Source: Halogeometricum pallidum JCM 14848 (lineage in GTDB: Archaea > Halobacteriota > Halobacteria > Halobacteriales > Haloferacaceae). From it: 64,000 bases of DNA. Below, piece by piece: positions 1 through 64,000 of the stretch. The position numbers were made by a program, and so were the translations under genes. Below the pieces are notes generated by a model. The model searched no databases. It saw nothing but the letters and a program-made list of their open reading frames with translations, and was not told the origin of the DNA. Positions within the stretch are counted from its first letter, which is position 1. Each line of letters begins with the position of its first letter. The stretch spans positions 1 to 64,000 of the forward strand of contig NZ_AOIV01000038.1 of the NCBI RefSeq assembly GCF_000337095.1. Reading direction: 5' to 3'.

Positions 1-1
1 C

Positions 2-1153
2 CGACTGCTCTCGGCGGGCGCCCGCGTCGTCGGCAAGACGAACATGGACGAACTCGCCTACGGACCGACGAGCGAGACGAGCGGATTCGGGCCGGTGACC
101 AACCCGGCGGACGAGCGTCGGGTCGCGGGCGGGTCGTCGTCGGGAAGCGCCGCCGCCGTCGCCGAGGGCTCCGCGGACCTCGCTCTCGGGAGCGACACCG
201 GCGGGTCGGTCCGCATCCCGGCGTCGTTCTGCGGCGTCGTCGGATTCAAACCCTCGTGGGGCGCGGTCCCGCGCGACGGGTTCGTCGACTTGGCGTACAC
301 GCTCGACCACATCGGAACGCTCGCGCCGGACGTCGAGACGGCGGCCGTCGGCTTCGACGTAATCGGGGGGTACGACTCCCGCGACCCCTCGTCGGCGTTA
401 GCGACGGGGATTTCGGTCGGCGAGTGCGCGGCCGGACTGACCGACGCGTCCGAGCCTGCGGACCTGTCGTTCGGCGTCCCCGAGGAACTTCTCTCCGACC
501 ACGTCTCCGCGGCGGTGCGCGACCGATTCGAGGAGACGATAACGGCGCTGGAAGCCGCCGGCGCGACGGTCGAACCCGTCCGACTGCCGACCATCGAAGA
601 CGCCGTCTACGTCTGGAACGCCGTCACGAACGTCGAGTTCGCCGCCGCGCTTCGTCGGAACGGACTGCCGATAGAGCGCCCCGGCCCGTTCGACACGTCC
701 CGGTACGACGCCGCGAGCGCTCGGCAGTCCGCCGCGGGCGTCGGATTCGGCGACGTGGTCCGCGAACGCGCCCTCGTCGGCGCGGCCCTCCTCGACCGAT
801 ACGACGGCCGCCACTACACCCGCGCGCGGAACGTCTGTGCGACCCTCGAATCGGAGTTCGACGCGGCCCTCTCCGACCACCACGCCCTCGTCTCGCCGAC
901 GATGCCCGTCGTCGCGCCCGAGGTGGGCGCGTGGCAACCGCACAGCTACGACGCGAACGCGGACGAGGGTCTCACCGTTCCGCTCGCGTACAACACGCGT
1001 CCGATGGACCTCGCGGGCGTCCCCGCGGTGACCGTACCCGACGGCGGCGACGGCCTCCCGGTCGGTATCCAGTTCGTCGCCGGGAGGCACGAGGACGCAC
1101 ACCTCCTCCGCGTCGCGCGCACCTTCGAACGGGTGCGCGACGGAGACGCGTAG
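2..1153 (+). CDS. Amidase signature family enzyme, 5'-truncated by window edge
   Basis: Amidase-signature hydrolase acting on a C-N amide bond; substrate unknown. The frame is open from base 2, so the first residues (roughly 60-80 by family comparison) lie outside the window and 383 residues are visible. The Ser-cisSer-Lys triad can be read: Lys in VGKTN just before the first visible Met, cis-Ser in the Gly/Ser-rich GGSSSGS motif, and the nucleophilic Ser in GSDTGGSVRIPAS. The C-terminal PAVTVP...LPVGIQF segment is also typical. It resembles GatA, but this family is full of unrelated amidases. It converges on the LarA-like gene with only 5 bp between stops, and the surrounding genes suggest catabolism rather than tRNA amidation. 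Confidence 0.88.
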   Translation, partial: RLLSAGARVVGKTNMDELAYGPTSETSGFGPVTNPADERRVAGGSSSGSAAAVAEGSADLALGSDTGGSVRIPASFCGVVGFKPSWGAVPRDGFVDLAYTLDHIGTLAPDVETAAVGFDVIGGYDSRDPSSALATGISVGECAAGLTDASEPADLSFGVPEELLSDHVSAAVRDRFEETITALEAAGATVEPVRLPTIEDAVYVWNAVTNVEFAAALRRNGLPIERPGPFDTSRYDAASARQSAAGVGFGDVVRERALVGAALLDRYDGRHYTRARNVCATLESEFDAALSDHHALVSPTMPVVAPEVGAWQPHSYDANADEGLTVPLAYNTRPMDLAGVPAVTVPDGGDGLPVGIQFVAGRHEDAHLLRVARTFERVRDGDA

Positions 1154-1158
1154 GGGAG

Positions 1159-2478
1159 TTACTGCTCGATTTCGGTCGTCAACCGACCGTCGGCGTCGAA
1201 CGTCAACCGCCTGCGCTCGCCGATTTCCACGTCGTCCCGTCCCGCCAACTGGTCGAGAACGGGTTCGGACGCGAGCATCGTTCCGGGTTCGAGCGTGTTC
1301 GTGATGCGACCGATTCGCATCTCCGAGAGGTCCGGCACACCCGTCATCGACGCGGCGAGGACGAACGCCGTCGCGTCGCAGGGGACGACGAACGGAACCT
1401 TCGAGCGCTCGGGTTCGCCGCTCGTGGTGATGTTCACGTACATGTCCTCGAAGTCAACCGACTCGAGGAGGTCGCGGTTCATGTAGTCCGCGAGGCCGAT
1501 ACCGATGGCGTTGCCGTGCGACTCCTCGGTGAGCGACCGGACGTAGATTCGCGTTATCTCCGGCGTGTCCACCTCCGGTTGGTTGTGGAACCGGACCCGA
1601 CCGACGACGTTCGTGTCCATCCCGGTCCCGCTCACGTTCTTGCCGAGTTCGTCCACCATGAGGAAGTCCAACTGCTCGACGGGTAGCGAGGGGAACAGTT
1701 CCGCCGACCGTTCGAGCAGTTCCGTCTCGCGTTCGGGGAGGTTGTCGACCGGGATGCCCTCGATACGCGCGGCGTGTTCGCGGTCGTTCTCGACGACTGC
1801 GACGCCGCCGACGACGTCCGTCGCCTCGAGCAGCAGTTCGGCCCGTTCGGGGATCACTTCGTCGAATCCCCGTGCGATGGCGGCGTTGTGCATGTTCTCT
1901 GCGCCGCGGTGCTTGCCGAGTCCGACGACGGCCATCTTACAGAGGCCGGACTCTATCGGTCCGCGGTAGTCGGTGTGGAGCTTCACGCGGTTCGCCAGCA
2001 GGATGGCGTCGGCGTCGAGTGCGTCCCGTGCGGCGTACACCGGTTCGCCGTTCGGGTCTTCGGCCACCTCCTCGACGGCCATCGACGACCGAATCTCACA
2101 GCCCATCGACGCCTCGGTGACGCCGAGGGATGCGAGCGTCTCCACTTGTCCCTCGGCCGTCGCGCCGCCGTGGCTCCCCATCGCGGGCATGACGAACGGT
2201 TCGAATCCCCGGTCCTGCAGTTCCTCGACGGCCGCCGAGAGAACGGCGGGCATATCGTGTATCCCCCTGCTCCCGGCGGTTATCGCGACTTCGGCCCCCC
2301 GGGGGAGGTCCTCGAACGCCGGAATGTCGTCGACCGCTTCGACGGTGGCCCGGCGAACGTCGTCGACCTCGGGCGGGTCGGTGACCGTGCGCACCGTCGC
2401 GAACGCCGGAAGATCGTCGAGCGACGCGTCGTTCACCGCTTCCAGCTGTTTCCGTCCGGGAAACTCGAGTTCGACCAT
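1159..2478 (-). CDS. LarA-like (lactate racemase domain / DUF2088-type) protein
   Basis: A 439-residue protein resembling the LarA family, whose founder is the nickel-pincer lactate racemase and whose relatives racemise or epimerise other 2-hydroxy acids. Visible marks are SHGGAT (about residue 102), KLHTDYRGP and CKMAVVGLGKHRGAE. These contain the His and Lys residues I would compare with the catalytic and nickel-ligand positions of LarA. The exact LarA signature is not reproduced, so the substrate is likely different. Neighbours (amidase, dehydratase, keto-acid aldolase) fit an epimerase for a sugar acid or 2-hydroxy acid. No LarBCE cofactor-maturation genes are in the window. Family assignment is from recalled motifs. 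Confidence 0.62.
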   Translation of the reverse strand: MVELEFPGRKQLEAVNDASLDDLPAFATVRTVTDPPEVDDVRRATVEAVDDIPAFEDLPRGAEVAITAGSRGIHDMPAVLSAAVEELQDRGFEPFVMPAMGSHGGATAEGQVETLASLGVTEASMGCEIRSSMAVEEVAEDPNGEPVYAARDALDADAILLANRVKLHTDYRGPIESGLCKMAVVGLGKHRGAENMHNAAIARGFDEVIPERAELLLEATDVVGGVAVVENDREHAARIEGIPVDNLPERETELLERSAELFPSLPVEQLDFLMVDELGKNVSGTGMDTNVVGRVRFHNQPEVDTPEITRIYVRSLTEESHGNAIGIGLADYMNRDLLESVDFEDMYVNITTSGEPERSKVPFVVPCDATAFVLAASMTGVPDLSEMRIGRITNTLEPGTMLASEPVLDQLAGRDDVEIGERRRLTFDADGRLTTEIEQ

Positions 2479-2567
2479 GGTTTCGTTCGACTTTCAGCCC
2501 CTCGGTAATGAACGCTTGTACTCCATCGCCGCGGCACCCGACGCACTCGGGGATGGCCTACGTCTCG

Positions 2568-3008
2568 TCATTCGTCCATCACGGCGACGACGGGGACGTC
2601 CGAACTCAAAAGGACGGACTGCGTGGTGCTGCCGAACAGCGCCTTCCCGACGGGCGTCCGCTTGCGCCCGCCGATGACGAGGTACTTCGCGTCTACTCGT
2701 TCGGACTCACTCAACAACTCTTCGACCACGTCGCCGACGCGCCCGCGTACGGTGATTCGCCCCGGTCTATCGGTCGAGGTTCGGACGACCGCCCGTGCGG
2801 TCGCTTCCGCGTCGTTCTGCCCGTCTTCGACGGTGTACTTCTCGCCCCGTCTGACGTTGTTTCGGTCCTCGAATTCCTCCTGCGGAAGGACGTGGACGAC
2901 GACGAGTTCGTCGTCGTACGCCTCCGCGAGGTCCTCTCCGACGGTGATCGTCCGGTCGGATTTCTGGTCGCCGTCGACTGCTGCCAGTATCGCCATTTCG
3001 TGATACAT
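2568..3008 (-). CDS. Universal stress protein (UspA family)
   Basis: A 146-residue single-domain UspA-fold protein, probably cytoplasmic and nucleotide-binding. The N-terminal strand [10 protein letters not shown], the VVVHVL strand and the C-terminal [26 protein letters not shown] block are diagnostic; the last corresponds to the ATP-binding G-2X-G-9X-G(S/T) motif. I chose the ATG at 3008, giving MYHEMAIL, because the reading frame upstream codes for basic, non-homologous residues. An alternative start lies at 2996 (MAIL). A TATA-like GCTTATGTG sits about 22-30 bp before the 3008 start. Usp genes are numerous in haloarchaea and the neighbours do not indicate a specific role. Confidence 0.9.
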
Positions 3009-3196
3009 ACTCTCATCCGCACATAAGCTTTGGCGACGGACTACTCCCGAGACAGCGTATAACCGCCGCCGCGGGGAGTGACTCTCCACGACCGGAGATG
3101 TCGCACGGCGGTTCGGAGGCGCTCACCGTCCGCTCGTCACCCCGTTCGTCCCTCGTCGTCGCTACTCCCTGTCGGTGGTCGTTCTTTCTCCGACGT

Positions 3197-4369
3197 TCAC
3201 TCGTAGACGTGGACGCTTCCGGTGTTGTTCGCCTCGACGTAGTCCCAGTCGTAGTCGACGCCGAGTCCGGGGCCCTCGGGAACTGGCACCGTTCCCTCGT
3301 CGTCGATGGCGTCTATGTAATCGGAGTACCCGCCCTCGTACACCGGGGCGATGGGGTTCGGAAGTTCGGGGTGGACGAGTGCGAGTTCGTAGTAGTTCGC
3401 GTTGCGCGCGGCGGCCATACAGTGTCGTTGCGCCGGACCGGGGGCGTGAAACTCCACGTCGAGGCCGAATCCCTCCGCCACGCGGGCGATTTTCATCGCG
3501 CCAGTGATTCCGCCGTCGTACTCGGGGTCCGCGCGGACGAAGTCCGTCGCGCCGTTGGCGATGAAGTCCGTGTGCGGTTCGAGGCCCCTGATGTGCTCCG
3601 TCTGGAGAATCGGCGTGTCGAGCATCTCGCGGAGTTTCTTGTGACCGTGCTGTGAGATGCCGCCGTCGCGGTAGGGGTCCTCGTACCAGAAGAACCCCTC
3701 CTCGTCGCAGGCGCGACCGACCTTCACCGCATCCGCGAACGTCTCGTACTGACAGGCGGGGTCGAGCATCAGGTCCATCTCGTCGCCGACGCGCTCACCG
3801 AGGGCGTGGACCGTCTCGATTTCTCGCTCTATATCGCGCCACTCGTCGGAGCCCCAGACGTGCATCTTGAACCCCGGATAACCAGCGTCGAGACACTCCT
3901 CGGCGAAGTCGGCGTACGCCTCCGGGGAGTCCAACCCCCCGTTCTCGTCCGCTTCGTACGTCGAAGCGTAGGCGGGGAGTCGCTTACGGTAGGTTCCGAG
4001 GAGTTCGTGGATGGGCGCGCCGTAGTACTTGCCGGCGAAGTCCCACAGAGCGATGTCCATCGGCCCGATGCCCATCCGGTCGTACTTCCTGAGCGCTCGT
4101 TTCAGTTCGCTCCAGTGTCGCTCTCGTTCGAGGGGATTCTTCCCGACGAGGTAGTCCGCGACGACGTTGAACTGCGCCGCGCCCGGCGAATTCCCGCCGA
4201 TGTACTCGCCCGTGATGCCCTCGTCCGTGTGTATCTTCAGCGCGAACTGCTTTCGCTCCGTCGTCGTTCCCGGTTCGTAGACGAGACTGAAACCGTCCGG
4301 GTTGTGCCCCGTATCTTCCAGCGGAAACGAGAACTCGGTGCTCTCTATTCGCGTGATAGTCGGTACCAT
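3197..4369 (-). CDS. Enolase-superfamily (mandelate racemase/muconate lactonizing) acid-sugar dehydratase, copy 1
   Basis: A 390-residue member of the mandelate-racemase/muconate-lactonizing branch of the enolase superfamily, likely dehydrating a sugar acid to a 2-keto-3-deoxy acid. The N-terminal capping domain is followed by the barrel: DIALWDFAGK at about residue 105, GFKMHVW with the KxH base, then three metal-ligand positions in DPACQY, WYEDPYRDGG and LQTEHIRG, and a late HAPGPAQRH. Length is normal. About four residues in five match the gene at 17998, a clear duplicate. The HpcH/HpaI aldolase lies directly upstream on the same strand (67 bp), the classic partner that cleaves the keto-deoxy product. 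A TATA-like GTTTATGC lies about 28 bp before the start. Substrate not assignable by eye. Confidence 0.85.
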   Translation of the reverse strand: MVPTITRIESTEFSFPLEDTGHNPDGFSLVYEPGTTTERKQFALKIHTDEGITGEYIGGNSPGAAQFNVVADYLVGKNPLERERHWSELKRALRKYDRMGIGPMDIALWDFAGKYYGAPIHELLGTYRKRLPAYASTYEADENGGLDSPEAYADFAEECLDAGYPGFKMHVWGSDEWRDIEREIETVHALGERVGDEMDLMLDPACQYETFADAVKVGRACDEEGFFWYEDPYRDGGISQHGHKKLREMLDTPILQTEHIRGLEPHTDFIANGATDFVRADPEYDGGITGAMKIARVAEGFGLDVEFHAPGPAQRHCMAAARNANYYELALVHPELPNPIAPVYEGGYSDYIDAIDDEGTVPVPEGPGLGVDYDWDYVEANNTGSVHVYE

Positions 4370-4436
4370 GACGTGTACTTTCGGGTGGGAAGCATAAACG
4401 TGCGGGTCGCTGTTCGTCGGCCGTCATCGCGCCCGC

Positions 4437-5219
4437 TTACTCTCGCTTGAGGATCTCTTTCGAGTGGTCGAGTGCGTCCGCTGCCCCCGATGCGAGGTGC
4501 ATCGCGTCCACCCCCGCGACGAGGTAGTCCACACCCCAGTCGAGGCGGGCCTCTCGTTCGTCGGCGCTCGTCGCGAGCGTTCCGACGGCGATACCGGCGT
4601 CGTGAGCCGCTTCGACGACGCGGTTCACCCCGCCGATGAACTCCTCGTCGTCCCACTCCCCGAAGCGGTCCATCGACATCGAGAGGTCCACCGGCCCCAC
4701 GAACAGGCCGTCGATGCCGTCCACCGCCGCGATATCCTCGGCGTTTTCGACCGCGCGTTCGGACTCCAACTGGACGAACCGGGCGAGGGAGTCTTCGACC
4801 GTCTCGACGTGTTCGGAGAGCGACCGACCGTACCCCGACGCGCGGGCGAGACCGAGTCCCCGCCGTCCCTCCGGCGGGTATCGACTCGCATCGACGATTT
4901 CCGCCGCCTGTTCGGCCGTCTCGACCATCGGGACGAGAATCGCCGTCGGACCGAGGTCGAGCGTTCGCTTCAGCGTCGTCGGGTCGTCGTCGGCGACGCG
5001 GACCAACGATTCCGTCTCTCCGGGCGCGGCGTCGACCGCGCGGAGCATGTTCTCCATCGTCTCGTACGTTATCGGCGTGTGTTCCTGGTCGAACGCGACG
5101 AAGTCGTACCCGATTTCGGCGAGTAGTTCGGCCGTCGCCGGGGCGGGGATGGTGGCCCACGTCCCGACTAACGGGTCCGTCGCCTCGGCGATATGCGCCA
5201 GTCCGGCGTTTTCGGTCAT
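4437..5219 (-). CDS. HpcH/HpaI family aldolase (2-keto-3-deoxy acid aldolase), copy 1
   Basis: A 260-residue class II pyruvate-dependent aldolase of the HpcH/HpaI family (relatives: HpaI, RhmA, GarL). It is expected to split a 2-keto-3-deoxy sugar acid into pyruvate and an aldehyde. Family marks are FDQEHTP (catalytic His), VRVADDDP, PMVETAEQA, QLESERAVENAEDIAAVDGIDGLFVGP and the metal-binding GPVDLS loop. The usual GPADLS reads GPVDLS here, a conservative change. The dehydratase follows immediately downstream on the same strand, and the pair makes a dehydratase-aldolase unit. A TATA-like GCTATAGG precedes the ATG. A paralogue lies at 50590-51381. Confidence 0.9.
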   Translation of the reverse strand: MTENAGLAHIAEATDPLVGTWATIPAPATAELLAEIGYDFVAFDQEHTPITYETMENMLRAVDAAPGETESLVRVADDDPTTLKRTLDLGPTAILVPMVETAEQAAEIVDASRYPPEGRRGLGLARASGYGRSLSEHVETVEDSLARFVQLESERAVENAEDIAAVDGIDGLFVGPVDLSMSMDRFGEWDDEEFIGGVNRVVEAAHDAGIAVGTLATSADEREARLDWGVDYLVAGVDAMHLASGAADALDHSKEILKRE

Positions 5220-5330
5220 AGTTCCTCCGTCTCGGCCCAGATACCTATAGCTTCGACTTCGTGTCGACGTTCCCGGGAATCGCTCCGCGTCGCCGAACGA
5301 CCCCGAACGCCGCCGTCCGTCGCGTCTCGG

Positions 5331-6398
5331 TCAAGCGGTACACGGGTGGCCCGCGGCCGCCGCCCGTTCTCGAAGGGTCCGTCGGGCGTCCGTCAGCGGT
5401 GCGGTGTCGCCCTCGACGCGGCCCTTCTCGATGCGAGTCGTGATGGCGGACGCGACGCGACACTCCGCCGCGTGGAGGTCGGTTTCGAGCGTCGAGACTC
5501 GCTCTCGTTCCGCCGGGGCGAGGTCCGCCTCGCGCACGCCGTCCAGCATCTCCGCTCCCCTCGCCGACAGGAAGACCGACTGTCGAGTGTGCTCCGATAG
5601 CCTGGCGGTGCCGTCGCGGTCCCACTGCAGTTCGACCGCCTCCTCGTCCAGCGCGCTCACGTGGAGGGCGGCTCTGTCCACCGTCGCGTCCGTCTCGTCG
5701 TATCCCGGGACGAAGTCGGCCTGCGCGTCGTAGCCGACGAAGACGGCCCGTTCGGGCGCGCTGTAGGCGTCGGCGGGGTACGCGGCGGCACCCAGGCCCG
5801 CGGCCCCGAAGAGGAACAACCCGACGAGGAACAGTCCGAGGAACGCCCGCGGCGCGCCGCGGACGGGCTTCGGTTCGAGGAGCGGGTGGACTCGCGTTCG
5901 GTTCATCGGTAGCGAGGCTACCCGCTCCACGAGCGACGCGAGCGAGTGCGTGTTCTCCGAGGCGCCGGTGACGACGACTCGCCCGTCGCCCGCGACGCGG
6001 ACGAAGGAGTTGTGGTACCCGGTGTGTCGAACCGTGAGACCGCGGCCCTCGCCGAACTCGTCGCGGCGACACTCGTCGTACTCGTCGGTGGCGGTGACGG
6101 CCTCTTCGATGTCTGCGAGGGTTTCCTCGGTGTCGCAGACTTCACCGTCGGAGACGAACACCGACTTCCGCTCGAAACTCAGCCCGGACCCGTTGCGCCT
6201 GTACTCCGCGAGTCGGCGAATCCAGAGTTTCGCGCGGGCCAACGCGACCGGAATCACCGGCAGGAGGACGACGACGGCCGCCGCTCTGAGATACCCCGCA
6301 TTCGACGCGGGCGAGAGCCCGTACCGGAACACGGCCCAGAGAGTGCCGAACACGAGTGCGACCGACCCGAACCCGACGAACGTTCGGAGCTTGTTCAT
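5331..6398 (-). CDS. Unrecognised haloarchaeal membrane protein (355 aa)
   Basis: I do not recognise a family. The protein has two hydrophobic N-terminal segments (about residues 4-24 and 33-52), a cytosolic or surface domain of about 130 residues with conserved-looking VRHTGYHNSFVRVAGDGRVVVTG, then a strongly hydrophobic segment around residues 185-210 (FLGLFLVGLFLFGAAG). A charged, partly coiled C-terminal half follows. It is preceded by a 94-residue gene whose stop is 4 bp away, so the two are probably cotranscribed. Function unknown. Confidence 0.6.
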   Translation of the reverse strand: MNKLRTFVGFGSVALVFGTLWAVFRYGLSPASNAGYLRAAAVVVLLPVIPVALARAKLWIRRLAEYRRNGSGLSFERKSVFVSDGEVCDTEETLADIEEAVTATDEYDECRRDEFGEGRGLTVRHTGYHNSFVRVAGDGRVVVTGASENTHSLASLVERVASLPMNRTRVHPLLEPKPVRGAPRAFLGLFLVGLFLFGAAGLGAAAYPADAYSAPERAVFVGYDAQADFVPGYDETDATVDRAALHVSALDEEAVELQWDRDGTARLSEHTRQSVFLSARGAEMLDGVREADLAPAERERVSTLETDLHAAECRVASAITTRIEKGRVEGDTAPLTDARRTLRERAAAAGHPCTA

Positions 6399-6402
6399 CC
6401 GG

Positions 6403-6687
6403 TCACCCCCCCAGGAACGCCCTCTTGATGCGTCCGAAAAAGCCGACGTTTCGGCGCTCGCTCTCCGCTTCGAACACCGGACCGAGCTTCGACCCGAGGT
6501 CCTCGCGGCTCTCGAAGCGGTCGACGTCCGCCTGCGAGAGCAGTTCGGCCAGCATGATGGAGTTTCCCTCCTCGTCCAACTGGATGTTCGCCAACGCGTG
6601 TTCGCGCTCTAACCGCCGCACCGAGACGGGGTACGACCACCCCGACTCCGAGACCAGTTCGTGGACAGCATCCGGGCCGTGTGTCAT
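6403..6687 (-). CDS. Small unrecognised protein (94 aa)
   Basis: A 94-residue, acidic, soluble-looking protein beginning MTHGPDAVHELV; no known family recognised. The start at 6687 is chosen because upstream residues in this frame are Arg/Pro-rich and look like non-coding translation. The ATG is preceded by TATA-like TTATAGTCC at a leaderless distance. The middle region (ISIMLAELL-like, VDRFESREDLGSKLGPVFE) is predicted amphipathic helix. The gene abuts the membrane protein at 5331-6398 with a 4-bp gap, so a shared function is likely. Confidence 0.6.
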   Translation of the reverse strand: MTHGPDAVHELVSESGWSYPVSVRRLEREHALANIQLDEEGNSIMLAELLSQADVDRFESREDLGSKLGPVFEAESERRNVGFFGRIKRAFLGG

Positions 6688-6721
6688 GTTCACTCGTCTC
6701 CGTTCACGGACTATAAACCTT

Positions 6722-7927
6722 TCACGCGGTGTCGGCGGATGCGGTCGGCGGGCCGGATTCGCCATCGGAGCCGACCGTTTCGTTCGGCCCGTCCGCCTCG
6801 TCGAGTAACGAACTGACGCACCGAAAGCCGAGGCGTCCCCCGTCCGGGCCGCGTACCGCCGCCAACAGCACGCGCGACCTATCGAGCGTCTGCGTCTCCG
6901 AGAGGCGCGTCCCGTTCGCATCGAACGCCCGGACGACGACGGTGTACCGACCCCACCGAACCACGGTTTCGTTCGCGTCGGCCAGAGACGACGACACCGC
7001 GTCCGCGGTACCGACCGACCGCCACCGGTCGATGGTAACTCTGAGCGTCTCGCCGGACGGCGGCACGTACCTCGCGGTGTGTCTCTCGGTGGGTTCGGGA
7101 GGGCTCCCGAGTTGGATGCGGTCGTCGAACGACCCGACGCTCTCCGAATCGACGAGACGCCACCCGTCTAACCCCGACGCACTCGCGCCGGGGACGACGG
7201 CGGGAGCGAGTTCGGTCGGGTTCGCGTCGTCGGGCGGCGACGGACACCCGAACGCGGCGTAATCGAGGCGCTCCGCGGAACTCGACGCCGGCGATTCGTC
7301 CCGAACCGCCGCCGCAGTTTCGGTCGGTCGATCGCTCGGCGCCGAAGTCTCCTCCGCGGCGTCGAACGGCGGCGCGTTCAACGACGAGGCGAGGTCCGGA
7401 CCGACGAGAGCGACGCCGCCGAGGCACGCCGCGACGACGGCGGCGGCGACGAGTCGCCGTCCGAGGCGTCTCCGACGGGCCCGGGAGCGTTCCCGTTCGG
7501 CGCGGACGGCGCCGGGTTCGACGAACTTCGCCGCGCCCTCGCCGAGATGCCGTTCGAGAATCGACGCCGCGCGGTCACGCTCGACGGCGTACCGGACCAC
7601 GCGAAGCAGTTCCGCGGCGTCGACGGTCGGTCGCTCGCTGGCGGCCGACTCCGTTTCGCGGGCGGCCGATTCCCGCACGATACGAGAGGTGACGACTCCC
7701 CTCGTCCGCCCGTCGCCCGCCGAAGTCGGCGCGCCGTGCGTCACTCGAAGCCGACGCTCCTCGTCCGGGAATTCGACGGAGAGAACCGTCCCGTCTCGCG
7801 TCGTCGGCCGCCCGCGCGCGCCCCACAGGTCCGCGACGAACGCCGCGAACGCCTCCTCGTCCCCACGGCGAAGCGCCGCCGAGAACCGCTTGACCTCCGG
7901 GTCGGTTCCGCGCGAGCGAAGACGCAT
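6722..7927 (-). CDS. Unrecognised single-pass membrane protein with acidic extracellular domain (401 aa)
   Basis: A 401-residue protein starting MRLRSRGTDPEVKRF, with no family recognised. Residues 1-150 are charged and cytosolic-looking. A basic stretch, RARRRRLGRRL, precedes one transmembrane helix (LVAAAVVAACLGGVALVG, about residues 160-178). An acidic Ser/Thr/Pro/Ala-rich linker and a beta-rich domain with many Thr and Asn residues follow. The layout fits an N-in, C-out surface protein. The start at 7927 leaves 7 bp to the stop of the upstream dehydrogenase, so it may be read through from module C. Possible anti-sigma-like or receptor-like topology is speculation only. Confidence 0.6.
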   Translation of the reverse strand: MRLRSRGTDPEVKRFSAALRRGDEEAFAAFVADLWGARGRPTTRDGTVLSVEFPDEERRLRVTHGAPTSAGDGRTRGVVTSRIVRESAARETESAASERPTVDAAELLRVVRYAVERDRAASILERHLGEGAAKFVEPGAVRAERERSRARRRRLGRRLVAAAVVAACLGGVALVGPDLASSLNAPPFDAAEETSAPSDRPTETAAAVRDESPASSSAERLDYAAFGCPSPPDDANPTELAPAVVPGASASGLDGWRLVDSESVGSFDDRIQLGSPPEPTERHTARYVPPSGETLRVTIDRWRSVGTADAVSSSLADANETVVRWGRYTVVVRAFDANGTRLSETQTLDRSRVLLAAVRGPDGGRLGFRCVSSLLDEADGPNETVGSDGESGPPTASADTA

Positions 7928-7934
7928 CTGCCGT

Positions 7935-8990
7935 TTAGAGGCGCGTCCGGAGGTCGGAGACGACCGATTCGGTGCCCGAAGCGCCCCCCAAATCCGGCGT
8001 TCGAGGCGCGCCGTCGTCGGCCAACTGACTCGCGACGGCGTTCCACAGGTTCGCGGCGGCGTCGTCCTCGCCGAGGTGGTCGAAGAGCATCGACACGGAG
8101 AGCACCGTTGCAAGCGGATTCGCGACGCCCTCGCCGGTGATGTCGGGTGCGCTCCCGTGGACCGGTTCGAACATCGACGGGGAGTGTCCCTCCACGTTGA
8201 TGTTCGCCGAGGGTGCCAACCCCATGCTTCCGCTGACGATAGCGCCGAGGTCGGTGAGGATGTCGCCGAACAGGTTCGAGGCGACGATGACGTCGAACTC
8301 GTCGGGCCGACGAACGAGGTCCATCGACGCGGCGTCCACGAGGAGGCGTTCGACCGTCACCTCCGGGTACTCCTCGGCTATCTCGGCTACGATCTGGTCC
8401 CAGAACACCATCCCGTGGGCCTGCGCGTTCGACTTCGTGACGTTCGTCAGGCGACCGTCGCGTTCTTCGGCCGCCTCGAACGCCTCGCGGACGATGGCTT
8501 CGGTCCCCTGCCGCGTGTAGATGGCCGTCTGCACCGCCACCTCGTGTGCGTACCCCTGGTGTTCGTGGCCGCCCGCGTCGGTGTACTCCCCCTCGGTGTT
8601 CTCGCGGAAGACGACGAAATCGATGTCTTCGCCCTCGTATCCCCGAAGGGGGCTCTCGACGCCCTCGAACAGCACCGACGGGCGCTTGCAGACCTGTTGG
8701 TCGAACGCCTTCCTGATGGGGAGCATCATCCCTCGGAGCGTCACGTGGTCGGGGATATCCGGGTGACCGACCGCCCCCAGCAAGATGGCGTCGTGCCCCT
8801 CTAACGTCTCGATGGCGTCGGCGGGCATCATCGCCCCCTCCTGCAAGTAGCGTTCGCTCCCCCAGTCGTACCGCGTCGTCTCGACGGAGAACCCGCCTCG
8901 TTCCGCGGCGTCTTCGAGTATCGGAAGCGTCGCGTCGACGACTTCGACCCCGATACCGTCCCCTGGTAGTAGTGCGATATCGTACGTCAT
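7935..8990 (-). CDS. Tartrate / D-malate dehydrogenase-like beta-decarboxylating dehydrogenase
   Basis: A 351-residue NAD-dependent beta-hydroxyacid oxidative decarboxylase of the isocitrate/isopropylmalate dehydrogenase superfamily. Motifs are LLPGDGIG at the N-terminus, FRENTEGEY, the DAASMDL and DVIVASNLFGDILTD metal-binding helices, and FEPVHGSAPDI. The EGEYTDAGG loop and full length resemble tartrate dehydrogenase/D-malate dehydrogenase (TtuC/DmlA) more than LeuB, and no leucine genes sit beside it. I use ATG 8990 (MTYDIALLPG); ATG 9017 would add nine residues. It follows the ABC transporter on the same strand (123 bp after the ATPase), suggesting the imported compound feeds into tartrate/malate-like chemistry. 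Confidence 0.82.
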   Translation of the reverse strand: MTYDIALLPGDGIGVEVVDATLPILEDAAERGGFSVETTRYDWGSERYLQEGAMMPADAIETLEGHDAILLGAVGHPDIPDHVTLRGMMLPIRKAFDQQVCKRPSVLFEGVESPLRGYEGEDIDFVVFRENTEGEYTDAGGHEHQGYAHEVAVQTAIYTRQGTEAIVREAFEAAEERDGRLTNVTKSNAQAHGMVFWDQIVAEIAEEYPEVTVERLLVDAASMDLVRRPDEFDVIVASNLFGDILTDLGAIVSGSMGLAPSANINVEGHSPSMFEPVHGSAPDITGEGVANPLATVLSVSMLFDHLGEDDAAANLWNAVASQLADDGAPRTPDLGGASGTESVVSDLRTRL

Positions 8991-9113
8991 ACTCCGAGAG
9001 TCATCGAGTGCGGTCAAAAGCGTTCCCCCGACGAGTACCGGCCGTCAGCACGTGTTCGTACTCGCCGTCGAATCTTCGTCGTCTACCGAGGGTATCCAGC
9101 CGTCATCGGCCCG

Positions 9114-10268
9114 TCATGCCTCCTGTTCGATGGTGCGCGGTTCCGCGTCGGCCCGTTCGTGGCCGTGAACGAGCGCTTCCTCGGTGTTGCGGTCGAACAG
9201 GTGGAGGTCGGACTCGTCGAACGTCACGTCGACTGTCTCGCCCTCCGCCGGTTCGATTTCGACGGGCGCGCGGACGCGACACTCCTTTCCGCCCACCTCG
9301 AGGTAGAGGAAGTTGTCCGACCCGATGACCTCGACGACGTCCACCTCCGCCTCGAACGTCTTCGCGTCCGGTGCGGTCGAGTCGATGCGGAGGTTCTCCG
9401 GGCGGATACCGAGGGTGTACTCCCCGTCTCCGCCGACCATCTCGACGACGTCGTTCGAGACGGCGTACGAGATACCCTCTCCCGCCAACGTTCCGCTCCC
9501 GTCGCTCTCGGTGCGGAGGTCCACGTCGAAGAAGTTCATCGACGGCGACCCGATGAAGTCGGCGACGAACGCGTTCGCGGGTCGGTAGTACACTTCCTTC
9601 GGCGTTCCGACCTGCTGGAGTTTGCCGTCGTTCAAGATGACGATGCGGTCGGCCATCGTCATTGCCTCCTCCTGGTCGTGCGTCACGTATATCGTCGTGA
9701 TGCCGAGTTCGGAGTGGATGCGGGACAGTTCCGTCCGCATGTGTTTCCGGAGTTGCGCGTCGAGATTCGACAGCGGTTCGTCGAACAGGAACACGGCCGG
9801 TTCGCGGACGATGGCGCGCCCCGTCGCGACGCGTTGTTGCTGCCCGCCCGAGAGGCTCCCGGGCTTTTTGTCCAACAGGTCCTCGATGCCCATCATCTCG
9901 GCGGCCTCGACGACGCGGCGGTCCACCTCCTCGTCGCTGAGGTCCGTACTCAGTTGCAGTCCGTACCCCATGTTCTGCCGAACGGTCTTGTGCGGATAGA
10001 GCGCGTACGACTGGAACACCATCGCGATGTCACGGTCCCGCGGCGACATCTGGTTTATCGGTTGGTCGTCCAACCGTATCTCGCCGTCCGTGATGGACTC
10101 CAACCCGGCGAGCATCCGCAGCGTCGTCGACTTCCCGCACCCGGACGGGCCGACGAACACGACGAACTCTCCGTCGGGGATGTCGAGCGACAGTTCCTCG
10201 ACGGCGACTATCGGACCGGACGTATCCTCGAACACTTTCGTTACGTCGTCGAATTTAACACGTGCCAT
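9114..10268 (-). CDS. CUT1-type sugar ABC transporter ATP-binding protein (MalK/UgpC-like)
   Basis: A 384-residue ATPase that powers the transporter encoded upstream. It shows Walker A GPSGCGKST (residues 40-48), a Q-loop in MVFQSYALYPH, signature LSGGQQQR, Walker B VFLFDEP, D-loop SNLDA and H-loop THDQEEAM. A C-terminal TOBE-like regulatory domain follows (LGIRPENL onward), as in MalK/UgpC/MsmX proteins. It is the fourth gene of the order binding protein, permease, permease, ATPase and lies 90 bp after the second permease. A paralogue serves the second transporter at 54853. Confidence 0.95.
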   Translation of the reverse strand: MARVKFDDVTKVFEDTSGPIVAVEELSLDIPDGEFVVFVGPSGCGKSTTLRMLAGLESITDGEIRLDDQPINQMSPRDRDIAMVFQSYALYPHKTVRQNMGYGLQLSTDLSDEEVDRRVVEAAEMMGIEDLLDKKPGSLSGGQQQRVATGRAIVREPAVFLFDEPLSNLDAQLRKHMRTELSRIHSELGITTIYVTHDQEEAMTMADRIVILNDGKLQQVGTPKEVYYRPANAFVADFIGSPSMNFFDVDLRTESDGSGTLAGEGISYAVSNDVVEMVGGDGEYTLGIRPENLRIDSTAPDAKTFEAEVDVVEVIGSDNFLYLEVGGKECRVRAPVEIEPAEGETVDVTFDESDLHLFDRNTEEALVHGHERADAEPRTIEQEA

Positions 10269-10358
10269 GGTAACTCACTCCAATTTTGGTTTGCGGCTCT
10301 CTTATTTAGTAGTATCCCCGGTACGGAACTCGAACGCCCCGCGGGGTGGTGATACGCG

Positions 10359-11192
10359 TCACATCCCTCCCAGTCCCTCGCCGACGTAGCGCTGCGAGAG
10401 ACCGTAGAAGACCACCGGCGGCGCCACGAGGAGCACCACGGCGGCCATGAGGATGTTCCACTGCCGGAGCACGTCGCTTCCGAGGATGTAGTGCAGGGCC
10501 ACCGTGGCCGTGCGGACCTCCTCGTCACTCGTGAGGACGAACACCCACAGGAAGTTGTTCCACGCCGTCAGGAACGCGAACAGGGCCGCGGCCCCGACCG
10601 CGGGCGCCGACAGGGGCAGGACGATTCGCAGGAACGCCCCGAGTTCGCTGTGACCGTCGATCAGCGCGGCCTCCTCGATGTTCTCGGGGATGCCTTGCCT
10701 GAAGAACCCCTGCAGCAGCCAGATGGTCTGCGGGAGGACGAAGATGGACAGCGCGATCATGACGCCCACGAGGGTGTTGATGAGATTGAGGAGGTAGAAC
10801 ACCTCGTACACCGGGATGGTGATGACGATCCACGGGAACATGATGGTGAAGACGGCGGTGTAGAACAGCACCTTCCGTCCGGGGAAGTCCAGTCGCGCGA
10901 ACGCGTAGGCGCCCGGGATGGAGAAGAACAGCGAGATAACCGTCGCCGTGACCGAGACGAGGATGCTGTTTTTGAAGAACGTGATGAAGTTGTACCGCTC
11001 CCAGATCTGTTCGTACGCCGCCATCGTCAGACTCTCCAGCGCCGGGAGGTAGTTGGTCGCCGGGTCGATGGCCGCGAAGTTCGTCAGGAACGACGTTCGA
11101 ATCACCCAGTAGTACGGCGCCAACGCGAACAGCGCGAAGGCTCCGAGCGCGGCGTACAGAACCAGTCGTGACCGTCGAGTCTCGTTTATCAT
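10359..11192 (-). CDS. ABC sugar transporter permease (MalG type)
   Basis: A 277-residue inner-membrane permease with about six hydrophobic helices starting at LVLYAALGAFALFALAPYYWV. The cytoplasmic EAA loop reads EEAALIDGHSELGAFLRIVLPLSAP, with the conserved G and LP that contact the ATPase. The real start is ATG 11192 (MINETRR); the upstream continuation of the frame is Arg/Asp/His-rich and lies inside the neighbouring permease gene. Only 2 bp separate it from the preceding permease stop. It is the downstream, MalG-like subunit, forming a heterodimer with the gene at 11195. Confidence 0.93.
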   Translation of the reverse strand: MINETRRSRLVLYAALGAFALFALAPYYWVIRTSFLTNFAAIDPATNYLPALESLTMAAYEQIWERYNFITFFKNSILVSVTATVISLFFSIPGAYAFARLDFPGRKVLFYTAVFTIMFPWIVITIPVYEVFYLLNLINTLVGVMIALSIFVLPQTIWLLQGFFRQGIPENIEEAALIDGHSELGAFLRIVLPLSAPAVGAAALFAFLTAWNNFLWVFVLTSDEEVRTATVALHYILGSDVLRQWNILMAAVVLLVAPPVVFYGLSQRYVGEGLGGM

Positions 11193-11194
11193 GG

Positions 11195-12136
11195 TCAGAC
11201 GTACATCTCCTCTTCGTCTTGAATGACGGTCACGTAGAAGATGGCCGCCGTCATGGATATCACGATCATCGCCATCCCGAGCGTGTAGGCCCGCGCGAAC
11301 TGGAGGTTCACGTAGGCCGTCTCGTACGTGAGGATGCTCATCAACATCGTCCGGGTGCCGGGTCCGCCGCCGGTCAGTTCGAACGGTTGCGCGAACTCGG
11401 CGACGTTCCACGCCGTCCGCAGGGCGAGAATGACGATGGTCGGCGTCACGAGGTGGGGGAGGGTCACGTCACGGAACCGCCGAAGTCGCCCCGCCCCGGC
11501 TAACGCCGCCGCTTCGTACTGTTCGCGCGGAATACCGACGATGGCCGCGGCGTAGATGATTCCGGCGTACCCGTAGTCGTGCCACGACTGCGCGACGATG
11601 AGCGACACGTACGGCCACAGGTCCTCCGCGAGGAACGCCGGCGTCGACACGCCGAAGATGTCCGTGATGAGCCTCGGGAGCATTCCGAAGTCGCTGTTGA
11701 GGAACCACAGCCAGATGACACCTCCCGCGAGCGGCGCGGAGAAGTACGGGGACATGACGATTGCGCTGGCCCACTCTCTCCATCCGCTCTTGAGTTCGCT
11801 CAGGAGTAGCGCCGCGAAGAGGCCGATGAACAACTGCAGGAACGTCGTCCCGAACACGAACGCCAGCGTCCACCCGAACGCGAAGTGGAACAGGTCGTTC
11901 GTCAACAGCCACATGTAGTTGTCGAGGCCCACGAACGTCCCGGCTCCCCCCAAGCGCGCGTTGGTGAACGTCATGTAGACGCCCCGCACGATGGGGAAGT
12001 AAAACAGGAGCGTGAACATCAGGAACGTGGGGAGAATGAACAGGTAGCCTATCCAGTTCTCCCGCGCGCGGTCCATCAGCGTGCTCTCCTCCATGCCGTA
12101 CTTCTGCCGAATGTGTTGTGTGTTTTCTTGCGCCAA
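11195..12136 (-). CDS. ABC sugar transporter permease (MalF type)
   Basis: A 313-residue permease with six or so membrane segments; the first is around residues 29-50 (IGYLFILPTFLMFTLLFYFP). The EAA motif is seen as EQYEAAALAGAGRLRRFRDVTLPHL. The N-terminus carries a hydrophilic stretch of about 25 residues, typical of haloarchaeal MalF-like subunits. The gene follows the binding-protein gene after 128 bp. That gap contains a strong stem-loop at the binding-protein stop (12248-12270). It partners the permease at 10359. Confidence 0.93.
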   Translation of the reverse strand: MAQENTQHIRQKYGMEESTLMDRARENWIGYLFILPTFLMFTLLFYFPIVRGVYMTFTNARLGGAGTFVGLDNYMWLLTNDLFHFAFGWTLAFVFGTTFLQLFIGLFAALLLSELKSGWREWASAIVMSPYFSAPLAGGVIWLWFLNSDFGMLPRLITDIFGVSTPAFLAEDLWPYVSLIVAQSWHDYGYAGIIYAAAIVGIPREQYEAAALAGAGRLRRFRDVTLPHLVTPTIVILALRTAWNVAEFAQPFELTGGGPGTRTMLMSILTYETAYVNLQFARAYTLGMAMIVISMTAAIFYVTVIQDEEEMYV

Positions 12137-12247
12137 GGTAGTAGTTCGATTTCTCTCTACTGATAAAAATGTTGGGGGAGATATTCGCCGGATTTACCGG
12201 AGTATAGGCCTGTACTCGCCGCTATCCGATTTGCGACGGGGCGGCGG

Positions 12248-12270
12248 CAGTAAGTCGAGCGGACTTACTG
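12248..12270 (-). terminator. Stem-loop overlapping the binding-protein stop codon
   Basis: A perfect 9-bp inverted repeat, CAGTAAGTC / GACTTACTG, with a 5-nt loop overlaps the TAA stop of the solute-binding protein. No long T-run follows on the transcript strand, so it may act as partial terminator or mRNA-stabilising hairpin. Either would raise binding-protein levels above those of the permeases. Confidence 0.55.
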
Positions 12271-13833
12271 TCCCAGTCGTTTGAGGATGCGCTCTCGGAC
12301 GAGTCCCGGCGTCTCCTCGACGGAGTGCTGCCCCGCGATGGCTTGGCTGATGGTCTCGTTGATGTCGGTCCACCGAATCGGGTCGACGTCCGGCACGTCC
12401 CACGCCGCGCCCGTGGTGGAGTACTGGACGCCGTACTCGTCTGCGTTCTTGTACGCCTGTTCCGTGCTCTGGGCGAGGTCGTACTCGTCGAGGACCTCCT
12501 GCAGTTTCGGCGCGAGGCCCGGAAGAGCCTCGTAGTACTCGCCCCACGCGGGCAGGACGAACTCGTTGTCGCTGAGCAGGAACATATTGAGGTCCCACGC
12601 GGCGTTCTGCTTCGCGTCGCTGGCCTCGAAGATGCACTGCTGCTGTTCGAGCGCCCACATGTGCCCGCCGTGTTCGCCCTCGACGCCTTCGAGGTCGCTG
12701 ATTCCGAAGTTGTTACCGAACTCGGAGTCGACCTTCGGGTGCGGGAGGAGCATGAAGTCGCCGTCACCGCCCTGCCAGCCGAACTTGACGTCCTCCTTGA
12801 CGGAGGTCCAGCGACTGGCGGTCGGCACCGCGTAGTTGAACGAGGCGACGCGGCCGGTCAGCATGAGCGAGGGGATGTCCTCGTCCCCGCGCTGGGCCGC
12901 CTCTTCGCTGCTGAACTCGTTGGCCATCTTGACGCAGGTCTTTATCATCCCGTCCGTCTTGCCCCGATCCTCGTGGTTCTCGTTCGCGACGACGACCGTT
13001 TTGTCGTCGCCCTCGCCCCGCATCCACGGGTCGGTCCCCTCGGTGTAGGCGGTCCGAGCGTAGCCCCAGTACGACTCCAAATCGCCGGGGACGCCGGTCT
13101 CCTCGTAGGCGATGATGTCCTGGTTCTTGTCGATTCGGCGGACCGCATCGAGGAACCCGCTCCACGTCGAGAGTTCCTTCTTCGGGTTACTGACGCCGGC
13201 CTCGCTGAAGGACTTGGGACGGATGCCGAGGTTGCTGTTCGTGTGGCGCATACCGCCGCCGGACCAGTACTCGCCGCGGTACTGCGCGGACTCCTTGTTC
13301 GCCGCCGTGAAGTCGTTCGGTAGGAAGTCAGTCGACTCGATGAACGGCTTGTGGTCCGGAACCTTGTCGTTGAGGTAGAACTGGAGGCCGCCGCCGCCGG
13401 CCTCCGCGAACGTCGGCGGGTTGCCCGACGACACCGTCGAGGAGAGCTTCGACCGGATGTCACCGTAGGACGCGGTCTGGAGACTCACGGAGACGTTTCC
13501 GTTCTTCTCCTCGAACACCTTCATCGAATCCTGGAAGTGCGACTTCATCCCCGCGTTCTCGACCGCCTGCGCGCTCAGGTAGTCGATAGTGACGCTCTCG
13601 GACCCGCCCGAGTCCGAATCCGTGTCGCCGCCCGAACCGGTCCCGCCGCCGTCCCCCTTCGGTTCTGGCGTCCCGTCGCCCTGTTCGCCGCTACACCCCG
13701 CGAGGGCACCGAGCGCACCGACTGTCGCCGTGGCCGCAGTCGCCTGTACGAACTGTCGCCGCGACGGTTTGTCGCTCGTCGGCGCCTCGGTGGGCTCTGT
13801 ACTCTCCCCGTCTCCCGTGCTACTCTGTGACAT
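12265..13833 (-). CDS. Extracellular sugar-binding lipoprotein of ABC transporter
   Basis: A 522-residue extracellular solute-binding protein (family 1 type) that captures the substrate of the downstream permeases. The start MSQSSTGDGE at 13833 gives a Tat signal (RRQFV at residues 25-29), a hydrophobic core and lipobox LAGC with Cys47. An acidic Gly/Asp/Ser linker follows, as expected for a haloarchaeal Tat lipoprotein. The mature domain is the usual size. A TATA-like ACTTATTG lies about 27 bp before the ATG, so the transcript is probably leaderless and starts the operon. The ligand cannot be assigned by eye. Confidence 0.93.
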   Translation of the reverse strand: MSQSSTGDGESTEPTEAPTSDKPSRRQFVQATAATATVGALGALAGCSGEQGDGTPEPKGDGGGTGSGGDTDSDSGGSESVTIDYLSAQAVENAGMKSHFQDSMKVFEEKNGNVSVSLQTASYGDIRSKLSSTVSSGNPPTFAEAGGGGLQFYLNDKVPDHKPFIESTDFLPNDFTAANKESAQYRGEYWSGGGMRHTNSNLGIRPKSFSEAGVSNPKKELSTWSGFLDAVRRIDKNQDIIAYEETGVPGDLESYWGYARTAYTEGTDPWMRGEGDDKTVVVANENHEDRGKTDGMIKTCVKMANEFSSEEAAQRGDEDIPSLMLTGRVASFNYAVPTASRWTSVKEDVKFGWQGGDGDFMLLPHPKVDSEFGNNFGISDLEGVEGEHGGHMWALEQQQCIFEASDAKQNAAWDLNMFLLSDNEFVLPAWGEYYEALPGLAPKLQEVLDEYDLAQSTEQAYKNADEYGVQYSTTGAAWDVPDVDPIRWTDINETISQAIAGQHSVEETPGLVRERILKRLGQ

Positions 13834-13899
13834 GTACCTTCCGAATGATAGACGATGACAATAAGTGTTTCTCATCAGAGATTCACTTTTGTGGATCTT

Positions 13900-13916
13900 A
13901 TCCGACGATATCGGAT
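13900..13916. promoter_or_regulatory. Dyad ATCCGA-N5-TCGGAT in divergent promoter region
   Basis: A perfect 6-bp inverted repeat with a 5-bp spacer lies in the 136-bp region between the divergent binding-protein gene and the thermosome-like gene. Its symmetry and position suggest an operator for one or both promoters. The regulator is unknown. Confidence 0.4.
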
Positions 13917-13937
13917 GAACTGCCCTTCTCTCCCTCA

Positions 13938-13946
13938 CACTTATGA
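13938..13946 (+). promoter_or_regulatory. TATA-like box for thermosome-like gene
   Basis: ACTTATG-like sequence centred about 28 bp before ATG 13970, the usual spacing for leaderless haloarchaeal transcripts. An upstream in-frame ATG at 13943 falls inside this box, which argues that the true start is 13970. Confidence 0.5.
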
Positions 13947-13969
13947 CCCGTGAGGCGGACACCGGGAGT

Positions 13970-15526
13970 ATGAATACCGACGCCCAACGCGCGTTACTCG
14001 ACGACGTCGACCGCGTCTGCGACCTCGTCGGTACGACGCTCGGTCCGTTCGGTACGAACAAACTCGTCGTGGAGTCCGGAGGCCGCGTGACGGCGACGTC
14101 TTCCGGGACGATGCTCCTCGACCGTCTCGAACTGGACGACCCGGCGACGACGCTCCTCGAACGGGCGACGGGGGACTTCCGCGAGAGACACGGCGACGGC
14201 GCGACGACGCTCACGCTCCTGACGGGTGCGTTGCTCCGCGAGGCGGACGCGTTGTTCGAACGCGGCCTCCACCCGACGACCGTCGCCCGCGGCTACCGCG
14301 AAGCGCTCGCGGTCGCCGTCGACCGACTCGAATCCCGCGCGCGTCCGCTTTCGGTCGTCGGCCCGGACGCCGTCGCGCGGACGGCGCTCACCGGGACGCG
14401 AAACCCGATGACCAGACGGCGCGTGAGCGAGGCGATAGCGGACGCCGCCGCGACGGTGTCGGCCTCGGACGCCCCGAATGGCGGACGCGCGGATTTGGAC
14501 GTTCTCGCGCGCCTCGGCGGCGTCGGAGACACCGACCTCGTCCCCGGCGTCGTCTTGGAGACGCCGCTGGTCTCCGATGCGATGCCGCGACGCCTCCCCG
14601 ACGCGGGCGTGGCCCTCCTCTCTTCGACCGTCGACGTTCCCAAACTGGGCGGCGCCACGGAGTCGGCCGACCGGGACCTGTCGCTCGACGCGGACACGTT
14701 CGAGGAACGCGCCGCCATCGGCGAGTACGAACGCGACGAGTTCCGCCGAATTCTCTCGTCGGCCGTCGCGTCGGGGTGTCGCTTCGTCGCGACGAAGGGC
14801 GGCGTCAACGACCGGGTGAAGACGCGACTGGCCGACGCCGGGGTCGCCGCCGTCGACCGCGTCGAGGACGGGGAGATGGAGCGCCTCGTCCGGAGCACCG
14901 GCGGTCGGGTGGTTCCCTCCCTCGCCGAGGTGACGCCGGAGACGATGGGGGCGGCGGACGTTCGCGTTGAACGCCTCGCCGGTCGCGAGTTCGTCTACGT
15001 CGAGGGTGACGGCGCGCCGCAGTTCTCGCTCGTCTGCCGCGCCCCGGACCCGCGGTCGGTCGCCGCGTTCGAGGAGAGCGCGGAGAGCGCCGTCGCCGCC
15101 ACGTTCCGGGCGCTCGAAGACGGACGCGTCGTTCCGGGCGGCGGCGCGACCGAGGTGGACCTCGAACGCGCGATTCGAACGGCCGCGCGGGGGACCGCTG
15201 GCCGCGAACAACTCGCGATGGAGGGGTTCGCCAAGGCGCTCGTGACGGTCCCGAAGCGACTCGCCGAGAGCGCGGGCCTCGACGGGTGGTCCGGCGTCAT
15301 CCGCCTTCGCGTCGCGCACGACGAGGGTCGGTCCTCCGCCGGCGTCGACGCGCTAGCCGGCGAGATTCGGGACGTTCTCGAAGGCGAGGTAATCGCGGAA
15401 CCGCTCGGTCTCAAGCGCGACGCGGTGGCCTCGGCGACGGACCTCGCGACGCAGTTGCTCCGCGTCGACGAACGTGTCCCGGCGAACGACCTCTCCGACG
15501 AGGATTCGACCGCTGCGGCGAGATAG
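13970..15526 (+). CDS. Divergent thermosome/group II chaperonin-like protein A
   Basis: A 518-residue protein collinear with thermosome (Cpn60/TCP-1) subunits but much changed. It retains TLGPFGTNKLVV (residues 23-34, where thermosomes have TLGPKGMDKMLV), HGDGATTLTLLTGALL (canonical GDGTTT) and VVPGGGATEVDL. The nucleotide-site NDGAT is replaced by SSGTM (residues 44-48). The region equivalent to the hydrolytic Asp (usually ...ED-A... before VVPGGGA) reads ESAVAATFRALEDGR, apparently lacking that Asp. It may therefore bind nucleotide poorly or act as a non-cycling subunit. A second divergent copy converges on it from 15595-17280. The start is chosen from promoter spacing and from alignment to thermosome N-termini. 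Confidence 0.82.
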   Translation: MNTDAQRALLDDVDRVCDLVGTTLGPFGTNKLVVESGGRVTATSSGTMLLDRLELDDPATTLLERATGDFRERHGDGATTLTLLTGALLREADALFERGLHPTTVARGYREALAVAVDRLESRARPLSVVGPDAVARTALTGTRNPMTRRRVSEAIADAAATVSASDAPNGGRADLDVLARLGGVGDTDLVPGVVLETPLVSDAMPRRLPDAGVALLSSTVDVPKLGGATESADRDLSLDADTFEERAAIGEYERDEFRRILSSAVASGCRFVATKGGVNDRVKTRLADAGVAAVDRVEDGEMERLVRSTGGRVVPSLAEVTPETMGAADVRVERLAGREFVYVEGDGAPQFSLVCRAPDPRSVAAFEESAESAVAATFRALEDGRVVPGGGATEVDLERAIRTAARGTAGREQLAMEGFAKALVTVPKRLAESAGLDGWSGVIRLRVAHDEGRSSAGVDALAGEIRDVLEGEVIAEPLGLKRDAVASATDLATQLLRVDERVPANDLSDEDSTAAAR

Positions 15527-15594
15527 TCCGCATCCGTCTCTTGCTTTTCGACGTCTCTTCCGATTCCTCCCCGTCGATCCGTTTCGACGGGGCG

Positions 15595-17280
15595 TTAGTC
15601 GTGTTCGGTCTGCGGAGTGAACGGACCGGGTTCGACGCCCGGAGAGACCACGGCGTCGACGGTGGCGAGTTGTTCGGCCGTCGCGACGGCGATGTCTATG
15701 GCCTGCGAGAACACGCGGCGCGGTTCGAGGACGCCCATCTCCCACGCGTCCGCGGCCTCGCCGGTGGCGACGTCCACGCCGACCGGGGCGGGCCGGTCGT
15801 CTGATTCGGCGTGCGCGTTCCGGAGCGTCGTTCGAACGTCGAGCGGGTCGTACCCGGCGTTTCGGGCGAGCGTCGTCGTCAGCGACTCGCAGGCGTCCGC
15901 GAACGCCTCCACGGCCAACTGCTCTTTGCCCTCGATACCGCGGGCGAACTCGCGGAGGTCGCGGGCGACCGCGAGCGACGGCGCACCGGCCCCCGGAAGC
16001 ACCTGTCCATCTATCGCGGCGATGGCCGTGGTTTCGACGGCGTCCTCGACCAACCGTTCGTGAGTCGTTCGTCCTTTCTCGGTCGGTGCGCCGACGAGAA
16101 GCGTGAACACCGGGCCGTCGCACTCCTCGAAGTACGCCCACTTCTCGTCGCCGACGCGCCGTTCGGATACCCGACCGGCCCGCCCCAGTTTCGACTCGTC
16201 GAGGTCCGAGACGTGGCCGACGACGCCGGCATCCGTCGCGCGGGCGACGCGGTGGATGTCCGATTTCGGGTACTGCGCTCTGTCGATGACGGCGACGCCG
16301 TGGGATTCGAGTGCGGCCTTCACCTCGTCGTCGAGTTCTGCGCGGACGACCAGAACGTCCGTACCCAGGTCGGCCACCCCCGCGGTGACCGACTCGATGG
16401 CGGCGTCTCGGGAGTCGGCGTACGCCGCGAGAGAGCCCGCAGAGTCCAGCGTCACGCCCGATTGTCCCTCTCGGCCGAAGCTCGTCGCCGACTCCTCTAC
16501 GTCGATACCGCGTTCGAGGACGGCGACCCGGGCGTCGGTGAGGACGCCCTCGACGGCGGGCGACCAGTCGAACGACAGGCGACTTCGGTCGCTCGTCTCG
16601 TGCGCGCCGGGCCGCCGACGGACGAGGTGCCCGCGCGAAAGCGTGCACTCGGCGCCGACGCGCGTTCGGACGGTGATGTCGTCCGTGTCGATCCACCCGT
16701 CGTCGCTCTCGCGGGCGAGACTCGAGACGGCCGCCGAGACGGCGTCGGCGTACTCCCGCCGCCGTCGGTCCGAGAGATCCGCCGTCATCGTCGTCGCGGC
16801 CACCTGCGAGAGCAGTTCTCTGTCCGCCGTTCCGACCGGACGCGAGAGGTCGTCTAAGACGGACCCCGCCCGGTTGGCCGCCATCGCGTAGCCGACGACG
16901 ATGCTGCCGGGGTGGAGGCCCTCGGCCGCCAGTTCCGCACCCGACTCCAGGAGTCTCGCGGCGAGGAGCGCCGCCGCCGTCGTCCCGTCGTGGAGGCTTC
17001 GCCGCATGGAGTCGAGTCCGTCGACGAACAGGGCGGCGACGGGGTGGCCGAATCCGCCGCCCCGTTCGATGGCGTCGAGGAGGTGTCCGGCGTCCCGCGT
17101 CACGACGGTCTCCGGTGCGTCCTGCGGGTCCACCGTTTCGACGAGGGTCGTTCCGCCGGTCGGACCGTACGTCGAGGCGACGAGCGATTCGACCGCACGG
17201 GCCGCTTCGACGACGTACTCTCGCGCCGCCTCGTCGCGGGTGAGCCACGCCCCCCGTTCGCTCTCGCCGTCGTGTGTCAT
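15595..17280 (-). CDS. Divergent thermosome/group II chaperonin-like protein B
   Basis: A 561-residue thermosome-like protein, highly diverged from ordinary haloarchaeal Cct subunits and also from protein A. It shows STYGPTGGTTLV (around residue 38) for the first phosphate loop, TRDAGHLL in place of NDGATIL, and LHDGTTAAALLAARLL in place of GDGTTT. VEDAVETTAIAAIDGQVLPGAGAPSL keeps the ED pair that precedes the GGGA loop. So B keeps the apparent hydrolytic Asp that A lacks, while its loops differ elsewhere. ATG 17280 is chosen because upstream residues in frame look non-coding. Its 3' end lies 68 bp from the end of gene A. Confidence 0.78.
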   Translation of the reverse strand: MTHDGESERGAWLTRDEAAREYVVEAARAVESLVASTYGPTGGTTLVETVDPQDAPETVVTRDAGHLLDAIERGGGFGHPVAALFVDGLDSMRRSLHDGTTAAALLAARLLESGAELAAEGLHPGSIVVGYAMAANRAGSVLDDLSRPVGTADRELLSQVAATTMTADLSDRRRREYADAVSAAVSSLARESDDGWIDTDDITVRTRVGAECTLSRGHLVRRRPGAHETSDRSRLSFDWSPAVEGVLTDARVAVLERGIDVEESATSFGREGQSGVTLDSAGSLAAYADSRDAAIESVTAGVADLGTDVLVVRAELDDEVKAALESHGVAVIDRAQYPKSDIHRVARATDAGVVGHVSDLDESKLGRAGRVSERRVGDEKWAYFEECDGPVFTLLVGAPTEKGRTTHERLVEDAVETTAIAAIDGQVLPGAGAPSLAVARDLREFARGIEGKEQLAVEAFADACESLTTTLARNAGYDPLDVRTTLRNAHAESDDRPAPVGVDVATGEAADAWEMGVLEPRRVFSQAIDIAVATAEQLATVDAVVSPGVEPGPFTPQTEHD

Positions 17281-17585
17281 GATTTGGCGGAACGTACCCC
17301 GGAATATAAAACTATGTGACGGCGAATCTCCGCGTCGAGGCTCAGCACCCGACGAACGAAACGTCCCAACCCCCCCGGCCGACCTGACGATTTCTGACCC
17401 AGCCACCGCGAACTGTGCGACATGAGCGCACAGTAACAAGGAAACGGACAACGGGTGTCGCTCCGTACGCGAGGCTGAACGGGCGAGACGTCACTCGCCG
17501 AATCTCCCGTCAAAGCGTCGTGGATACCCGCTCTGGACGGTTTTCAGGCAAACCAACTCGGCGGTCCTTCGGCCGTCGGAGACGT

Positions 17586-17604
17586 CGTTCATCATCGATG
17601 AACG
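17586..17604. promoter_or_regulatory. Perfect 8-bp dyad (CGTTCATC/GATGAACG, 3-nt loop)
   Basis: Inverted repeat with 8-bp arms around ATC. It is either a small hairpin, followed by a short T-run near 17622, or an operator. It lies about 400 bp upstream of the enolase-family gene. Confidence 0.35.
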
Positions 17605-17786
17605 CACTCTCTGCGGCGCTGCTTTTCCCCACCGGACTGGTTGGCCGACCGAATTTTGCTCCACTTCTCTGGAAGATTGTTCTCTTTTCGGAGTTTATCC
17701 GGGCCCTAGTACCACTTTGTCGTTTCAGAGCGTCCCCGGTGGTGACGGCTGAAAGCGCTGTTCGTCAGTCCCTATTCGCGAGGATG

Positions 17787-17806
17787 TTACAGCAATAGTG
17801 TTGTAA
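17787..17806. promoter_or_regulatory. Imperfect dyad TTACAGCA-N4-TGTTGTAA
   Basis: Arms match at seven of eight positions, with AT-rich surroundings. It lies about 190 bp upstream of the enolase-family gene and could be a regulator site. No regulator gene is adjacent. Confidence 0.3.
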
Positions 17807-17963
17807 TAGAATTTCAAACTTCCCGAGTATTCCTCCGAACCCCGCGTTGTCCGACGGTTTACCGACCACGTGCGACGATGATGAACGCCCCCGTCGAAAA
17901 TCGACGGCTCGAAGTGGCCGTCCGGCATCGTTCTGGCGGCGCGTTGCTGCACGGGTTTGAACC

Positions 17964-17975
17964 GGTATTTATTAC
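17964..17975 (+). promoter_or_regulatory. TATA-like box TATTTATTA before enolase-family copy 2
   Basis: Sequence GGTATTTATTACG lies about 27 bp before ATG 17998. This is the spacing of a leaderless haloarchaeal promoter and supports the chosen start. Confidence 0.55.
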
Positions 17976-17997
17976 GATACCCCGCCTCGGGAGAGGC

Positions 17998-19173
17998 ATG
18001 ACACCGACGATTACTCGGATAGAGAGTACGGAGTTCCGGTATCCGCTCGAAGACGTGGGCACGGACGGCCACGGGTTCAACCTCGCGTACGAACCGGGGA
18101 CGACGACGGAGCGAAAACTGTTCGCGCTGAAGATACATACGGACGAGGGCATCACGGGCGAGTACATCGGCGGGAATTCGCCGGGCGCGGCGCAGATAAA
18201 CACGTTCGCGAACTACCTCGTCGGGAAGAGTCCCCTCGAACGAGAGCGACACTGGAGCGAAGTCAAGCGCGCCCTGCGAAAGTACGACCGGATGGGTATC
18301 GGCCCCATCGACATCGCTCTGTGGGACTTCGCCGGCAAGTACTACGGCGCGCCCATCCACGAACTGCTCGGAACCTACCGGACGCGCCTGCCCACCTACG
18401 CCTCGACGTACCACGCCGACGAGCACGGGGGGTTGGACTCCCCGGAGGCGTACGCCGACTTCGCAGAAGAGTGCCGAGACGCGGGCTACCCCGGGTTCAA
18501 GATTCACGGGTGGGGCGGGAGCGACGAGGCGCGAGACGTGAAACGGGAGGTGGAGACGGTACGGGCCGTCGGCGAACGCGTCGGCGACGAGATGGACCTG
18601 ATGGCCGACCCCGCCTGCGAACTGGAGACGTTCGCGGACGCGTTGAAGGTGGGCCGCGCCTGCGACGAGTACGACTTCCTCTGGTACGAAGACCCCTACC
18701 GCGACGGCGGCATCTCCCAGCACGCCCACAAGAAACTCCGCGAGATGATAGAGACGCCCCTCCTGCAGACCGAACATATCAGGGGCCTCGAACCGCACAC
18801 GGACTTCATCGCCAACGGCGCGACGGACTTCGTCCGCGCGGACCCCGAGTACGACGCGGGCATCACTGGAGCGATGAAAATCGCTCGCGTGGCGGAAGGC
18901 TTCGGCCTCGACGTGGAGTTCCACGCTCCCGGGCCGGCGCAACGACACTGTATCGCCGCCGCGCGCAACGCGAACTACTACGAACTCGCGCTCGTCCACC
19001 CGATGGCGCAGAACACGCAACCCCCGGTGTACGAGGGGGACTACTCGGACATGTTCGACACCATCGACGACGAGGGGACGGTGCCGGTACCGGACGGTCC
19101 CGGACTCGGCGTCGACTACGACTGGGATTACGTCGAGGCGAACAGCACGGGAAGCGTTCACGTCTACGAATAA
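17998..19173 (+). CDS. Enolase-superfamily acid-sugar dehydratase, copy 2
   Basis: A 391-residue paralogue of the gene at 3197-4369, in opposite orientation, with about four residues in five identical by eye. It has the same barrel motifs: DIALWDFAGK, GFKIHGWG (KxH base), DPACELETF, WYEDPYRDGG and LQTEHIRG as metal-ligand positions, and FHAPGPAQRHC. The reaction is probably dehydration of a sugar acid. ATG 17998 gives the same N-terminus as copy 1 (MTPTITRIEST versus MVPTITRIEST) and is preceded by a TATA-like box. It overlaps the next gene by one base (TAATG), so an oxidoreductase for the same compound was probably cotranslated. Confidence 0.88.
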   Translation: MTPTITRIESTEFRYPLEDVGTDGHGFNLAYEPGTTTERKLFALKIHTDEGITGEYIGGNSPGAAQINTFANYLVGKSPLERERHWSEVKRALRKYDRMGIGPIDIALWDFAGKYYGAPIHELLGTYRTRLPTYASTYHADEHGGLDSPEAYADFAEECRDAGYPGFKIHGWGGSDEARDVKREVETVRAVGERVGDEMDLMADPACELETFADALKVGRACDEYDFLWYEDPYRDGGISQHAHKKLREMIETPLLQTEHIRGLEPHTDFIANGATDFVRADPEYDAGITGAMKIARVAEGFGLDVEFHAPGPAQRHCIAAARNANYYELALVHPMAQNTQPPVYEGDYSDMFDTIDDEGTVPVPDGPGLGVDYDWDYVEANSTGSVHVYE

Positions 19174-20271
19174 TGACGTTCGAGGCGGGAATCATCGGTA
19201 CCGGCGGAATCGCGGGGATGGGCATCCTCGGAATGCACGACGAGGACCAGATAGGCCGAGAGAAGGTCAAAGCGAGTCACGCCGGCGGGTACGGCGAAAC
19301 GGAGGAGATAGAACTCGTCGCCGTCGCGGACGTCGACGAGGGGAAACTCGCGCAGTTCGGCGAGGCGTGGGACGTCCCCGAGGAACGGAGGTACGTCGGC
19401 CACGAGGCGATGCTCGCTGTCGAGGATTTGGACGTCGTCTCGGTCTGTACGCCGTCGTATCTCCACCACGACCAACGTGGTCGATGCGGTCCACTCGGAC
19501 GCGAATCCCGACGTAATCTGGTGCGAGAAACCCATCGCTTCGTCCGTCTCGGAGGCCGAAGAGATGGTGGCGGCCTGCGCGGAGGCGGACGCCGAACTCG
19601 TCGTCAACCCCTCGTTTCGCTTCACCGACAAACTCCGCCGCCTCCGCGAACTCGTGGTCGAAGAGGACATCCTCGGCGACGTTCGCTCCGTGAGCACGCA
19701 GTTCCGCATGGAACTGATGCGGAACTCGACGCACCTCCTCGATACGCTGGTCTACCTCCTCGACGCGCGGGCGGACCGAGTGTCGGGGTACATCACCGGC
19801 GAGAACGAGGCGGTCGATTCGCTCGGCGCCGCGGCCGAGGTGGACGACTCCGGCGGCGGCGGCCACGTCGTCATGGACGACGGGACGTTCGTCACCGTCG
19901 ACTGCACCGTCCCCCGAGGCATCTCTTCGATGAGTCTCACCTTCGTCGGCACGGCGGGGAAACTCTACATGAACAACGACGACGGCGAGTGGCGCTACTG
20001 GTCCTTGGAGGACGGCGACCACGTCGAGACGCCGTTACCGGATATCGAGGGCGCGTGGACGTGGGACGAGGACTACCGGACCGCTTTCCCGAACGCCGCG
20101 CGGCGCATCGAATCGATGCTCCGCGGGGACGCGGAAAACCCCTCGACGGGCGAGGAGGCGACTCGCTCGCTCGAAATCATCGTCGCGTTCTACATCTCTC
20201 ACTACACCGGCGGACACGTGGACATCCCGCTCGAGAGACCGTTGCGCGACGTCGAGATAACGTCCTGGTGA
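19173..20271 (+). pseudogene. Gfo/Idh/MocA oxidoreductase interrupted by a one-base frameshift
   Basis: NAD(P)-dependent sugar oxidoreductase family. The N-terminal Rossmann part begins at ATG 19173 (MTFEAGIIGTGGIAG) and runs through VADVDEGKLAQF to CTPSYLHHD. There the frame breaks. Skipping one C at about 19473 restores NVVDAVHSD and then WCEKPIA, the family EKP motif, and continues to the stop at 20271. Both parts are otherwise intact and the joined protein would be about 366 residues, the normal family length. Either the gene was recently inactivated or the base is a sequencing error. Downstream translation could restart at GTG 19477, but that product would lack the NAD-binding half. The gene overlaps the dehydratase by one base. 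Confidence 0.85.
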
Positions 20272-20540
20272 GGCGGAGAGCGGTGGAGCGAAAGCGGGCG
20301 GTCAGCGGACGGCGAACGCCCGAATGCTGACTCACCCGTGCCGTGGACGGAGATAATCCGTGGTCCGTTCGGACTCGGGTGGACAGTCCCGCCCGAGCGT
20401 CTGAGTCGGGTCCCAATCGGTTGTACCATCTTTCTCGCCCTCCTCCCTAATCTGCTGGTGACCCTCCGTCTCGGGAGGAAGTTCGGCGCGCGGCGGTTCC
20501 AGCGAAAAGACTAACAGGATACTCTCCGACCATTGTTCTC

Positions 20541-21728
20541 ATGGGACAGTCATTTAGCGGGTACCGCAGGCCGGACGGCCGGGTGGGCGTCCGCAACCAC
20601 GTCGCCGTCGTCCCCACGTCAGTCGCCGCCGCGGCCGTCTCGTCCGCAGTCGCCGACGACGCAGGAGCGTGGGCGCGGGCGACACCGCACCAACTCGGAA
20701 CCAGCCAACCGGACGCTGCGAGGCGGCAAACCGAACGAGTGTTGGCCGGCGTCGGGCGAAACCCGAACGTCGGCGCGGCACTCGTCGTGGAACTCGGAAC
20801 CGAAGACATAACGGCCGACGCCGTCGCGGACCGAATCGCGGCCGGCGGAACCGCGACGGAGACGCTCACTATCCGCGAAGCGGGCGGGACGGCGGCCGCC
20901 CTCTCGGAGGGGGCGGACCGCCTCGACCGTCTGAACGAGGAGGCCCAACGCGCCAGACGCGAGGAGGCCGACGTTTCCGAACTCGTCTTCGGCGTCGAGT
21001 GCGGCGGCAGCGACGCCACCAGCGGAATCGCGGCTAACCCGGCGGTCGGCGCGGCCTGCGACCGACTCGTGGAGGCGGGGGGAACCGCTTGCTTCAGCGA
21101 GACGCCGGAGTTCATCGGCGCGGAGCACATCCTCGCCGACCGGTGCGTCGACGACGAGACGCGGGACAAACTGCTCGAACGCGTGGACGCCCGCGAGGGG
21201 ATGGCCGAACTGATGGGCGTCGACCTCCGCGGCGCACAACCCACGCCCGGCAACCAGGAGGGCGGCCTCACCACCATCGAGGAGAAGAGCCTCGGAGCCA
21301 TCTCGAAGGGCGGGACGACGCCCGTCCGCGGTATCGCCGATTACGCCGAGGACCTGCCGGTCGGCGGCGGACTCACCCTGATGGACACGCCGGGGTACGA
21401 CGTAGAGAGCGTCGTCGGCAAGGTGTCCGGCGGCGCGCAGGTAATCGCTTTCACCACCGGTCGCGGCAGCACGACGGGCAACCCCATCGCGCCGGTCATC
21501 AAGGTGACCGGCAACCCGAAGACGTGGGAGAAGATGTCGAACAACATCGACGTCAACGCCGGGACGGTGTTCGACGGCGAGTCTATCGACTCCGTCGGCG
21601 AACGCGTCTTCGAGACGTTACTCGAGGTGGCGGACGGTCGGCAGACCGAATCCGAGCACCGGCGGCTGGAGGAGTTCGCCATCAACGAGATTCAACCCGA
21701 GGAGCTCGAAGCGGAGGCGGGAGCATGA
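20541..21728 (+). CDS. UxaA/GarD-type dehydratase large subunit, paralogue 1
   Basis: A 395-residue UxaA-family protein (altronate/galactarate dehydratase, sulfolactate lyase SuyB type). It retains VECGGSDATSGIAANPAVG (about residues 153-171), PTPGNQEGGLTTIEEKSLGAISKGG and the TTGRGSTTGNPIAPVIKVTGN C-terminal motif. The N-terminal His/Cys elements seen in other family members are absent: the position of LGCE reads LGTE, and no H-x-x-GC is visible. It overlaps the SAF-domain gene by 4 bp (ATGA). The expected reaction is elimination of water or another group from a hydroxy-acid. It is regulated perhaps by the convergent IclR gene. Confidence 0.88.
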   Translation: MGQSFSGYRRPDGRVGVRNHVAVVPTSVAAAAVSSAVADDAGAWARATPHQLGTSQPDAARRQTERVLAGVGRNPNVGAALVVELGTEDITADAVADRIAAGGTATETLTIREAGGTAAALSEGADRLDRLNEEAQRARREEADVSELVFGVECGGSDATSGIAANPAVGAACDRLVEAGGTACFSETPEFIGAEHILADRCVDDETRDKLLERVDAREGMAELMGVDLRGAQPTPGNQEGGLTTIEEKSLGAISKGGTTPVRGIADYAEDLPVGGGLTLMDTPGYDVESVVGKVSGGAQVIAFTTGRGSTTGNPIAPVIKVTGNPKTWEKMSNNIDVNAGTVFDGESIDSVGERVFETLLEVADGRQTESEHRRLEEFAINEIQPEELEAEAGA

Positions 21729-22039
21729 AGGGTCGCGTCCTCGACGACGCCCTCCTCCTCCTGAGCGAGTCGGACAACGTCGGAACGACCGTCGACGACC
21801 TCGGGTCGGGGACCGAAGTCGACTTCGACGGCCGGACCGTCGTCCTCTCCGAGAACGTTCCGTTCGGTCACAAAGTGGCGGTCGAGTCGTTCTCCGCCGG
21901 CGACGAGGTTCGGAAGTACGGCGAGGTCATCGGAACCGCGACGCAGGCGATAGCGGCCGGCGAATGGGTCCACACGCACAACTGCGAGAGCACTCGCGGC
22001 CGCGGCGACCGCGCGGCCGCCGGAGGTGAGACGGCGTGA
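21725..22039 (+). CDS. UxaA small subunit (SAF domain)
   Basis: A 104-residue SAF-domain protein, the separate small subunit of UxaA/SuyAB-type dehydratases. VVLSENVPFGHKVAVESFSAGDEVRKYGEVIGTATQAIAAGEWVHTHNCES contains the typical lysine-containing turn (PFGHKVA) and the terminal GEWVHTHN motif. In larger family members this domain is fused to the large subunit. It overlaps the gene before by ATGA and the gene after by GTGA, so the three are translationally coupled. Confidence 0.9.
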   Translation: MKGRVLDDALLLLSESDNVGTTVDDLGSGTEVDFDGRTVVLSENVPFGHKVAVESFSAGDEVRKYGEVIGTATQAIAAGEWVHTHNCESTRGRGDRAAAGGETA

Positions 22040-23148
22040 GCGTCCCGTCCGTCACCGGCCGGACGTTCGAGGGCGTCTCCCGAGACGACGGGAGCATCGG
22101 CGTCCGCGACAACGTCCTCGTCCTCCCCTCAGTTATCTGCTCGCACATCGTCGCCGACCGCATCGCGACGCGCGTCGACAACGCCGTCTCGGCGCCGCAC
22201 GACCACGGCTGCGCGCAACTCGGCGCCGACAACGAACAGACGCGGCGGACGTTCCTCTCCTTGGCGCAGAACCCGAACATCGCGGGCACCGTCGTCGTCG
22301 GACTCGGCTGCGAGGAGATCCAGAGCGCCGACGTGGCGGGCGAACTCGAATCGCGGAACGTCCCCGTGAGAGAGCTATCGATACAGGGCGTCGGGGGGAC
22401 CGACGAGTGCGTAGAACGGGGCGTCGACGCGGCGTCGGACCTCGTCTCCTCGCGTCGGACGGACCGGTCGGACGCCACCATCGGCGACCTGACGCTCGGC
22501 ATCGTGTCTAGCGACCTCGACGCCTCCACGGTGGACGTCGCGGACCCCCTCGTCGGCCACGTGGCGCGCGCCGTCGTCGCCGCCGGTGGCCGCGTCGTCG
22601 TCGCCGGGAACGAACGCGTCGTTGCCCACTCCGAGGCGGTTCGCGAAACGACCGACGAAACCGCCCGGGACTCGTTGGACGACTTGGTTGCTCGGCACGA
22701 CGGCCACCCGCCGCGGGCCACGCGGGTCGGCCGATTCGCCCGCAAGCGCTCGTTCGAGGAGGTGACGCGCTCGTGGGGGACCCGCGACGTGTCGGAAGTG
22801 CTCGCGTACGGCGAACGGGCCAGCGTCTCGGAGGGCCTCGCTCTCGTCGACGCGCCGTCGCGGTTCGGCGAAGCGACGACGGCGCTCGCCGCCGCGGGCG
22901 CGAACGTCGTCGTCCACGTCACCGGCGACGGCATCCTCGCCGGACACCCCCTCGTCCCGGTCGTGAAAGTGACCGGCGATCCCGGGACGGCGGCGGCGCT
23001 CCCGGACGACATCGACGTGGAGGCGGCGAACGCGGACGCCGACGACTTACTGGAGACGCTGGTCGCCGTGGCGAACGGCGAGCGGTGTCGCGCGGAAGAA
23101 CACGGCCTCACGGAGTTCGCCATCACGCGCGTCGGGCCGTCGATGTGA
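22036..23148 (+). CDS. UxaA/GarD-type dehydratase large subunit, paralogue 2
   Basis: A 370-residue UxaA-like protein with GTG start, coupled to the SAF gene. It keeps N-terminal APHDHGCAQLG and GLGCEEIQ, the His/Cys elements missing from paralogue 1. It has lost the CGGSD signature (the region reads GIVSSDLDAS) and the TTGRG motif (VTGDGILAGHPLVPVVKV). The two large subunits thus have complementary motif losses, which suggests an obligate heteromer or a specialised non-catalytic partner. The frame is intact and ends just before the convergent IclR gene. Confidence 0.85.
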   Translation: MSVPSVTGRTFEGVSRDDGSIGVRDNVLVLPSVICSHIVADRIATRVDNAVSAPHDHGCAQLGADNEQTRRTFLSLAQNPNIAGTVVVGLGCEEIQSADVAGELESRNVPVRELSIQGVGGTDECVERGVDAASDLVSSRRTDRSDATIGDLTLGIVSSDLDASTVDVADPLVGHVARAVVAAGGRVVVAGNERVVAHSEAVRETTDETARDSLDDLVARHDGHPPRATRVGRFARKRSFEEVTRSWGTRDVSEVLAYGERASVSEGLALVDAPSRFGEATTALAAAGANVVVHVTGDGILAGHPLVPVVKVTGDPGTAAALPDDIDVEAANADADDLLETLVAVANGERCRAEEHGLTEFAITRVGPSM

Positions 23149-23196
23149 ACGTCGGCTCGACCGTCCGATGAACGTCCGCGCCGAAGGCGCGCCGCG

Positions 23197-23961
23197 TTAC
23201 GAATACGTCAGATTCAGTTCGATAACGTTCGCCGCGCTCCGGACCCGTTCGGGAACCTCCGACCGGAACGTCTCGCCTTTCATTCGGCTGGTCGGACCCG
23301 AGACGCTCACGGCGCCGATAGCGTGTCCGTCGGGGTTCGTGATGGGTGCGGCGACGCATCTGAGTCCGGAGAGACGTTCCCCGTTGTCGGTGGCGTACCC
23401 GCGTTCGCGGATGGCGGCGAGTTCCTCGTCGAGTTCCTCCCGCGTCGAGATGGTGGTGGCCGTCCGCGCCGGCAGGCCCCATCGGTCGACTATCTCGTCG
23501 ACCCGTTCCTCGGGGAGGTAGGCGAGAACCGCCTTCCCGAGCGAGGTGCAGTGCAGACCGACGCGCATCCCGGCGTGGGTGTCGAGGTTGACCGCCTGTT
23601 CGCCCTTGGCGCGGAAGAGATAGACCCCCTCGCCGTGTTCTTCGACCAGCAGGTTCGCTAACTCCCCCGTCTCGTCGGCTAGCGACTGCACCTCCGGTTT
23701 CGCCACGTCGTAGATTCCCATTCGGTCGCGCGCGTGCTCGCCGAAGTCGAGGAACTTCAGGCCGATGCAGTACGACTCGTCCTGCCAGTCGACGTACTCG
23801 TGTTCGCGGAGCGTCCGAAGGTGGCTGTAGACGGTGCTCTTCGGCAGGTCGAGTTCGTTCGCCAACTCGGTCACACCGGCGCTCCCCTTCTCCTTCAGCG
23901 CTTCGAGGATTCGAAGCGAGGTTCCCAGTGCCCCGATTGTGTTCGCAGTGTTTGCGCCCAT
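23197..23961 (-). CDS. IclR family transcriptional regulator (module F)
   Basis: A 254-residue IclR regulator. The N-terminal winged helix-turn-helix contains TELANELDLPKSTVYSHLRTL (residues 31-51). The C-terminal effector domain contains LHCTSLGKAVLAYLPEE, RERGYATDNGERLSGLRCVAAPI and IGAVSVSGPTSRM. It converges with the UxaA operon (48 bp between stops) and lies upstream of, and on the same strand as, the 2-hydroxyacid dehydrogenase region. It probably senses an organic or sugar acid of this module. Promoter-like TGTTATGTG lies upstream; the IclR gene at 43624 has a related GTTATTATGTG element. Confidence 0.93.
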   Translation of the reverse strand: MGANTANTIGALGTSLRILEALKEKGSAGVTELANELDLPKSTVYSHLRTLREHEYVDWQDESYCIGLKFLDFGEHARDRMGIYDVAKPEVQSLADETGELANLLVEEHGEGVYLFRAKGEQAVNLDTHAGMRVGLHCTSLGKAVLAYLPEERVDEIVDRWGLPARTATTISTREELDEELAAIRERGYATDNGERLSGLRCVAAPITNPDGHAIGAVSVSGPTSRMKGETFRSEVPERVRSAANVIELNLTYS

Positions 23962-24076
23962 GCCACGCGTCCATTGCTATTCATTACACATAACAGTTGT
24001 TCACAGTCGCAGAACGTGTTTCCCGTCATGGTGGTGGCTTTGCCGATATCGTCGTGCGCGTTCCGGGCGCCTCGAC

Positions 24077-25033
24077 TCAGTTGCCACCGACGTGATTGAC
24101 CGGATTTCGGGGTTCTTCGCCCTGGAGGACGCTGAGGACGTCAACTGTCACCGTCCGCCTGAGTTCCTGGGAGGACTCCTCGGAGTACCAGGAGACGTGG
24201 GGCGTCGCGACGACGTTGTCGAGTTCGAGGAGCGACCGGTTTTCGGGAGGTTCGGTCGGCATCACGTCGATGCCCGCCCCGCCGATGCGGTCCGCGGCGA
24301 GGGCGTCGTGCAGGTCGTCCGTATCGACAACGGACCCGCGGGACGTGTTGACGAGAATCGCCGACTCGTCCATCGCGTCGAAGGCGTCGGCGTCGAACAT
24401 CCCCTCCGTCTCGTCGGTCAAGGGGGCGTGGACGGAGACGAAGTCCGATCGTTCGAGCAATCCCTCGAAGTCCACCTTCTCCGCGCCGTGCGCCTCGACT
24501 TCTTCGGCGTCCACGTAGGGGTCGTACGCGACGACGTCTACGTCGAACGCGCGCGCCTTCTCCGTCACCGCACGCGGAATCTTCCCGAATCCGGCGAGTC
24601 CGAGCGTCCGTCCCGCGAACCGGTGAATGGGTTTGCCGGTGGTCCAGTCCCACGCCCCGTCGCGTATCTCGCGGTCGTAGCGCGCGACGTTGCGGACGCA
24701 GGCCAAAAGAAGCGAGAAGGCGTGCGTCGATACCTCGTCGATGCAGTACGCGGGAACGTTGAGAACGCGGACGCCGTGTTCCGTGGCGGCGTCCACGTCG
24801 ACGCTGTCGACGCCGATTCCGTACCGTCCGACGACGGCGAGGTCGGTCGACTCGAACACTGTCTCGTCCACCCGCGCGTACTGGACGAGAAGCGCGTCCG
24901 CCCCCTCGGCCGCTACCGCGACTTCGTCGGGCGATTTCACCTGCGCCGCCTCCAGTTCGATGCCCGCCTCCTCCGCGAGTTCGCGTTCTATCGAGAGGTC
25001 GGGAAAGTCGTAGTCGGTCACGACGACTTTCAT
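24077..25033 (-). CDS. D-isomer-specific 2-hydroxyacid dehydrogenase, copy 1
   Basis: A 318-residue NAD(P)-dependent 2-hydroxyacid dehydrogenase of the phosphoglycerate dehydrogenase/CtBP-like family. Seen are the dinucleotide loop GLAGFGKIPRAV, SDFVSVHAPLTDET and the catalytic Arg in NTSRGSVVD. The catalytic Glu is in PTEPPENRSL and the His in ATPHVSWYS. It probably reduces or oxidises a glyoxylate-, hydroxypyruvate- or 2-keto sugar-acid-type substrate produced by the neighbouring dehydratases. A paralogue with the same motifs lies at 52835-53806. The 115-bp gap to the IclR start holds no gene. Confidence 0.92.
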   Translation of the reverse strand: MKVVVTDYDFPDLSIERELAEEAGIELEAAQVKSPDEVAVAAEGADALLVQYARVDETVFESTDLAVVGRYGIGVDSVDVDAATEHGVRVLNVPAYCIDEVSTHAFSLLLACVRNVARYDREIRDGAWDWTTGKPIHRFAGRTLGLAGFGKIPRAVTEKARAFDVDVVAYDPYVDAEEVEAHGAEKVDFEGLLERSDFVSVHAPLTDETEGMFDADAFDAMDESAILVNTSRGSVVDTDDLHDALAADRIGGAGIDVMPTEPPENRSLLELDNVVATPHVSWYSEESSQELRRTVTVDVLSVLQGEEPRNPVNHVGGN

Positions 25034-25266
25034 GCGTTCCCCCGTTCGATGCTTGCGCGTCCGGACGCAGTTTGTACGGTGGTGCTCATGCGCTGGTATC
25101 TCTCCGTACGTCGGTCCGTAGCGAGTTCAACGTTGCCCCGTCGGAGTCGCTGTTCTTCTCGAATTGCTTTGTCGGAGGAGAGGGCAGTGATCACCCACGG
25201 AAAGCTACGCTCGCCTCAGTTGGGGATTTTCGATTCCCGAAATCGTCGGGACCGATGTAATTGAAC

Positions 25267-25278
25267 CACACCGGTGTG
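25267..25278. promoter_or_regulatory. 12-bp perfect palindrome CACACCGGTGTG
   Basis: A perfect dyad about 235 bp upstream of the 2-hydroxyacid dehydrogenase start. It could be an operator but no partner is known. Confidence 0.25.
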
Positions 25279-25548
25279 ATGCAAGTCGAAAGAATCGTGG
25301 GGAGAGAAGCGTTCTCGGCCGCGGGTCTGACGGTTGAGACCGCCGACCCTTTGATAGACAATACGACGACATAGAATACGGCTATGAACGGATTTGGGGT
25401 ACTGTCGGGACTGATGTGTTCGTTATCTACGCTATCGGTTCGATATACGACCGGACCCTCTCAAAAGGAATTCAAAGATAGCTAAAAAGATATGAATCCA
25501 GATTTCTAGCGATATATTCGTTCGGTATGTCTCCACTCCTCGAAATGA

Positions 25549-25896
25549 TGTTGTCATACTAGAATATTCGCACAAAATGGATCTCAACTCCCGCTTTCCG
25601 ACGACGATCAAGTCTGCATCCTGTCTCTCCGCGTACTCGCTGATTCGGATAGTGGACGTGCCTCGGTCAACGTCGTAGCAATAGAAACCGAGTGTATCGG
25701 ACGGGACGACGTCGCGGGTACTGACCGGGGAACGCTCGTCCTCGGTGACGGGTTCGCCCTCGCGGACGGATCAACCGCGACCGACGCGACCCGGTGGCTC
25801 GTCGGTATGACTTCCGGACCCGAGCTATCTGCCACAGAAGCGTACAGACTTGCGGAAAACCTACACAAGTCTTTTAATGATATAACGACTACCTAG
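25549..25896 (+). pseudogene. Orphan open frame of ~115 codons, no good start codon
   Basis: The frame encodes an acidic, protein-like sequence (LSDDDQVCILSLRVLADSD..., ending SATEAYRLAENLHKSFND). No ATG is found in its first three quarters, only an internal GMTSG. An ATG at 25577 is in a different frame. I recognise no family. It may be the remains of a gene whose 5' end was lost or frameshifted. It ends 12 bp before the small HTH gene. Confidence 0.3.
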
Positions 25897-25907
25897 TTTC
25901 GATAACA

Positions 25908-26309
25908 ATGCCCGATTCTATGGCGGAACAACTCCAGCAGGATATGGAGTGTGAGGGGCTCCTCGAGTGTTTCCACGGACTCAAACAGCTCGATAAGGAC
26001 TGTTTCCACGCGCTCGTGGAGGCGACGGAACCACTCACCATAGACGAGATTGGTCAAGCGGTCAACCGCGAGCGTTCGACCGCCTACCGTGCAGTCCAGC
26101 GCCTGCTTCAGGCGGGGTTCATCCAGAAAGAGCAGGTCAATTACGAGCAGGGCGGGTACTACCACGTCTACTCGCCGACGGACCCCACGAAGATTACGCA
26201 GGATATGCAACGGATGCTCAACGACTGGTACGCCAAGATGGGACAGCTCATCCAGGAGTTCGAGAACAAGTACGAGGAACCGCAGACGACGGCACCGGCC
26301 GAAAGCTGA
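25908..26309 (+). CDS. Small TrmB/MarR-like winged-HTH regulator
   Basis: A 133-residue DNA-binding protein. A short acidic N-terminus precedes the winged HTH (LDKDCFHALVEATEPLTIDEIGQAVNRERSTAYRAVQRLLQAGFIQKEQ, residues 28-77). Then come YYHVYSPTDP and a C-terminal helix (MQRMLNDWYAKMGQLIQEFENKY) that could dimerise. This pattern is common among short haloarchaeal TrmB-like regulators without an effector domain. A TATA-like TTTTAATGATATAA lies about 25-40 bp upstream. It converges with the 8-gene operon and is a candidate local regulator of the island. Confidence 0.85.
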   Translation: MPDSMAEQLQQDMECEGLLECFHGLKQLDKDCFHALVEATEPLTIDEIGQAVNRERSTAYRAVQRLLQAGFIQKEQVNYEQGGYYHVYSPTDPTKITQDMQRMLNDWYAKMGQLIQEFENKYEEPQTTAPAES

Positions 26310-26581
26310 GAGACGAGTTTGGTCGGTCCGTCTCTCGGCTCTCCCGTTCCACGACAGTCGTCGTCGATTCTCCCGGATTACTCGTGACTCGGAGAATTCG
26401 GCCTGTTATTCTGCTCCATGGACCCGTGACGTTCACAAACGAGAACTACGCGACCTTGAGTCGGCGTTCGACGTGTTCGGACGGATATGAAGCCAAAAAC
26501 GACTAGAGATATCCAATCTCGCCTCAACGTTCTCTCCTGTTCCGAGCGTGAATCTATCTTATCGTACGGTGCCGACCGCGG

Positions 26582-27094
26582 TTAATCACTCTCCCTACCA
26601 GCCAGTTTCGCCTTCGTGTACGCCTTCAACCCTCCCTGTTCGACGAGCGTCTGAAGGAACTCCGGGAGCGCCTCCGCATTGTACGTCTCGCCGGTTGTGT
26701 GGTTGTACACAACGCCTTCGCCGAGGTTCATGCATATCTCGTCTCCGTCGTCGATGATGCCTGCTTCGGGGCAGATGAGGACAGGCAATCCGAGATTGAT
26801 CGCGTTTCGGAAGAAGATACGCGCAAACGACTGCGCGACGACACCGGCCACGCCCGCTCCGACGAGCGAGAGGGGGGAGTGCTCCCGGGAGGACCCGCTC
26901 CCGAAGTTCTCTCCTGCGACGACGAAGTCGCCGGAGTCGACGTTTTCGGAGAACTCTGGTCTGAGGTCCTCGAACGCGTGCGTCGCCAGTTCGTCGGGAT
27001 CCGAGGAGACGATGAACCGCGAAGGCGTAATCTGGTCGGTGTCGATGTCGTCGCCGAACACCCAGGCCCGTCCCGGTTCGCTGGGGTCGGTCAC
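26582..27094 (-). CDS. LeuD-like hydro-lyase small subunit (aconitase superfamily)
   Basis: A 170-residue small subunit of a 3-isopropylmalate dehydratase-like enzyme. WVFGDDIDTDQITPSRF and GENFGSGSSREHSPLSLVGAGVAGVVAQSFARIFFRNAINLGLPVL are standard. With the large subunit (4-bp overlap, stop inside its start) it forms a [4Fe-4S] hydratase. No leuA or leuB is nearby; the operon contains a CoA transferase and an HMG-CoA-lyase relative. A catabolic hydratase such as citraconate, maleate or 2,3-dimethylmaleate hydratase is therefore more likely than leucine biosynthesis (inference). It is the last gene of the operon. Confidence 0.9.
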   Translation of the reverse strand: MTDPSEPGRAWVFGDDIDTDQITPSRFIVSSDPDELATHAFEDLRPEFSENVDSGDFVVAGENFGSGSSREHSPLSLVGAGVAGVVAQSFARIFFRNAINLGLPVLICPEAGIIDDGDEICMNLGEGVVYNHTTGETYNAEALPEFLQTLVEQGGLKAYTKAKLAGRESD

Positions 27095-28404
27095 GCCTCC
27101 ACCTCCGCGAGGATGGTGTCGTCGTAGCGTTTGGTCTCAATACGTCGCGGGTCGGTAATCTCGCCGTAGAGCGCACTCGCTCCCACTGTCGCCGGACTGG
27201 CGAGATAGACGTGCGAATCCATCGACCCCTCACGGCCGGCGAAATTACGGTTCGCCGTCGCGAGGCAGACGTCGCCGTCGCCGAGGACGCCCTGATGATA
27301 ACCCGCGCACGGGCCGCATCCCGCGCTCTGGATGACCGCGCCGGCGTCGGTCAACGTCTCGAAGACGCCCGTCTTCAGCATGTGTCGGTAGACGGACCCC
27401 GACGCGGGAACGACGACCATGCGGACGTTCGGTGCGAGTTCCTCCCCTTCCAAGACGTCGGCGACCAGTTTGATGTCCTCGTACCGCCCGTTCGTGCAGG
27501 TGCCGACGAACAGTTGGTCTATCTCCGTCCCCTCGACTTCGGTCACGTCGACGGCGTTCTCGGGGTTCGACGGCTTCGACACCTGCGGTGCGAGGTCCGC
27601 GGCGCGGTAGGTGTGCACCTCGTCGTAGGTCGCGTCGTCGTCCGAGCGGAGACTCGGATCGATATCGACCGCCCGGCCCGTCTGTCGTTCGAGATACTCG
27701 GCGGTGCGGTCGTCAGGTTCGACGTAACCCGCCTTGCCGCCCATCTCGATAGCCATGTTCGCGAGGACGAGACGCTCGTGTATCGGCAGCGATTCGATTG
27801 CCGACCCGGCGTACTCCGCAGTTTCGTACGTACAACCGGCGAATCCCACGTCTCCGATGAACTTCAGGACGAGGTCTTTCGCGTAAACGCCGTCCGGGAG
27901 GTCACCGTTCACCTCGAAGCGAATCGTCTCGGGAACGCGGAACCAGAGTTCGCCCGTCGCTAACGCGGTTCCGAGGTCGCTGGACCCGACGCCCGTTCCG
28001 AACGCGCCGATTCCACCGTACGTCGTCGAGTGTGAGTCCGCTCCGACGACCAGGTCGCCGGGTCCGACGAACCCTTCCTCGACGAGGACGGCGTGACAGA
28101 TACCGTCTCCGACCTCGAATTGGTGCGCTCCGTGTTCGGCGGCGAACCGACGGAGGGCGTTGTGATTGTTCGCCGCCTCGACGCCGTCTGCGGGGGCGTG
28201 GTGGTCGATTGTCAGCACCGTCCGGTCGGGTGCGAACAGCGTCGCGTCCTCGCCCGTCACCTCGTAGAACGTCTCGAAGGCGAGCGGTCCGGTGATATCG
28301 TGGGCCATCGCGACGTCCACCGCCGCTTCGACGTACGCACCTGCGCGGACGTCCTCGCCCGCCTTCGCGGAGAGTAATTTCTCCGAGAACGTCTTTCCTG
28401 TCAT
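27091..28404 (-). CDS. LeuC-like hydro-lyase large subunit ([4Fe-4S])
   Basis: A 437-residue large subunit of the aconitase/isopropylmalate isomerase family. Iron-sulfur ligands appear as FVGTCTNGR (one Cys) and AGCGPCAGYHQG (two Cys). GADSHSTTYGGIGAFGTGVGSSD and IDHHAP are the family substrate and cofactor regions. Length fits the archaeal HacA/LeuC/DmdA group rather than bacterial LeuC. Proposed reaction: reversible hydration of an unsaturated dicarboxylate formed by the upstream hydantoinase and amidase steps, giving a citramalate-like hydroxy-acid for the CoA transferase. Confidence 0.9.
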   Translation of the reverse strand: MTGKTFSEKLLSAKAGEDVRAGAYVEAAVDVAMAHDITGPLAFETFYEVTGEDATLFAPDRTVLTIDHHAPADGVEAANNHNALRRFAAEHGAHQFEVGDGICHAVLVEEGFVGPGDLVVGADSHSTTYGGIGAFGTGVGSSDLGTALATGELWFRVPETIRFEVNGDLPDGVYAKDLVLKFIGDVGFAGCTYETAEYAGSAIESLPIHERLVLANMAIEMGGKAGYVEPDDRTAEYLERQTGRAVDIDPSLRSDDDATYDEVHTYRAADLAPQVSKPSNPENAVDVTEVEGTEIDQLFVGTCTNGRYEDIKLVADVLEGEELAPNVRMVVVPASGSVYRHMLKTGVFETLTDAGAVIQSAGCGPCAGYHQGVLGDGDVCLATANRNFAGREGSMDSHVYLASPATVGASALYGEITDPRRIETKRYDDTILAEVEA

Positions 28405-28446
28405 CGCTCAACCTCCGAGGCCGACGCTGAAAACGTCGTCGGGCGT

Positions 28447-29412
28447 TCAGACATCGTTGTCACCTTCGTCTCTCTCGACTGTTTCGAGCACGCGTTCGAC
28501 GGTACCGCCCGCGAGGACGTGACTCGGCGTTCCGAGTCCGAGTCGCTCGGCAACGTCGTGGGCGACGGACTCGACCCGACCGAAGTTCGCCCCGTTCGGT
28601 ACGCCCATCCGGTCGAGCATCTGCACCAGGTCCTCGGTCGGCGTGTTGCCGACGCCGGAGAGGTCGCCGGGCAGGACGACGCCGCCGCCCAGCCCACAGA
28701 CCGAGGCGTCGAAGCGGTCGACGCCGACGGTCATCGCGGCCAACGTGTTCGCCAGACTCATCCCGTTCGTGTCGTGGAGGTGAAGCCCGACGTCCAGGTC
28801 GGGGTGCTTCGAGAGCACCCGCCCGAACGCCTCCGACACCTCGACGGGGTTCGCGAGACCCATCGTCGTCGCCAGCGTCACCTCGTCGACGCCGGCATCG
28901 ACGACGCGGTCCACGATGGACAGCGTTTCTTCGCGGTCGATAGCACCCTCGTACGGGCAGTAGAAGCTCGTTCCGATGCCGGCTTCCACGTCGACGCCGT
29001 GGTCGTGCGCGTGGGCGACGATATCCTCGACCTCTGTGAGCACCTCCGTTCTCGTCCGGTTCTGGTTCTTCTTCGTGTACGTCTCGCTCACCGTCACCAG
29101 CGCGTTCACCTTGTCGACGCCGGCATCTATCGCCCGTTCCGCGCCGACGAGATTCGGGACGAGCGCCCGGTAGGTCACGTCGTCGCGACGCTCGATTCGC
29201 GCGGCCACCTCGTCAGCGTCGCGGAGGGTCGGCACCGCCTTGGGGTGCGTGAACGACGTGAACTCCACCTCGTCGACGCCGGTGGTCGACAGCGCGTCGA
29301 TTATCTCCACCTTCTCGTCGGTGGGGACGAACTCGTCGAGTCGCTGGAACCCGTCGCGCGGGAGCATCTCGACGAGGTGGACGCGGTTCGGCAAGTCGTC
29401 AACGAGGCTCAT
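28447..29412 (-). CDS. HMG-CoA lyase family carbon-carbon lyase
   Basis: A 321-residue TIM-barrel lyase of the HMG-CoA lyase/isopropylmalate synthase superfamily. LVEMLPRDGFQRLDEFVPT holds the RDG motif (family: ...VGPRDGLQ), EFTSFTHPKAVP is normal, GLHLHDTNGM has the metal-binding HxH, and CGLGGGVVLPGDLSGVGNTPTEDLV resembles the catalytic-Cys loop GLGGCPYAPGASGNV. Notably the Cys of GGCP is replaced here by GGVV, while CGLGG supplies a nearby Cys. Known relatives cleave HMG-CoA and, in Chloroflexus, (R)-citramalyl-CoA. With a class III CoA transferase next door (4-bp overlap), a citramalyl-CoA-like lyase is the best guess. Confidence 0.85.
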   Translation of the reverse strand: MSLVDDLPNRVHLVEMLPRDGFQRLDEFVPTDEKVEIIDALSTTGVDEVEFTSFTHPKAVPTLRDADEVAARIERRDDVTYRALVPNLVGAERAIDAGVDKVNALVTVSETYTKKNQNRTRTEVLTEVEDIVAHAHDHGVDVEAGIGTSFYCPYEGAIDREETLSIVDRVVDAGVDEVTLATTMGLANPVEVSEAFGRVLSKHPDLDVGLHLHDTNGMSLANTLAAMTVGVDRFDASVCGLGGGVVLPGDLSGVGNTPTEDLVQMLDRMGVPNGANFGRVESVAHDVAERLGLGTPSHVLAGGTVERVLETVERDEGDNDV

Positions 29413-30614
29413 ACGACCCCCTCGGATTCGAGGTCTGCGAGCGTCGACTCGTCGTAGTCGAGTCGCTCACGGTACACCTCGTCGTTGTGTTCGCCGAGTC
29501 GTGGCCCGAGATGCCTGACCTTTCCCGGTGTCGCCGAGAACTTCGGGAAGACGTTCTGTACCGTCGCCTCGCCGAGTTCCGGGTCCGGGACGTTGATGTA
29601 CGCCTCGCGCGCGGCGTAGTGTTCGTCTTCGAGGATGTCCGCGACGTTGTAGACGGGGCCGATGGTGGCATCCGCCTCCTCGAACGCCGATAACACCTCC
29701 TCGCGGGTGTGATTGTTCATCCAGTCTTGGATGATGGCATCGAGTTCGTCCACGTGCTCCAGTCGCGCCTCGTTCGTCTCGAAGCGCGGGTCGTCCTTTA
29801 GGTCCGGTCTGTCGATGGCATCGAACGTCCGCATCGCCAGCGGTTGTGCGCTGGCCGAGATAGCCACCCAGCGGTCGTCGCCCGTTCGGTAGACGTTCCG
29901 CGGGGCGGAGGACGACGAGCGATTGCCTCCCCGTTCTTCCACCTCACCGAGTTGGTCGTACCGAAGCGGTTGCGGACCGAGCAGGCTGAATATCGGTTCG
30001 ATGAGGCTCGTGTCGATGTACTGACCGCCGCCGCCGCTCACGTCGCGGTGATAGAGCGCGAACATGATGGCGAACGTCGAGAACAGTGCCGCGACGCTGT
30101 CTGCCAGCCCCGTCGGCGGCAGAAGCGGCGGCCTGTCCGGGAAGCCGTTGAGGTGGGCGAATCCCGACATCGCCTCCGCGAGCGTTCCGAATCCCGGCCG
30201 TTTCGCGTACGGGCCGTCCTGTCCGAACCCCGACATCCGCAGCATCACGAGGCCGTCGTTCACGTCTGAGAGATGCTCCCACCCGACGCCCCAGCGTTCC
30301 AGTGTCCCGGGTCGGAAGTTCTCGATCAGCACGTCCGCCTCGCGCACGAGGTCCTCGAACACTGCCCCGCCCTCGTCAGTGGAGATGTTCAGCGTGACGC
30401 TCAGTTTGTTCCGCGAGAGATATTTGTGCCAGAGGCCGACGCCGTCCTTCTGGGGTCCGAACTCTCGGATATGGTCGCCGAACTCGGGGTGCTCTATCTT
30501 GATGACCGTCGCTCCGAAGTCGGCGAGAAACCGACCCACGGTCGGTCCGGATATCATCGACCCCGCTTCGAGGACGACGAGTTCGGAGAGCGGTCCGTTG
30601 GTTTCGTCAGTCAT
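29409..30614 (-). CDS. Class III (CaiB/BaiF) CoA transferase
   Basis: A 401-residue family III CoA transferase. The N-terminal LVVLEAGSMISGPTVGRFLADFGATVIKIEHP is typical, as are IENFRPGTLERWGVGWEHL and MSGFGQDGPYAKRPGF. The catalytic Asp is in TGLADSVAALFSTFA. It would move CoA from succinyl-CoA or acetyl-CoA to a dicarboxylate. Its overlap with the HMG-CoA-lyase relative suggests CoA activation of a hydroxy-dicarboxylate followed by cleavage, as in the succinyl-CoA:citramalate transferase and citramalyl-CoA lyase pair of Chloroflexus (known family precedent). The exact substrate is inference. Confidence 0.9.
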   Translation of the reverse strand: MTDETNGPLSELVVLEAGSMISGPTVGRFLADFGATVIKIEHPEFGDHIREFGPQKDGVGLWHKYLSRNKLSVTLNISTDEGGAVFEDLVREADVLIENFRPGTLERWGVGWEHLSDVNDGLVMLRMSGFGQDGPYAKRPGFGTLAEAMSGFAHLNGFPDRPPLLPPTGLADSVAALFSTFAIMFALYHRDVSGGGGQYIDTSLIEPIFSLLGPQPLRYDQLGEVEERGGNRSSSSAPRNVYRTGDDRWVAISASAQPLAMRTFDAIDRPDLKDDPRFETNEARLEHVDELDAIIQDWMNNHTREEVLSAFEEADATIGPVYNVADILEDEHYAAREAYINVPDPELGEATVQNVFPKFSATPGKVRHLGPRLGEHNDEVYRERLDYDESTLADLESEGVV

Positions 30615-30668
30615 TGTATCATTCGTTGTCGTTATCTTGGTGCGTTCGTTCGCTTCTGTTCGACTCCG

Positions 30669-32069
30669 CTACACCGGTCGGTCGACGTGCGTGCCGTACC
30701 CGCGTTCACCGACTATCTCCCCCTCGTCGAACGCGAGGCGGCCCTTCACTATCGTCTGCGTGGGCCACCCGGTCACCTCGCGACCCTCGTACGGCGAGTA
30801 ACCCGAGACGCTGTGGAGCAGTTCCGGTGTGACCGTCTTCGTCTCGTCTACATCGACCACGGCGAGATCCGCGTCGCTGCCGACTCTGACCGTTCCCTTC
30901 TTGGGGTAGAGGTTGAACGCCTTCGCCGCGTTCGTGCTGGTCACCTCGACGGCGCGTTCCAGCGAGATGCGACCCTCGTTCACCCCCTCCGACAGTATCA
31001 GCGGCAGCATCACCGGCGTCGAGGGGAATCCCAAGAGACTGTCGCGGATGCCGTCGCCGAACTTCTCCTCCGCGAGGTTCGCGCAGTGGTCCGTACCGAT
31101 ACAGGAGATAGTGCCGTCCGCGAGACGCTTCCACAATGTCTCTTGATCGTCTGCCGACCGTACGGGCGGGTTCACCTTCATCCGCTCGTCGCACTCTTCG
31201 GTCGTCAGCGTGAGGTAGTGAATACACGTCTCGCCCCACGACTCGTAGCCGGCGTCGTGGAGGCGGGCGAGTTCGTCGGCCGTCTCGCCCGAGGAGATGT
31301 GGACGGCGTAGAATCGGTCGTCGTAGCCGTGGACCTTGGCCAGTGACGCCCCGGCGACCATGCTCTGCGTCTCGGCGTAACCGGGGAACTCCTCGACCAT
31401 CACTTCGTAGCCCTCCTCGGTGTCCGCCTCGGTGTCGTCGGATTCGGAGGTGAGGTAGACGTTACCGCCCGCCAGCGCGTTCGTTATCTCGACGTTCTCG
31501 GAGTGGTAGCCGAGCGTCGTCGGCACGTCCTGTTCCGCGAGCGTTCGGACGAACGCGTCGCCGAAGTCGTCCTTCATGTCGCAGTCGACGCCGAACTTCT
31601 CGCGGGCGGCGTATTTGTAGTTCATGTACCACTTGAACGTCGTGATACCGAACTCCTCGATTATCGAGGGGATTTCCTCGACGTGTTCCATCGAGAGCAG
31701 GCCCAACGAGAAGAAGTAGTCGTGGTAGTAGTTCTCCTCGGCCTCCTCGAAGTACGACGGCATCACCTCGGCGTACGCGCCGGGGCGGCGGAAGTAGTTC
31801 CCGATGGTCGTGATGCCGCCGACGAGGTCCGATTTCGACTCAGACTCGGCGTCGGCGTCGAGGCCGCGGTAGATGCCGTGGTGGGTGTGCGGGTCGATTG
31901 CTCCCGGCAGGACGTGTTTCCCGCTCGCGTCGATTTCGGTCGCTCCGGGGAGCGTCCCCGGCGCGCCGACCGCCGCGATCGTCTCACCGTCTGCAGCGAC
32001 GTCGGCCTCGAACGTTCCGTGTTCGGGCGTGACGACGGTTCCGCCTTTGACGACGAGGTCGTACGTCAT
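30669..32069 (-). CDS. Dihydropyrimidinase/hydantoinase-like cyclic amidohydrolase
   Basis: A 466-residue metal-dependent amidohydrolase. All binuclear-site residues of D-hydantoinases are visible: DPHTHHG (HxH, around residue 57-61), TFKWYMNYK (carboxylated Lys), GYHSENVE (His), FYAVHISSGET (His) and IGTDHCANL (Asp). This family opens cyclic ureides and imides (hydantoins, dihydropyrimidines, succinimide- or maleimide-like rings). I use ATG 32069 (MTYDLVVKGG), which overlaps the amidase stop by 4 bp; the longer upstream frame reads Arg-rich and lies inside the amidase gene. Together with the amidase it would convert a cyclic imide or hydantoin to an acid plus ammonia. Confidence 0.92.
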   Translation of the reverse strand: MTYDLVVKGGTVVTPEHGTFEADVAADGETIAAVGAPGTLPGATEIDASGKHVLPGAIDPHTHHGIYRGLDADAESESKSDLVGGITTIGNYFRRPGAYAEVMPSYFEEAEENYYHDYFFSLGLLSMEHVEEIPSIIEEFGITTFKWYMNYKYAAREKFGVDCDMKDDFGDAFVRTLAEQDVPTTLGYHSENVEITNALAGGNVYLTSESDDTEADTEEGYEVMVEEFPGYAETQSMVAGASLAKVHGYDDRFYAVHISSGETADELARLHDAGYESWGETCIHYLTLTTEECDERMKVNPPVRSADDQETLWKRLADGTISCIGTDHCANLAEEKFGDGIRDSLLGFPSTPVMLPLILSEGVNEGRISLERAVEVTSTNAAKAFNLYPKKGTVRVGSDADLAVVDVDETKTVTPELLHSVSGYSPYEGREVTGWPTQTIVKGRLAFDEGEIVGERGYGTHVDRPV

Positions 32070-32725
32070 AGCGTTTCGACCCACTCTCTGACCTCTTCGG
32101 CTTCCAGCACTTCGGCATACTTCATCCAGAGGTCCAACAGTCCGATCTTGTGCGAAGCCTCGATGCGGTCGAAGATGCACTCCTGCGGCAGAGCGACGCT
32201 GAGTCCGTTCTGCTTGGCGTCGACGGCTGTCGCCCGGACGCACCCGCTGGTCGAGTTGCCGACGATGATCACGGAGTCGTGTCCGCCGCGAACCAGACGC
32301 GACAGGAGGTCGGTCCCGTAGAACGCCGACGCGTAGGACTTGTCGACAACCGTCTCGCCCGGTTCAGGGGCGACGGGTTCGACGATGTCCAAGTCGGGGT
32401 GGTCGGGGTCGTCGTAACTGGACGGGACGACGCGGGTGTACGTCACGGGCACGTCGTTCTCGCGCGCGAAGTCGAGGAACGGTTCGATGTGGTCGATGGC
32501 GTTCCACGCCACCTCGCCCATGGCGGTGCGGTACTCCTCGATAGCGTCGAGGATGGGGACGTCTTCGCCGACGATGAGTCGCTGCATGTCGATGACGAGT
32601 ACCATCGGATTCTCGCCCATCCCGCGCGACTCCCACGACGAGGCGCCCTCCTTGTCGTATCCGGCCTTCTCGATGACCTGCTCGTCCCTCTCGGAGAGCA
32701 GGTCCTCCCAGATGCGTTCTGTCAT
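32066..32725 (-). CDS. Isochorismatase-family amidohydrolase (N-carbamoyl/half-amide hydrolase)
   Basis: A 219-residue cysteine hydrolase with the family triad: Asp in VLVIDMQ (around residue 56), Lys in VDKSYASAFYGTDL and Cys in NSTSGCVRATAVDA. The N-terminal part resembles the N-carbamoylsarcosine amidase/maleamate amidase subgroup more than nicotinamidases. It probably hydrolyses the ring-opened product of the adjacent hydantoinase (half-amide or N-carbamoyl compound), releasing ammonia. ATG 32725 (MTERIWEDLL) is favoured; an ATG 36 bp upstream is possible. There is a 73-bp gap to the LLM gene, then a 4-bp overlap with the hydantoinase. Confidence 0.9.
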   Translation of the reverse strand: MTERIWEDLLSERDEQVIEKAGYDKEGASSWESRGMGENPMVLVIDMQRLIVGEDVPILDAIEEYRTAMGEVAWNAIDHIEPFLDFARENDVPVTYTRVVPSSYDDPDHPDLDIVEPVAPEPGETVVDKSYASAFYGTDLLSRLVRGGHDSVIIVGNSTSGCVRATAVDAKQNGLSVALPQECIFDRIEASHKIGLLDLWMKYAEVLEAEEVREWVETL

Positions 32726-32798
32726 AACTCGGTTTGATAGGGATCCGTTGGCAGGTAGCATAAAAGTACGGCACGGGTGAACGTGGCGTGCGGACAGG

Positions 32799-33776
32799 TC
32801 AGGGGGCGAACGTCTCTAGCGTCCGCTCTATCCACGCGGCGTCGACACCGCCCGGTGCGCGGACCACGGGGAGGTCGACACCCATCTCGCGGATCGCTTC
32901 GAGCGAGTCGCGAGCCGCGGCGGGCGTTCCGACGATGGCGACTCGGTCGAGGAACGCGTCGGAAACCTCCTTGGTTCCCGCCTCCGCCGTCGGCGCATCG
33001 CACACCGCGGTCACGTCGTCTTCGAGGCCGGCTTCCGCCGCGACCCGACCGTAGTAGCCGGGGACGTCTCGCAAGTAGGAGGCGACGTGCTCCGCCGCGG
33101 CACGGCGGGCGACCGTGGGGTCTTCGTGGACCGAAGTGAGGACGTACATCGCGACGTCGACATCCGAGACGTTCCGCCCGGCCCGTTCGGCGCCGGTTCG
33201 GAGCCACGATTTCGCCTCCTCGAACCGGTCACTCGGGTAGAGGTTAGGCACCCATCCGTCCGCGACCTGCCCGGTGAGGCGGACGTTCGACGGACCGAGC
33301 GCCCCGTTGTATATCGGAATCTCCTCGCGGACTGGTTCGAAGGCGTCCCAGAAACTCGTTCGTTCGGGGCTATAGAACTCCCCCTCGAATGAGGAGGCAT
33401 CGCCGCACAGATAGCGTCGGACGAGTTCGACGTACTCGTGTAATCGGAGAAGCGGTCGCTCGAACGGGAGGCCGTGGAACGTCTCGACGACGCCGGGGTG
33501 GGCGACGCCGAGGCCGAGAATCGCGCGGCCGTCCGAGTGCTCGTCGAGCGTTGCTGCGGCGGCCGCCAGCGTCGCCGGCGTCCGGCCGAACACGTTGACG
33601 ATGCCCGTCGCCAGTCCCACTGAATCCGTATGGACGGCCCACCGCTCCAACTTTCCGAACGCCGTCTTCCCTTGCCCCTCGGCGGCCCAGACAGACTCGT
33701 AGCCGAGGTCCTCCGCGCGAACGACGAGCGACGGGTCGTCCCGGAGTGCGAACAGAACCGCCGTTCGGTCGCTCAT
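32799..33776 (-). CDS. LLM-class (luciferase-like) F420/flavin-dependent oxidoreductase
   Basis: A 325-residue TIM-barrel oxidoreductase of the luciferase-like family. Features include LGYESVWAAEGQ, GLATGIVNVFGRTPATLAAAAATLDEHSDGRAILGLGVAHP and the typical LTGQVADGWVPNLYP. VAIVGTPAAARDSLEAIREMGVDLPVV closes the barrel. In haloarchaea many members use F420 or FMN. A redox or oxygenation step on the imported compound is plausible; RutA in uracil degradation is a known LLM enzyme paired with an isochorismatase-family partner, but homology to RutA specifically is not claimed. ATG 33776 overlaps the NTF2-like stop (ATGA). Confidence 0.86.
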   Translation of the reverse strand: MSDRTAVLFALRDDPSLVVRAEDLGYESVWAAEGQGKTAFGKLERWAVHTDSVGLATGIVNVFGRTPATLAAAAATLDEHSDGRAILGLGVAHPGVVETFHGLPFERPLLRLHEYVELVRRYLCGDASSFEGEFYSPERTSFWDAFEPVREEIPIYNGALGPSNVRLTGQVADGWVPNLYPSDRFEEAKSWLRTGAERAGRNVSDVDVAMYVLTSVHEDPTVARRAAAEHVASYLRDVPGYYGRVAAEAGLEDDVTAVCDAPTAEAGTKEVSDAFLDRVAIVGTPAAARDSLEAIREMGVDLPVVRAPGGVDAAWIERTLETFAP

Positions 33777-34171
33777 GGACTCTTCTCCGTCGCATCCGAA
33801 CGGACGGGGACGACACCGTCGGCGGCGAGGTCGTTCCAGATATCGAGCCGCTGTATCTCTCCGTCCCGAATCTCGTACACGTCCGCGTACCGGACGCCCG
33901 AAAATTCCTCGCCGTCGTTGTCGACGCCGTACAGCGTTCCGAGACTGACGACGTGCGGCCCCGCCTCTATCCAGCGGTCGAACTTCTTTGCCGCCCGCGC
34001 GTACCGGGGTGCGAGGAACGACAGGAACTCCGACGGCGCGTCCGGCCCTTCGAACCTCCCACCGGGAACCGTGATCACCGCATCCTCGGCGAACAGTTCG
34101 CCGACCGTCTCCCGGCGGTCGTCCGCCATCCGCTCGAAGAACTCCTCGACTACCGCTCTCGGCGTGCGCAT
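33773..34171 (-). CDS. NTF2-like/SnoaL-like small protein
   Basis: A 132-residue cone-fold protein: RAVVEEFFERMADDRRETVGELFAEDAVITVPG is the standard NTF2-like start. GVDNDGEEFSGVRYADVYEIRDGEIQRLDIWND gives the closing beta strands. Such proteins act as isomerases, cyclases, dehydratases or accessory binders and their substrate cannot be guessed from sequence. It is the first gene of the eight-gene minus-strand operon and overlaps the LLM gene by 4 bp. A TATA-like AGTATATGTG lies about 30 bp upstream. Confidence 0.85.
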   Translation of the reverse strand: MRTPRAVVEEFFERMADDRRETVGELFAEDAVITVPGGRFEGPDAPSEFLSFLAPRYARAAKKFDRWIEAGPHVVSLGTLYGVDNDGEEFSGVRYADVYEIRDGEIQRLDIWNDLAADGVVPVRSDATEKSP

Positions 34172-34189
34172 GTCTCACGTGTGATGGCC

Positions 34190-34202
34190 ACGCACATATA
34201 CT
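34190..34202 (-). promoter_or_regulatory. Promoter of the eight-gene catabolic operon
   Basis: On the minus strand the sequence AGTATATGTG sits about 20-30 bp upstream of ATG 34171, the distance of a leaderless TATA box. Between it and the start lies TCACACGTGAGA, a near-palindrome with a CACGTG core that could bind a regulator. The divergent flavoprotein gene starts at 34302. Confidence 0.5.
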
Positions 34203-34301
34203 GCTCTATCGGTGCTGACGGCACGGCGCGCGGCATCCCGAACTCGTTGCCTCGCTCGCCGACAACGGTAGGTTTACGACAGGTGTTGACTAGCACGGCT
34301 C

Positions 34302-35735
34302 ATGGACGACTTAGCAACGCGGACACCGGGAGGTGAGACTCCGGAAGTCATCGCCGCCGACGAGGTGACGTGGGACGTGGAGACGGACGTCCTCGTCGCC
34401 GGCGGCGGTGGGACGGGACTGGTCGCCGCCCTCGCCGCCTCGGAGGCGTCGGACCTGCAGGTGACGGTGCTGGAGAAGTCCCCGGAGTGCGGCGGCAACA
34501 CGTCGTTATCAACGGGGATGGTCCCCGCCGCAGGGACGCGACTGCAGCAGGAGGCCGGCATCGAGGAGGCACCTGTGGATATGGCCCGCGATATTCTGGA
34601 GAAGAACCACTACGAGGCCGACGAAGAGCGCGTGCGATATCTCTGCGAGGAGGCAGTCGAACTCATCCACTGGTTGGTCGACGACTGGGACGTGACGCTG
34701 CACCTCGTGGACGACTTCAAATACCCGAAGCACTCGGAGTACCGGATGCACGCGCCCGACGGGCGCAACGGCGCGAACTTGGTGGAGGAACTCGTCGCGC
34801 GAGTGGAGGCGACACCGAACGTCGAACTGCTGACGAACGCGCCCGTGACGCGCCTCGTCGCCGCGGACGGCGCAGTTCGCGGCGTCGTCGCCGGCGCACG
34901 TCGCGACGAGGCGATACGGGCCGAGCGGGTGATACTCGCCACGGACGGGTTCGCGGGCAATCGGGAGATGGTGACCGACTACTGCGAGGCAGACGTCGAA
35001 CAGGCGCTGTACTTCGGCGCAGACGGTAACACCGGCGACGGGGTGCGGTGGGGGGCGGAACTCGGCGGCGAACTCGCCTGTATGGACGCCTACCAGGGGC
35101 ACGCGACTGTCGCGAGCGGAACTGGGATGCTGTCGACGTACGCCGTCGTGATGAACGGCGGCGTCCTCGTCAACGAGGCGGGCAAACGGTTCGGCGACGA
35201 GTCAGCCGGATACAGCGAGTTCGCCATCGACGTGCTGAAGCAACCCGGCGGCATCGGTTACGAACTGTTCGACGAGCGTATCTTCGAGCGACTCCGTGGG
35301 TCGTTCGAGGACTTCGACGCCGCCATCGATGCGGGGACGTACGCCTCGGCAGACTCCGTCGAGTCGCTGGCCTCCACGCTCGGGTGCGACGCCGACGCCA
35401 CGGCGGCGGCGGTCGAGCGATACAACGAGGCCGCCCGGGCGGATGAACCCGACGAGGTTGGACGGACGGACGGCGTCGCAGTCCTCGAACCGCCGTTCTA
35501 CGGGGCGAAAGTGACGGGGGCGCTGTTCCACACGCAGGGTGGACTGGTCGTCGACGAATACGCTCGAGTGCTGCGGACGGACGGAAGCGCCGTCGGGAAC
35601 CTCTACGCCGGTGGCGGGACGGCCTGCGGCATCAGCGGTCACGGGGCTGGCGGCTACCTCTCCGGGAACGGTCTGACGACGGCGTTAGGGTACGGGCGAC
35701 TGGCGGGAATCCACGCGCGCGAGTCGCTTCGGTAG
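34302..35735 (+). CDS. FAD-dependent oxidoreductase, fumarate reductase/ketosteroid dehydrogenase-like
   Basis: A 477-residue flavoprotein of the succinate dehydrogenase/fumarate reductase flavoprotein family, soluble form. FAD is bound at VLVAGGGGTGLVAALAASEA (about residues 31-50). GGNTSLSTG, ILATDGFAGNREM and GGTACGISGHGAGGYLSGNGLTTALGYGRLAG complete the pattern. No twin-arginine signal or haem-binding domain is visible, so it is cytoplasmic. Relatives reduce or introduce C=C bonds next to carbonyl or carboxyl groups, which would suit an unsaturated dicarboxylate or imide in this island. A TATA-like GGTTTACGA lies about 27 bp upstream. Confidence 0.87.
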   Translation: MDDLATRTPGGETPEVIAADEVTWDVETDVLVAGGGGTGLVAALAASEASDLQVTVLEKSPECGGNTSLSTGMVPAAGTRLQQEAGIEEAPVDMARDILEKNHYEADEERVRYLCEEAVELIHWLVDDWDVTLHLVDDFKYPKHSEYRMHAPDGRNGANLVEELVARVEATPNVELLTNAPVTRLVAADGAVRGVVAGARRDEAIRAERVILATDGFAGNREMVTDYCEADVEQALYFGADGNTGDGVRWGAELGGELACMDAYQGHATVASGTGMLSTYAVVMNGGVLVNEAGKRFGDESAGYSEFAIDVLKQPGGIGYELFDERIFERLRGSFEDFDAAIDAGTYASADSVESLASTLGCDADATAAAVERYNEAARADEPDEVGRTDGVAVLEPPFYGAKVTGALFHTQGGLVVDEYARVLRTDGSAVGNLYAGGGTACGISGHGAGGYLSGNGLTTALGYGRLAGIHARESLR

Positions 35736-35834
35736 AAAGCGGAGGCGCGAGCGGTTCGACTCCTCCGTCGCCGCGAACACGTTCACGAGAGCAAGTACTT
35801 ATTACGCACTAACTCCAACACGATATTGATTAGC

Positions 35835-37166
35835 ATGGGGAAGACTACCAAGTCACCTTTCAGCAGCCAACGGCGACGATTTATCAAAGCGGCCGGAGCA
35901 ACAGCGCTCACGCTCGGACTCGCCGGGTGCGCGTCCGACGACGCGGACTCCGGCGGTGAATCGACTCCATCCGAGTCCGGCGGCGGAGACACGACCGGCG
36001 AGTCCACGCAGACGGAGGGGACCACCACCGGGTCTTCCCAATCGTCCGTCGACGAGGTCGTCATCGGTTCGAACCACCCGCTCTCGGGCAGTCTCGCCGC
36101 GACGGGCGTCGGGATGAGCAACGCGATCAAACTCGCCGCGATGCGGAAGAACGAGGAGGGAGGTATCGAGTCACTCGGCGGAGCGCAGGTGAAGGTCATC
36201 GAGGGAGATAACCAAGGTGCGCAGGAACTGGGCGGGCAGGTGAGTGAGGAACTGCTCAGCGAGGGCGCGCACGTCCTGACCGGCTGTTACTCCTCACCGG
36301 TCACGACGGCGGCGACGCAGGTGGCAGAACGACAGGGTGTGCCGTTCGTCATCTCCATCGCGGCAGCCGACAACATCCTCGAAGGGCGGGGCTTCGACTA
36401 CATCTACCGACCTCAACCGCCGGCGCGACGCCTCGCCTCCGACTACGCTGATCTCGTGCCGACGGTCATCCGTGACAACGGCGGCACCGTCGAGACGGCT
36501 GGACTGTTCTACATCAACAACAGCTACGGGCAGGCCATCCGCGACTCGCTTCGCGAGTTCCTCCCCCAGCAGAACGTCGAGATCGTAGCAGAGACGGCGC
36601 TGGAGTTCGGCGCTTCGAACGCGAACACGCAGGTTTCGCGGCTTCGGAGCGCCGACCCCGACACCGTCATCGCCACGACGTACGTCAACGGCGGCGTGTT
36701 GCTCGCGCAGGCGATGCAGGATCAGAGCTACCGGCCGTCGTATCTCTCGGCCTGTGCGTCGGCGACGTTCACCGACGACAGATCTGTGCGCGACATCGGC
36801 GACTTCGCCAACGGCGTGATGGACAACAACTACGCGCTGAACCCGACTATCGACAAGACGGCCGAGGTCCGCTCGCAGTTCACCGACAACTACGACCAGG
36901 AGTTTTCGGCCTCCGTCGGCATGGCGTACACGGCCGGGGAGGTCATCATCCAGGCCATCGAGAACGCCGCGAGCGTCGACCCCGACGATATCAACGGTGC
37001 GCTCAAAGAACTGCGGTACGAGGACCACATCTCGGCGATGGGTCCCATCTCGTTCAATGACACCGGCGAGAACGAGAACGCCCTCGCCCCGGTCAACCAA
37101 GTGCAGGACCTCTCGGTGAAGGTGGTCTACCCCCAGGAGTACGCGGAAGCGCAACCTCAACTCTGA
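35835..37166 (+). CDS. Periplasmic-type binding lipoprotein of branched-chain amino acid family (LivK-like)
   Basis: A 443-residue HAAT-family solute-binding protein anchored outside the membrane. It has a Tat signal (QRRRFIKAAG, residues 12-21), lipobox LAGC with Cys32 and a long Ser/Thr/Gly/Asp linker. The binding domain starts at VVIGSNHPLSGSLAATGVGM. In this family the ligand may be amino acids but also aromatic acids, amides, urea or dicarboxylates. Placement beside the hydantoinase/amidase operon suggests a cyclic amide or acid. ATG 35835 is preferred over TTG 35826, since a TATA-like CTTATTA lies about 30 bp before it. Confidence 0.92.
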   Translation: MGKTTKSPFSSQRRRFIKAAGATALTLGLAGCASDDADSGGESTPSESGGGDTTGESTQTEGTTTGSSQSSVDEVVIGSNHPLSGSLAATGVGMSNAIKLAAMRKNEEGGIESLGGAQVKVIEGDNQGAQELGGQVSEELLSEGAHVLTGCYSSPVTTAATQVAERQGVPFVISIAAADNILEGRGFDYIYRPQPPARRLASDYADLVPTVIRDNGGTVETAGLFYINNSYGQAIRDSLREFLPQQNVEIVAETALEFGASNANTQVSRLRSADPDTVIATTYVNGGVLLAQAMQDQSYRPSYLSACASATFTDDRSVRDIGDFANGVMDNNYALNPTIDKTAEVRSQFTDNYDQEFSASVGMAYTAGEVIIQAIENAASVDPDDINGALKELRYEDHISAMGPISFNDTGENENALAPVNQVQDLSVKVVYPQEYAEAQPQL

Positions 37167-37248
37167 GTTCCGTCCACGGCGCGGATCGATCCCCCGAACG
37201 ACACCCTTTATGGCACCTGACAACGATTAGCGAGCGTAAGCCACTCAC

Positions 37249-38214
37249 ATGCGACTAGTATCCTCTGTGGCCCTGTCGCTCCCGCTTCAAGGGGGAGGAC
37301 TCGGCCGGTTCGTCGATCCGTTCGTACAGTTCGTCATAGACGTCGTCAACATGGAGGCCGTGCTCCTGCAACTGCTCGTGTTCGGTCTCCTGCTCGGGGG
37401 CGTCTACGCGCTGACCGCCCTCGGTCTGACGATGATATTCGGCGTGATGGACGTCATCAACTTCGCCCACGGCGCCTTCCTCGTCGTCGGGATGTATACG
37501 GTGTGGCTCGCCTCGACCACTGTCGGTCTGAGCCCGTTTTTGGGCATCCCGTTGGCCGCCGTCGTGCTGTTCGTCCTCGGAGTGGTGGTCCACGTGCTCA
37601 CGGTCGAACCCATCATCGAAGCGCCGCAACAGAACCAACTCATCGCCACGTTGGGCGTCCTGTTCATCGTCCAATCGGGGATCGAGATCTTGTTCTCGCC
37701 GGACCCACAACAGGTGTCGCTGTCGCTGGGGTCCATCGAACTGGGCGGAGTGTTCGTCCCGCGCGGGCAACTCTACGCGCTTCTCATCGCCCTCGGAACG
37801 ATGCTCGCTGTGCGGGCGCTTCTGAACCGCACCGACCTCGGTAGACGCATCCGCGGCACTGCGAACAACCGGGAGGGTGCGCGCTATGTCGGAATCAACG
37901 TTCCACGAATTAACTACCTCACGTTCGGTATCGGCGCCGCCCTCGCCGGCATCGCCGGGGGATCAATCGCGCTGTTCCAGCGTTTCGACCCGTTCACGGG
38001 CGAGACGTATCTCATCAACGCGTTCGTCATCGTCATCCTCGGGGGTCTCGGGTCGTTCCCCGGCGCGTTCGTCGGCGGTCTCATCATCGGACTGATTCAG
38101 GTGTTCGGCGGCTATTACCTGCCCGGTACCACCGCGCAGGTGCTCATCTTCCTGCTGTTTATCGGGACGCTTCTCGTCAAACCCGAAGGCCTGTTCGGAG
38201 GTGCCGGCGCGTGA
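37249..38214 (+). CDS. LivH-type ABC permease
   Basis: A 321-residue permease with about eight hydrophobic helices. GGVYALTALGLTMIFGVMDVINFAHGAFLVVGMY is the characteristic LivH signature. NNREGARYVGINVPRINYLTFGIGAALAGIAG and ILGGLGSFPGAFVGGLIIG correspond to the conserved core. It pairs with LivM (4-bp GTGA overlap) to form the membrane channel of the importer whose binding protein lies 82 bp upstream. Confidence 0.94.
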   Translation: MRLVSSVALSLPLQGGGLGRFVDPFVQFVIDVVNMEAVLLQLLVFGLLLGGVYALTALGLTMIFGVMDVINFAHGAFLVVGMYTVWLASTTVGLSPFLGIPLAAVVLFVLGVVVHVLTVEPIIEAPQQNQLIATLGVLFIVQSGIEILFSPDPQQVSLSLGSIELGGVFVPRGQLYALLIALGTMLAVRALLNRTDLGRRIRGTANNREGARYVGINVPRINYLTFGIGAALAGIAGGSIALFQRFDPFTGETYLINAFVIVILGGLGSFPGAFVGGLIIGLIQVFGGYYLPGTTAQVLIFLLFIGTLLVKPEGLFGGAGA

Positions 38215-39284
38215 GCAGTCTCGACACCGTCCGCGACGGCTATCGCTCGTTCGACGAGCGAGAGGACGCCCCGGTTCTCAAGGGCGCGGTCGGGTTCGGA
38301 CTACTCGCGGCGCTGCCGTACATCATCGAGATAGACGTCGCCGGGATGGAACTGGCGGCGGCGCTGAGCCTCAAAGTCCTGATCCTCACGCTCATCTACG
38401 CGTACACCGCGCAGGCGTGGAACATCATGTCCGGCTACACGGGGCAGTTCTCGTTCGGCCACGCCGCCTTCTTCGGTATCGGCGCGTACGCCACGCAGGC
38501 ACTGGTCGTCGACTACGCCATCAACCCGTGGTTCGGCATGTTCGTCGGCGGCGGCGTCGCCGCTCTCTACGGCCTACTCATCGGCTTCCTGTCGTTTCGG
38601 TTCAACCTCCGCGGTCACTACTTCGCGCTGGCGACGCTCGCGTTCGCCGAACTCGTTCGGTTCGTCATCGTGAACATGAGCGAACTCCACGGGGCGAACG
38701 GCTACTTCAAACCGTTTCCGCGGGACTACGACGCGGCCTACGGGTTACTCGCCTTCCAGTTCGAGAGCGACCTGCCGTACTACTACCTCATCTTGGGATT
38801 CCTCCTCGTCGTGACCGTCGTCTCGTGGGCGGTGAAGAACTCGTGGATAGGGTTGTACTTCTTCGCCATCCGCGAGGACGAACGCGCGGCGTCGAGCGTC
38901 GGCGTGCCCGCGTTCCGGTATAAGCTGCTCGGCATCGCGATCAGCGCCTTCTTCACCGCTCTCGGTGGCGCGTATTGGTCGATGTACTTCAACACCATCC
39001 GGCCGGACACCGTCTTCGCACTGTTCAAAAACGTCGAACTGCTCCTGCCGGCTGTCGTCGGGGGACCGGGAACCGTCGTCGGCCCTATCATCGGCTCGTT
39101 CATCGTGACGCCGATGAGCGAAATCGCGCGGACATCGTTCACCGGCATCAACGGTCTCGACCGGGTCATCTACGGCGCGTTCCTCATCGTTATCGTCATT
39201 TACTCGCCGCGGGGCGTCGTGAGTTGGCCGGAGCGCGGGCGCGCGCTCTACCGCCGCGTGCGCGGGTCCGGAGGTGAGGAATAA
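38211..39284 (+). CDS. LivM-type ABC permease
   Basis: A 357-residue permease starting at GTG within the LivH stop. Nine or so hydrophobic segments are seen. The hallmark AQAWNIMSGYTGQFSFGHAAFFGIGAYATQ is present near residue 68, and IREDERAASSVGVPAFRYKLLGIAISAFFTALGGAYW marks the conserved second half. It has a longer charged N-terminus than LivH, as usual. It ends TAATG, overlapping the LivG start by one base. Confidence 0.94.
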   Translation: MSSLDTVRDGYRSFDEREDAPVLKGAVGFGLLAALPYIIEIDVAGMELAAALSLKVLILTLIYAYTAQAWNIMSGYTGQFSFGHAAFFGIGAYATQALVVDYAINPWFGMFVGGGVAALYGLLIGFLSFRFNLRGHYFALATLAFAELVRFVIVNMSELHGANGYFKPFPRDYDAAYGLLAFQFESDLPYYYLILGFLLVVTVVSWAVKNSWIGLYFFAIREDERAASSVGVPAFRYKLLGIAISAFFTALGGAYWSMYFNTIRPDTVFALFKNVELLLPAVVGGPGTVVGPIIGSFIVTPMSEIARTSFTGINGLDRVIYGAFLIVIVIYSPRGVVSWPERGRALYRRVRGSGGEE

Positions 39285-40072
39285 TGGCTGCAGACTCGGA
39301 GACGTCGCGGGAGCCGACCGAAGGTGAGACCGGTGAACGCGCCGGTGACCCGGTGCTCGAAGCCGACGGCGTCGGCAAGCAGTTCGCCGGTCTCCGCGCC
39401 CTCGAAGACGTCGACATGACGGTCCATAGGGGCGAAATCGTCGGTCTCATCGGGCCGAACGGCGCCGGCAAGACGACGCTGTTTAACTGTATCAGCGGAA
39501 CGTTCCCGCCGAGCGAGGGCCGAATCTACCTCGACGGCCAGGAGATAACCGACCTGCAGGCCCACCAGATAGCGCGCCGCGGACTCGCACGGACGTTCCA
39601 GATAACCCGGCCGCTCGAAGAACTCACCGTCGTGGAGAACGCGATGGTCGGCGCGCACATCCACACGCGGCGCCGCAGCGAGGCGCGCGAGATAGCGATG
39701 GAACAGTTGGCGTTCGTCGGCCTCGCCGATCGGGCCGACGAAGAGGCGGGAGAACTCACCGTCGGCGCGCAGAAGCGGCTCGAACTCGCGCGCGCCGTCG
39801 CCACTCGACCGACCGTCCTGCTGTTGGACGAAATCATGGCGGGCTTGACCCCCTCGGAGTCCGAGGAGATGTTAGGGCTGTTCCGCCGCCTCCGCGAACG
39901 GGGGACGAGCCTGCTCGTCATCGAACACGATATGAAAGCGATAATGAAAATTTCGGACTACGTGAAGGTGCTCGACAACGGCCGCAGCATCGCCTTCGGC
40001 CGTCCAAAGACGGTCGTCGAGAACGAGGCTGTCATCGAAGCGTACGTCGGGGGGACCGGATTCGATGCTTGA
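39284..40072 (+). CDS. LivG-type ABC ATPase
   Basis: A 262-residue ATPase of the HAAT importer: Walker A GPNGAGKTTLFN, Q-loop ARTFQITRPL, Walker B VLLLDEIMAGL and H-loop VIEHDMKAI. The signature region reads LTVGAQKRLELARAVATRP. The canonical LSYGQQ/LSGG becomes LTVGAQ, as is frequent in LivG proteins. The two following genes overlap or abut, so it is part of a tightly packed operon. An acidic N-terminal tail of about 20 residues is typical of haloarchaea. Confidence 0.94.
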   Translation: MAADSETSREPTEGETGERAGDPVLEADGVGKQFAGLRALEDVDMTVHRGEIVGLIGPNGAGKTTLFNCISGTFPPSEGRIYLDGQEITDLQAHQIARRGLARTFQITRPLEELTVVENAMVGAHIHTRRRSEAREIAMEQLAFVGLADRADEEAGELTVGAQKRLELARAVATRPTVLLLDEIMAGLTPSESEEMLGLFRRLRERGTSLLVIEHDMKAIMKISDYVKVLDNGRSIAFGRPKTVVENEAVIEAYVGGTGFDA

Positions 40073-40769
40073 ACTCGACTCGGTCCGTGCCGGTTACGAC
40101 CAGATAGAGATACTCCACGGCGTCGACCTTCGGGTCGATGAGGGTGAAATCGTTGCGCTCATCGGGTCGAACGGCGCCGGAAAGACGACGACGATGCGGA
40201 CTATCTGCGGTATCCTCTCCCCGACTGCGGGGTCGATAACGTTCCGCGGCGAATCCATCGACGACGAACCGCCGCACGACATCGTCCGCCGTGGCATCGT
40301 GCAGGTGCCGGAGGACCGCGACCTGTTCACCGACATGACCGTCGCCGACAACCTGCTCTTGGGCGCGCAGACGAAGACGGCGATATCGAACCGCGAGGAG
40401 AACCTCACGGAGATGTACGAGTTGTTCCCGCGTCTCGAAGAGCGGAAGAACCAGCGCGCGGGGACGATGTCCGGCGGCGAGCAGCAGATGCTCACGCTGG
40501 CTCGCGCCCTGATGGGCGAACCCGACCTGCTCATCCTCGATGAACCGTCTATCGGTCTCGCCCCGCAACTGGTCGAGGAGGTGTTCGACGTGGTTCGCGA
40601 GGTTCACGAGCAGGGAATCACAGTGCTGATGGTCGAACAGAACGTCCAGCAAACGCTCCGACTCGCTGACCGCGGTTACGTGATGGAAAACGGTCGGATA
40701 ACGATGAGCGCGACGGGGACCGCCCTCCTCGAAGACGACTCCGTCATCGAAGCCTACCTGGGGGTGTGA
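40065..40769 (+). CDS. LivF-type ABC ATPase
   Basis: A 234-residue second ATPase: Walker A GSNGAGKTTTMR, Q-loop VQVPEDRDLF, signature MSGGEQQMLTLARALM, Walker B LLILDEPSIGLAP and H-loop MVEQNVQQTL. It overlaps LivG by eight bases. Together LivK, LivH, LivM, LivG and LivF make a full ABC importer of the hydrophobic amino acid transporter family. The PrpD-like gene begins one base after its stop. Confidence 0.94.
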   Translation: MLELDSVRAGYDQIEILHGVDLRVDEGEIVALIGSNGAGKTTTMRTICGILSPTAGSITFRGESIDDEPPHDIVRRGIVQVPEDRDLFTDMTVADNLLLGAQTKTAISNREENLTEMYELFPRLEERKNQRAGTMSGGEQQMLTLARALMGEPDLLILDEPSIGLAPQLVEEVFDVVREVHEQGITVLMVEQNVQQTLRLADRGYVMENGRITMSATGTALLEDDSVIEAYLGV

Positions 40770-40770
40770 G

Positions 40771-42099
40771 ATGCACGAGGAAACGCTCGCCGAATTCGTC
40801 TCGGGTCTGGAGCACGACGATATCCCGTCGCGGGTGAGAGACCGCGCGACGCTCGTCGTCGCCGACACGGTGGCGGCTATCCTCGGCGGCGTCTCCGACC
40901 CGGCCGTCGCTTCACTCGTCGCCGACTGGACGCTCGAACGCGGCGGCGACGCGACGGTCCTCGGGACCCCGGAACGTCGCTCGACACCGCACCGGGCGGC
41001 CTTTCTGAACGCGACGGCGGGAACCGTGCTCGAACTGGACGAAGGACACCGCTACGCCGCGGGTCACCCCGCCATCCACGTCCTGCCGGCCCTGCTCGCG
41101 GACGGCGAGCGGTCGTTTCGGTCGGGCGCGGAGACGACGACGGCTTTCGTCGCCGGCTACGAGGCGGCCGTTCGCGTCGCGCGGGCGGTGACACCGCTGG
41201 CAGAGGGATATCACCCGCACGGCGTCTGGGGCGCTGTCGGCGCTGCCGCGGGTCTCGCCCGTCTCCGCGAGTACAACGCCGAGACAACGCTCGACGCCAT
41301 GCGAATCGCCGCAAACTACGCGCAGCACACGCGCTTCGAGGCGGCGACGGAGGGAGCGACCGTCAGAAACGGGTACGCGGGGATGAGCAACCTCGCCAGC
41401 CTCGTCGCCGCCGACCAAACCCGCGCCGGCTTCACGGGACTTCGAGAGGGTGTCCGCCGACATCTCGAACGGGTCGCTGGAAACGAAATCGACCCCGAGG
41501 CGTTCTCGGACGGCCTCGGCGACCGTTGGGAACTCGATAGCGGCTATTTCAAGATACACGCCGCCTGTCGCTACACTCACCCCGCGTTGGACGCCGTCAC
41601 GGAACTCATCGAAGCCGATGGGTTCGACGCCGCCGACGTCGAATCCGTTAGCGTGGAGACGTACGACGCTGCCGCGTCGCTCTCGGCCACCGACCCCGAG
41701 AACGCACTTCAGGCGAAATTCTCGCTCCCGTTCGCCGTCGCAACCGCGCTGGTGAACGGCCGAACCGACAAAGCGGCCTTCGACGAGAACGCGTTGACCG
41801 ACCGGACGCGCGAGTTGGCGCGGCGCGTCTCGGTGTCGGTCGCGCCGGATATCGCCGCACGGGTGCCGGAGAAGCGCGGCGCGCGAGTTCGGATCACCCT
41901 CGCATCAGGGGCGGAGCACACGCGCGAAGTCGCCGCGGCTCGCGGCGGCGAGCACGACCCGTTCACCGAGACCGAACTCCGCGAGAAGTTCGATTCGCTC
42001 GTCCGTCCCGTCGTCGGCGAACGCCGAGCGGACGAACTGTGGACCGCGGCGCGCGAACCGGCTCCCCCACGCGTCATTTGCACGCTCGCGCGGGGGTGA
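40771..42099 (+). CDS. MmgE/PrpD family protein 1
   Basis: A 442-residue MmgE/PrpD protein. The family includes 2-methylcitrate dehydratase, cis-aconitate decarboxylase and iminodisuccinate epimerase. Features are LVVADTVAAILGG, VLELDEGHRYAAGHPAIHVLPALLA (around residue 86), PHGVWGAVGAAAGLARL and YFKIHAACRYTHPALDAV. The gene is coupled to the transporter (1-bp gap), pointing to a role in catabolism of the imported compound, not in propionate metabolism, since no PrpB or PrpC is nearby. Proposed: isomerisation, dehydration or decarboxylation of an unsaturated polycarboxylate. Confidence 0.9.
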   Translation: MHEETLAEFVSGLEHDDIPSRVRDRATLVVADTVAAILGGVSDPAVASLVADWTLERGGDATVLGTPERRSTPHRAAFLNATAGTVLELDEGHRYAAGHPAIHVLPALLADGERSFRSGAETTTAFVAGYEAAVRVARAVTPLAEGYHPHGVWGAVGAAAGLARLREYNAETTLDAMRIAANYAQHTRFEAATEGATVRNGYAGMSNLASLVAADQTRAGFTGLREGVRRHLERVAGNEIDPEAFSDGLGDRWELDSGYFKIHAACRYTHPALDAVTELIEADGFDAADVESVSVETYDAAASLSATDPENALQAKFSLPFAVATALVNGRTDKAAFDENALTDRTRELARRVSVSVAPDIAARVPEKRGARVRITLASGAEHTREVAAARGGEHDPFTETELREKFDSLVRPVVGERRADELWTAAREPAPPRVICTLARG

Positions 42100-42178
42100 G
42101 TGGTGACCCGATATTCTCCGACACCGCCAGTTCGATAAATTCCGATTGCAACCGATTTCGACACACACGTCATAAACA

Positions 42179-43552
42179 ATGATTCCGACAACACCCGTTC
42201 GAGACTGGGAACGTGCGGTCTACGACTTCTCGACTACGTCCGTACCACCCGAGGTTCGAGAGGCCGGAAGTCACGTCGTCGCGGACGTCCTCGCGGCGGC
42301 CGTGGCTGGCGCGGCGGCCGAACAGCACGCCGACGTTCTCCGAGACGCCGCCTTCGCCGGCGGGAACGCGTCGGTGCTCGGTACCGACAGACGCGTCGAC
42401 CCGGCATCAGCCGCGTTGTGTAACACCGCTGCGGCCATCACGCAGGAGATAGAGGAGGGTCACAACCGAGGCGGCCACGTCGGGGCGAGCGTCGTCGCCG
42501 GGGCCGTCGGCGTCGCCGAGGCGAACGACGTGGACGGCGCGACGTTCGTCGACGCGTGCGTCCGTTCCTACGAACTCTGTACCCGACTGGAATACGCGAT
42601 ATTCGCTATGAAGGCGCGGTTGAACGACGCCGTCCCGTGGTTACTCCGCGACCCGCACTCGACGTGGACGACGGTCGGACCAGCGTTCACCGCGGCTGTC
42701 TGCGCCGGCGCGGACGCCGATACACTTCGGGAGACGTTCCGCGTTGCCGCGAACCTTGCCGTCGTCTCGATGCACGACCCGTACGCCGAGGGCGCGCCGG
42801 CGCGGAACTTCACCGCGGGGTTCTCCGCGCAGGCGGGCGTCTCCGCGGCGACACTGACCGCTGCCGGCCTTCGCGGGTCAGCCGCGGCCGTCAGCGAGGT
42901 GTACGATCCGTTCGCCGACCTCTTGGCAGAGGGCGAGTTCGACGGACTGTTCGAGTCGTTGGGTACGGAGTGGTGGATCGGAGAGCGCTACCACAAACCG
43001 TACCCCTCCTGTCGGTACACGCACGCACCGCTGGACGCTCTCCGCGAGGCAGGAGTGGACGACTTGACACCCGACGACGTGACGCGGATCGACGTGCACA
43101 CGTATCGGAACGGCGTGGACATGGGCCACACGCGACCCGAGACGCTCACCGCCGCGAAGTTCTCGACGCCGTACGCACTCGCACGATGGGTAGCAGACGG
43201 CGAGGTATCGCTCGAACACTTCGAGAGCGAGAGCCTGGCCGACGACGCCGTTCAGTCGCTGACCGAGCGAGTCCGGCTCCACGAGGACGACGAGTTCGAA
43301 CGAGCGTTCCCCGGGTCGTGGGGTGCGCGCGTCGTCGTCACGACGGACGCCGGCGAGACGAGGACGGGGCGCAGGCCGCACCCTCGCGGGGACTACCGGG
43401 ACCCACTCTCCACAGCGGACCTTCGCGAACGGAACCGAGCGCTCCTCGCTTACGGACTCGGCGACGACGCCGCCGACGAGGCGCTTGATGCTTTGTCGTC
43501 TGTCGCTGACGCCCCCGTCTCGGAGACGGTGGATGCGCTTCGATTGCATTAA
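42179..43552 (+). CDS. MmgE/PrpD family protein 2
   Basis: A 457-residue paralogue of protein 1, clearly diverged. SHVVADVLAAAVAGA starts the all-helical domain; EIEEGHNRGGHVGASVVAGAVGVAEA and RYHKPYPSCRYTHAPLDALREAG match the catalytic area; HTYRNGVDMGHTRPETLTAAKFSTPYALA is the second domain. The conserved GHPA of copy 1 reads GHVGAS here, so the two probably act on different intermediates or form a heteromer. It lies 79 bp after copy 1 and 71 bp before the IclR gene. Confidence 0.9.
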   Translation: MIPTTPVRDWERAVYDFSTTSVPPEVREAGSHVVADVLAAAVAGAAAEQHADVLRDAAFAGGNASVLGTDRRVDPASAALCNTAAAITQEIEEGHNRGGHVGASVVAGAVGVAEANDVDGATFVDACVRSYELCTRLEYAIFAMKARLNDAVPWLLRDPHSTWTTVGPAFTAAVCAGADADTLRETFRVAANLAVVSMHDPYAEGAPARNFTAGFSAQAGVSAATLTAAGLRGSAAAVSEVYDPFADLLAEGEFDGLFESLGTEWWIGERYHKPYPSCRYTHAPLDALREAGVDDLTPDDVTRIDVHTYRNGVDMGHTRPETLTAAKFSTPYALARWVADGEVSLEHFESESLADDAVQSLTERVRLHEDDEFERAFPGSWGARVVVTTDAGETRTGRRPHPRGDYRDPLSTADLRERNRALLAYGLGDDAADEALDALSSVADAPVSETVDALRLH

Positions 43553-43623
43553 TGCAGAACGTATGTTCTCCAGAGACGAACAAATACCGAACCGTTATTA
43601 TGTGCGCCGCGCCATGAGACATC

Positions 43624-44394
43624 ATGGCACCCAGCGAACCCCGACGGACCGCGACAATCGGCGCTACCGAAACGTCGTTCGGTATCGTTGAATACCTCCG
43701 AGATTCGGTGACTGCGGGCGTCTCCGATATCGCCAACGAACTCGGTGTCTCGAAGAGTACGGCGTACAACCACGTCCGCACGTTGGTCAAGTTGGGTTAC
43801 GTCGCTGAGACGGATGATGGGTACGCGCTGAGCCTCAAGTTCCTCAATCTCGGAGACCACGCGCGCCGGCGACACGCCCTCTATCACGCCGCGAAGGGCG
43901 AGATGGACGACTTAGTTGACGCTATCGGCGAGCGCGGACAGGTGATGATCGAAGAGAACGGCCGCGGGGTGTACATCTATCAAGTCCGGACCGATCACGC
44001 GGTGCAGACCGACTCCCACATCGGGAACTTCGTGGACCTTCACACGACGGCCGTGGGCAAGTCCTACCTCGCCTTCTGCGAGGAGGAACGACGCGAGGCT
44101 ATTCTCGTCGGCGACCTCGCCGCACTGACGCCGGAGACCATCACGGACCGAGACGACCTCTTAGAAGAGTTGGATCGCATCCGCGAACAGGGACACGCGT
44201 TCAACGACGAGGAACGGATTACCGGGATGCGCGCCGTCGGAGCTCCGATAATCTCGGACCGACACGGCGTCCTCGGTGCGATCAGCGTTTCGGGTCCCAC
44301 GACACGGATGAACGGCGAGTGGTACCGCCGGGAGATTCCCGAGAAGGTAAAGCAAGCCGCCCGTATCATCGGTATCCGCGGGACCTACTCCTGA
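43624..44394 (+). CDS. IclR family transcriptional regulator (island)
   Basis: A 256-residue IclR regulator: HTH VSDIANELGVSKSTAYNHVRTLVKLGYVAET (residues 36-66), then the effector domain with VDLHTTAVGKSYLAFCEEE, IREQGHAFNDEERITGMRAVGAPI and LGAISVSGPTTRM. It is closely related in layout to the IclR at 23197. It is likely to control the island. A TATA-like CGTTATTATG lies about 25 bp upstream and a TACCGAAC half-site precedes it (43593-43602). A perfect dyad of the same half-site lies just after its stop. Confidence 0.93.
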   Translation: MAPSEPRRTATIGATETSFGIVEYLRDSVTAGVSDIANELGVSKSTAYNHVRTLVKLGYVAETDDGYALSLKFLNLGDHARRRHALYHAAKGEMDDLVDAIGERGQVMIEENGRGVYIYQVRTDHAVQTDSHIGNFVDLHTTAVGKSYLAFCEEERREAILVGDLAALTPETITDRDDLLEELDRIREQGHAFNDEERITGMRAVGAPIISDRHGVLGAISVSGPTTRMNGEWYRREIPEKVKQAARIIGIRGTYS

Positions 44395-44401
44395 TCTGCT
44401 C

Positions 44402-44421
44402 TACCGAACACTCGTTCGGTA
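44402..44421. promoter_or_regulatory. Perfect dyad TACCGAAC-N4-GTTCGGTA after IclR gene
   Basis: 8-bp inverted repeat with 4-bp spacer, seven bases after the IclR stop. It can form a terminator-like hairpin. The half-site ATACCGAAC also occurs just upstream of the IclR start at 43593-43602, which makes an operator equally possible. Confidence 0.5.
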
Positions 44422-44647
44422 TCGATACAATTTCTCAACTAACGACCACGGCGTTACGATCATATACTTGTAACGCTCCATCAATCTGTATCACGTTTCT
44501 ATAGGCATTACAAGGAAAGCGCAAATGTACTATCAAAGAATGAGCGCTAATCTGCGTTATTATATCCACTCAAATCCAAATACATATTTATATTCCTATT
44601 CAGCCCAATTTTATTCTCATAATATCTTGTTTGTAACTATCTACCCT

Positions 44648-44842
44648 TTACGACAACGTATTTGTTCGTACGAATCGGACTATATGACTTCTATCTGATT
44701 CAAATTCGGCATTGACAGCTATCGAGTTCGTGTTCGGCATCCAGTTGGGATGCTGTTCGTTGCTTGTCCATTGTTCGTCGCAGAGTTCGGTCGCTGTATC
44801 TCCGCGCTCTGAAGCGTCGATATGTGAATACTCTTCATTCAT
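44648..44842 (-). pseudogene. Unrecognised small open frame (64 aa), possibly a gene remnant
   Basis: Reading from ATG 44842 gives 64 protein-like residues (MNEEYSHIDASERGDTATEL...). The frame is open further upstream into the end of the TrmB gene (LNTIVVVDRNLTAINVADKVNGGWPPS...), but no start is seen there. Family unknown. It could be the 3' remnant of a longer gene truncated by insertion of the neighbouring DNA. Confidence 0.25.
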
Positions 44843-45033
44843 CGCACAGAGGCGTGTCGAAGGTGGCCAGCCACCGTTCACCTTGTCAGCGACGTTGATA
44901 GCAGTGAGGTTACGGTCAACGACGACTATCGTATTCAGACCGATCCAAATCCGCCGCCTGAGGAGCGACGGACCGAATTCCACTGACTGAGCGTTCTCGA
45001 CCGCGATGGGCACTTCGCGGTTCGGGACGCCCC

Positions 45034-46104
45034 TCAGCGCTCGCCGCGAGCGAGCGTTACGGAGACGGCCTCGTAATCCTCCAGAAATCCGCCGGTACCC
45101 CCGACGGTCACGCGGCCGTCGTCGGTCTCCACGACCAGCGTGTTCTCCATGCCGAACTCGACGTTCCGAGGGTCGACGAGGCTCTGTCTCGTCTCGACGA
45201 GACGGCCACGGACGTCTTCGACGGACCGCCGACTCCGACTTCGGCCGTCGGCGGACTTGACCTGCGCTTCGACGGCGACGCTCTCGCCGTCTCGGAGGCG
45301 GCGGGTGGCATCGTAGACGGACCGTCTGAACCCGCCGTAGGTCGCCGGAAGGGGTAAGGGGTCCCGAAGCGACACCTCCTCGGAGGCGGGCCAGACCGTC
45401 CCGAGGAAGGCGGCTTCGACGGCGACGGCGACCGACCGATTGGCGAAGCCGATAGCCTCGGCGTCGCCGTGTTCCCACCCGAGGAGCGCGGACGGCGAGA
45501 TGACGCCGCGGGTCTGGTCGGCGTAGACGTACACCGTCGTGCCGCGGACCCACGACCGGACGGCCGTCGCCAGGGACGAGGCGTCTTGTTCGATGTCCGC
45601 GAGGTCGCCGGCCGCGGCGAGCAACACGAGGACGCCCCTTTCGACCGCATCGCGAAGCGGGTCGGCCAACTCCGAGAGGAGTTCGACCGGGACGGCCAGA
45701 AACAGTTCCGACTCCGCGCGTTCGACGAGGGTGCGAATCCGCTTTCGGAGGGTCTGACGGGACCGGACGACTTCGAGCGCGTCGTGGTCCTCCGGGGGCC
45801 GTTCGTACCGCTCTGTTACCTCCGACATCGTCTGCTGCATCGTCTCTAGCCGGTCCCGCAGCGACTCCGCGGGCGGATGCGCTCGAATCCGCGTCGGCGA
45901 GCGGTGGTCGTCGACGCTCACGAACCCCGCGTCCGCCAGTCGGTCCGCGAGTTGGTAGACGTAACTCGTCGACACGCCCGTGTCCGACGCGACGGTGCTG
46001 GGAGTCGCTTCACCGCGGTGGACGACGGCGAGGTAGACGCTCGCCTCCGTCTCCGAGAGACCGAACTGCTGGAGGCGTTCGATAAGGTCCGCGTCCCGTC
46101 TCAT
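45034..46104 (-). CDS. TrmB family sugar-sensing transcriptional regulator
   Basis: A 356-residue TrmB regulator. N-terminal winged HTH LQQFGLSETEASVYLAVVHRGEATPSTVASDTGVSTSYVYQLADRLADAGFVSV (residues 10-63) is followed by a short coiled stretch (LRDRLETMQQTMSEVTERYER). The PLD-like/TrmB effector domain starts near SRQTLRKRIRTLVERAESELFLAVP. Such proteins bind sugars and switch sugar and gluconeogenic genes. It is divergent from the secreted beta-glucosidase, with a 174-bp AT-rich shared promoter region, so control of that gene is the natural inference. Confidence 0.92.
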   Translation of the reverse strand: MRRDADLIERLQQFGLSETEASVYLAVVHRGEATPSTVASDTGVSTSYVYQLADRLADAGFVSVDDHRSPTRIRAHPPAESLRDRLETMQQTMSEVTERYERPPEDHDALEVVRSRQTLRKRIRTLVERAESELFLAVPVELLSELADPLRDAVERGVLVLLAAAGDLADIEQDASSLATAVRSWVRGTTVYVYADQTRGVISPSALLGWEHGDAEAIGFANRSVAVAVEAAFLGTVWPASEEVSLRDPLPLPATYGGFRRSVYDATRRLRDGESVAVEAQVKSADGRSRSRRSVEDVRGRLVETRQSLVDPRNVEFGMENTLVVETDDGRVTVGGTGGFLEDYEAVSVTLARGER

Positions 46105-46239
46105 CGCTTCGATGCACGTCGCGGACGCACCATGACACTATCGCTCGCGCTCGACTCCGCCGGAGAGCGCCGACCGCGGCGACGGGTGCAAAAAATTCTG
46201 AGCGCTCGAAAAATACTTTTTACCAACATCGTGAATAAT

Positions 46240-46255
46240 TGTTAACATTTATCCC
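46240..46255 (+). promoter_or_regulatory. TATA-like box for GH3 gene
   Basis: TTAACATTTATCC lies about 28 bp before ATG 46279, within the AT-rich TrmB/GH3 divergent region. Another AT block (AAATACTTTTTA, near 46210) could serve the TrmB gene or be an operator. Confidence 0.45.
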
Positions 46256-46278
46256 CCGGTGGGAAGAGAGGCGACGTG

Positions 46279-49005
46279 ATGGCAAACGAATTAGACGACG
46301 GCGGCGGACCGGGTGGGCTCGGAGCGTCTCGACGGGCGTTCCTGCGAGCGACGGGTGGATTCGCCCTCTCGGGCGCGTTACTCGGTAGCGCCGGGTCGGT
46401 CGCCGCGGACGGTGAGGCCGAGGCGGAACTCGAAGAACTGATCGCGGAGATGACGCTCGAAGAGAAGGTGAGTCGGACGCACGGCGCCGACGGCGGCCCG
46501 GAGGGCGTCGCGGGGTATCTGACCGGAATCGAGCGACTCGACGTGCCGGGGATGGTCATGGCGGACGGACCGCCGGGGGCGTCGCTCGGGACGCCGACGA
46601 CGGACTTTCCCCACCCGGTCGCCGCCGCGGCGACGTTCGACCGGGAACTCGTCTCCGAGGAGGGTCGAGCTATCGCCCGCGAGGCCAAGACCGAAGACGT
46701 GGCGGTGCTGCTCGCTCCCTCGCTCGACCTCTTTCGGGTGCCGACCCACGCCCGCGGCGGCGAGACGTACGGCGAAGACCCGTTCCTCGCCGGCGAGATG
46801 GCCCGCGAGTACGCCTCGGCCGTCCAGTCGGAGGGTGTCGTCGCGACGCTGAAGCACTTCGTCGCGTACAACCAGGCGAGCACCACGGGGAACGTGCTCG
46901 ATTACTTCTCCTACTCCGAACACAACGTCATCGTCGACGAGCGACCGCTCCGAGAGATATACTGCCGGCCGTTCCGAGAGGCCATCGTCGAGGGCGGCGC
47001 CGGCGCGGTGATGCCCGCGTACACCCGCATCAACGGCACGTTCTGCTCCGAGAACGACTACCTCCTCGAAGAGGTGCTGAAGGAGGACTGGGGGTTCGAC
47101 GGGCTCGTCGTCTCCGACTGGGGCGGCACGCACAGCACCGTCGACGCCGCAGTCAGCGGCCTCGACATCGAGATGCCGTCGGCCGAGTACTTCGGCGAGG
47201 CGCTCGCGGAGGCCGTCGAGAACGACGAACTCTGGGTCGGGAACGTGGACGAACAGGTCCGACGGGGCCTCCGGTCCCAACGCGAAATCGGCGCACTCGA
47301 CGGCGACCGGAAGGGGAGCGACCCCGTCCGCGGTACGGACGAACACTTCTCGCTCGCTCGGCGGATGGCCGAGGAGGGGTCGGTCCTCCTGAAGAACGAG
47401 GACGACCTGCTCCCCCTCGACGACGACGTGACGGACGTCGCGCTGGTCGGTCCGAGTCCGACCGAGTTCAAGAACGACGTGGGCGGGAGCGACTCGGTCA
47501 CGGGGATTCGGTACGTCGGTCCCGCCGACGGTATCCAAGCGGCCGGCGGCGACGGCGTCTCGGTGACCGCGGTGGCCACCGACCGCTACGAACTCGCCGG
47601 GCCGACGGACTTCACGCCCGCGGGCGGCGACGGCGAAGCGGAGACGAAGAGCGAGGGCGAAAACACGGACGAGACGGCGAACGCCGACGGTACGGAGAGT
47701 GAGACCGGGACCGAGGCGGCGACGACGACCGGACCCGGAGACGCGAGCGAGGGCGAAAACGGCGTGGCGAACGGAAACGGCTTCGCCGCGGAGTACTACG
47801 CGAACGCCGACTGGGAGGGGTCGCCCGAACTCGTCCGGCGCGAGAAGAGCGTCGACCTCACGGAGGCGGACCTCGAACGATTCGACGACGCCGACGCGGT
47901 GTCGGTCCGTTGGCGCGCGACGTACACGGCGCCCGAGACGGGAACGTTCGCGTTCCTCCTGACGAGTCAGGGCGCGAGCACGCTCTCGGTCGACGGCGAG
48001 ACGGTCGTCGACAACGAGGGCGGCGGGTTCGCCGGGCCCAAGAGCGAGGAGGCGACGCTCGATCTGACCGAAGGAGAGACGTACGCGGTGAGCGTCGAAG
48101 CGTCGGGCGCCGTTCCCGTGTCGCTGGAAGTGAACCCGCCGTCGTCGCTCGACGAGGCGGTTTCCGCGGCGGCCGAGGCGGACGTGGCGCTCGTACTCGC
48201 CCGGACGGACACGTTCTACGGCGACGACAGACACGAGTTCGAACTCCCCGGCAACCAGAACACGCTCGTCGACCGGGTCGCGGCCGCGAACGGAGACGCC
48301 GCCGTCCTCCTGAACACGGAGACGCCGGTGGCGATGTCGTGGATTGACGACGTACCCGCGGTGATGCAGGTGTGGTTCCCCGGCCAAGAGGGCGGGGCGG
48401 CCCTCGGGAGCCTACTGTTCGGTGACGTCTCCCCCTCCGGGAAGACGCCCGTCACGTTCGCCGAGTCGATGGACGACTACCTGCCGGGCGAGGTGGTGAC
48501 GCTCCCCGACGACGGGCGCGCGTACCCCGGCGTGCGCGGCAACGTCTTCTACGACGAGGGCGTCTTCGTCGGCTACCGGCACTTCGACGAGGCGGATATC
48601 GAACCGCTGTTCCCGTTCGGCCACGGGCTGAGTTACGCGACGTTCGACTACGGCGAGATATCGCTCTCCCGCTCCGAAACCACGCCCGACGAAGGTCTGA
48701 CCGTCAGCCTCGACGTGGCGAACGAGAGCGAGACGACGGCTCGCGAGGCGGTTCAGTTGTACGTCTCCGAGGTCAATCCGGCGGTCGAACGCCCGCCGAA
48801 AGAGCTGAAAGGCATCGCGAAGGTCGAAGTTCCGGCGGGCGAGTCCAGAGCGGTCGACATCGAACTCGGACGCGGCGCGTTCGAGTACTGGAACCCCGAA
48901 ACAGAGAACTGGACGGTGAACCCCGGCGAGTTCGAGATATTGGTCGGGTCCTCCTCCCGCGACATCCGCCACGATGCGTCCGTGACCGTCGTGGAAGGGG
49001 AATAA
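46279..49005 (+). CDS. Secreted GH3 beta-glucosidase with PA14 insertion
   Basis: A 908-residue glycoside hydrolase family 3 enzyme exported by Tat (SRRAFLRATG at residues 17-26, no lipobox). The TIM barrel runs from about residue 60, with the nucleophile Asp in GLVVSDWGG near residue 278. The alpha/beta sandwich domain begins near SVLLKNEDDLLPL. An acidic low-complexity linker (about 454-497) leads into a PA14 domain (about 503-617: GFAAEYYANADWEGSPELVRRE...). A C-terminal fibronectin-III-like domain starts near residue 790. It would release glucose or other sugars from oligosaccharides outside the cell for the nearby ABC transporters. ATG 46279 follows a GTG in frame. Specificity is not predictable. 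Confidence 0.93.
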   Translation: MANELDDGGGPGGLGASRRAFLRATGGFALSGALLGSAGSVAADGEAEAELEELIAEMTLEEKVSRTHGADGGPEGVAGYLTGIERLDVPGMVMADGPPGASLGTPTTDFPHPVAAAATFDRELVSEEGRAIAREAKTEDVAVLLAPSLDLFRVPTHARGGETYGEDPFLAGEMAREYASAVQSEGVVATLKHFVAYNQASTTGNVLDYFSYSEHNVIVDERPLREIYCRPFREAIVEGGAGAVMPAYTRINGTFCSENDYLLEEVLKEDWGFDGLVVSDWGGTHSTVDAAVSGLDIEMPSAEYFGEALAEAVENDELWVGNVDEQVRRGLRSQREIGALDGDRKGSDPVRGTDEHFSLARRMAEEGSVLLKNEDDLLPLDDDVTDVALVGPSPTEFKNDVGGSDSVTGIRYVGPADGIQAAGGDGVSVTAVATDRYELAGPTDFTPAGGDGEAETKSEGENTDETANADGTESETGTEAATTTGPGDASEGENGVANGNGFAAEYYANADWEGSPELVRREKSVDLTEADLERFDDADAVSVRWRATYTAPETGTFAFLLTSQGASTLSVDGETVVDNEGGGFAGPKSEEATLDLTEGETYAVSVEASGAVPVSLEVNPPSSLDEAVSAAAEADVALVLARTDTFYGDDRHEFELPGNQNTLVDRVAAANGDAAVLLNTETPVAMSWIDDVPAVMQVWFPGQEGGAALGSLLFGDVSPSGKTPVTFAESMDDYLPGEVVTLPDDGRAYPGVRGNVFYDEGVFVGYRHFDEADIEPLFPFGHGLSYATFDYGEISLSRSETTPDEGLTVSLDVANESETTAREAVQLYVSEVNPAVERPPKELKGIAKVEVPAGESRAVDIELGRGAFEYWNPETENWTVNPGEFEILVGSSSRDIRHDASVTVVEGE

Positions 49006-49350
49006 GCGCAGCGAACACCCCCCCCGATATCTTCGCGCTCCGTCATCGACGCTCCTCGTCGACGGCCGTATTTCACATTGTATTTGGGAGCCTGTGGCCG
49101 CTTTTGCGTAATTTTGTTGCGCTATGGACAATCCGAAGATGGCTGTCACGGATATACAAGACGCGACGATTGGGTGTGGAAGATATACTCACGAGAATGG
49201 CATATACGAAAATATATGCCGATACATGTCCTCGAACACTCGGACAGACGACCGAACAGCGCACGGAACGCCTCGAAATCCGAGACGGCGAGGGTCCTCC
49301 GTCGGCGGCCGCGCCTAAACGCCTAAGTGTTCCCCATCCCGAAGTTGGGT
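49006..49350. other. 345-bp intergenic region after GH3
   Basis: No supported gene: a 64-codon frame at 49124-49318 has no recognisable homology and ends in Arg-rich, non-coding-like sequence. A possible weak hairpin TCGACG-N5-CGTCGA follows the GH3 stop at about 49050-49066. A strong AT-rich dyad at 49199-49220 precedes the SDR gene. Confidence 0.5.
49199..49220. promoter_or_regulatory. Perfect dyad GGCATATA-N6-TATATGCC
   Basis: 8-bp arms around CGAAAA. The AT-rich, symmetric form fits a regulator-binding site better than a terminator. It lies about 130 bp upstream of the SDR start. Confidence 0.4.
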
Positions 49351-50124
49351 ATGGAGTTCGACTTAGCGGAGCGTGTGGCGTTAGTCACCGGTGCGGGTCG
49401 AGGAAACGGGCGCGAAATCGCACTCACGCTCGCAGAGCAGGGAGCGAGCGTCGTCGTCAACGACGTGGACGAGGAGGCCGCCGACGAGACCGCACGGGAG
49501 ATCGAGGCCGGCGGCGGCGAGGCCGTCGCGGTCGCCGCGGACGTGAGCGACCCCGACGAGGTGGCCGCGATGGTCGAAGTGGGAACGGAAACGGTGGGAA
49601 CAGTTGATATCCTCGTCAACAACGCCGGCATCGGCGGGTCCGGGCCGTTCTTAGACCCCGAGTATCGGAACGCGTTCCGCGACCAGTTGGACGTGCATCT
49701 CCACGGCAGCCTCAACTGTATCCGGGAGGTGGTCGACGGGATGGCCGAACGGGGATACGGGAAGATAACCAACGTCACGTCCATCCACACGAAGAACGGC
49801 GTCGGGATGGCCGCCCAGTACGACGTGGCGAAGTTCGGGCTACTCGGTCTCACAAAGTCGCTCGCGCTCGAACTCGGTCGGGAGGGCGTCCGCGTCAACG
49901 CGGTGGCGCCGGGGTGGGTGAACACGCGCATGACCGCCGACTTCGACCCCGCCGTGCGAGAGAAGATACTCGACAACAATCCGCTGGGTAGCTTCGCCGA
50001 GTCCGAGGATATCGCCTCGGCCGTCGCCTTTCTCTCCTCGCCCGCGAGCGACTACGTTAACGGGCACGAACTCCGCGTCGACGGCGGACAGGTCCCGGTG
50101 AACGACCTCAGAAACGGCGCGTAG
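49351..50124 (+). CDS. Short-chain dehydrogenase/reductase (SDR), module I first gene
   Basis: A 257-residue classical SDR. Cofactor loop is TGAGRGNGREIA (residues 13-24), NNAGIGG is the structural motif, and the active site is Ser in VTSIHTKNG, Tyr and Lys in YDVAKFG. The C-terminal VNGHELRVDGG is standard. It is probably NAD(P)-dependent oxidation of a sugar or polyol to start the pathway. ATG 49351 (MEFDLAERVALVTG) is chosen over GTG 49327, which adds eight residues before a typical SDR start. Confidence 0.92.
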   Translation: MEFDLAERVALVTGAGRGNGREIALTLAEQGASVVVNDVDEEAADETAREIEAGGGEAVAVAADVSDPDEVAAMVEVGTETVGTVDILVNNAGIGGSGPFLDPEYRNAFRDQLDVHLHGSLNCIREVVDGMAERGYGKITNVTSIHTKNGVGMAAQYDVAKFGLLGLTKSLALELGREGVRVNAVAPGWVNTRMTADFDPAVREKILDNNPLGSFAESEDIASAVAFLSSPASDYVNGHELRVDGGQVPVNDLRNGA

Positions 50125-50589
50125 TTCGGCCCTCTCGAACGAGCGCCGTCCACGATATCTCCTCGCTGCGGTCACCGACTCAGCGGTTTTCGGAGCGGAC
50201 GTACGCGTAACCGCCCCTCAGATATTACGAACATAGTACTGTAATTCTAAGCGCCTGTCTCGTTCGTATCTCTCGAACGTCTCTGCGAGTCGACGACCGG
50301 ATATGCGACAGAATACCGAACTGAGCGATGTACGCCGCCGACTGCGGGGATTTCCGTTTGGACCTCTCGAACGAAGAGACTCGTCCGCCTTCCGTAGTCC
50401 CCGACGACTCGGAGGGAAACGCTACCTCTCGTCTCATGGATTCCGAGAAAATTCGACGCGCTACGCGGCGGAGGTCCTATCAGTTGCGTCCAAGCGTTCG
50501 TCCGACTCCGCAGCCAACTCGAACGATGGTACGCCCCCTCCAAAGACTGCCTCACCGCCCTCTGCTACCGCTTCGACGCCGCCCTCGCC
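50125..50589. other. 465-bp intergenic region between SDR and HpcH aldolase
   Basis: The convergent 3' ends of the SDR and the aldolase face each other here. Open frames in this stretch translate to Ser/Arg-rich, non-homologous sequence. AT-rich sequence near 50222-50245 is the only feature seen. No gene is supported. Confidence 0.5.
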
Positions 50590-51381
50590 TCAGTCCTCCG
50601 CGACGCTCGTCGTCCCGCGTTTCGCCGCCTCGTACCGCTCTCGGACGGCCTCGTTCGCCGAGGAGAGGTGGCTCGTGTCCTTTCCGACGATGAGGTAGTC
50701 GAACCCCTGGTCGACGCGCATCTCGATATCGTCGGGGTCGACGACGAACGTTCCGACGGGCACGTCGGTCCGTTCGCCGGCGGCGACCACGCGGTCGATC
50801 GCTTCGTTGAGGCGGTCGTTCTCCCACTCCGCGAACACGCCCAGGTTCGCCGAGAGGTCGGCCGGACCGACGAAGACGGCGTCGACGCCGTCGACCGCCG
50901 CGATGTCCGCGGCGTTGTCGAGACCGGTCTGCGTCTCTATCTGGACGACGACGGTGATGGAGTCGTCCGCGGATTCGACGTACTGTTTGAACTCGTCGCC
51001 GTACTCGGCCGCGCGGCCGGACGCGACGCCTCGAATCCCGTTCGGCGGGTAGCGGGTCGCTTCGACGACCTGCCGGGCGTCGGATGCCGTCTCCACCATC
51101 GGCACCATGATGCCCGCGACGCCGATATCCAGCACGCGCTTGATTCTGACCGGGTCGGCCGACGGAACCCGAACGACCGTCTCGGTCTCTCCCTCGACGG
51201 CGTCGACGCCCCGAGACATGTTCTCGACCGTCTCCAATCCGAGCGGTGTGTGCTCGGTGTCGACGAGCACGAAGTCGAATCCCTGCGATGCGGTTACCTC
51301 TGCGACGGTCGGGTGACCGATGGAGAGCCACGCGCCGACGACGTCTGACTCGCTGGCGAATCGTTGTTTGAGTGTTGTCAT
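50590..51381 (-). CDS. HpcH/HpaI family aldolase, copy 2
   Basis: A 263-residue paralogue of the aldolase at 4437. VLVDTEHTPLGLETVENM (catalytic His), VRVPSADPVRIKRVLDIGVAGIMVPMVETA, VVQIETQTGLDNAADIAAVDGVDAVFVGPADLSANL (metal-binding GPADLS kept) are seen. It is expected to cleave the 2-keto-3-deoxy sugar acid made by the dehydratase of this module (59623) into pyruvate and an aldehyde. ATG 51381 is chosen since upstream residues are not conserved-looking. A shared ATAGTTGTTCC element lies at 51499-51512, leaving a leader of about 90 nt. Confidence 0.9.
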   Translation of the reverse strand: MTTLKQRFASESDVVGAWLSIGHPTVAEVTASQGFDFVLVDTEHTPLGLETVENMSRGVDAVEGETETVVRVPSADPVRIKRVLDIGVAGIMVPMVETASDARQVVEATRYPPNGIRGVASGRAAEYGDEFKQYVESADDSITVVVQIETQTGLDNAADIAAVDGVDAVFVGPADLSANLGVFAEWENDRLNEAIDRVVAAGERTDVPVGTFVVDPDDIEMRVDQGFDYLIVGKDTSHLSSANEAVRERYEAAKRGTTSVAED

Positions 51382-51498
51382 GGTTGTGGTATGGGGTACG
51401 CCCCGGCCGCTTCGGAGCGGGGGAGACCACGCTTCGCGGGCGGCACGTCGGAGCGGACTACTGGTTGCGATTCTAACGCTGTATTCGGAAAACAGACG

Positions 51499-51512
51499 TA
51501 AATAGTTGTTCC
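51499..51512 (-). promoter_or_regulatory. Shared ATAGTT(GT)TCC element, copy at HpcH aldolase
   Basis: TAAATAGTTGTTCC; on the minus strand it reads GGAACAACTATTTA, combining a BRE-like and TATA-like stretch. Four related copies lie upstream of other minus-strand genes in module I. Confidence 0.4.
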
Positions 51513-51643
51513 CCGTCGCCATCTCAGTGCTAACGGCGAATACGGTCAGCACGGCTACGCGAACGAGACGACATCCTTCATCGTCTCGGGTCGGGAGTTG
51601 GCCACTCCCGCACAGAATTTCGCACAGGTTCCGACGAGGCGAT

Positions 51644-52732
51644 TTACTCGCCCGTACGGACCGACTCTCCGCGGTAGGCTCGGAAGATGTCCGCGATGAG
51701 TCGGACGTCCTCCCGCGCCTCCGAGAACGTCGTTCGCACCTCCGCCTCGCCGCGGGCGCAGCGGACGAAGTACTCCAACTCGCGCTTGAAGTTCTCTTCA
51801 TAGGACGGCGTGTGTACCGTCTCTGTGAGTTCCTCAACACCCTCTTTCACGCCGAGTTCCGTGGGGGAGTTTTTGATGAAGGGATTCGAAAAGTCGAGCC
51901 TAACACACCCGTCCGGTCCGTCAACGCGAACGAACTCCTCGAACCACTTGCGGTCGGAGTCGCCCGTTTCCAACACGCACCGGACGCCGCCCTCGTAGAG
52001 GAGGTGCGCCGTCGCGTAGCGTCCGTCGGCGAACACGTCGACGTGGTCGATCCGCTCGACGGGCCCGAACAGACCGCGGAGGACGTTCACGTCGTGGCAG
52101 ACGTGTTCGAGTTGGAAGTCGTAGGCGTCCACGAGTCGGTCGTCATCCGTCCGGATTGCGCGCTCGATGTCACTCCGCCGCTTCTCGACGCTCTCCGCTA
52201 TGAGTTCCGCGGGCGGATTCCCTTCCACTAGGTCGTACACCTCCTCAACGATGCGGAAGTGGTCGGGGTCGACGTCATAGGCGGTGACAAGGTCGATCTC
52301 CGCTAACCGGTCAATCTCTGCCTGCGCCCGTTCGTACGCCGGGTCGTACCGCTTCATGTAGGCGACCATCCCGACGGCGTCCGACGCCCGCTCCGCCTCC
52401 ACCATTCGGTCGGCATCCTCGATCGTCGCCGCGATGGGTTTCTCCACCAGCGTGTGGATGTCGGCTTCGAGCGCGTCGACGGCGACGTCCGCGTGGGTCT
52501 GGAAGGGCGTGAGGACGATGACGGCGTCAAGTTCGTCGCTAGCGTCTTCGAGGAGCGCCTCGTGGCCCGCGTAGACGTTCGGAACGTTGTACCGATCGGC
52601 GAGCGCCCGCGCCCGGTCCTCGGCGGGGTCCGCGAAGGCGTGCAACTCGGTCTCCGGGAGTTCTGCCAGATACGGAATGTGCATAACCTGTGCGACCATA
52701 CCACAACCGATAACTCCGAATCGCATGGTCAT
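51644..52732 (-). CDS. Gfo/Idh/MocA family oxidoreductase, intact
   Basis: A 362-residue NAD(P)-dependent sugar or cyclitol oxidoreductase. Rossmann loop FGVIGCGMVAQ is at residues 5-15, and DAVIVLTPFQTHADVAVDAL and LVEKPIA carry the family EKP motif. FQLEHVCHDVNVLRG matches the region of the conserved catalytic His. It is divergent from the 2-hydroxyacid dehydrogenase with a 102-bp shared promoter. It is complete, unlike the relative at 19173. Confidence 0.92.
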   Translation of the reverse strand: MTMRFGVIGCGMVAQVMHIPYLAELPETELHAFADPAEDRARALADRYNVPNVYAGHEALLEDASDELDAVIVLTPFQTHADVAVDALEADIHTLVEKPIAATIEDADRMVEAERASDAVGMVAYMKRYDPAYERAQAEIDRLAEIDLVTAYDVDPDHFRIVEEVYDLVEGNPPAELIAESVEKRRSDIERAIRTDDDRLVDAYDFQLEHVCHDVNVLRGLFGPVERIDHVDVFADGRYATAHLLYEGGVRCVLETGDSDRKWFEEFVRVDGPDGCVRLDFSNPFIKNSPTELGVKEGVEELTETVHTPSYEENFKRELEYFVRCARGEAEVRTTFSEAREDVRLIADIFRAYRGESVRTGE

Positions 52733-52800
52733 TCGTCACGGTATAGCGTGTTATAGGTAACGATGAGCAGGTCGCGGTCGCGGTTGGAGGCGTCGACGAC

Positions 52801-52814
52801 CCACCTTTTTGTGG
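52801..52814 (+). promoter_or_regulatory. TATA-like TTTTTGTGG for 2-hydroxyacid dehydrogenase copy 2
   Basis: CCACCTTTTTGTGG centred about 27 bp before ATG 52835. The same TTTTTGTGG at the same distance precedes the SDR at 62691, so the two genes may be co-regulated. The spacing also supports the start chosen at 52835. Confidence 0.5.
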
Positions 52815-52834
52815 TTTGCGCGCCAGCGAGAAGT

Positions 52835-53806
52835 ATGTCCCACCGAGTAATCGTCTCGGACTCGAAGATCCTTAATTTGGACGCTGGAGCGACCGCGTTC
52901 GCGGCGGTCGGAGCCGAGACAGAGGTCGTAAAAGCGGAGTCACCGGAGGAACTGGTCGCCGCCGCGGACGGGGCGAACGCGTTGCTCGTCGACGCGGGAA
53001 CGCAGGTGACAGAACGCGTGCTCTCGGAACTCGACTCGCTGAAGGTTGTCGGTCGATCGGGCATCGGCGTCGACAACGTCGACGTGGACGCGGCCCGCGA
53101 ACGCGGGGTGACGGTCGTCAATGTTCCCGACTACTGTCTCGACGAGGTGTCCTCGCACGCGCTAGGGATGCTTCTCTCCTGCGCGCGGCGGCTTCCCGCG
53201 TTGGATCGGTCGGTCAGAGAGGGCGAGTGGGACTGGAGCGTCGGCGGGCCGATTCGCCGCGTTCGGGGATCAACCGTCGGACTCGTCGGCTTCGGGAAGA
53301 TAGCGCGCAGCCTGGCCGCAAAGCTCCGCGGATTTGACGTCGACGTTCTCGTCTATGACCCGCACGTCTCCGAGGGAGACCTCGCCGGCTTTTCCGTGAC
53401 GCGAACGGGGTTCGACCGCCTGCTCACGGAGTCGGACTTCGTCTCGGTTCACGCGCCGCTGACCGACGAGACGCACGGGATGTTCGACGCCGACGCGTTC
53501 GGCACGATGCCCGATCACGCCATCTTCGTGAACACGGCGCGCGGACCGATAGTTGACGAGGGCGCGTTGTGCGATGCACTGGCATCTGACGGACTCGCTG
53601 GCGCCGGACTCGACGTGCGCGAGTCGGAACCACCGACGGACGACCGGGTGTTCGAGTTCGACAACGTGGTCTGTTCGCCGCACGCGGCATTTTACTCGGA
53701 GGAGTCTCGGCGCGAACTCAGCCGGAGCGTCAGCGAAGATGTGTGCCGGGTGTTGCGCGGCGAGAAGCCGAGGAACCCGGTGGAGACGGGCGACGGATGG
53801 GGCTAA
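52835..53806 (+). CDS. D-isomer-specific 2-hydroxyacid dehydrogenase, copy 2
   Basis: A 323-residue paralogue of the gene at 24077. GLVGFGKIARSLAAKL (NAD-binding), SDFVSVHAPLTDETHGMFDADAF, catalytic Arg in NTARGPIVD, Glu in SEPPTDD and His in CSPHAAFYSEE. The likely role is reduction of a 2-keto acid or glyoxylate/hydroxypyruvate-type product. It is the only plus-strand gene in the middle of module I. The start is fixed by the TATA box at 52801. Confidence 0.92.
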   Translation: MSHRVIVSDSKILNLDAGATAFAAVGAETEVVKAESPEELVAAADGANALLVDAGTQVTERVLSELDSLKVVGRSGIGVDNVDVDAARERGVTVVNVPDYCLDEVSSHALGMLLSCARRLPALDRSVREGEWDWSVGGPIRRVRGSTVGLVGFGKIARSLAAKLRGFDVDVLVYDPHVSEGDLAGFSVTRTGFDRLLTESDFVSVHAPLTDETHGMFDADAFGTMPDHAIFVNTARGPIVDEGALCDALASDGLAGAGLDVRESEPPTDDRVFEFDNVVCSPHAAFYSEESRRELSRSVSEDVCRVLRGEKPRNPVETGDGWG

Positions 53807-53848
53807 CGCTGCAGTCTCGTCTCGGCCGTCCCGGACGCAACGGTCGAC

Positions 53849-54679
53849 TCACCTGTCCGAGGGTCGGTCGTTCGCCAGTTCGCGCCAATAGTCCCTGTTC
53901 CGCTTCGCGTGCACCAGTGGGTCCTTCAGGCGGTTCTCTATCTCGATGGTGTGGTGGCCGTCGTATCCGACGGCGCTGAGGGCGTCCAGTACGCCGGCGA
54001 AGTCGAGGATTCCCTCGCCGAGGTCGGTGAACGCACGGAAGTAATTGATGACGTTGTCGAGGTGCGGGCCGGGTTCCGAGAGCGCGCTTCGATTCGCGGC
54101 GAATGAGGAAGTGGGTTCGATGTCCTTGAAGTGAACGTACTCGATGTCGTCGGCGAACTGCCGGATCCCATCGGTGACGTCTCCGTCGGGGAAGTGTTCG
54201 CCGTAGGGGTACCAGTGAGCGGTGTCAAACACCAGCCCCAGGTCCTCGTGGACATCGAGGAACCGCTGAATTTCGTTCGGTCGTTCGACGTGCGTGGCGC
54301 CGTGGTGGTGGAGGACCGGTGTGAGGCCCGCGTCGACGGCGGCATCGCTTATCTCTCGGAACCACTGCTCGACCGTCTCGTCGTCGTTCCTGTGTCGCTG
54401 CGGCGGGAGGATACCGAGGAACTCCGCACCCAGTTCGGCGACCGTTTCAGCGCTGTCGACTACGCGCTCGACGGACGCCTGCGACTCGACCCACTCGCTC
54501 ATCACGCAGTAGAGCGCCACGCCGTAGTGGTCCAACCACTCGGAGATGGCCTCAGGTCCGACCGCGCGGACCTTCTCTAGTCCGATTTCGACGCCGTCGT
54601 ACCGACAGGCGGCGACGTCACCGACGCCCGTTTCGAGCGATTCTGCGTCGTACATGATTGTCGTGTATCCGACTCCCAT
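53849..54679 (-). CDS. Sugar phosphate isomerase/epimerase-like TIM-barrel protein
   Basis: A 276-residue xylose-isomerase-like TIM-barrel enzyme (IolE/IolI/tagatose epimerase superfamily). GVEIGLEKVRAVG near residue 30, TPVLHHHGATHV and GLVFDTAHWYPYGEHFPD (metal-binding Asp and His), YVHFKDIEP and a final HHTIEIENR contain the Glu/Asp/His ligands expected. The likely step is isomerisation, epimerisation or dehydration of a free sugar or keto-sugar. The promoter holds the palindromic CGGAAATAGTTTCCG (54702-54716) at TATA distance. Confidence 0.87.
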   Translation of the reverse strand: MGVGYTTIMYDAESLETGVGDVAACRYDGVEIGLEKVRAVGPEAISEWLDHYGVALYCVMSEWVESQASVERVVDSAETVAELGAEFLGILPPQRHRNDDETVEQWFREISDAAVDAGLTPVLHHHGATHVERPNEIQRFLDVHEDLGLVFDTAHWYPYGEHFPDGDVTDGIRQFADDIEYVHFKDIEPTSSFAANRSALSEPGPHLDNVINYFRAFTDLGEGILDFAGVLDALSAVGYDGHHTIEIENRLKDPLVHAKRNRDYWRELANDRPSDR

Positions 54680-54701
54680 GCGACGACGATTGTGCGACCG
54701 A

Positions 54702-54716
54702 CGGAAATAGTTTCCG
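54702..54716. promoter_or_regulatory. Palindrome CGGAAATAGTTTCCG (best copy of shared element)
   Basis: 6-bp arms CGGAAA/TTTCCG around TAG, centred about 30 bp upstream of ATG 54679, so it covers the TATA position. Its form, GGAAA-N3-TTTCC, resembles the core of the classical E. coli IclR operator. Related ATAGTT(GT)TCC copies lie at 51499, 59559, 61003 and 62606. Confidence 0.45.
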
Positions 54717-54852
54717 GGTGTGAGCGGACTACAGAGGCCTCAACGGCGCTTCTACGGGACTCGCTCTCCGACGACGACGCGGCTACTGACGGTCCGCTCC
54801 AAGCGTTGTCTCGGTCCGAACGAGGGGCGTCCGGGCAGGCCGGACCGGTGCG

Positions 54853-55998
54853 TCAGGATCGCGTGTCGGCCGAAGTGGACGCCCGACTGGTCCGCTCGAC
54901 GTCGTCGGTCTCCGCGATTCGATCGCCCGTCGTGTGGTCGAACCCATGCAGGAGTTCGTCTTCGACGGTGAGCCAGACCGTCTCCCCCCGGTCGGCGTTG
55001 ACGGTGCTCGGGGCGACGACGGTGATGCTCAGGGGATCTGGACCCACCTCGACATCGATTATCTGTTCGTCGCCCTGTGGTTCGGTCACTTCGACGGTCG
55101 CCTCTACGGCGTTCTCGACGCGGTCCGTGTGGACGGTGAAATACTGCGGTCTGACGCCGAGCGTGAACTCCTCGTGGTCGCGGTAGCGGTTCGCGACTCG
55201 CTCGTTGAGGCGCACGTCGAACGCCTCCGGCGCCCCCGCCGCCCGAATCCGGTCACCCTCGGAGATCACCTCTACGAAGTTCATCGACGGCGACCCGATG
55301 AAGCCTGCGACGAACCGATTGGCCGGTTCGTGGTACACCTCGTCAGGTGCGCCGATCTGCTGGACGTGCCCCTTGTCCATGATGACGAGTTTGTCGCCCA
55401 GCGACATCGCCTCCTCTTGATCGTGGGTGACGTATAGCGTCGTGATATCCATCTCGCGTTGAAGCACCTTGATTCGGCTCCGCATGCTCATCTTCAACTT
55501 CGCGTCGAGGTTCGCTAACGGTTCGTCCATCAGGAACACCGCCGGACGCCGAATGATGGCCCGACCCAACGCGACGCGCTGTTGCTGGCCGCCGCTGAGG
55601 TTCGCGATATCGCGGTCCAACAGTTCCGGGATTTCGAGCGTCTCCGCGACCTGCTCGACCCGTTCGCGCCGCTCATCGGCGTCGACGTTCGCGACCTTCA
55701 GCGGGTAGCCGATGTTCTCCCGCACGCTCATGTGTGGGTACAGCGCGAAGTTCTGAAACACCATCGCGATGTTCCGGTTCTTCGGGTGGATATCGGTCAC
55801 GTCGTGCCCGTCGAGTGTGATGCGCCCGGAGGTGGGCTGAGTGAGACCTGCCAGACACCGCAGCGTCGTCGTCTTGCCGCATCCACTCGGTCCGAGCAGG
55901 ATGGTGAACTCCCCGTCCTCGACGCTGAGATCAACGTCTTCGATGGCAATCGTGTCTCCGTACTTCTTTCCGACTTCGTCGTATTGAACTGAAACCAT
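54853..55998 (-). CDS. CUT1-type sugar ABC transporter ATP-binding protein, system 2
   Basis: A 381-residue MalK/UgpC-like ATPase: Walker A GPSGCGKTTT (about residues 37-46), VFQNFALYPHMS, signature LSGGQQQR, Walker B FLMDEP, THDQEEAMS and a TOBE-like C-terminal domain (LGVRPQYFTVH onward). ATG 55998 (MVSVQYDEVGKKYGD) is the typical start; the longer upstream frame is Arg/Ser-rich. It is the fourth gene of the operon SBP, MalF-type, MalG-type, ATPase, 121 bp after the permease. Confidence 0.94.
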   Translation of the reverse strand: MVSVQYDEVGKKYGDTIAIEDVDLSVEDGEFTILLGPSGCGKTTTLRCLAGLTQPTSGRITLDGHDVTDIHPKNRNIAMVFQNFALYPHMSVRENIGYPLKVANVDADERRERVEQVAETLEIPELLDRDIANLSGGQQQRVALGRAIIRRPAVFLMDEPLANLDAKLKMSMRSRIKVLQREMDITTLYVTHDQEEAMSLGDKLVIMDKGHVQQIGAPDEVYHEPANRFVAGFIGSPSMNFVEVISEGDRIRAAGAPEAFDVRLNERVANRYRDHEEFTLGVRPQYFTVHTDRVENAVEATVEVTEPQGDEQIIDVEVGPDPLSITVVAPSTVNADRGETVWLTVEDELLHGFDHTTGDRIAETDDVERTSRASTSADTRS

Positions 55999-56119
55999 TG
56001 TTACTCGTACTTCGCGGCCGCAGCGTTCGTGTACTGATTCGTCATCGCTTCGTCGGCCGGACGCGGCCGTCTTGAAGACGAACCGCGTCGAACCGCTGTC
56101 TCTTCGCACCGACTCACCG

Positions 56120-57037
56120 TCATTTTCCGACCGCCCCCATGCTGAATCCCCTGACAAGCTGCTGGCGCGCGACGAACGCGAACACCAGCACAGGGGCGAG
56201 CGCGATGGTCGCCGCGACGCTCATGTTGATCCACTGCACCGAGAACTTCGTGACGAACGATGCGAGCCCGACCGGGACGGTTATCGCGTTGTCGTTCAGC
56301 GCGAGGATGACCGCAAACAGCAGTTCGTTCCATGTGATGATGGTCGTGAAGATGGCTGAGGCGACGAGCCCGGGCTTCACGAGGGGAAGCACGATTTTGA
56401 AGAACGCACCGATGTGCGTGTGACCGTCTATCATCGCCGATTCGACGAGGCTCTCGGGTACCTCCTCGAAGAACCCCTTCATCATCCAGACGGCGAAGGG
56501 GATGTTGAACATCGTGTAGACGAGGATGAGCCCCTGCAGCGTGTTCACCAGTCCGAGATTCCGGAAGATGACGAATAGCGGAATGATGGTGACGATGGGG
56601 GGCATAAAGCGCGTCGAGAGGATGTAGAAGGGGAGGTGAAAGTCCAGATTGTACGGGTAGTCGAAGCTGACGAAGGCGTACGCGGCCATCGCGCCGATAG
56701 TCGTCGCCAGAACTGTGGTGACGACGGTGACCAGGGTGCTGTTGATGATGTACGTCAGGAACTCGGGACGTTCGGCGAACAATCGTGCGAAGTTCCCGAA
56801 CTGCGCGTCAAGGGGTATCCACTGCGGCGGGAACGACAGCAGCGTCTGTCGCGTCTTCAGTGTCGCCGTCACAAGCCAGTAGATGGGGAATAGCGTCCAC
56901 ACGAGGAAGACGCCGAGCAGTCCGTAGACGATAGCCTTCGTGACGCCGTACTTCGAGAGCGTCTCGAACCACTCCTCGGTCCGAGAGGGTTGTTTGTAGG
57001 GCAGTGTGTCGGCCGGGGTATCCTGTTCCGTTGTCAT
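56120..57037 (-). CDS. ABC sugar transporter permease (MalG type), system 2
   Basis: A 305-residue permease with about six helices; the first is AIVYGLLGVFLVWTLFPIYWLVTATL near residues 35-60. EAA loop: ESLVESAMIDGHTHIGAFFKIVLPLVKPG. It overlaps the preceding MalF-type gene by 4 bp (ATGA), giving translational coupling. It ends GFSMGAVGK, a normal cytoplasmic terminus. Confidence 0.93.
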   Translation of the reverse strand: MTTEQDTPADTLPYKQPSRTEEWFETLSKYGVTKAIVYGLLGVFLVWTLFPIYWLVTATLKTRQTLLSFPPQWIPLDAQFGNFARLFAERPEFLTYIINSTLVTVVTTVLATTIGAMAAYAFVSFDYPYNLDFHLPFYILSTRFMPPIVTIIPLFVIFRNLGLVNTLQGLILVYTMFNIPFAVWMMKGFFEEVPESLVESAMIDGHTHIGAFFKIVLPLVKPGLVASAIFTTIITWNELLFAVILALNDNAITVPVGLASFVTKFSVQWINMSVAATIALAPVLVFAFVARQQLVRGFSMGAVGK

Positions 57038-57978
57038 GATCCAAACTCCACGTTGGCGATCTTCATGAAGCTCATCGCGAGCACCATCACCAGCACGAGC
57101 AGCGAGACGGCCATCGCCGAGGCTTCACCGAAGTTGTTGAACCGGAACGCCGTCCGGTACATCTGCATACTTATCACGTTCGTCGCGCTGGAGGGACCGC
57201 CGCGCGTGAGGACGTACACCTTCGCGAACACCCGCAGCGCGTCCACCAGTCGGATGATCAGCACCAGTACGATAAGCGACTTGAGATACGGCAGCGTGAT
57301 ATCGAGGAATCGCTGCCGCGTCGAGGCGCCGTCCATTATCGCCGCCTCCCTGATGTCGTCGGGCACCGACTGGAGACCGGCAAATAGCACGAGGACGACG
57401 AACGGCGTCCACTGCCAGATATCGGTGAGGATGACCGAGTACAGTGCGGTGCCCGTCTCGCTGATCCACCCGACGTTCGCCCCGCCGGTGAACGGCGCCG
57501 CGATGTAGTCGAGCAGACCGTTCGGGGCGTACATCAGCCGCCAGATAAGGCCGATGACCGTTGGCGAGAGGATCATCGGAATGAGTATCAGCGTCTGCCA
57601 CAGTCCCCGAAGCTTGAGCTTCCGGTTCAGCAGCAACGCGATGCTGAATCCGAGGATGAACTCGATGCCGACGGAAACACCGACGAACTTGGCCGTGACG
57701 ACGAGCGAGTTGAGGAACGCCTCGCTGTCAAGTAGGTTCGCGTAGTTCTCGATACCGACGAACGTCGTCCCTGTGGGGAGGTACTGCAGCGTCGAAATCT
57801 GCAGAGCCCTGAGGAGCGGGTAGAACGTCAGCGAGAAGAGGATGAGGACGGCGGGGAGCGTCATCAGCCACTTGAGGTGGTCGTCCACCCACAGCAGGAC
57901 CCGCTCACCCGTCGACTGGTCGGTGCGAAGCTGTCCAATCGCGGACGCTCTGGCCTCCTGATCGGTCTCAGTCGCCAT
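57034..57978 (-). CDS. ABC sugar transporter permease (MalF type), system 2
   Basis: A 314-residue permease: first helix HLKWLMTLPAVLILFSLTFYPLLRALQIS (about residues 33-60). EAA loop reads DDIREAAIMDGASTRQRFLDITLPYLKS. An N-terminal hydrophilic region of about 30 residues precedes it. It lies 90 bp after the binding-protein gene and overlaps the MalG-type gene. Confidence 0.93.
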   Translation of the reverse strand: MATETDQEARASAIGQLRTDQSTGERVLLWVDDHLKWLMTLPAVLILFSLTFYPLLRALQISTLQYLPTGTTFVGIENYANLLDSEAFLNSLVVTAKFVGVSVGIEFILGFSIALLLNRKLKLRGLWQTLILIPMILSPTVIGLIWRLMYAPNGLLDYIAAPFTGGANVGWISETGTALYSVILTDIWQWTPFVVLVLFAGLQSVPDDIREAAIMDGASTRQRFLDITLPYLKSLIVLVLIIRLVDALRVFAKVYVLTRGGPSSATNVISMQMYRTAFRFNNFGEASAMAVSLLVLVMVLAMSFMKIANVEFGS

Positions 57979-58068
57979 GGTCTCTCCCGGGTGATTCGAG
58001 CGTCCGACCCCGACTTCGTGGGACCGAACTCGTCGTCTCTAGGTTGATCACTGTGTTCATCGGTCGAG

Positions 58069-59508
58069 TCAGTCGTAGTAGCCCGCGTTCTCTAGCGTCG
58101 ATTCGATCTGTTGCTTCGCTTTCTGGGTCATCTCGCTCGGTGAGAGTTCGCCGGCCAGCGCGGTGTTGAGGAGTTGGCCGTGGTTGACACCGAACTCGGA
58201 GTACAGCGGCGTCCGCGGCCGCCACTGCGCGTTCTGGAGGCTCTCGTACAGCGCCGGGAACCACGACTGTGCGTCCATGTGGTTCTCGAACGTGTCGTGA
58301 CGAAACGGGACGCCCCCGAGTTCCACGTACTTCGATTGTGCCTCGGCGGAGATGGCCGACTGGATGACCTCGCCGGCGGCCTTCTTTTTCGAGTCGTCGA
58401 CGTGGCTGTTGATCCCCATGATCCAGTTGCCCTGCGTGGGTGCTTGGCGCTTCGCGCCGGTGTGGCCCTTCGGAATCGGGGTAAACGTGATGTTGTTCGC
58501 CTCTTTCGACTCATCGGGATCCAACAGGAGCGACGCGGCGGACGGCCACGCCGGCGCTTGGGCGGCCGATCCGTCGCCGAGTCCGGTGAGCACCGCGTCG
58601 CTGTCGAACGAAGTCACGCCGTCGGGGCTGATCTCTCGCAGTTTTCGGGACCAGAATTCCACTGCCTTGGTTCCGGCGTCGCTCGTCCACTGATACCGCC
58701 AGTTCTCGTCGAACATCTTCCCGCCAATCGCATTGCCCAGCGAGAAGAAGTTGGCCATCGCCGGATTCCCTCGCTTGCCGCGGATGATGTAGCCGTTCGC
58801 GCCGTCCACTTGGTCGGTTATCTTTCGACCGGCCTCGTAGACGTCGCTCCACGTCTCGGGGGCCTTCGCACCGATCTGGTCGTAGTAGGCCTGATTGTAG
58901 GCGTACAACTGCGTGTTGCCGACGATGACCTGTCCGCGGATCTTCTGTTCCATCCCCTCCGCGGACGGGACCGTCGGCGCGTTCGGCGTCGGCCAGGTTG
59001 CGATGTCGACGACGTTGCCGATGAGTTGGTCCTTCGGCAGGTCACCCGGGAGCCACTGCAAGAGGGGGTCCACGTTCGGGGCGAACTGTGGGAACCACGG
59101 ATCGTCCATGAACATGATGTCGTACGCGTCGCTCTGCGTCGAGAGGATGCTGTTGGTTTTCTCGAAGAGGTTGGCGTACGGGAACAGTTGGACACTGACG
59201 TCGATGCCCGTATCATCGACGACGTACTCCTCCATGAGGCGTTTGAACAGGCGACCGGACCCCTCAACGGCGGCGACTGACAGCTTCTCGGCCGTCGCGT
59301 TTGACCCCCCGCCGGTCGACCCACCGCCTCCACCGCCGTTGCCGCCGAGACAACCGGCGAACACCGCTCCGCCCACCGCGCCCGCTCCCGCGAGATAGCG
59401 TCGGCGACTTACGGCGTCGCCGGAGTTCTCGGTGTCTCTCGAATGTCCGGTACGACCAGCGTTCTCTTCGCTCTCTTGTTGGATAGCGTCGGTGCTACTC
59501 CATGGCAT
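58069..59508 (-). CDS. Extracellular sugar-binding lipoprotein, system 2
   Basis: A 479-residue family 1 solute-binding protein. A long acidic N-terminus leads to the Tat motif SRRRYLAGAG (residues 34-43), then lipobox FAGC with Cys53, and a Gly-rich linker. The mature part contains LSVAAVEGSGRLFKRLMEEYV and the usual SBP fold. It is the first gene of the operon; a TATA-like TTTATTACC lies about 27 bp upstream and the shared element CGGATAGTTTCCG sits just beyond it. Ligand unknown; the surrounding enzymes suggest a sugar or sugar acid. Confidence 0.93.
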   Translation of the reverse strand: MPWSSTDAIQQESEENAGRTGHSRDTENSGDAVSRRRYLAGAGAVGGAVFAGCLGGNGGGGGGSTGGGSNATAEKLSVAAVEGSGRLFKRLMEEYVVDDTGIDVSVQLFPYANLFEKTNSILSTQSDAYDIMFMDDPWFPQFAPNVDPLLQWLPGDLPKDQLIGNVVDIATWPTPNAPTVPSAEGMEQKIRGQVIVGNTQLYAYNQAYYDQIGAKAPETWSDVYEAGRKITDQVDGANGYIIRGKRGNPAMANFFSLGNAIGGKMFDENWRYQWTSDAGTKAVEFWSRKLREISPDGVTSFDSDAVLTGLGDGSAAQAPAWPSAASLLLDPDESKEANNITFTPIPKGHTGAKRQAPTQGNWIMGINSHVDDSKKKAAGEVIQSAISAEAQSKYVELGGVPFRHDTFENHMDAQSWFPALYESLQNAQWRPRTPLYSEFGVNHGQLLNTALAGELSPSEMTQKAKQQIESTLENAGYYD

Positions 59509-59558
59509 ACCGGTATCATAACGGTCGGGGGTAATAAATCATGACTTTGGTCGGAATT

Positions 59559-59571
59559 CGGATAGTTTCCG
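59559..59571. promoter_or_regulatory. Shared element CGGATAGTTTCCG upstream of SBP promoter
   Basis: About 50-63 bp upstream of ATG 59508 and roughly 25 bp upstream of the TATA box at 59531-59540. Since a separate TATA box exists here, the shared element is unlikely to be only a core promoter; an activator or repressor site is possible. Confidence 0.45.
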
Positions 59572-59622
59572 GTCGCCGGACGGGAAGAGACCATCTCTAG
59601 AGTCCGATAGACGGTGCGCCGA

Positions 59623-60858
59623 CTACCCTTTCCGGTGCGCTTCGACGACGTCCCAGTCGAGTTCGATGCCGAGTCCCGGACCGTCGGGTATCCGGATGCG
59701 ACCGTCCTCGATGAACGGGTCCTCGCGGGCGAGGAGGTCCTCCCACCACGGCACCTCGCGGGCGTGGTACTCCAGGGCGACGAAGTTCGGCACCGTCGCG
59801 CCGACGTGGGCGGTGGCGGCCGTGGCGACGGGGCTGCCGATGTTGTGCGGGACGAGCGCTTGGTAGTACGCCTCGGCCATGTCGGCTATCTTCTTCGTCT
59901 CCGCGATGCCGCCCGTCTTGGGCACGTCGGGCGCGAGGAAGTCGACGGCTTGATCCTCTATCAGGTCGCGGAAGCCGTGACGGCCGTAGCGGTTCTCGCC
60001 GGTCAGGATGGTGGCGTTCGACCGCCGCTTGAGTTCGCGCATCGCGTCGGTGTTCTCCGGCGGAAGCGGGTCCTCTATCCACGCGAGGTCGTACGGTTCC
60101 AAGGCGCGGCAGAGGCGTTCGGCCGTCTCGGGGCTGAAGTTCCAGTGGAGGTCGACGGCGACCTGCGCGTCGTCGCCCACCTCCCCGGTGACGGCCTCGA
60201 CGACCCGGCGCTTGTGTTCGATCTCGGGCGGGTCGAAGTGCCGCGAGAGCGTGTCGAACTCCCGGCCGGAGGGCACGTCGAGGTCGAACTTCACCACGTC
60301 GAAGCCGTCCTCGACGGCGGCCCGCGCCGCCGTCGCGTACGCCTCGGGTTCGTACGTCTCCGTCGCCTGTCCCTCGTCGGCGGACTCGACCATCCCCTCG
60401 CCGGCGTGGCAGTCCGCGTAGACGGTCACCTCCTCGCGCATCTTCCCGCCGAGCAGTTGATAGACGGGTTGGTCGAGCAGTTTCCCCGCGGCGTCCCACA
60501 GCGCTATCTCGACGCCGCTGATGGCGATGGTTCCGACGCCGGCCTGCGACCCGCGCCCGGAGAGGCTCTCGCGCATGAGGTTGTACAACCGCTCCACGTC
60601 GGTGGGGTTCTCGCCGACCAGAACCGGTTTCAGGTAGTCGGTGATTATCTCGTGGACGCCGGGCGAGGGGTAACACTCCCCGATGCCCGTCACGCCTTCG
60701 TCCGTCTCGACGGTCACGATGGTCCACGGGAAATTGCCGTCTATCACGACGGTGTCGAGGTCGGTTATCTCGGCCGGCGGTCCGTCCGCGCGGCGCGGCG
60801 TCTCGTCGAAGTCGGCCCACATCGTCGCTGCCAGCGTCGAAGCGAAGTCTTCGTACAT
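59623..60858 (-). CDS. Enolase-superfamily sugar-acid dehydratase (galactonate/gluconate dehydratase-like)
   Basis: A 411-residue enolase-superfamily enzyme distinct from the pair at 3197/17998. Features: GIGECYPSP, AISGVEIALWDAAGKLLDQPVYQLLGG, KFDLDVPSG, metal site DLHWNFSPE, WIEDPLPPEN and LTGENRYG, and base LVPHNIGSPVATAA. The VDLHW and PHNIGSP motifs are those of sugar-acid dehydratases such as galactonate, gluconate and xylonate dehydratases. It would feed the aldolase at 50590. It is downstream of MmsA on the same strand, 222 bp away, with a shared upstream element (61003-61014). Confidence 0.88.
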   Translation of the reverse strand: MYEDFASTLAATMWADFDETPRRADGPPAEITDLDTVVIDGNFPWTIVTVETDEGVTGIGECYPSPGVHEIITDYLKPVLVGENPTDVERLYNLMRESLSGRGSQAGVGTIAISGVEIALWDAAGKLLDQPVYQLLGGKMREEVTVYADCHAGEGMVESADEGQATETYEPEAYATAARAAVEDGFDVVKFDLDVPSGREFDTLSRHFDPPEIEHKRRVVEAVTGEVGDDAQVAVDLHWNFSPETAERLCRALEPYDLAWIEDPLPPENTDAMRELKRRSNATILTGENRYGRHGFRDLIEDQAVDFLAPDVPKTGGIAETKKIADMAEAYYQALVPHNIGSPVATAATAHVGATVPNFVALEYHAREVPWWEDLLAREDPFIEDGRIRIPDGPGLGIELDWDVVEAHRKG

Positions 60859-61002
60859 ATCAGTGGTCTCCTGTCTGGTCGGGGTCGCGGCCGTCCGCGT
60901 CGCCCCCGTCTCGCCCGGTTACGGACGGGCGTCGGTTCGAGTGCCGAACGACGCCGGCGTCGTCACCGAAGCGCATCATCTATCGTTTCAGTAGTTCGCC
61001 TG

Positions 61003-61014
61003 TTATAGTTTCCG
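61003..61014. promoter_or_regulatory. Shared element TTATAGTTTCCG upstream of dehydratase
   Basis: About 145 bp upstream of ATG 60858, in the gap after MmsA. If it is the promoter, the transcript would have a leader of about 120 nt; otherwise it is a regulator site. Confidence 0.35.
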
Positions 61015-61080
61015 ATGGTGGCGACCGCCGCGCCGCGAAACGGGTTGAGTGGAAGAAGTGACTAACGACCGACGACCCGT

Positions 61081-62580
61081 TTAGTTGCTGTACCACCGCT
61101 CGATGAGCACCGTCTTGTCGGTGTAGAAGTTCACGGCGTCCTCGCCCTGCGCGTGCAGGTCACCGAAGAACGACTCCTTGCGGCCGCCGAAGTGGAAAAA
61201 GCCCATCGGCGCGCAGACGCCGACGTTGATGCCGATGTTGCCCGCCTCCACCTCGTGGCGGTACTTGCGCGCCTCAGCGCCGTTCTCCGTGTACAGCGAC
61301 GACGCGTTGCCGTACTGCGTGCTGTTGACCATCTCGACGGCGTCGTCGAGGTCCGCGGCGTCCGCCAGGCAGAGCACGGGGCCGAAAATCTCCGTCTGCG
61401 TGATGTCCATCTCCGTCGTCACGCCCTCCAACAGCGTGGGTCCGAGGAAGTGGCCGTCGGGGTACTCCTCGTGTTCGAAGTCGCGGCCGTCGACGACGAG
61501 TTCGGCGCCCTCGTCGACGGCGTCTTCGACCATCTCGACCACTCGGTCCTTAGATTCGCCCGTGATGAGGGGTCCCACGTCGGTGTCCTCGTCCAGACCG
61601 CTGCCGACGGTCAGGTCGTCGACGGCGTCGAGGAGTTTCTCGCGCAGGTCCTCGTACGCGTCGTCGACGCCGATGACCACGTCGTTGGCGAGACAGCGCT
61701 GCCCCGCGTTGCCGTAGACGGAGCCGATGATGTTCGGGACGGCCTCGTCGAGAACGGCGTCCGGCGTGACGACGGCGTAGTTCTTCGCGCCGCCCTGCGC
61801 CTGCACGCGCTTGCCGTGTTCGGCGGCCGTCTCGTAGATGTGTCGGGCAACGGGGGAGCTGCCGACGAACGAGACGCCCTCGATTTCCTCGTGTTCGAGG
61901 AGGGCGTTCACCGTGTCCGCCGACCCGTTGACGAGATTGACCACGCCGTCGGGGAAATCGACGGCGTCGACGGCCTCGTAGATGAGTTGGGAACTCAGCG
62001 GGACCTTCTCGCTCGGCTTGAGGACGAAGGTGTTCCCCGTGGCGACGGCGTACGGCAGGAACCACAGGGGAATCATCGCCGGGAAGTTGAACGGAGTGAT
62101 GGCGGCGAACACGCCGAGCGGTTCCCGCACCGCGTGTTCGTCCATGCGGGTGGCGATACCCTCGACGTTCCCGCTGCCCTCCCGAAGCATGTTCGGGATG
62201 CCCGCGGCGACTTCGACGTTCTCGATGCCGCGGCGAATCTCCCCGCGCGCCTCGCCGAGCGTCTTCCCGTGTTCTCGGCTGAGCGCCTGCGCGATGTCCT
62301 CCTGTCTGTCCTCCAGTTCGTACTTCAGGTCGAACAGGTACTGCACTCGGTCGACCGGCGAGGTGCGCCGCCACTCGGGGAACGCCTCCGCGGCGGTCCG
62401 AACCGCCTCGTCGACCGTCGCCTCGTCCGAGTACGGCACCTCGGCTATCGACTCGTTCGTCGCCGGATTCGTCACCGCCTGTCCGTCGCCCTCGACCGAG
62501 AGCCACTCCCCGCCGACGTAGTTCTCCACCGTGTCTGGTACCGCAGTCGCTTCTGGCGACTGCTCTTGCTTGCTCGTCAT
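61081..62580 (-). CDS. mmsA: CoA-acylating methylmalonate-semialdehyde dehydrogenase-type aldehyde dehydrogenase
   Basis: A 499-residue aldehyde dehydrogenase of the MmsA/IolA group. ITPFNFPAMIPLWFLPYAVATGNTFVLKPSE, GGAKNYAVV (the Asn found in place of the general-base Glu, a CoA-dependent group mark), GQRCLA with the catalytic Cys near residue 295, and SFFGDLHAQGEDAVNFYTDKT are diagnostic. Known members convert methylmalonate or malonate semialdehyde to propionyl- or acetyl-CoA. Here it may oxidise an aldehyde from the aldolase step; the group also appears in inositol degradation. Its promoter carries the shared element at 62606. Confidence 0.92.
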   Translation of the reverse strand: MTSKQEQSPEATAVPDTVENYVGGEWLSVEGDGQAVTNPATNESIAEVPYSDEATVDEAVRTAAEAFPEWRRTSPVDRVQYLFDLKYELEDRQEDIAQALSREHGKTLGEARGEIRRGIENVEVAAGIPNMLREGSGNVEGIATRMDEHAVREPLGVFAAITPFNFPAMIPLWFLPYAVATGNTFVLKPSEKVPLSSQLIYEAVDAVDFPDGVVNLVNGSADTVNALLEHEEIEGVSFVGSSPVARHIYETAAEHGKRVQAQGGAKNYAVVTPDAVLDEAVPNIIGSVYGNAGQRCLANDVVIGVDDAYEDLREKLLDAVDDLTVGSGLDEDTDVGPLITGESKDRVVEMVEDAVDEGAELVVDGRDFEHEEYPDGHFLGPTLLEGVTTEMDITQTEIFGPVLCLADAADLDDAVEMVNSTQYGNASSLYTENGAEARKYRHEVEAGNIGINVGVCAPMGFFHFGGRKESFFGDLHAQGEDAVNFYTDKTVLIERWYSN

Positions 62581-62605
62581 ACACCCTCAACGACAGAATG
62601 GAGCT

Positions 62606-62619
62606 ACATAGTTGTTCCG
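62606..62619 (-). promoter_or_regulatory. Shared element ACATAGTTGTTCCG at mmsA promoter
   Basis: Centred about 30 bp upstream of ATG 62580. On the minus strand GGAACAACTATGT has BRE-like and TATA-like parts. It is almost the same as the copy at 51499-51512. Confidence 0.45.
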
Positions 62620-62660
62620 CTGCCCGAAGGCTGAGTCGTCCTCACAGGTGCCTCCGAGCG

Positions 62661-62670
62661 ATTTTTGTGG
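62661..62670 (+). promoter_or_regulatory. TATA-like ATTTTTGTGG before SDR
   Basis: Centred about 26 bp before ATG 62691. It shares TTTTTGTGG with the promoter at 52806-52814. Confidence 0.5.
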
Positions 62671-62690
62671 GACCCCTCGTAGGTGCACGT

Positions 62691-63476
62691 ATGGGACGAG
62701 CGAGCTTCGATTTTAGCGACGAGACGGTTATCGTCACCGGCGGCAGTTCCGGCATCGGACGAGCTATCGCCCTCGATTTCGGCGAAGCGGGCGCGACGGT
62801 GTTGAACGCCGACGTCGACGCCGAACCGAAAGACGAGGGCGCGGAGCGACCGACTCACGAGGAGATCGAGGCGTCGGGCGGCGCGGCCGAGTACGTCGAG
62901 ACGGACGTCTCTGACCCCGCCCAACTCGAATCGGTCGTCGAGGCCGCCCGCGAGTTCGGCGGCGTGGACGTGATGGTCAACAACGCGGGGTGGTTCACCC
63001 GCGGAGACATCTTCTCCGTCGACCGGGAGGCGTTCGAGCGAATCCACGGCATCAACACGAACGGCGTCTTCTTCGGGACGCGGGCGGCGGCGGCGGACAT
63101 GCGCGATAGAGGCGAGGGCGGCGCCATCGTCAACACCGCCTCGATCAGCGCGACGCACGCGCAGGCGGACCAGATTCCCTACGACTCCACGAAGGGAGCG
63201 ATACGGATGATAACGCGCGGCGCCGCCCTCGAACTGGCCGACTACGACGTCCGCGTCAACGCCGTCGCGCCGGGGCACATCGCGACGGAGTTCGGCGCGG
63301 GCGCGGAGCAGAAAGAGGAGACCGTCGCCGCGGACGGGTTGACGAAGCCAATTCCGCTCGACAGGCCCGGCTACCCCGAGGACATCGCCCCGACGACGCT
63401 GTTTCTCGCCAGCGAGCAGGCCGACTACGTCACCGGCGAGATGGTGTACGTCGACGGCGGCTGGCAGACGTTCTGA
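62691..63476 (+). CDS. Short-chain dehydrogenase/reductase (SDR), module I second gene
   Basis: A 261-residue classical SDR: TGGSSGIGRAIA (cofactor loop, about residues 16-27), NNAGWFTRGD, active-site Ser in NTASISATHA, Tyr and Lys in IPYDSTKGAI, and C-terminal YVTGEMVYVDGGW. SDRs of this type oxidise free sugars such as rhamnose, fucose or glucose in haloarchaea. It is divergent from mmsA over 110 bp, so joint regulation is likely. ATG 62691 is confirmed by the TATA box; the upstream frame has no SDR character. Confidence 0.93.
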   Translation: MGRASFDFSDETVIVTGGSSGIGRAIALDFGEAGATVLNADVDAEPKDEGAERPTHEEIEASGGAAEYVETDVSDPAQLESVVEAAREFGGVDVMVNNAGWFTRGDIFSVDREAFERIHGINTNGVFFGTRAAAADMRDRGEGGAIVNTASISATHAQADQIPYDSTKGAIRMITRGAALELADYDVRVNAVAPGHIATEFGAGAEQKEETVAADGLTKPIPLDRPGYPEDIAPTTLFLASEQADYVTGEMVYVDGGWQTF

Positions 63477-63522
63477 ACGCCGACCGGGCCGCGCCGCCTT
63501 TTTCTCGCCACTGCGGGCGTCA

Positions 63523-63533
63523 CGACTTTATCC
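63523..63533 (+). promoter_or_regulatory. TATA-like ACTTTATCC before aldo/keto reductase
   Basis: GACTTTATCCGAC lies about 27 bp before GTG 63555. This supports use of that GTG as a leaderless start. Confidence 0.5.
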
Positions 63534-63554
63534 GACGCGCCGATAGATGGGAGC

Positions 63555-64000
63555 GTGTTCGACGACGACACGCGACTCGGACTCGGGACGTACAGCCTGA
63601 AAGGCGACGAGGGGGCGGACACCATCGAGGCCGCCATCGACGCCGGCTACCGACATCTCGACACCGCCCGCCTCTACGAGAACGAGGAGACGGTCGGCGA
63701 GGCCATCGCCGCCTCGGACGTCGACCGCGAGGACCTGTTCGTGGCGACCAAGGTGGCGCACTTCGAGGAACCGGAGAAGACCGAGGAGTACGTGCGGACC
63801 GCGGTCGAAGAGAGCTTCGAGCGACTGAGACTCGACCGCATCGACCTGCTGTACCACCACTGGCCGAAGGGACAGGACGACATCGAGACGGTGCTGCCCG
63901 TCCTCGAGGAGTTCGTGGCGTCGGGCGACGTCTCGAACCTCGGCGTGAGCAACTACACCATCGACGACGTGTCGCTCGCCCGCGACCTGGTGGACGTCCC
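63555..64000 (+). CDS. Aldo/keto reductase, 3'-truncated by window edge
   Basis: The first 148 residues of a single-domain NADPH-dependent aldo/keto reductase; the rest lies beyond the window. The catalytic tetrad is visible: Asp in HLDTARLY, Tyr in LYENEETVGEAI, Lys in ATKVAHF and His in LLYHHWP. GVSNYTIDDV is a further family mark. GTG 63555 is the likely start from promoter spacing and from the short family N-terminus (MFDDDTRLGLGTYSL). It may reduce an aldehyde or keto-sugar of module I. Confidence 0.88.
   Translation, partial: MFDDDTRLGLGTYSLKGDEGADTIEAAIDAGYRHLDTARLYENEETVGEAIAASDVDREDLFVATKVAHFEEPEKTEEYVRTAVEESFERLRLDRIDLLYHHWPKGQDDIETVLPVLEEFVASGDVSNLGVSNYTIDDVSLARDLVDV

Follow-up and report, generated by a model that had tools for sequence, protein, structure and literature searches.

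A one-base frameshift at the centre of a palindrome in a Gfo/Idh/MocA gene of Halogeometricum pallidum: recent mutation or assembly error?

Introduction

Gfo/Idh/MocA oxidoreductases are usually NAD(P)-dependent dehydrogenases of sugars. One gene of this family, at positions 19173–20271 (+ strand) of a 64,000-nucleotide stretch of Halogeometricum pallidum JCM 14848 DNA (hereafter the window), changes reading frame after about a quarter of its length. Has the organism lost this enzyme by mutation, is the gene intact and the assembly wrong, or is the protein still made from two frames? An earlier note, written from the sequence alone, had offered "a recent event or a sequencing error", and our analysis ends with this same pair of explanations as the right one.

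Results and Discussion

The Gfo/Idh/MocA gene of the window is split over two frames

The sequence does contain the frameshift: the gene is read for 100 codons in one frame and then continues one base on. Frame 0, starting at the ATG at 19173, reads ...VSVCTPSYLHHD (CTPSYLHHD) and is Arg-rich thereafter; the frame one base on reads ...VVDAVHSDANPDVIWCEKPIA, contains WCEKP (residues 116–120) and ends at the stop at 20269–20271. Both frames are as the earlier note had described them, and the homologous protein resumes one base out of frame beyond 19472. The N-terminal part (19173–19472, + strand, codons 1–100, frame 0) encodes most of the Rossmann domain, as supported by PF01408 and by homology in the 69 loci that hold this part. 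The remainder (19477–20271, + strand, codons 102–365 and the stop), supported by PF02894 and by homology to 70 loci, carries WCEKP together with the remaining Rossmann sequence and the C-terminal domain. PF01408 (N-terminal NAD-binding Rossmann) scored 37.2 bits on 19173–19487 against a cut-off of 24, PF02894 (C-terminal domain) 23.1 bits on 19474–20271, just above its cut-off of 22.9, and PF22725 23.2 bits, under its cut-off of 27. With the C-terminal piece alone as query, the model of the haloarchaeal D-xylose dehydrogenase Gfo6 (NF041392) gave 48.6 bits against a cut-off of 350. The EKP within WCEKP, which stands in the shifted frame, is the catalytic motif of the family.

Since frame 0 meets no stop until 20328, unshifted translation would give a product of 385 residues (19173–20330, + strand, from the stop positions and the ORF list) without early termination, in which 100 native residues are followed by 285 Arg-rich, out-of-frame ones. 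Frame 1 is open from 19312 and frame 0 to 20328, which leaves a stop-free overlap of about 1 kb.

A codon-usage segmentation of the 64-kb window, trained on five window genes and made without homologues, placed a change of frame between 19457 and 19458, some 16 bp away from the indel. It flagged 20 direct same-strand frame switches, a count that excludes those bridged by a stretch called non-coding; matched by eye to ORF stops, 19 lie within 25 bp of one and only the switch in the Gfo/Idh/MocA gene does not. The idea of a window rich in indels was thus rejected. An apparent frame switch at 33786 proved to be a gene boundary.

Homologues cross the break in a single frame

The comparison covered 70 homologous loci. 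A search with the C-terminal piece as sole query supplied 59 of them, all in named haloarchaeal genomes, and the other 11 were taken by place from relatives and from the own genome. They are 66 distinct sequences in DNA, four being genes taken twice. The gene is nearly whole in 69 of them (L069 begins at residue 97), and all 70 (66 distinct) cross the break in one frame. Inspection of this site in relatives, which the earlier note had suggested, thus found every locus unshifted, with His101 in 69/70.

A protein search of 170 family genomes (E 1e-60) gave matches in 31, many of them genes already among the 70 loci. All 39 other copies are in one piece without stops and only the window copy is in two, at a threshold below which a strongly broken, divergent copy could drop; 38 of the 39 span residues 1–3 to 365 and one spans 2–354. 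Among four same-genus genomes, a homologue was found in one and, at E 1e-60, in none of the other three. The nearest relative (genome G011, contig C5) is 90% identical in DNA and shares the upstream gene order. Its intact Gfo/Idh/MocA gene, like that of Haloferax denitrificans (L050, 83% protein identity), has an enolase gene a few bases upstream, as in the window. Both intact genes form one continuous frame with His at 101 and 146, whereas the window gene is split and has Pro146. The single continuous frame of a functional Gfo/Idh/MocA gene is absent in the window copy.

The own genome holds an intact paralogue on contig C11 (72% protein identity). PF01408 matched there in 27 rows at 26 loci, and only the window gene took two rows. 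Two further loci, C40:1625-1846 (model positions 45–118) and C39:8654-8767 (78–115), match PF01408 partially, inside long open frames.

Recoding and a working split are both very unlikely

Programmed or compensatory +1 ribosomal frameshifting could join both frames into a full-length enzyme. The stop-free overlap would not block such a shift, dN/dS stays low both before and after the break (see below), and a +1 event is apparently present in a haloarchaeal virus, as described in PMC8211752. However, the break is common to none of the 70 homologous loci and none of the 39 family-genome copies (partly the same genes), and the shift site (GAC CAA C) has neither a homopolymer nor a frame-0 stop. 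Reasoned by hand, a P-site tRNA for GAC would be unable to re-pair on ACC. A stimulatory RNA structure was sought in 19477–19560 and none was stable: on average the shuffled versions of this segment fold better (z +1.33), and 184 of 200 equal or surpass it. We regard frameshifting of this kind as very improbable, and consider it just as hard to believe that a full-length enzyme still arises by a +1 shift or by slippage at the hairpin at 19469–19483. Were it so, a metabolic gene of a haloarchaeon would be recoded by a +1 shift. The earlier remark that programmed frameshifting could not be excluded has therefore lost most of its force, because the break recurs in no homologue seen and nothing recognisable as a shift site is present.

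A close parallel is the alpha-fucosidase gene fucA1 of Saccharolobus. It too is an archaeal gene of sugar metabolism divided between two frames, and PMC8211752 describes for it −1 programmed frameshifting with a slippery heptamer, rare codons and a putative stem-loop. According to that account the fucA1 break is common to two strains, whereas the break in the window is unshared and its shift is +1. Compared with the elements reported there, the window gene has no slippery site and no stable downstream structure.

Two separate functional proteins can also be imagined, the C-terminal part being made from the GTG at 19477 or another internal start and working alone. An ORF from this GTG to 20271 does exist (264 codons), but the piece would be without most of the NAD-binding domain, and a two-protein split was found in no relative compared (70 loci; 39 family-genome copies). 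We give this arrangement almost no credence.

The surplus base is probably an A

Residue 101 is His in 69 of the 70 homologous loci and Pro in one; the codon is CAC in 65, CAT in four and CCG in one. At the break the window reads GAC CAAC GTG GTC and its nearest relative (L039) GAC CAC GTG GTG. By parsimony, the surplus base is probably one A of the pair at 19474–19475 (+ strand), which turns CAC into CAAC: with His in 69/70 loci, one extra A explains the site in a single step. The earlier note had instead proposed a surplus C near 19473. This is probably wrong and was ruled out as a candidate, since its removal leaves Asn at a residue that is His in 69/70 loci, so that a further change would be needed.

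The insertion lies at the centre of a palindrome

A palindrome scan revealed a quasi-palindrome, CGACCA-ACG-TGGTCG, with 6-bp arms and a 3-base loop at 19469–19483 (+ strand). One A shorter, it is a perfect 14-bp palindrome, CGACCACGTGGTCG, with the insertion at its centre. The earlier statement that no slippery homopolymer is present was borne out; the quasi-palindrome found there instead had escaped that reading, as had Pro146 (see below). At the homologous site of the 66 distinct relatives the arms measure 0–5 bp, so the palindrome of the window is the longest. The window has eight more perfect palindromes that are 14 bp or longer. By a test devised after sight of the site, centres of perfect palindromes of this length make up 0.028% of window positions (surplus A left out), and centres of inverted repeats whose arms are at least 6 and whose loop is at most 3 make up 0.76%. 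Exact copies of CGACCACGTGGTCG occur at three genome sites, all on contig C27 (37803, 39294 and 140762), two of them 1.5 kb apart.

Quasi-palindromes are described as mutation hotspots (PMC7202029), and their mutations as typically lengthening the match of the arms (PMC3820800); the insertion in the window instead spoils a perfect palindrome. Illumina indel errors, for their part, are reported to be commoner around inverted repeats (PMC4719071), although this may not be the platform of the present assembly. The palindrome fits a hairpin-linked mutation and a sequencing error alike: it gives a reason for the site and does not tell which of the two occurred there.

The gene still evolves as coding sequence

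Relative to G011, dN/dS of the Gfo/Idh/MocA gene is 0.17 (0.20 before the break and 0.15 after); the enolase gene and the chaperonin-like neighbour gave 0.064 and 0.113, respectively. The low ratio on both sides of the break gives no sign of long decay, and the gene still evolves as coding sequence. When changes were polarised with four outgroup sequences, which leaves 42 changes unpolarised, N:S was 18:18 on the window branch and 11:21 on the G011 branch, a difference that is not significant (p ~0.095). With single outgroups, the figures for the window and G011 were 21:18 vs 15:29 (L041), 20:27 vs 13:25 (L050) and 19:23 vs 15:28 (L053); since they differ, the amino-acid excess depends on the outgroup, and with L050 alone it becomes smaller.

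Codon 146 (19609–19611, + strand) is CCC (Pro), whereas each of the 65 further homologues in the comparison has His. Replacing His by Pro is a drastic change, and Pro146 is the one residue of the window copy that is seen in no other homologue. By number it is not unusual, because 21 of 66 sequences, the window included, depart at least once at an otherwise invariant site. The earlier claim that everything else in the gene is intact therefore stands for the reading frame and fails at residue 146. Together with the amino-acid excess, Pro146 gives a weak hint of recent relaxation or inactivation in a gene that shows no long decay.

Codons 101–115 (about 19473–19518) differ from G011 at 14 of 45 bases, compared with 10% overall (shuffle P 0.028). 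A locally imported patch was considered and rejected, as no homologue matches the stretch better than 0.78. In seven other pairs it is more divergent than the rest of the gene in four, similarly divergent in two and better conserved in one; identities are, for instance, 0.69 vs 0.81 in L039/L041 and 0.78 vs 0.87 in L060/L063. From these alignments we take codons 101–115 as a naturally variable stretch.

Recent mutation is somewhat favoured over assembly error

It is possible, and a reading to be taken seriously, that the gene of the organism is intact and that the draft assembly has one surplus A at the hairpin. The break is known from a single draft assembly of 45 contigs, in which one read or assembly error would look identical, and outside the break the gene still evolves like a coding sequence. 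The site is moreover an inverted repeat, the context linked to Illumina indel errors in PMC4719071 (again, the platform of the assembly may differ), and in Mycobacterium smegmatis 28 of 73 investigated interrupted genes are given as sequencing errors (PMC1852416). Against an error, the site has no homopolymer, all other direct same-strand frame switches of the window lie at ORF stops, and none of the other PF01408 loci of the genome (26 with that of the window) is in two rows, the loci on C40 and C39 matching the model only in part. Pro146 and the slight amino-acid excess also lean, weakly, towards relaxed selection.

On balance a true mutation is somewhat more probable than an error of assembly. 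We consider the break to be, with fair probability, an ordinary one-base frameshift of recent origin. The gene of a haloarchaeal NAD(P)-dependent sugar or sugar-acid dehydrogenase would have gained one A at codon 101, at the tip of the 14-bp palindrome, where a hairpin could cause the polymerase to slip by one base. As found, it would encode a chimera that, having lost the frame before the catalytic EKP motif, should be inactive. The loss may be tolerable because a related intact gene lies elsewhere in the genome, a paralogue that could compensate for it. The interrupted coding sequences described for M. smegmatis (PMC1852416) likewise show a single-base indel in an otherwise well-conserved gene; compared with those reported there, the indel of the window lies at the centre of a palindrome and is known from one draft assembly. 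If it is a true mutation, the locus is a modest case of gene inactivation by a single base inserted at the centre of a palindrome, in a genome that retains a paralogue. The window copy is best not annotated as an active dehydrogenase of the cluster before a check of the reads.

The gene lies next to an enolase-superfamily gene

Upstream lies an enolase-superfamily gene of the mandelate racemase/sugar-acid dehydratase type (17998–19173, + strand; PF13378 and PF02746 on the longer ORF 17878–19173). Its TAA stop (19171–19173) overlaps the ATG of the Gfo/Idh/MocA gene (19173) by one base, and in 24 of the 70 homologous loci an enolase-superfamily homologue ends at most 200 bp upstream of the Gfo homologue. 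The best solved relatives of the enolase-superfamily gene are chains named isomerase/lactonizing enzyme (1rvk, 4hcd, 4mmw). In the excerpts of the Haloferax literature on enzyme function that were consulted, nothing was recognised as such an enolase-superfamily/Gfo gene pair. The Gfo/Idh/MocA gene may take part in the breakdown of sugar acids.

Three UxaA-type galactarate/altronate dehydratase pieces (395, 104 and 370 residues) follow in a row at 20541–23148 (+ strand); in G011, the stretch matching 20502–23148 sits about 26 kb further on. The window has two enolase-superfamily genes in opposite orientation, at 3197–4369 (−) and 17998–19173 (+), and the 70 bases at 3201–3270 are 94% identical to 19100–19169, near the 3' end of the latter gene. 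In G011, too, the contig carries a second enolase-superfamily copy, in inverted orientation. Two convergent thermosome-like chaperonin genes, at 13943–15526 (+) and 15595–17451 (−), stand beside the sugar cluster, and both score about 301–312 bits against three archaeal thermosome models, under the curated cut-offs.
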